NCBI GenBank assembly: GCA_016932965.1
Contig: JAFGBW010000149.1
Location: 1 to 17,675, forward strand
DNA length: 17,675 nt
Source of the DNA: Candidatus Auribacterota bacterium
Lineage (GTDB): Bacteria; Auribacterota; JAFGBW01
Direction: 5' to 3'
Below are positions 1 through 17,675 of this stretch, piece after piece. Within the stretch, counting starts at the first letter, position 1, and every line of letters begins with the position of its first letter. Position numbers and translations under genes: made by a program. The notes beneath the pieces are model-generated. The model ran no database searches, had not been told where the DNA came from, and saw nothing but the letters and a program-made list of their open reading frames with translations.

Positions 1-1281
1 GTGATTGAGCTCATTAAAACGGCAAAAAACCGTGATGAGGCCAGATCCAGACTCATGACAGAGATGGCGTTATCGGAGGTCCAGGCCAATGCTATTTTAG
101 AAATGCGGCTTTATCAGATCACGGCTCTGGAGGCGGAGAAAATCGAACAGGAGTACCGGGAATTGCTGAATAAAATCGAGGAATATAAATCGATTCTATC
201 CGACGAAAAGAAAATCTATGAAATCATCAAAAATGAAACCCTGGAGCTGGCGGATAAGTACGGTGATGAAAGGAAAACATCCATTGAAGAGGTGGAAGGG
301 GATTTCATCGCAGAGGACCTGATCGCGGATGAACCCTGCATCATCAGCGTGTCCCATCTGGGTTATATCAAGCGTGTCCCGACAGATACATACCGGGCGC
401 AGCGAAGAGGGGGAAGAGGTATTTCCGGAATGGAGACAAGGGAAGAAGACTACGTCATGCATCTTTATACGGCCAAAACCCATGATACCATGCTTATTTT
501 TACCAAAAACGGCATGCTCCATTGGCTTAAAGTATACGCTATCCCTGAAGGTTCGCGGACTTCCCGGGGTAAATCCATTGCCAATCTCCTTGAAATCGGT
601 GAAGAGGATAAAATCGCCTCCATCATCAGTGTTCGTGAATTTGACAACTCTCATTTCGTGGTCATGGTCACGCAAAACGGAACGATTAAAAAGACTGCGC
701 TCTCCTTGTTTTCCAATATCCGGAAAAAGGGAATCATCGCCATCAACATCCGGGAAAATGACAAATTGATTTCAGCTGCGATATCAACCGGTCATGAAGA
801 AATTCTGTTGATCACTAAGGAAGGTCAGGCCATCCGTTTTTCAGAGAAAAAAATTTCTTCCATGGGAAGAACCGCCTCGGGAGTCAGGGGGATTAAACTG
901 GAAAAAGAGGATCTGGTGGTGGGCATGGAAATCATTTCCTCCGAAGAAGGAACTTTACTGGTTGTATGCGAAAATGGTTTCGGCAAACGGACTCATTTCT
1001 CCGACTTTCGTGAAACCGGACGGGCAGGAAAAGGGATCATTGCCATCAAAACAACGGATAGGAACGGCCTTGTGGTATCGGCCCAGGCTGTAACCCAAAC
1101 CGATGATTTGATGCTCATTACTTCCAGCGGAATGATGGTCAGGGTCCATGTGTCGGATATACCGGTCATCGGGAGAAACACTCAGGGTGTCCGTGTGGTC
1201 AACCTCAAAGAAGGGGATAAACTCGTTTCCATGACGCTGGTTCAGGAAGAATCCTTCTCCGAGGAGCCGGTCTCTTCTTGA
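1..1281 (+). CDS. gyrA: DNA gyrase subunit A, C-terminal part (5' end outside window)
   Basis: Gyrase A forms the breakage-reunion core of the gyrase heterotetramer (A2B2), which introduces negative supercoils in the cytoplasm. Only about 426 codons are present. The first base is already inside the gene, so the initial GTG is most likely an internal valine. Residues 1-85 are the end of the breakage-reunion domain and its coiled coil, with the family motif around QANAILEMRL at 28-37. Residues 113-413 form the C-terminal DNA-wrapping beta-pinwheel. Six blades can be picked out from recurring strands such as RKKGIIAINI and GVRVVNLKEGDKLVS. The GyrA-box QRRGGRG (134-140) separates gyrase from ParC, which has no canonical copy. 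The protein ends in a short acidic, Ser-rich tail, as in many GyrAs. Identification is secure; the start is not visible. Confidence 0.97.
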   Translation: MIELIKTAKNRDEARSRLMTEMALSEVQANAILEMRLYQITALEAEKIEQEYRELLNKIEEYKSILSDEKKIYEIIKNETLELADKYGDERKTSIEEVEGDFIAEDLIADEPCIISVSHLGYIKRVPTDTYRAQRRGGRGISGMETREEDYVMHLYTAKTHDTMLIFTKNGMLHWLKVYAIPEGSRTSRGKSIANLLEIGEEDKIASIISVREFDNSHFVVMVTQNGTIKKTALSLFSNIRKKGIIAINIRENDKLISAAISTGHEEILLITKEGQAIRFSEKKISSMGRTASGVRGIKLEKEDLVVGMEIISSEEGTLLVVCENGFGKRTHFSDFRETGRAGKGIIAIKTTDRNGLVVSAQAVTQTDDLMLITSSGMMVRVHVSDIPVIGRNTQGVRVVNLKEGDKLVSMTLVQEESFSEEPVSS

Positions 1282-1283
1282 GG

Positions 1284-1307
1284 CCTGAAGGTCATCCCCA
1301 TTTCAGG
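1284..1307 (+). terminator. Weak hairpin just after gyrA
   Basis: CCTGAA (1284-1289) can pair with TTCAGG (1302-1307) across a 12-nt loop, starting three bases after the gyrA stop codon. No run of T follows, only GTAAAAAG. If it ends transcription, it is not a classical intrinsic terminator. It could equally be chance. Confidence 0.22.
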
Positions 1308-1353
1308 TAAAAAGAGTTGAAGAGCCCCGATGGATTTCCGTGATATTTTATTT

Positions 1354-1381
1354 TTGACTTTTTCTTCTGCATCTCTATTAT
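1354..1381 (+). promoter_or_regulatory. Sigma-70-like promoter upstream of asd
   Basis: TTGACT (1354-1359) is followed after 16 bases by TATTAT (1376-1381). Each hexamer has five of six consensus bases. Transcription would start near 1388, leaving a leader of about 80 nt before the asd start. This suggests asd is expressed separately from gyrA. The surrounding T-rich tract (1346-1370) is also AT-rich enough to produce chance matches. Confidence 0.5.
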
Positions 1382-1468
1382 TCCCGCAATTTAAGCTGAA
1401 CAATTTTCCGGCCATGGGTTCCGGGATTCATTCTGTCATCAATGTCTATTGATCAGTGAGGTAATGTC

Positions 1469-2599
1469 ATGATTAAAGTCGGATTTGTCGGTTGGCGCGG
1501 CATGGTCGGTTCTGTACTCATGGAACGCATGAAAGAGGAGAAGGATTTCAAAGGGTACGAATCCCTTTTTTTCTCCACATCCAATGTCGGTGGAGAAGGA
1601 CCTGAATTGGATTTTCCGGTTCCTCCTTTACAGGATGCAAACGATTTGAATCTTTTATCGAAAATGGACATCATCGTGACCTGTCAGGGAGGGGATTATA
1701 CCAATGGGATTTATCCAGATTTGAGAAAAGAAGGCTGGTCTGGTTATTGGATTGACGCGGCCTCGGCCCTGCGCATGTCAGATGAAAGCGTCATCGTGCT
1801 GGATCCCGTGAACAGAAAAGTCATCAACAAGGCGCTTAAAACCGGCATTAAAACCTACGTGGGAGGCAACTGCACGGTCAGCCTCATGCTCATGGCCCTG
1901 GCCGGTCTTTTCAAGGCCAAAGTGATTGAATGGGTTTCTTCCATGACGTACCAGGCCGCCTCGGGCGCCGGCGCAAAAAACATGCAGGAACTCATCAGAC
2001 AGATGTTCCATCTCACCAACTCAGCCAAAGATATCATAAATAATCCAGCCTCAACTGCCCTGGAACTCGACTCCCGAATTACGGATGAATTGCGGAGCGG
2101 CAGACTGCCGGCAGAAAATTTCGGTGTGCCTCTGGCCGCCAGTCTCATCCCCTGGATCGATAAGGCTGTTGCTAACGGACAAACCAGGGAGGAGTGGAAA
2201 GGCGGAGCAGAAGCCAATAAGATACTCGGCACAAAGACCCCCATTCCCGTGGATGGAATTTGTGTGCGGGTCAGCGCCATGCGCTGTCACAGCCAGGGCC
2301 TGACAGTGAAATTGAAAAAGGATGTACCGCTGGATGAAATCCAAGCCATCCTTTCTTCAGCCCATGAATGGGTGAAAATCGTCCCGAATAACAAAGAGGA
2401 CACCATTCGGGACCTGACCCCGGTGACCGTCTCAGGAAAACTGATCGTTCCGATAGGACGCCTTCATAAAATGACCCTCGGTCCAAAATTCCTGACCGCT
2501 TTTACCGTTGGAGACCAGTTGTTGTGGGGTGCGGCTGAACCCATCAGAAGGATCTTAAAAATCGTTCTGGAATCAGGAAAAGGAATGGGGAAGGATTAA
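1469..2599 (+). CDS. asd: Aspartate-semialdehyde dehydrogenase, E. coli-type
   Basis: The enzyme performs the NADPH-dependent reduction of aspartyl-4-phosphate to aspartate-4-semialdehyde. This is the branch point to lysine/diaminopimelate, threonine and methionine, and so to peptidoglycan. The protein has 376 residues, close to the 367 of E. coli Asd, and aligns with it without gaps through most of its length. The N-terminal nucleotide loop is GWRGMVGS (8-15). The catalytic cysteine is C135 in GGNCTVS, and the active-site histidine is H274 in RCHSQ; both keep E. coli numbering. Further family motifs are VTCQGGDYTN (70-79) and VGDQLLWGAAEP near the C-terminus. GAGGT at 1458-1462, six bases upstream, supports the ATG at 1469. 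It belongs to the Gram-negative Asd class rather than the shorter Gram-positive/archaeal classes. The gene stands alone, convergent with the minus-strand cluster downstream. Confidence 0.97.
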   Translation: MIKVGFVGWRGMVGSVLMERMKEEKDFKGYESLFFSTSNVGGEGPELDFPVPPLQDANDLNLLSKMDIIVTCQGGDYTNGIYPDLRKEGWSGYWIDAASALRMSDESVIVLDPVNRKVINKALKTGIKTYVGGNCTVSLMLMALAGLFKAKVIEWVSSMTYQAASGAGAKNMQELIRQMFHLTNSAKDIINNPASTALELDSRITDELRSGRLPAENFGVPLAASLIPWIDKAVANGQTREEWKGGAEANKILGTKTPIPVDGICVRVSAMRCHSQGLTVKLKKDVPLDEIQAILSSAHEWVKIVPNNKEDTIRDLTPVTVSGKLIVPIGRLHKMTLGPKFLTAFTVGDQLLWGAAEPIRRILKIVLESGKGMGKD

Positions 2600-2600
2600 T

Positions 2601-2631
2601 AATTAAGAATTGAGAATTTAGAATTAAGAAT
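2601..2631 (+). repeat. Heptamer repeat (AATTNAG), four units
   Basis: Four successive 7-bp units read AATTAAG, AATTGAG, AATTTAG and AATTAAG, followed by AAT. They begin one base after the asd stop codon. The same unit recurs at 2695-2719, 4922-4952, 5146-5157, 13934-13957 and 16155-16187. Here it forms the left arm of a long inverted repeat with 2695-2719. Confidence 0.8.
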
Positions 2632-2694
2632 GATCAGGCAGATACTTATTGAAATGTATTGTGGATAGAGTCGATGAAAAAACGGCCCATTTAT

Positions 2695-2719
2695 AATTCT
2701 CAATTCTCAATTCTTAATT
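2695..2719 (-). repeat. Heptamer repeat (AATTNAG), inverted copy
   Basis: Read on the minus strand, the units are AATTAAG, AATTGAG and AATTGAG, then AATT. This is the right arm of the inverted repeat described at 2601-2724. It overlaps the stop codon of the minus-strand gene 2700-3158, so that protein's C-terminus (KKLRIEN) is encoded by repeat sequence. Confidence 0.75.
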
Positions 2720-3158
2720 TTTTTAATTCTTCCCCATGAGGCGCCAGATATAATACGATCGGCTCCACATGAATCACTCCGCCCCCGTGAGGGACATCCG
2801 GCATGATCACGACCTTTTTAAATCCATTCGTCCCATCTTGTGTTTCACTGACCCGGATAATGATGGACGCTTCTTTCAAATGGTCAATTCCGGACGAGAT
2901 TCGATGATAAGCCGACAGCAAGGGTTCTTTTTTTTCACCGCTTAAGACGGATTCGTGATTCTCCCCGATAAGGCGTTCAGCCGTTTTAATGATGGACTGA
3001 TGCACAACCAGGTTTTCCGAATCAATGTCATTGAGATAAATGAGGCGTCTTGCGCCCGCGATCAGTAAAATGATGATGATAAGAATAATCAGTCCTCCGC
3101 CGAGGATGTCGAAAATTTCATTCGTGTTTATCTCTTCTCTTTTCATCTTCATTTTCAA
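2700..3158 (-). CDS. Unknown single-pass membrane protein (152 aa)
   Basis: I do not recognise this protein. A short basic N-terminus is followed by one strongly hydrophobic segment (about 17-38, Gly- and Ile-rich), then a soluble domain of roughly 110 residues. Inside-to-outside topology would place that domain in the periplasm. A PHGGGVIHVEP stretch lies near the C-terminus. The start is probably TTG at 3158, which overlaps the upstream gene's stop (TTGA, 3155-3158) and implies translational coupling. ATG codons at 3152 and 3146 are alternatives. The last seven residues (KKLRIEN) come from the heptamer repeat, so the original C-terminus may have been altered by repeat insertion. It is the last gene of the cluster behind the sigma-54 activator and the PilX-like protein. 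A pilus or secretion accessory role is only suggested by position. Confidence 0.75.
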   Translation of the reverse strand: MKMKMKREEINTNEIFDILGGGLIILIIIILLIAGARRLIYLNDIDSENLVVHQSIIKTAERLIGENHESVLSGEKKEPLLSAYHRISSGIDHLKEASIIIRVSETQDGTNGFKKVVIMPDVPHGGGVIHVEPIVLYLAPHGEELKKLRIEN

Positions 3159-3532
3159 TTCTTCTTACCTAAATCCGCTTTCAACAAGGCTTTTTTGCCC
3201 CCATATCTTCCCGTGCAGAGGGCAGTCCGGCCGTTTTCAGTGAGTGACGCCTCATATTTCGTCCCGTCCGAATCCGTGTAAATACAGGTGTTCCCGAGAA
3301 GCGTCCACCCTTCCGACCATCTCTTTTCTGAGGATTTTGTCAGCTCATGAAGGATCAGGTTCGCTCCTGAAAAAGCGTTGAAATAGGCCCGTCTTTTCCA
3401 TAGAGGCTCCTCCCGGTACGCTTTGGACCTGTCTCTTAAGGCGAACAGACCTGCCATGACCATGCAGAAGATGATGGCTGTAAACAGCGAAAGGATGAAA
3501 ATCCTGCCTGATTTCTTATGGTTTGTTTTCAT
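3155..3532 (-). CDS. Small PilX/GspK-like membrane protein (125 aa)
   Basis: The protein has a Lys-rich N-terminus (1-9), a hydrophobic helix at about 11-31, and an amphipathic continuation. That continuation contains AYFNAFSGANLILHEL, which resembles the helix after the membrane segment of PilX/GspK-type minor pilins (typically an FxAAExGL-like pattern). A small C-terminal domain with two cysteines follows (in GNTCIY and TALCTG), possibly forming a disulphide in the periplasm. No clear G|FTxxE prepilin peptidase site is visible, which is not unusual for PilX/GspK-like proteins. The ATG at 3530-3532 overlaps the 3' end of the response-regulator gene by 17 bases, and the stop overlaps the next gene by 4. 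The three are therefore probably co-translated. The gene itself is well supported; family assignment is moderate. Confidence 0.7.
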   Translation of the reverse strand: MKTNHKKSGRIFILSLFTAIIFCMVMAGLFALRDRSKAYREEPLWKRRAYFNAFSGANLILHELTKSSEKRWSEGWTLLGNTCIYTDSDGTKYEASLTENGRTALCTGRYGGKKALLKADLGKKN

Positions 3533-4913
3533 CGGAAGGCCGTATTTTACCTTTTTCTGCTAATTTGCTTAATTTGTTGTAAAGGGTCTGCACGGTTATC
3601 CCCAGCCTTTTGGCCGCCTGCATCTTATTCCCGCCGGTCAATTCCAGCGTCCTTTTTATTTGTTCCATCTCCATGTCTTCCAGCGTGACATGTCCGGAAG
3701 AAACGGCTGTTTCCATGTGCTGTATTTTTGATCCCAGATCTTTTTCCACCTCGTTCAAGGTTATCCATTCCCCCCCGCATAAAAGCATCAGCCTTTCAAT
3801 CGTGTTTTTCAGTTCCCTGACATTGCCCGGCCAGGTATGGCGTTTCAGGATTTCCATAGCCGAAGGTTCAATCCCTTTTATGATTTTGCCTTCTATACGG
3901 ATATTTCTGATAAAGTATTCAGTCAAAACAGGGATATCCTCCTGACGGTCATTCAAAGGCGGGATGGTCAGGTTGATCACATTGAGCCGGTAATACAAAT
4001 CCTCCCTGAAATGTCCGGAACTGATTTCTTCATCAAGCTTTTTTGCCGTTGCGCCTATTACTCTTACATTCACATAACTGATGTCGTTGCTGCCGATCCG
4101 TCTCACCTCTCCTGACTGAAGCGCCCTGAGGAGCTTCACCTGCATGGCAAGGGGGAGCTCCGCTATTTCATCCAAAAAGAGCGTTCCCTTGTCTGCCAGG
4201 GTAAAAAGCCCGTCTCTTTTGTCCACAGCACCGGTGAACGCTCCCTTGACGTGACCAAAAAGTTCGCTCTCAAAAAGTTCGGCAGGGATGGCCCCGCAGT
4301 TGACCACAATAAAGGGGTTATGCGAACGACAGCTCTTTGAATGGATCCTTTGTGCAAAAAGTTCTTTTCCTGTGCCGGAATTGCCTGTGATAAGAATAGA
4401 GGCATCGGAACCGGCGATTTTTTCAGCCATCTCCATGACATGGGCCAGAGGAGAAGATCCGGCGTAAATGATCTCATCAAGTTTACTCAGGTCTTTTGTT
4501 GTTTTTCCTGTGCCGTTTTTAGGCATCAGTCTTACCTGCGCGCATGAGCGCAAAATGACATCGGCAACATGGTCGATTTCCAGCGGTTTTACGATGTAAT
4601 CAAAAGCGCCTTCCTTGATTGCCCTGACAGCCGTCTGAATCTCATTGTGACCTGTGATGATGATGACAGGGCAAAATGGCCTCATTTTCTTGATCATTTT
4701 CAGCGTCTGTATCCCGTCCATTTTCGGAAGATTAAGGTCAACCAGAAAGGCGTCGAATTCCGACTCCCGGCATTTCAAGACAGCCTCTTCCCCGCTGAAC
4801 ACGCATTGGGTATGTATGGAAGCAGAGAGGGAAAGACTCCTGCCCAGAAGCTTCGCTCCCTTTTTGTCGTCATCCACGATCAAGACGGATAAGGTTTTAT
4901 TTTGCGCATCCAT
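3516..4913 (-). CDS. Sigma-54-dependent response regulator, NtrC/PilR class
   Basis: This is a cytoplasmic activator that, once phosphorylated, oligomerises and uses ATP to open promoters bound by sigma-54 RNA polymerase. The full three-domain layout is present in 465 residues. The receiver (about 8-125) has acidic pocket D14/D15, phospho-acceptor D59 in LVDLNLP, T87 and K109 in VKP. The AAA+ domain (about 148-380) has Walker A GNSGTGKE (177-184), the sigma-54 contact loop GAFTGA (224-229) and Walker B TLFLDE (244-249); R303 and R309 lie in FREDLYYRL. The Fis-type helix-turn-helix is at about 418-450 (GGNKMQAAKRLGIT). All key residues are intact, so it should be active. The ATG at 4911-4913 has no visible Shine-Dalgarno; heptamer repeats sit directly in front of it. 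Its partner is presumably the kinase at 5162-7354. A plausible target is the divergent pilin-like operon, which has a sigma-54 promoter. Confidence 0.95.
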   Translation of the reverse strand: MDAQNKTLSVLIVDDDKKGAKLLGRSLSLSASIHTQCVFSGEEAVLKCRESEFDAFLVDLNLPKMDGIQTLKMIKKMRPFCPVIIITGHNEIQTAVRAIKEGAFDYIVKPLEIDHVADVILRSCAQVRLMPKNGTGKTTKDLSKLDEIIYAGSSPLAHVMEMAEKIAGSDASILITGNSGTGKELFAQRIHSKSCRSHNPFIVVNCGAIPAELFESELFGHVKGAFTGAVDKRDGLFTLADKGTLFLDEIAELPLAMQVKLLRALQSGEVRRIGSNDISYVNVRVIGATAKKLDEEISSGHFREDLYYRLNVINLTIPPLNDRQEDIPVLTEYFIRNIRIEGKIIKGIEPSAMEILKRHTWPGNVRELKNTIERLMLLCGGEWITLNEVEKDLGSKIQHMETAVSSGHVTLEDMEMEQIKRTLELTGGNKMQAAKRLGITVQTLYNKLSKLAEKGKIRPSDENKP

Positions 4914-4921
4914 GTAGTTAA

Positions 4922-4952
4922 AATTGAGAATTGAGAATTGAGAATTGAGAAT
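4922..4952 (+). repeat. Perfect tandem heptamer (AATTGAG)x4
   Basis: Four exact copies of AATTGAG followed by AAT lie immediately upstream of the response-regulator start codon, in the position where its ribosome-binding site would be expected. This is the most homogeneous copy of the dispersed AATTNAG family, and its exact units make it the best candidate for copy-number slippage. Confidence 0.85.
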
Positions 4953-4960
4953 GAATCATA

Positions 4961-5140
4961 TTAAACTCCTTCAGTTTTTTTTGTTGTTTTTATCATTCCG
5001 GACAGAATCTTATCCCATTCAATGGATTCAGTAATATGCGACTCAATATCCAAATGATTATCTGCTTTAAAATTATTGCTGAATTGAATCATGCTTAATG
5101 CAATTCTAAAATTTTTCTCTTTATTTGAATTTGTCTTCAT
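4961..5140 (-). pseudogene. Short ORF (59 aa), possible internally deleted four-helix-bundle (S23-like) protein
   Basis: On the minus strand an ATG at 5138-5140 opens a 59-codon frame ending in TAA at 4961-4963. The peptide begins MKTNSNKEKNFRIALSMIQF and ends DKILSGMIKTTKK. From memory, the two ends resemble the first helix and the last helix of the 'four helix bundle'/23S rRNA intervening-sequence protein family. Those proteins are about 115-125 residues and often end in a KxLxxIIKTxK-like pattern. The middle two helices, with the usual SIGANVEEA-type motif, are missing. I therefore read it as a deleted remnant. Composition is much more AT-rich than its neighbours, and heptamer repeats bound both sides, which suggests foreign origin. 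It sits between sensor kinase and regulator. The alternative is a genuine small AT-rich gene or chance ORF. Confidence 0.4.
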
Positions 5141-5145
5141 TTTTT

Positions 5146-5157
5146 AATTCTTAATTT
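5146..5157 (-). repeat. Degenerate heptamer repeat copy
   Basis: On the minus strand this reads AATTAAGAATTA, i.e. one AATTAAG unit plus most of a second, placed just 5' of the short ORF at 4961-5140 and just 3' of the kinase stop codon. Together with 4922-4952 it brackets that ORF. Confidence 0.5.
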
Positions 5158-5161
5158 CTTC

Positions 5162-7354
5162 TTAACCTTTAAACGCCGGGAAGGATATTACAAATTCCGT
5201 GCCCTCATTGATAACACTTTTAACTCCAATGGTTCCGTTCATTCTTTCCACCAGACTTTTTACCAGTGCGAGTCCCAAACCCCAGCCGCTTTTTTCAGAC
5301 ACAATCTGGGTCGTATAAAACGGCTCGAACAGGTGAGGAATCACATCGTCAGGGATCCCTTTTGCGTTGTCGATGAACCGGATCACGCACCGGTCGCTGG
5401 ATTGTTCACAATGAATGGCGATCCGGACAGGATCGCCGCCGGAAGCCTGTTCCGAGTTCCAGAACAAATTGGAAAAAATACGCAGCAAATAGGCCGGGTC
5501 TGAAAGGATCTGAAGATCGGCCGGACATTGAACTTCCAGCGAGGTCGAAAAGCTTTTCATGGAGTTTTCTGTTTTTTCCTGAAACAGTTTCATGACAGAA
5601 TGCAGATTCACGGGCAACAGCACAAGCTCATCGCTTTTTCCCAGCTCCAGAAGAGAAAGCGTCATGGAGCGTCCCTCCCTGATGGCGTCATGCATGTCGT
5701 CGAGAAATTCTTTGAGGTCTTCGTCTTTCACGGTTTTGGTCAGGATATCCGCGCTCATCCTGATCCGGTTTAAGATATTGTTGAAATCATGGGCCATCCC
5801 TGTCGCGAGGAGGCCGCAGCTGTATAGTTTTTCGCCCTGAATCAGCTCAGCCTCCATACTTTTGCGGTCGCTGATATCATTGAATATCGCGATGATCCCG
5901 GATATGTCCTGGTCCGTTTTCAACACGGACGTCTTGATGCCGAAATAACAGATCTCTTCCATTCCCTTCCATTGGATTTCCTGGCTGTCGATATTGTTAC
6001 CGGTATCAAGACTATCCAGCAGCACGTCTTTGAATACGCCCGGGAAAGCGATTTCCCGGATATGTTTCAATTTCTCGGCGCCAAAATCCTTCTTCAGGAG
6101 TTCTTCCGCAGCGGGATTCATGAACTGCAGCCGTCCCTGCCTGTCGAGCACCATCACGCCTGTGGTCACCGAATGGAGGATGTTTTCATGGAAATGTTTC
6201 AGTTCGATGATCTCATTGGTTCGCTGATTCACTTTGTCTTCAAGGTGTTTGTTCAATTCCAGGATTTTTTTCTGTGCCTCGTCGAGCTTTTCTATCATGA
6301 GATCAAAATGTCTGGAAAGGGAAGCCATTTCACCCGGGTATGAAATACGTGTTTTAAACGCCATATCCCCTTTTCTGGCCCTGTTCATCCCGTTTTCTAA
6401 AATACGGATCGGTCCGAAGAGATGCTTTGAGGAAAATGTGTAAAACAGAAATACCAGGAGCAGCATGACAGGCAAAAGCAATAAAAGTGTCCGCCCTATC
6501 ATGTTGATGATGGAATAACTCTCATCTGTTTCCTGTGTGAGCAGGACTTTCCATTCAGGCATATGGATGAAAGTGCTGCTGCCTCCTGATCCTGAAACGC
6601 CCGCGATCAGGTTTTTGCCGTTTTCATCTTTGAATTCAAAAACACGTCCCTCCCTGCCTGAGCTCAGAATCCGGCGAAGAACAGAGTCAGGCCTGAAAGG
6701 GGAAAGGATCAGACTCTCCAGGACTCCGCCGATGTACCTTCCTTCCGAATCCAGGAGAATGATCCTGCCCGTATTCCCGAAACGGATCGAATTGGTCAGA
6801 TGCCAGATTGATTTCATGGTGATTTCAGCCAGCATCAGATATTTGAGTTTGTTCTCCGCTCCATTAACAGGAACCCCGATATACACAACCGGGTTCTTTG
6901 AAATATTCGTGGTGTATACTTTTGAAAAAGCAGCGAGGCCTTTTTCCGCGTAAGGTTGAAATTCCTTGATGAGTTCCATGGGAATAAACAAATCATCATT
7001 GCTTGAAATGATTCTACTGCCGGATGGATCGCACAGCGACACGGAGGAAATAGAGCTGTGAAAGGAACAAAAAGACACCATTTCCTGTCTGATATGATCG
7101 TTGAAGGGAGCGGATGAAACAAACACAGGGTTCTTGGAAAGTGTTTTTACTGCAGAAGAAATTCTGTAAAAATTGGTTTCAATCAGCGTTGCGGCATGGA
7201 TTGAATTGGCGCGGATGTCAGTCTGCACACGCTCTTTCAGACTGTCCTTGACCTGAAAAAAAAGAAAAGCGGATAAAATGACAATGGGCAGATACCCGGC
7301 GATGACATACTGGAGCTTAAAAATCGTTTCAAGTTTGTCTGGTATCAGTTTCAC
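5162..7354 (-). CDS. Membrane sensor histidine kinase (Cache-HAMP-PAS-HisKA-HATPase)
   Basis: This inner-membrane sensor phosphorylates a partner regulator, presumably the adjacent sigma-54 activator. Its 730 residues show a first membrane helix (about 16-34) and a periplasmic region of about 250 residues of double-Cache type (FGNTGRIILLDSEGRYI at about 192-208 is characteristic). A second membrane helix (about 287-307) leads into HAMP (about 308-360), a coiled coil (about 355-390) and a PAS domain (about 388-495, MVLDRQGRLQFMNPAAE). HisKA follows with H522 in AHDFNN, then HATPase with N633 (N box), D662 (G1), FEPFYTT (F box) and GWGLGLAL (G2). The G1 box reads DNAKGI instead of the usual DNGxGI. 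The start is GTG at 7352-7354, shortly after an in-frame stop; no good ribosome-binding site is visible. It has two membrane helices rather than the six of classical PilS, so its signal is probably an extracytoplasmic small molecule. Confidence 0.93.
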   Translation of the reverse strand: MKLIPDKLETIFKLQYVIAGYLPIVILSAFLFFQVKDSLKERVQTDIRANSIHAATLIETNFYRISSAVKTLSKNPVFVSSAPFNDHIRQEMVSFCSFHSSISSVSLCDPSGSRIISSNDDLFIPMELIKEFQPYAEKGLAAFSKVYTTNISKNPVVYIGVPVNGAENKLKYLMLAEITMKSIWHLTNSIRFGNTGRIILLDSEGRYIGGVLESLILSPFRPDSVLRRILSSGREGRVFEFKDENGKNLIAGVSGSGGSSTFIHMPEWKVLLTQETDESYSIINMIGRTLLLLLPVMLLLVFLFYTFSSKHLFGPIRILENGMNRARKGDMAFKTRISYPGEMASLSRHFDLMIEKLDEAQKKILELNKHLEDKVNQRTNEIIELKHFHENILHSVTTGVMVLDRQGRLQFMNPAAEELLKKDFGAEKLKHIREIAFPGVFKDVLLDSLDTGNNIDSQEIQWKGMEEICYFGIKTSVLKTDQDISGIIAIFNDISDRKSMEAELIQGEKLYSCGLLATGMAHDFNNILNRIRMSADILTKTVKDEDLKEFLDDMHDAIREGRSMTLSLLELGKSDELVLLPVNLHSVMKLFQEKTENSMKSFSTSLEVQCPADLQILSDPAYLLRIFSNLFWNSEQASGGDPVRIAIHCEQSSDRCVIRFIDNAKGIPDDVIPHLFEPFYTTQIVSEKSGWGLGLALVKSLVERMNGTIGVKSVINEGTEFVISFPAFKG

Positions 7355-7435
7355 GATCTATGTATTGGTTGTCAAAAGCTTACTTCACCAAGAAGAGTAC
7401 AAAGGGATCCGGATATCTCTTCAGCCTCTTAGTTT

Positions 7436-7449
7436 CTGATCTATATCAA
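7436..7449. promoter_or_regulatory. FNR/CRP-family-like palindrome
   Basis: CTGAT-CTAT-ATCAA (7436-7449) matches nine of ten conserved bases of the FNR-type TTGAT-N4-ATCAA site. It lies between the divergent kinase and pilin-like genes, about 82 bases upstream of the kinase start codon. That distance would suit control of the kinase operon. No matching core promoter is evident, so this rests on one sequence match. Confidence 0.3.
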
Positions 7450-7564
7450 CAGTCCTGCTATTGCCTTGAGCATTAGACAAGCCCTTCCATAAATTATTTA
7501 TATATGTATATTAAAATAATTGGATGGTCATGGTAAATATCTTCAAAAATACGCCTTTTAATTG

Positions 7565-7577
7565 GATCAATTCATTG
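7565..7577 (+). promoter_or_regulatory. IHF-like binding site
   Basis: G-ATCAA-TTCA-TTG fits the IHF core WATCAANNNNTTR with a single mismatch at the first base. Its centre lies about 64 bases upstream of the expected sigma-54 start. That is the usual place for IHF to bend DNA so that a distant activator can touch sigma-54 polymerase. The adjacent AT-rich stretch 7493-7527 would favour bending. Confidence 0.4.
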
Positions 7578-7608
7578 CATTTTGCTATATTTTTCATGGG
7601 TTACAATG

Positions 7609-7624
7609 AGGAACAATAATTGCT
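7609..7624 (+). promoter_or_regulatory. Sigma-54 (-24/-12) promoter of the pilin-like operon
   Basis: AGGAAC-AATAA-TTGCT matches TGGCAC-N5-TTGCW. The GG at 7610-7611 and GC at 7622-7623 have the obligatory ten-base spacing. Transcription would begin near 7635, giving a leader of about 37 nt before the TTG start at 7672. The neighbouring NtrC-class activator and the IHF-like site strengthen the call. Confidence 0.65.
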
Positions 7625-7657
7625 CTAATAAAATTCGATATAGCGATAATCTCAAAA

Positions 7658-7665
7658 GGGAGGAG
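7658..7665 (+). promoter_or_regulatory. Ribosome-binding site that fixes a TTG start
   Basis: GGGAGGAG lies six bases upstream of TTG at 7672-7674. This start makes an N-terminus of the correct length for a class III prepilin leader (13 residues). The earlier in-frame ATG at 7582 has no such site and lies upstream of the sigma-54 promoter, so it would not be on the transcript. Confidence 0.8.
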
Positions 7666-7671
7666 ACAGCC

Positions 7672-8682
7672 TTGATCCAGAAAATCAAAAAGAAAAGAAA
7701 AAAACTGGGAGTAACCCTGGTGGAGATCATGGTTGCTTCCGGTGTCTTTGCCATTGCCTATGCCGGTCTTTTGGTCGGCCAGCAGATGGCCCGTCAAAAA
7801 GTGGAGTATTCCCTGACCAGCTTTGTGATTCTTCAACATGCGCATGGACTTTTGGAAGCCATTCAGAGTTACGCTTATGAGGACCCCACCTACCCGCATA
7901 CTTCCAGCGACAGCGCGGATGCAACCGCGGCCTTTATCACCCATACGGCGAATTTAGGCGGCACCTATGATCCGAATAGCGGAGTGTATGATGCTTCTGA
8001 TACACTCAGAATTCCCCTGCCGGAGGAATCCCTTTCCATTGCCACCCATAACACCGTGGTTCCATCCACTGCCACCGCTCTCAATCCATTTCAAAGACAG
8101 GGTTTGAATCCGAACAGCTATCTCCTGGGCCCTGAAGATGATGATATCCGCTTTGACTCGCTTCCGCCTCTTTTCAAAATATCTGAGACGGAAAGGGCCC
8201 TGAATATATTCGGCAACGGTCAGGAAAAATATTATTTCATGAATGACGTGGATGATTTCGACGGATACAGGGAAACGATGGAAGTCCTTCCGGGGATCAC
8301 CGTCATCTTTGACGTTTCCGTCACAGGAGTCTTCCGGAATTCTCAGGATTATATATACATGGTCCGGAACGCAGGCCCTCCGGCAAGCGATGTCGGAACG
8401 GAAACCATCCCGCAGTCACGTTTTGGAGTCATGCAGCCAACCGTGGGGGCGGCGACCGGGTCCATCTCGATTGCTGATTTTCAGACGTTATTCCCCCTGA
8501 TAAATACTTCAGACAATCCAACGGATCAGGCTCAGCAGATGTGTTATGGATATTATAACCAGATGCTCATGAAAAAAATAACCGTGAAGGCAACCTGGAC
8601 TTATCCTGCCGGATCCAATCGGGTATTGACCCTGGTGATCGATGGAGGAAAAGTCAATCCAACAGGGGACGTATTAGCATGA
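7672..8682 (+). CDS. PilV-like prepilin-type N-methylation protein
   Basis: This is a probable minor (pseudo)pilin, inserted in the inner membrane and processed by prepilin peptidase. With the TTG start, the 336-residue product has a strongly basic leader (MIQKIKKKRKKLG). Next come the cleavage/methylation motif G13|VTLVE with Glu at +5 and a hydrophobic helix at about 14-38 (VEIMVASGVFAIAYAGLLVG). The rest is a large C-terminal domain with no recognised fold, longer than in most PilV/GspI proteins. It is first in a three-gene operon, overlaps the next gene by four bases (ATGA), and follows the sigma-54 promoter. The assignment to PilV rather than another minor pilin rests mainly on order (V-W-X). 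Confidence 0.85.
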   Translation: MIQKIKKKRKKLGVTLVEIMVASGVFAIAYAGLLVGQQMARQKVEYSLTSFVILQHAHGLLEAIQSYAYEDPTYPHTSSDSADATAAFITHTANLGGTYDPNSGVYDASDTLRIPLPEESLSIATHNTVVPSTATALNPFQRQGLNPNSYLLGPEDDDIRFDSLPPLFKISETERALNIFGNGQEKYYFMNDVDDFDGYRETMEVLPGITVIFDVSVTGVFRNSQDYIYMVRNAGPPASDVGTETIPQSRFGVMQPTVGAATGSISIADFQTLFPLINTSDNPTDQAQQMCYGYYNQMLMKKITVKATWTYPAGSNRVLTLVIDGGKVNPTGDVLA

Positions 8683-9329
8683 AAACAAAAAATCAATCCG
8701 GTTTTACCATGGCGGAAATGATGATCAGTCTGGGCATTTTTACGATCATTTCTGCCGGAATCATTACAGGCGCCATGCAGATCAGTAAAAACATTGAAAA
8801 AACCAGAAACTATGTCATGGCCCGGGAAAGGCTGGCCTCTTTTGTCCAGGGGGCATACAGCTTTGTGAACCGTTCTCCGGCAGCTTTTTTCTGGGACTCG
8901 GACATCTCCGCGGAAATGGATTACATCAATAAATTCCCCGCCCTGCCCGCTGCGTCTCCCATGCTGGACACGATCTTTTTCATTAGAAACGACACCTCCG
9001 GCAACATCGCCCGGATGGTTTTTGATCCTGCCGCAAGGACAATCAGCTGGTTCAGCGCCACAGGTTCGCCGGCCCAGGTCATGATCAGAAATGTCCTTCG
9101 CATCGATTATGTCAGTGACGCCAGTCCGGGAACTCAGTCGGTGTTTCGTTTTCCCCATCGTGCAGACCTGTATACCCCGGCCAGTTATCCCCCGACAAAC
9201 CCCAATTTCAATTCGCCTAATTTTATCGTGATTCAATTCAGGCAGTTGATTGCGGCTCCGACCAGTATTAATCCTAATCCCATAACCATACCGGTTCGGT
9301 TGATGTTACAACTCAATACCATCACCTGA
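8679..9329 (+). CDS. PilW-like prepilin-type protein
   Basis: This is a probable minor pilin of a type IV pilus or type II secretion-like pseudopilus. In 216 residues the leader MKTKNQSG is followed by FTMAE (cleavage after G8, Glu at +5) and a hydrophobic helix at about 9-30 containing MMISLGIFTIISAGIITGA. The C-terminal domain has the mixed-strand look of PilW/GspJ proteins, with a late hydrophobic strand (NFIVIQF) and a final PVRLMLQL strand. The ATG overlaps the previous stop codon, and a GGGGA lies about ten bases upstream inside the preceding gene. It is therefore translationally coupled. It is the middle gene of the pilin-like operon. Confidence 0.85.
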   Translation: MKTKNQSGFTMAEMMISLGIFTIISAGIITGAMQISKNIEKTRNYVMARERLASFVQGAYSFVNRSPAAFFWDSDISAEMDYINKFPALPAASPMLDTIFFIRNDTSGNIARMVFDPAARTISWFSATGSPAQVMIRNVLRIDYVSDASPGTQSVFRFPHRADLYTPASYPPTNPNFNSPNFIVIQFRQLIAAPTSINPNPITIPVRLMLQLNTIT

Positions 9330-9345
9330 ACCTGAAGGAGGTCCA

Positions 9346-12300
9346 ATGAATAAATCCAAACAAGCCCTGTTTAAAAGGGGAAATATACTGGTAGTCACAC
9401 TTGTGGCTGTTGTGATCGGAGGTATGGTTGTCGGAAGTCTCATGAAATTCGTGGCCATGGACAATTTCTCCGTTGAAAAGGAAATCGGTCATGTCAAAAG
9501 CAGTGAAGCGTTGAAACTCAGCATGCAGCTTTATAATACCACAGTGGCCAATCAAACCACCGCGGTGACTCAAACCGTCATTGACCGGCTGACTCAGCTG
9601 ATCGGCGGAGGGGGAATTTCAAAACCGATTTTCGGCAGCAGCTCAGGCGGAACCCAATCCTCAGTTCCCGGGTTCAATCAATTTTCTGTCTTGTGGAATG
9701 ATTCCCAGGTCGTCTCCACAACGGCCCTGACTCCGCCGGCAGCGGACGATCCCACTGGTTTCTGGTATTATCCGGGCACGGCCACAGCCACAGTGGTTGC
9801 CACCCATACAGGCCAGGATGTTCCCGCGGTCAGAAACGGCAGCAAGGCCATGGTCAGTTCAGGAAACACATTGAGAACCATTCCGGCCTTCAGCATGCTT
9901 TCCTTTTACGACAGGGACTGGGAGGTTTCAGCGCATTATGAAAGCGCACAATTGATCGGCCGCATTCACTCAAACGGCAATATTTATCTGGACTGCCGTG
10001 ACCAGGGTAACGACCGTGTGCGGTTTCACGGCCAGCAGAATTATCCCATCCTTTCATCCACCAAACAGGTTTTCAGAAGAGGCCGGAACGGCGCTACGTC
10101 CTGGTATAAATTCGGAACGATTCCAAACAATCAGGGTCTTAATTTTTATGAATACAGCCAGGCGGTCTTTGAGTCAGTGATCAATTATAATCAGATGACC
10201 GGTCTGGGTGATTTTAACTATACGGATTACGTCGGATCCGCCATTTTTGCCAAGGACATGACTCCGGATTATACCAACTATGAAACAGGAGCCGTCACCA
10301 CGGACTCCAGCCCGAGTGAATGGGTCGCCCGCCGTTTCGGCGGTTCCGGAACAAACTTCGGCTACGTGTTTAACGGAACCCGCTCGACGAACCCGGGACT
10401 GACTCCCAATACGCCCAATACCAATGATTTCATGGCCCCGACAACCACCGGAGGAAGCGTGGCTGTTGTGCAGAGTGCAATCCCCCGGCTGAGCCCGCCG
10501 GTGGCCATCAATCCGTACCAGTATATTGAAGACACGCAATTCTACGATACTCCGGACACCATCCCTCAACCCGGAGTGTTCACCAATTACCAGGCGGATG
10601 CGTCTAGCGGAGGCAAGGTGGCGGCTTTGGCGTATAATTCCATTGCCCCCCTGGTCATCCGTGACGGAGTGGCTTATTACAGGAACACGCCGGGCGGTAC
10701 CCTGCAGCCGGTCATGAATCTGATTGCGGGTAATTCAGAAACACTTTATCCGGATGACACTCATCCCGCCGCATGCCGGTACGGTGATCTGAGATGGTAC
10801 GGCCATTTCGGGCAAAATGACGCAATACCTGCTTCTCCGTCCAACCCGGACCGGTGGCATTTTCCCATCCGGAGTGTCACGCTTAATACAACAACAGATG
10901 CAAACAATGCTGGAGACGGTACAACTTCCGCTGAAGGAACCGCGGTTCCTTTTACTTATAACTCAACCACTGTCTTAAATCCGGTCAATGACGGAATCCG
11001 GGACCTTGCCGGAAGCGTCGTGCCGACAACCTGGATCACGCGTTCCAGGGAAATCAGGGACAATAGTACCGGAAATGGAATTGCAGGATATCCGCCATGT
11101 AATACCAGTGCACCGGCTGATGCTTCAACCGGCTCCGGCGTCGGAATGTGGTATGCCTCCTACAACACCATTGATACCAACAACAATGAACGGTACGATC
11201 CGGTGAGAGTGGCATACAACCTGGTCAAGGATGAAGTCCGGCGCATGCACAATAACAGCCATGCGTATACTTCCCGCATGGGACTGGCGGACATCGGCGG
11301 GGGAGTCATGAGGATGAAAATGCTGAACGCGAACGGCAGTTATCCAGGCAACAACGTGGCCCCGAATGTCTGGGGGGCAGGAAGTATGCCGGATGCAGCC
11401 GGAGTGGATTATGACAATATAGACGTGGATAATAACGATACAACTGACATCGATTATTCTGCTTTCTGGAATGATGACGGCGGCCGTCAGACCGGATTTC
11501 AATACCTTCGTCTGAATATCACCGCCTCTGCGAATGCCCCCCGTATTTATAACATTTCTTATGGCAGCGCCACCACCTCGTTAGGAAGCCCGGCGCTTCC
11601 CATGACTGCAGATACGGCCCCTTTTCCCCAGGAAACAACAGCCTCCAGTGTCAACTCGACTTATGCCGCTTACAGGGCTTTTGACAGCAATACAACCGGC
11701 ACGGACTGGAGACCCACTGCTGCGGGAGCTTCATGGATTACTGTCAAACTGGGTATCGCAATCAATCCCACTACCGTGACGATACGGCTGAGCGGGACAA
11801 GCTATGGCCCCAGCTCTTTTACCATCCAGGGAAGCAATACAGGAGCCTTCACCGGAGAAGAAGTGCTCCTGGGCACCTTCAACAGCGTCACCTGGTCGAG
11901 TACCCTGCAAACCTTTAATCTTCCCGGATCTAATCCGCTTTCCCTGTATAACGGATTTTCTCCTGACGAATATTTTTATTCCTACCGGCGGGACCAGAAC
12001 TCCACGAATACCAATGCCTCCAGGGGGGAAATCTATCTCGGACCCGTGAGGGATTCGACCGCCCGTGTCGAACTGTTCCCCATCCGGCATGATTCCCTTT
12101 GTACAAGCGGGACTGCTTACTCTCCCATGACAAACTGGTTTGTCTACAAATCCACGCTTCCCCTGTGTGACCGGAGCGTTCCCATGCCGGAGAGCTACAA
12201 CGCCCTGAATTACCCTTTGACAGGAAATTCCACAACAAATCTATGCAGAAACAGCTTCGGCTTTGCCGGAACCCCGGACGGCTTTCACAACTATTATCTC

Positions 12301-13926
12301 CTTTTGAACAATGCTCCTGAGATCCTGGCCCGAGTTTCCACATCCGGCCAGACTTTTGAAACCGACAATACCGGCGGATTTTATTATTACGGAGGGGATA
12401 ACGGAGGCTATTACGGAGTGGACAATCTCTGCATGATTGACGCCCAGGAAAAAAAGATCGTGGTGTTCACGGAAATCGATCTGTCCGAGCTCACTCCTGA
12501 ATGCTTTACTTTTAACGGGCTGGACACAGCCTGGGGATTTAATTTCAACAACAACACGGCCACGGCCACAGCCAATACCTTACAAAATCTCATATACGTG
12601 GTGAATACCACCATGGGGAATAATTTTTTTGGAAAACGCGTGCATTGCGGGGCTGTGCGCCTGAAACGAGGAGCAGTGATTCAGTTTCCTTTGGCAGTAG
12701 GCTCACCAAACGCCATTCATATCTGGGGTGATTATAACTGTCCGGGTTATTGGCATCATGGCATGGACAGCGGATATTATTCTGTTTCCTACGCGGTCCC
12801 CACTACCCGGGAACATGATTCGGCAACAACCGTTACCACCCAGCGCTGCGCTCTTTACGGGGACACGATATACGCCTATGAAACCAACTGGATTCGTCTG
12901 GATAAGAGTGATTCAAGCCGCGATCAGATAACGGACAGGTATTACGGCACCATGATCAACACCATCGGCATGCGTGGCGACCAGAACATCTGTTATGACC
13001 ATAAATTATGGTGGGAGGACGACGGAATGAGAAGGGCCGGACAGGAGGGGATAACCGGCTCTGCGAATCTTTCGAACCGGGGAGCCCAATTGTTCATCAA
13101 TTATCATGAAATGCTTTTTGATATCGTCAACAATGATTATTTTTCGTTAGACGCTTCCTGGGGAGATTCTCCGGGATCCACCACCAATAACCGCAGATCC
13201 TCCAACCAGATCTGGAAGCACGCGGCCCAGGGCATCAATGCCGCCATGATGTACGGGAACGTTGAATCCAGACTCCCCAGCTTTTTCTGGGCTTCGGATG
13301 TCAGCGTCCTTCCGGCCTGTCCTGCTTCCGTGAGTCTATTAGACTGGTACATGAGCTGGATTCCAAGAACCCGGTGGATTGAAGCTGAACGCAACCAGAT
13401 GAGAAATGACATGCCGAACACCATGACTAACGGCGGATTCAATCCTTCCACTGTGAATGCCGCTTATATTAATGCCAATTTATCTCCTTCCAATTATCTG
13501 GGAACCACCTTCGGCAACTCGATTCCCAGCGGAGCGGGGTCCGGCCCCTCATCCGCCAGCGTGCAATGGGAAAACTGCAAATTGAAATTCTCCGGAGGCG
13601 GATTTTTGTTTGATATCCGCGTGCTCACAAACCAGACGTTTAATCTTCAGGAATGGAATTCCAATTCCGCCTCGGCTCCGGGAGGAAGAACTTTCACGGG
13701 ACAGGAATTCGGCAGGAATATCCGGGGATCTTTTGCCTGTCTTTTTGACTGCCGCCAGAATACGCACGGCTGGAACACAACGTTGGTTGGAAGCGAAGGC
13801 CACCAGCTTTTCTACTCTTATAATATTGATTACAATAATTCTGACAACCTGCCGCCGGGAACGCCCATGACTACCAATGTTCCGCCTACCCAGTACGCGC
13901 TGCAGGGAACCAAGTGGACGTATTGA
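9346..13926 (+). CDS. Giant PilX-like protein with discoidin domain (1526 aa)
   Basis: This is a candidate pilus-tip or surface adhesin. The N-terminus matches PilX/GspK-type minor pilins: basic leader, RG at 11-12, hydrophobic helix about 13-34 (NILVVTLVAVVIGGMVVG), then a long amphipathic helix. There is no Glu at +5. RIHSNGNIYL (206-215) recalls the HTNG-like motif of PilX/DUF4900-type proteins. Residues about 765-870 look like an F5/8 type C (discoidin) domain: YRAFDSNTTGTDWRP, then SWITVKLG, a TVTIRLSG strand and SFTIQGSN. Asp/Asn-rich stretches at 608-618 and 692-702 could bind Ca2+. The remainder (about 890-1526) is rich in Asn, Tyr, Gly and Thr and unrecognised. AAGGAGG precedes the ATG by four bases, and the gene starts 16 bases after pilW-like. 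Ordinary PilX is about 170-200 residues, so this is an extreme enlargement. Confidence 0.85.
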   Translation: MNKSKQALFKRGNILVVTLVAVVIGGMVVGSLMKFVAMDNFSVEKEIGHVKSSEALKLSMQLYNTTVANQTTAVTQTVIDRLTQLIGGGGISKPIFGSSSGGTQSSVPGFNQFSVLWNDSQVVSTTALTPPAADDPTGFWYYPGTATATVVATHTGQDVPAVRNGSKAMVSSGNTLRTIPAFSMLSFYDRDWEVSAHYESAQLIGRIHSNGNIYLDCRDQGNDRVRFHGQQNYPILSSTKQVFRRGRNGATSWYKFGTIPNNQGLNFYEYSQAVFESVINYNQMTGLGDFNYTDYVGSAIFAKDMTPDYTNYETGAVTTDSSPSEWVARRFGGSGTNFGYVFNGTRSTNPGLTPNTPNTNDFMAPTTTGGSVAVVQSAIPRLSPPVAINPYQYIEDTQFYDTPDTIPQPGVFTNYQADASSGGKVAALAYNSIAPLVIRDGVAYYRNTPGGTLQPVMNLIAGNSETLYPDDTHPAACRYGDLRWYGHFGQNDAIPASPSNPDRWHFPIRSVTLNTTTDANNAGDGTTSAEGTAVPFTYNSTTVLNPVNDGIRDLAGSVVPTTWITRSREIRDNSTGNGIAGYPPCNTSAPADASTGSGVGMWYASYNTIDTNNNERYDPVRVAYNLVKDEVRRMHNNSHAYTSRMGLADIGGGVMRMKMLNANGSYPGNNVAPNVWGAGSMPDAAGVDYDNIDVDNNDTTDIDYSAFWNDDGGRQTGFQYLRLNITASANAPRIYNISYGSATTSLGSPALPMTADTAPFPQETTASSVNSTYAAYRAFDSNTTGTDWRPTAAGASWITVKLGIAINPTTVTIRLSGTSYGPSSFTIQGSNTGAFTGEEVLLGTFNSVTWSSTLQTFNLPGSNPLSLYNGFSPDEYFYSYRRDQNSTNTNASRGEIYLGPVRDSTARVELFPIRHDSLCTSGTAYSPMTNWFVYKSTLPLCDRSVPMPESYNALNYPLTGNSTTNLCRNSFGFAGTPDGFHNYYLLLNNAPEILARVSTSGQTFETDNTGGFYYYGGDNGGYYGVDNLCMIDAQEKKIVVFTEIDLSELTPECFTFNGLDTAWGFNFNNNTATATANTLQNLIYVVNTTMGNNFFGKRVHCGAVRLKRGAVIQFPLAVGSPNAIHIWGDYNCPGYWHHGMDSGYYSVSYAVPTTREHDSATTVTTQRCALYGDTIYAYETNWIRLDKSDSSRDQITDRYYGTMINTIGMRGDQNICYDHKLWWEDDGMRRAGQEGITGSANLSNRGAQLFINYHEMLFDIVNNDYFSLDASWGDSPGSTTNNRRSSNQIWKHAAQGINAAMMYGNVESRLPSFFWASDVSVLPACPASVSLLDWYMSWIPRTRWIEAERNQMRNDMPNTMTNGGFNPSTVNAAYINANLSPSNYLGTTFGNSIPSGAGSGPSSASVQWENCKLKFSGGGFLFDIRVLTNQTFNLQEWNSNSASAPGGRTFTGQEFGRNIRGSFACLFDCRQNTHGWNTTLVGSEGHQLFYSYNIDYNNSDNLPPGTPMTTNVPPTQYALQGTKWTY

Positions 13927-13933
13927 TGAAAAG

Positions 13934-13957
13934 AATGGAGAATTAAGAATTGAGAAT
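13934..13957 (+). repeat. Heptamer repeat copy
   Basis: The 7-bp phase holds across AATGGAG, AATTAAG, AATTGAG and AAT, starting eight bases after the stop codon of the giant PilX-like gene. A short GC hairpin (ACTCCC 13969-13974 with GGGAGT 13988-13993) follows without a T tract. Confidence 0.7.
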
Positions 13958-14092
13958 GGAAAATAATGACTCCCGCAGAGGGGGGATGGGAGTTAAGTTA
14001 AAAGCAATTTCATCATTCGAACTCATAACTCTTTATATCATCCGGGGGAAATAAATTTCTCACTCTGAGCGTCAGCGAAGAAGCTTATTCCT

Positions 14093-14122
14093 TTCGTGTG
14101 ATTCGTGTATTTCGTGGTAAAA
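14093..14122 (+). repeat. Nonamer repeat (TTCGTGNNN)x3
   Basis: TTCGTG recurs at 14093, 14102 and 14111, exactly nine bases apart, and ends in TTCGTGGTAAAA. A related 9-bp-period repeat, also ending in CGTGGTAAAA but inverted, lies at 16123-16146. The two bracket the glycosyltransferase gene. Confidence 0.7.
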
Positions 14123-14167
14123 AATCCCTTCATTCCCTGATAGATGAAATGCGAGCCGATAATCATT

Positions 14168-16012
14168 TCAACTCTCCACGGAAGGAGCTAACAGACTCAA
14201 TTGTTTGCTTGTCCGGATCAGGGCATGGCGCAGATCCTCGTTTTCCGGATGAAGACGTACCCCTTTTTGTAAGGCCCTCAGCGAATCACCCCATTCCCCT
14301 GATCTCTGTTCACATTCGGCGAGCAAGAGAAAAATTTCCGGCCTGTCCGGAATTTTAAAGGCCGCCATTTTTCCGATGAGAAGCGCTTTTTCATGATCTT
14401 TCAGCCTGAGCATGATCCTAATCTGGTCTAAAAGCGCCTGAGAGGATTCCTGTTTGTCCTTGTCAGGCACGGCGGAATAATAAAAAGAGGCTCTCTGATA
14501 ATCGCATTTGGCCAGATAGAGATTCCCGCAAACACGGTTCAAGTAGGCCGCATCCGGATGCCTTTTCAGCGTTTCACTGACGCGCTGGAGTGCCTCATCC
14601 AGTTTGTTTTCCTGAATCAGCGAGCGGACAACACAGTAAACCGCGTAAGGATCATGAGGATCGTTTTCCAGAATTTTTTTCGCGGCGGAAAGAATTTTTT
14701 CAGCAGGATTTCCGTTGTCAACCTGAAATTTTAAATAACCGTGCAGATACCATCCCCTGCTTTGAAAAGAACGGGGGTCTCGTTTCATTGAGGCTTCTAA
14801 AAGTTTCATCGGATTTTTCCAGAGCGTTAATTGACTGCGTGAAACCATTCCTAAAAGAATAATCACGATCAGCCAGAACAGGATAAAAAGCCTTCTGGCA
14901 GAAAAAACACGCCTGGTAAAATTGACCAGCAAAATGGCAGCGGCAGCCAGGGGGACATAAAGATAGCGGTCATTCAGCCAGGTCGGCATGGCTATAACCG
15001 TTGAAACAGGCGCCAGTCCTATGCCTATCCAGAAAATCCAGTAAGCCACAGGCGATTTTCTGCGGTATCCGAAGTAAAAACAGGTGATTATCCCCAATAG
15101 AACCATCCCGCCGAAAAGGACTTTAGGGTGGAGAAAAAAGACGGCAGTTTCGGGCAGATAACTGATGCTGAGTGAAACCGGCCAGAAAATATTTTTAACA
15201 TAGTACCAGGGGAGGGTGAGGGCGGTGAGAATGCGTTCAGTAAGGGTATAGGAAAGGGGAAGAAAAAATGCTTTTTCTCTGGACAGGTAATGAAGGGTCA
15301 TGGAAAGGGAGAAAAAGGAAATGGCCAGGCCGATTCCGGTCAAAAGACGGGTCTTTGCTGATCTTCCTATGAGGTGTGAAGGAGCGGCGTCAGGAGAGGA
15401 GCTGTTTGTGACCCGAATCAGGAACGCTTCCAGAAACCATAACAAAGGGGCCAGGAGCAGAAGGGGTTTGGATAATACTGATAAAAGATGAAAGACAACA
15501 GCCAGTCCTCCCTGCAGGAGCTTTGAGCTTTTCAAAAAAGATTTCCAATAATGGCATCCGATCAGAAAAAACAGGAAACACAAAAGAGTTTTTCTTTCTG
15601 ATATCCAGGCCACGGACTCGATTTGCACGGGATGCACGGCAAAAAAAAGTGAGGCAATAAAAGCAGTCAATAAATCCTGGTCTGACCGTTTGAAAAGATA
15701 AAAGACAAGATAAATATTTGTGAGATGAAGAATACAATTGGTGAGATGATATCCAAATGGGCCTCCCTTCCATATCAAATAATCAAGACCAAATGACAAA
15801 GTGGTCAACGGTGTCCAGAGGATGTAAAAACCGCGCGTGAAAAGGGAAAACAAGTTTCCGGAAAAAAGATGACGGATGCATTCATTCTGCTGAACATAAT
15901 AAAAGTCATCCACCCAGAAAAAACCGTACTCAAGGCTGGGCCAGAACAGATAAAGGGTCAGGCACGCTGCTATCCCTGCGAACGGAATTTTATTCATGGA
16001 TGAATTTTTCAT
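14168..16012 (-). CDS. TMTC-like GT-C membrane glycosyltransferase with C-terminal TPRs
   Basis: This is a probable inner-membrane glycosyltransferase that transfers a sugar from a lipid-phosphate donor to an acceptor outside the cytoplasm. The 614 residues show about ten hydrophobic segments up to residue 392, then a soluble TPR-like tail (about 405-600). The first external loop carries the acidic pair D35-D36 in FWVDDFYYV, the usual catalytic position in GT-C/PMT-ArnT folds. HPVQIESVAWISERKTLL (127-144) and NDRYLYVPLA (347-356) are signature stretches of the TMTC/DUF1736 family. At least four TPR-type helix pairs follow. ATG 16012 is used here; M6 (15997) is an alternative, and neither has a clear ribosome-binding site. 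It is transcribed alone, convergent with the pilin-like operon. Modification of surface proteins or pilins is a reasonable guess from context only. Confidence 0.85.
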   Translation of the reverse strand: MKNSSMNKIPFAGIAACLTLYLFWPSLEYGFFWVDDFYYVQQNECIRHLFSGNLFSLFTRGFYILWTPLTTLSFGLDYLIWKGGPFGYHLTNCILHLTNIYLVFYLFKRSDQDLLTAFIASLFFAVHPVQIESVAWISERKTLLCFLFFLIGCHYWKSFLKSSKLLQGGLAVVFHLLSVLSKPLLLLAPLLWFLEAFLIRVTNSSSPDAAPSHLIGRSAKTRLLTGIGLAISFFSLSMTLHYLSREKAFFLPLSYTLTERILTALTLPWYYVKNIFWPVSLSISYLPETAVFFLHPKVLFGGMVLLGIITCFYFGYRRKSPVAYWIFWIGIGLAPVSTVIAMPTWLNDRYLYVPLAAAAILLVNFTRRVFSARRLFILFWLIVIILLGMVSRSQLTLWKNPMKLLEASMKRDPRSFQSRGWYLHGYLKFQVDNGNPAEKILSAAKKILENDPHDPYAVYCVVRSLIQENKLDEALQRVSETLKRHPDAAYLNRVCGNLYLAKCDYQRASFYYSAVPDKDKQESSQALLDQIRIMLRLKDHEKALLIGKMAAFKIPDRPEIFLLLAECEQRSGEWGDSLRALQKGVRLHPENEDLRHALIRTSKQLSLLAPSVES

Positions 16013-16128
16013 GCGTTTGTCTGTTTCAGATTTTTATCTTATCACATTTTAATAAATTCGTTAAACCATCGCAGGATTTGGACTAGTCAAGTTTGACAAT
16101 TTCGGAAGTATTAAAAAAGAAATATTTT

Positions 16129-16146
16129 ACCACGGAGGCCACGGAG
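16129..16146 (-). repeat. Nonamer repeat, inverted copy (CTCCGTGGN)x2
   Basis: On the minus strand the sequence reads CTCCGTGGC, CTCCGTGGT, then AAAATATT. It shares the 9-bp period and the terminal CGTGGTAAAA with the repeat at 14093-14122, which lies on the other side of the glycosyltransferase gene in opposite orientation. Confidence 0.65.
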
Positions 16147-16154
16147 GGGGGAAG

Positions 16155-16187
16155 GAATTGAGAATTTAGAATTAAGAATTGAGAATG
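16155..16187 (+). repeat. Heptamer repeat (AATTNAG), four units
   Basis: Units AATTGAG, AATTTAG, AATTAAG and AATTGAG are followed by AATGGGA. It begins nine bases after the nonamer repeat, so the two repeat families are adjacent here. They are also neighbours at 13934/14093. Confidence 0.8.
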
Positions 16188-16222
16188 GGAAGGGGAACAG
16201 GTGGATGCCTGGAATTTGAGAT

Positions 16223-16247
16223 TCATCATGCCTTATGGGCATGATGA
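16223..16247. repeat. Perfect 10-bp-stem hairpin
   Basis: TCATCATGCC (16223-16232) pairs fully with GGCATGATGA (16238-16247) over a five-base loop. No T run follows on either strand at the expected place, so it is not an intrinsic terminator. It is the first of three compact palindromes within about 110 bases. Confidence 0.7.
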
Positions 16248-16288
16248 CTTCCTCCGTGATGAAATAAATAAGAATTTGTATATAAAAA

Positions 16289-16333
16289 AACGCTTTGAGC
16301 GGTTCACGTTATAAAAGTACCGGCTCTGCCGGT
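16289..16333. repeat. Two compact palindromes, REP-like
   Basis: CGCT-TTG-AGCG (16291-16301) and ACCGGC-TCT-GCCGGT (16319-16333) both fold into small hairpins with three-base loops. With the hairpin at 16223-16247 they form a cluster resembling REP/BIME elements, but no RAYT-type transposase gene is in the window. Confidence 0.5.
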
Positions 16334-16384
16334 GGTACATTTACTTGTTCGGGCACAGCACAGCTTCATTTTCAATAAAATTAT

Positions 16385-16413
16385 TTGCCTGAATTTAAGT
16401 GTTAGGGTATATT
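16385..16413 (+). promoter_or_regulatory. Sigma-70-like promoter of panD
   Basis: TTGCCT (16385-16390) and TATATT (16408-16413) are separated by exactly 17 bases. Transcription would start near 16420, just where an inverted repeat begins (CGCTGA 16421-16426, TCAGCG 16438-16443). The leader would therefore open with a hairpin. Confidence 0.45.
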
Positions 16414-16420
16414 ATTTCAA

Positions 16421-16443
16421 CGCTGATAACTGTCTTTTCAGCG
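16421..16443 (+). promoter_or_regulatory. Hairpin at the 5' end of the panD leader
   Basis: CGCTGA and TCAGCG form a six-base-pair stem around an 11-base loop. If the promoter call at 16385-16413 is right, this hairpin lies at the extreme 5' end of the mRNA. There it could stabilise the transcript, or serve as an operator in DNA. Confidence 0.3.
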
Positions 16444-16480
16444 GGTTTAAGGAACAATTCATTAAGAAGAAAATCAACCG

Positions 16481-16807
16481 ATGCTGGTAACAGTTTTAAA
16501 ATCGAAAATACACCGGGCAATCCTGACAGATGCCAATCTCCATTATGCCGGAAGCATGGGAATCGACAGCGCTGTCATGAAAAAAGCCTCATTGATCGAA
16601 TATGAAAGAATTCTGGTGATCAATCTCAATACCGGTGAGCGTTTTGAGACCTATTGCATTGCTGAGCCGGAAGGGTCCGGGAAATTCGCCCTGTACGGCG
16701 GCGCAGCGAGATTGGGCATGAAAGGGGACCCGGTGATCATCATGGCCTTTGCAGAAATGACACCCGAGGAAGCAAAGGTGCATAAACCCATTACCATTGG
16801 TTTTTAA
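16481..16807 (+). CDS. panD: Aspartate 1-decarboxylase (pyruvoyl-dependent)
   Basis: This cytoplasmic enzyme converts L-aspartate to beta-alanine for pantothenate and coenzyme A synthesis. The proenzyme self-cleaves between Gly24 and Ser25, and Ser25 becomes the pyruvoyl group. Here HYAGS (21-25) places G24-S25 at exactly the family positions, and K9, R54 and Y58 (ERFETY) are also in register with E. coli PanD. A conserved NGAAA-like loop appears as YGGAAR (72-77), and VIIMAFAEM matches the late core strand. At 108 residues it lacks the extended tail of the 126-residue E. coli protein; many bacterial PanDs are 110-130 residues. An AAGAAG-rich stretch lies upstream of the ATG. panB and panC are not in the window. 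Confidence 0.96.
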   Translation: MLVTVLKSKIHRAILTDANLHYAGSMGIDSAVMKKASLIEYERILVINLNTGERFETYCIAEPEGSGKFALYGGAARLGMKGDPVIIMAFAEMTPEEAKVHKPITIGF

Positions 16808-16882
16808 CCGGTCCATTCCATCCTGCGGGACTCAAATATGATTGTATTTGGATTTGACCGAATATAAGGCAATAAGCTGACC

Positions 16883-17200
16883 ATGATAAAATTACTGAAA
16901 AAGATCACCGGCAACCAGCCGGACGAACCCCCGCCTGGGAAAGTATTTTTTGGTATGGAACTCATCAGAGGAACCATCATCCAGGCTTATCATAAAGGGA
17001 AAAGGATCAAACAACGTCCGGATCAGATCTGGATCTATGATGAATGCGTTCCTCATGAAAGGATCGAAAAGGACATGGAAGTTGAATTCAAATGCGGGGA
17101 TACCCTTTCCTTTCGTGTACAGAGAGAGGACAATTCCTATACGATCCAGGCTTTTATGCTGAATAAAAAACTGACCCTCGAACCGCTTCTCAAAATATAA
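16883..17200 (+). CDS. Small protein of unknown function (105 aa)
   Basis: I do not recognise this protein. It has no signal peptide or membrane segment. A short basic N-terminus and a Pro-rich stretch (DEPPPGK, 14-20) precede an apparently beta-rich domain. That domain contains FFGMELIRGTIIQAYHKG, QIWIYDECVP and a DTLSFRVQREDNSYTIQAF pair of strands. It resembles the size and pattern of small OB- or PilZ-like beta barrels, but none of the defining motifs is present. The frame is supported by normal codon usage and the same orientation as panD, 75 bases upstream. The ribosome-binding site is weak (AAGG about 14 bases before the ATG). It ends 24 bases before the MFS gene, so it may share a transcript with it. 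Confidence 0.7.
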   Translation: MIKLLKKITGNQPDEPPPGKVFFGMELIRGTIIQAYHKGKRIKQRPDQIWIYDECVPHERIEKDMEVEFKCGDTLSFRVQREDNSYTIQAFMLNKKLTLEPLLKI

Positions 17201-17224
17201 AAGCCTGCTTTCTATTGAGGCCCA

Positions 17225-17675
17225 TTGATTAAGAAATTCATCATCAGATTACAGGGAATGCCCAAGGACTTTTTTCTTTTCTGGATGGCTGTCTGTTTTT
17301 TCGGCTTTTCCCAAAGCATTGTTGACTCCACCTTCAATAATTTTTTGAGTGACACCTTTTCCATTTCCAATCTGCAGCGAAGTATCCTGGAGATTCCGAG
17401 GGAACTTCCGGGACTGTTGGTTGTGTTTATCTTTGCGCTGTTATTTTTTTTATGCAGCAGAAGATTGGCCGCCTTTGCCCATTTGTTGTCCGGATTAGGT
17501 ATTTTGCTCATTGCCCTTTTTTCGTTTAACTTCCCTGTCATGCTGGTCTGGCTTTTTATCTTCAGTGTCGGCCAGCACTTATTTCTGCCTTTATTATCCA
17601 GTATCGGAATGGAGCTGGCTAAAGAAGGGCAGGCCGGGAAAAGGCTGGGGCAATTGGGAGGGGCCAACTCATTCA
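17225..17675 (+). CDS. MFS-type transporter, N-terminal part (3' end outside window)
   Basis: An open frame of 150 codons runs off the window end. The encoded protein starts with a short basic stretch followed by hydrophobic segments at about 16-38, 60-77, 82-100 and 103-125. This fits the first four helices of a major facilitator superfamily permease. A basic/Gly-rich loop (KEGQAGKRLGQLGG, about 133-146) resembles the cytoplasmic loop after helix 4 in drug- and sugar-type MFS proteins. An in-frame TGA at 17216-17218 limits the start. TTG at 17225 follows GAGG (17217-17220) by four bases and keeps the basic N-terminus; ATG at 17258 is the alternative. The substrate cannot be told. The gene follows the unknown 105-aa gene by 24 bases. 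Confidence 0.75.
   Translation, partial: MIKKFIIRLQGMPKDFFLFWMAVCFFGFSQSIVDSTFNNFLSDTFSISNLQRSILEIPRELPGLLVVFIFALLFFLCSRRLAAFAHLLSGLGILLIALFSFNFPVMLVWLFIFSVGQHLFLPLLSSIGMELAKEGQAGKRLGQLGGANSF

Follow-up and report, generated by a model that had tools for sequence, protein, structure and literature searches.

Among the minor pilins of type 4 filaments, PilX proteins are shorter than 200 amino acids and GspK has about 300. Minor pilins form a tip complex that is capped by a subunit without Glu5 (review, PMC10191384). GspK carries a helical insertion (PMC8179133), and ComZ of Thermus thermophilus, which carries an inserted DNA-binding β-solenoid, has been proposed to act as a receptor at the filament tip, where it was argued to reside because its inserted domain cannot pack within the filament (PMC6561018). 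In Streptococcus sanguinis, the pilins PilB and PilC carry a widespread adhesive module, either vWA or lectin, and the filament itself is the adhesin (PMC8179133, PMC9934059); both stand in for the PilHIJK set (PMC10191384). HpsA of filamentous cyanobacteria (NF038301) is a large membrane protein encoded together with pseudopilins, and for HpsA-D in Nostoc hormogonia a pseudopilus or pilus role in polysaccharide export has been proposed (PMC4284469).

Here, we describe a 1526-residue protein from Candidatus Auribacterota that can be compared with each of these systems. Like ComZ, it is a pilin or pseudopilin enlarged by a domain inserted in the pilin framework and encoded beside another pilin gene, but the inserted domain is a discoidin/CBM32-like module instead of a β-solenoid. 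It shares with GspK/PulK and PilX the last place in the I-J-K or V-W-X gene order, the lack of Glu5 and, through its relatives, a PilX_N or GspK-type N-terminus, yet differs from them in a head of about 1490 residues. As in PilB and PilC, a putatively adhesive module is carried by the pilin itself; in those proteins, however, the module is C-terminal on a small IPR012902 pilin, whereas here it is internal to a large PilX/HpsA-type head. Its relatives contain HpsA blocks in order (profile positions 285-336, 959-1006 and 1320-1440) and are likewise large and encoded with pseudopilins, but all their scores fall far under the HpsA cut-off and no hps glycosyltransferase genes were seen. CBM32 modules with the same fold are appended to glycoside hydrolases, whereas here the module sits inside a pilin head. 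No discoidin-bearing modular pilin was found in the literature searched, to which a published list of 264 architectures did not belong. The combination was not found elsewhere, rests on one assembly and follows an underlying principle that is known.

Our best explanation, to which we assign a probability of roughly 0.6, is that the protein is a tip-type minor pilin of the GspK/PilX class that lacks Glu5, has two Glu5-bearing partners encoded in the same operon and carries a glycan-binding adhesin module.

A three-gene pilin operon with a giant last gene

The window (the whole analyzed stretch of 17,675 nucleotides, contig C224) belongs to a 3.1 Mb genome in 300 contigs (92.6% complete) of Candidatus Auribacterota, which is placed in the PVC group. 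At its upstream end lie the end of what we take to be a gyrA-like gene and a presumably asd-like gene, followed by two small membrane proteins, a sigma-54 response regulator and a dCache/PAS histidine kinase (all on the - strand). Three pilin genes on the + strand come next, and a TPR membrane protein (-), panD and others complete the window. The first pilin gene starts with TTG behind GGAGG and encodes a leader ending in ...KKKRKKLG^VTLVE; it overlaps by 4 bases with the second, whose leader reads MKTKNQSG^FTMAE. Both prepilins contain Glu5. Only 16 bases separate the stop codon of the PilW-like gene from the ATG of the third, and the three genes form a pilin operon in which the giant gene is last. 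The features of the operon are as follows.

7672-8682, +: PilV/GspI-like minor prepilin, operon gene 1 (N_methyl, E=0.0019; 5.5e-4 in the genome search)
8679-9329, +: PilW/GspJ-like minor prepilin (N_methyl, E=6.5e-7; TIGR02532)
9335-9341, +: Shine-Dalgarno sequence AAGGAGG of the giant gene (sequence)
9346-13926, +: PilX/GspK/HpsA-like large minor pilin with inserted discoidin domain (open reading frame; relatives' profile, E=1.4e-11)
9346-9456, +: prepilin-like leader (residues 1-12) and hydrophobic helix (13-37) (hydropathy, alignment to relatives, Glu5 table)
9835-10095, +: core block 1, residues 164-250, including RIHSNGNIYL at 9961-9990 (profile positions 144-221, i-E 1.1e-6)
10633-10908, +: core block 2, residues 430-521, with APLVIRDGVAYY identical in the closest relative (G002, locus L083) (sequence matches)
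10909-12414, +: residues 522-1023, an insertion of about 500 residues where the closest relative has only about 85 (sequence matches to that relative)
11566-11937, +: discoidin/F5-8 type C/CBM32-like domain, residues 741-864 (Pfam, phage-domain profile, AF2 model, fold matches)
12415-12765, +: core block 3, residues 1024-1140, VFTEIDLSELTPEC ... CGAVRLKRGA ... SPNAIHIWGDYN (relatives' matches, profile)
13156-13269, +: core block 4, residues 1271-1308, INAAMMYGNVES (colinear, not significant alone; MAFFT)
13717-13881, +: C-terminal core block, residues 1458-1512, ...NIRGSFACLF ... NLPPGTP (profile positions 540-600; match in relative G030, E=8e-7)

The giant gene is a single intact frame of 1526 codons that starts with ATG. 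The N-terminus of its product, MNKSKQALFKRG^NILVVTLVAVVIGGMVVGSLMKF, contains the hydropathy maximum of the whole protein (2.67 at residue 14; the next peak elsewhere reaches 1.26), and the leader ends in glycine (LFKRG^NILVVTLVAVVIGGMVVGSL) before the hydrophobic α1N helix, as in prepilins. Position 5 of the mature protein is valine. An earlier note, made from the sequence of the window, had reported a basic prepilin-like leader with a hydrophobic helix and a RIHSNGNIYL motif near residue 206, both of which are present, the latter at residues 206-215. Self-BLAST revealed no internal duplication of the core.

Two observations concern the surroundings of the operon. The sigma-54-dependent response regulator and histidine kinase adjoin it divergently (window 3516-7354, -), and the same pair lies convergently beside the pilin operon of a distant relative, G030 (L064:7361-9770, -), which suggests PilSR-like control of the pilin operons. 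Overlapping the regulator gene, a 125-residue protein (window 3155-3532, -) has a PilX/GspK-like N-terminus, KKSG^RIFILSLFTAIIFCMVMAGLFAL...YFNAFSGANLILHEL, with no family match; it is possibly a small minor pilin. Between genes, the window also has three short tandem arrays of A/T-rich heptamers (AAGAATT, AATTGAG and GAATTGA, at 2591-2631, 4922-4952 and 16155-16186); among them only 4922-4949 is an exact array with at least three copies, and no further exact heptamer arrays occurred in the 232 kb of the window genome examined.

A family of large minor pilins

Direct searches placed the protein poorly. Pfam and NCBIfam yielded no match of the 1526-residue sequence to PilX_N (PF14341), GspK (NF037980) or HpsA, and a PDB sequence search was uninformative about the pilin part. 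Whole-protein sequence matches among 39 related genomes were limited to one, G002 (JAFGJP010000047.1), which belongs to the same order as the window genome. A contig scan with the 1526-residue sequence alone returned no relative, the same scan with the G002 alignment returned only G002's own record, and viral contig scans for the family core returned nothing. A profile search with the pair recovered a third member, G030, a 716-residue protein encoded directly behind two overlapping prepilin genes that matches NCBIfam HpsA (NF038301) at E=7e-17. The HpsA model in turn found members in six of 44 phylum genomes, none above the cut-off; these Auribacterota proteins have roughly 555-720 residues, resemble PilX at the N-terminus and carry a '..R....D.....PPG' motif at the C-terminus. 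By tblastn, the family also occurs in Thermus, Deinococcus and Picosynechococcus plasmids, preceded by one to three prepilin genes and annotated as 'pilus assembly PilX N-terminal domain-containing protein' or hypothetical. The Thermus oshimai relative passes the PilX_N cut-off (25.8 vs 25.5 bits), and an Auribacterota relative (L078) matches GspK (E=1e-5).

As a test of membership, a profile was built from 11 relatives (L064, L077-L082 and L084-L087) without the 1526-residue protein and without the G002 protein. It detected the G002 protein at 7.6e-45 and the 1526-residue protein at 1.4e-11, whereas 20 shuffles and the reversed sequence of the latter remained silent. The matching blocks are in order: profile positions 144-221, 367-448, 473-514 and 540-600 correspond to residues 164-250, 1035-1132, 1271-1308 and 1458-1512. 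The protein also contains the family core motifs in colinear arrangement (..hsN..yL, GI.YV/AVRL.NG, LT.A..N.lY..GdyN, naA...G and GS...Lw .. PPg.P). By these sequence comparisons, it is a member of a widespread PilX/GspK/HpsA-like family of large minor pilins that is partly described in databases.

This assignment modifies the picture drawn in the earlier note. Its description of the protein as PilX-like holds by way of the relatives and lacks a direct PilX_N match; because only relatives match PilX_N or GspK, we call the protein PilX/GspK-like rather than PilX. The more than 600 further residues regarded as unrecognized proved to be family core and no orphan extension, since the profile matches colinear blocks there. 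Nor is the size, contrasted there with PilX-type minor pilins of usually under 200 residues, unusual in itself, because relatives with no discoidin domain seen already span about 555-812 residues across Auribacterota, Thermus, Deinococcus and Picosynechococcus; the remaining length is accounted for by additional insertions, which the alignment to relatives places at about 1141-1270 and 1312-1415. The family had no sequence match to any solved chain, and an AF2 model of a relative's core from a two-row alignment reached a pLDDT of 27.

Several loci enlarge this picture. In the window genome, a second giant PilX-like protein of about 1040 residues (L054:6340-9495, contig C19) lacks Glu5, lies downstream of two Glu5-bearing prepilin genes and has no Pfam or NCBIfam match. 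Another PilX-like protein (L043:1492-2913, contig C167) matches DUF7305 (E=2.5e-14) and, weakly, an ice-binding-like fold, the type reported for the ComZ solenoid. At L079, L080, L081 and L082, RCC1-like repeat proteins, some with a PEP-CTERM-like end (VPEPA...), adjoin the large pilin genes and are possible secreted partners of the large pilin. On a plasmid of Deinococcus sp. KNUC1210 (L086:3589-5522), a member is split into two overlapping frames, a PilX_N half and an HpsA-like C-terminal half, through either a frameshift or a genuine division of the gene.

Kinship with HpsA makes a role in the handling of the cell's own polysaccharide a serious rival to tip adhesion. The operon would then encode a T2SS-like pseudopilus or pilus that aids export or handling of this polysaccharide, and the discoidin domain would bind it and not a foreign surface. 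Relatives match NCBIfam HpsA with E-values of 7e-17 to 7e-24, and at L004:2-5468 the gene of the G002 relative is convergent with an adjoining T2SS cluster comprising GspF, a GspH-like protein, two pseudopilins, GspK, a PilN domain protein and a GspM-like protein. The best HpsA score is, however, 83.6 bits against a curated cut-off of 400, which no match attains, and no glycosyltransferase gene was recognized among the scanned neighbors of the window operon; we judge this role unlikely.

The discoidin domain and its insertion

The earlier note had placed an F5/8 type C-like segment at about residues 765-870. Several lines of evidence agree with this proposal and extend the domain to about 741-864. 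Pfam F5_F8_type_C (PF00754) matches residues 764-835 (E=2.5e-5) with 24.8 bits, just below the curated 28.2, and with 30.3 bits, above the cut-off, in the genome search; PHROG 17517 'tail protein' matches residues 752-862 (E=2.7e-5). A profile of 19 discoidin domains from phage contigs, which excludes the 1526-residue protein, scored 50.4 bits (E=1.4e-15) against it, whereas none of 100 shuffles exceeded 8.2 bits; its rows were chosen by likeness to the domain, which makes this test slightly circular, unlike the Pfam match. An AF2 model of residues 712-906 reached a pTM of 0.63, with pLDDT values of 73-91 over 772-861 and below 50 after 869. With VIA-align, the best PDB chains were CBM32-5 of CpGH89 with Tn antigen (4a44; 105 residues aligned at Z 8.3 and rmsd 2.6), the SUN domain of SUN2 (Z 8.3) and a galactose oxidase precursor (7.8), the matches spanning 741-864. 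These top Z values (7.7-8.3) are near the warning level of the tool, yet all belong to galactose-binding-like folds and unrelated rows scored 6.1 and below. In BFVD, phage F5/8C proteins match the model with E-values down to 1e-7, whereas Foldseek against the PDB gave no significant match (best E 0.14). As the alignment for AF2 consisted of discoidin domains themselves, the fold matches represent consistency and not independent proof. Residues 741-864 are a galactose-binding-like jelly roll of the discoidin/CBM32-like type, to which modeled strands at 718-739 may also belong. The sequence YLRLNITA near 719-726 had hinted at a second, upstream copy, for which residues 1-745 gave no support (1.3 bits).

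CBM32-like modules mostly bind glycans; for discoidin domains, proteins or phospholipids are further ligands. The insertion could be structural or protein-binding, with the jelly roll as a scaffold or docking module of the head that has no glycan specificity. The SUN domain among the best fold matches, similar domains on phage virion proteins and the approximately 380 residues of the insertion besides the discoidin domain fit such a function. Against it, the solved structure with the highest Z, a rank shared with SUN2, is a CBM32 complexed with Tn antigen, and most PDB matches of the discoidin profile are modules from proteins that act on glycans, for example CBM32, sialidase and galactose oxidase. 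A purely structural or docking function is in our view quite improbable.

The position of the domain is best seen in the closest relative, the 525-residue G002 fragment (L004), of which residues 44-119 match 430-521 and residues 205-316 match 1024-1139. The two proteins share the 12-residue APLVIRDGVAYY. Between the two matching blocks, about 85 residues in G002 face 502 in the 1526-residue protein, which is thus longer here by an inserted net length of about 420 residues, the discoidin domain included. The discoidin profile found no such domain in nine Auribacterota relatives, and no discoidin-bearing homologue was detected beyond the window assembly in related genomes, contig scans or viral contigs. 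The concern that the gene might be a fusion found in this assembly only thus applies to the discoidin-bearing form and not to the core, which is widespread and whose nearest representative lacks the insertion. A foreign origin of the insertion was considered on the basis of base composition and is unsupported, its GC3 (0.56-0.58) resembling that of the remainder of the gene. That misassembly or a strain peculiarity joined the domain to the pilin without functional meaning is very unlikely: the source is a single genome of 300 contigs and no domain-bearing relative was found, but the insertion lies in correct order and frame between two core blocks of one open frame of 1526 codons, and GC3 is uniform (0.53-0.64 across segments beyond residue 40, near that of neighboring genes).

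A putative adhesive pilus tip

The reading as a tip-type minor pilin builds on position 5 and on gene order. None of the 12 family members whose leader could be resolved has Glu5, and prepilin genes precede the large gene at each of the 10 related loci with upstream sequence, where only the presence of these partners counts as a result because the search pattern demanded Glu5 in them. The expectation that homologues with the same N-terminus follow PilV/PilW-like genes is thereby upheld, here for PilV- and PilW-like genes and elsewhere for prepilin genes. The packing argument made for ComZ would carry still greater weight for a head of about 1490 residues. No genes of a filament machine lie inside the window; the window genome has 11 T2SSE ATPase, five secretin and 30 N_methyl matches, which suggests that it encodes several type 4 filament systems. 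The PilY1 β-propeller (PF05567) has no match in the 1526-residue protein, nor in the window genome or 42 other genomes of the phylum, in a search that ran without a positive control. The reported absence of a PilY1-like gene nearby therefore stands within the window, and the suggestion that homologues lack PilY1 agrees with the Auribacterota genomes searched, to the extent that this uncontrolled search allows.

According to the preferred reading, the PilV-like and PilW-like partners and the 1526-residue protein would together initiate a type 4 filament as its tip complex, with the large head remaining outside the filament body as a cap. From this head, the discoidin/CBM32-like module would project and bind a glycan, be it the cell's own or a foreign polysaccharide, or a surface. 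In other systems minor pilins share this work with a separate adhesin, for instance PilY1; here one polypeptide may do both parts. Because CBM32-like modules mostly bind glycans, putative glycan binding by the pilus tip is the most likely role, and the insertion suggests that the tip doubles as an adhesin. A broader and more tentative idea, which we consider possible and would not yet favor, is that diderm phyla without PilY1 generally use the PilX/HpsA-like family as a Glu5-less tip platform, with binding modules inserted in its loops; the present protein would then carry the first identifiable lectin-type module and merge tip initiation with glycan adhesion.

How type 4 filaments adhere without PilY1 is an open question, and the large Glu5-less minor pilins of Auribacterota, cyanobacteria and Deinococcota could be the tip component that is missing there. 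Through the discoidin insertion, one member of this family has a testable ligand class, and the family as a whole offers a route to the role of HpsA.
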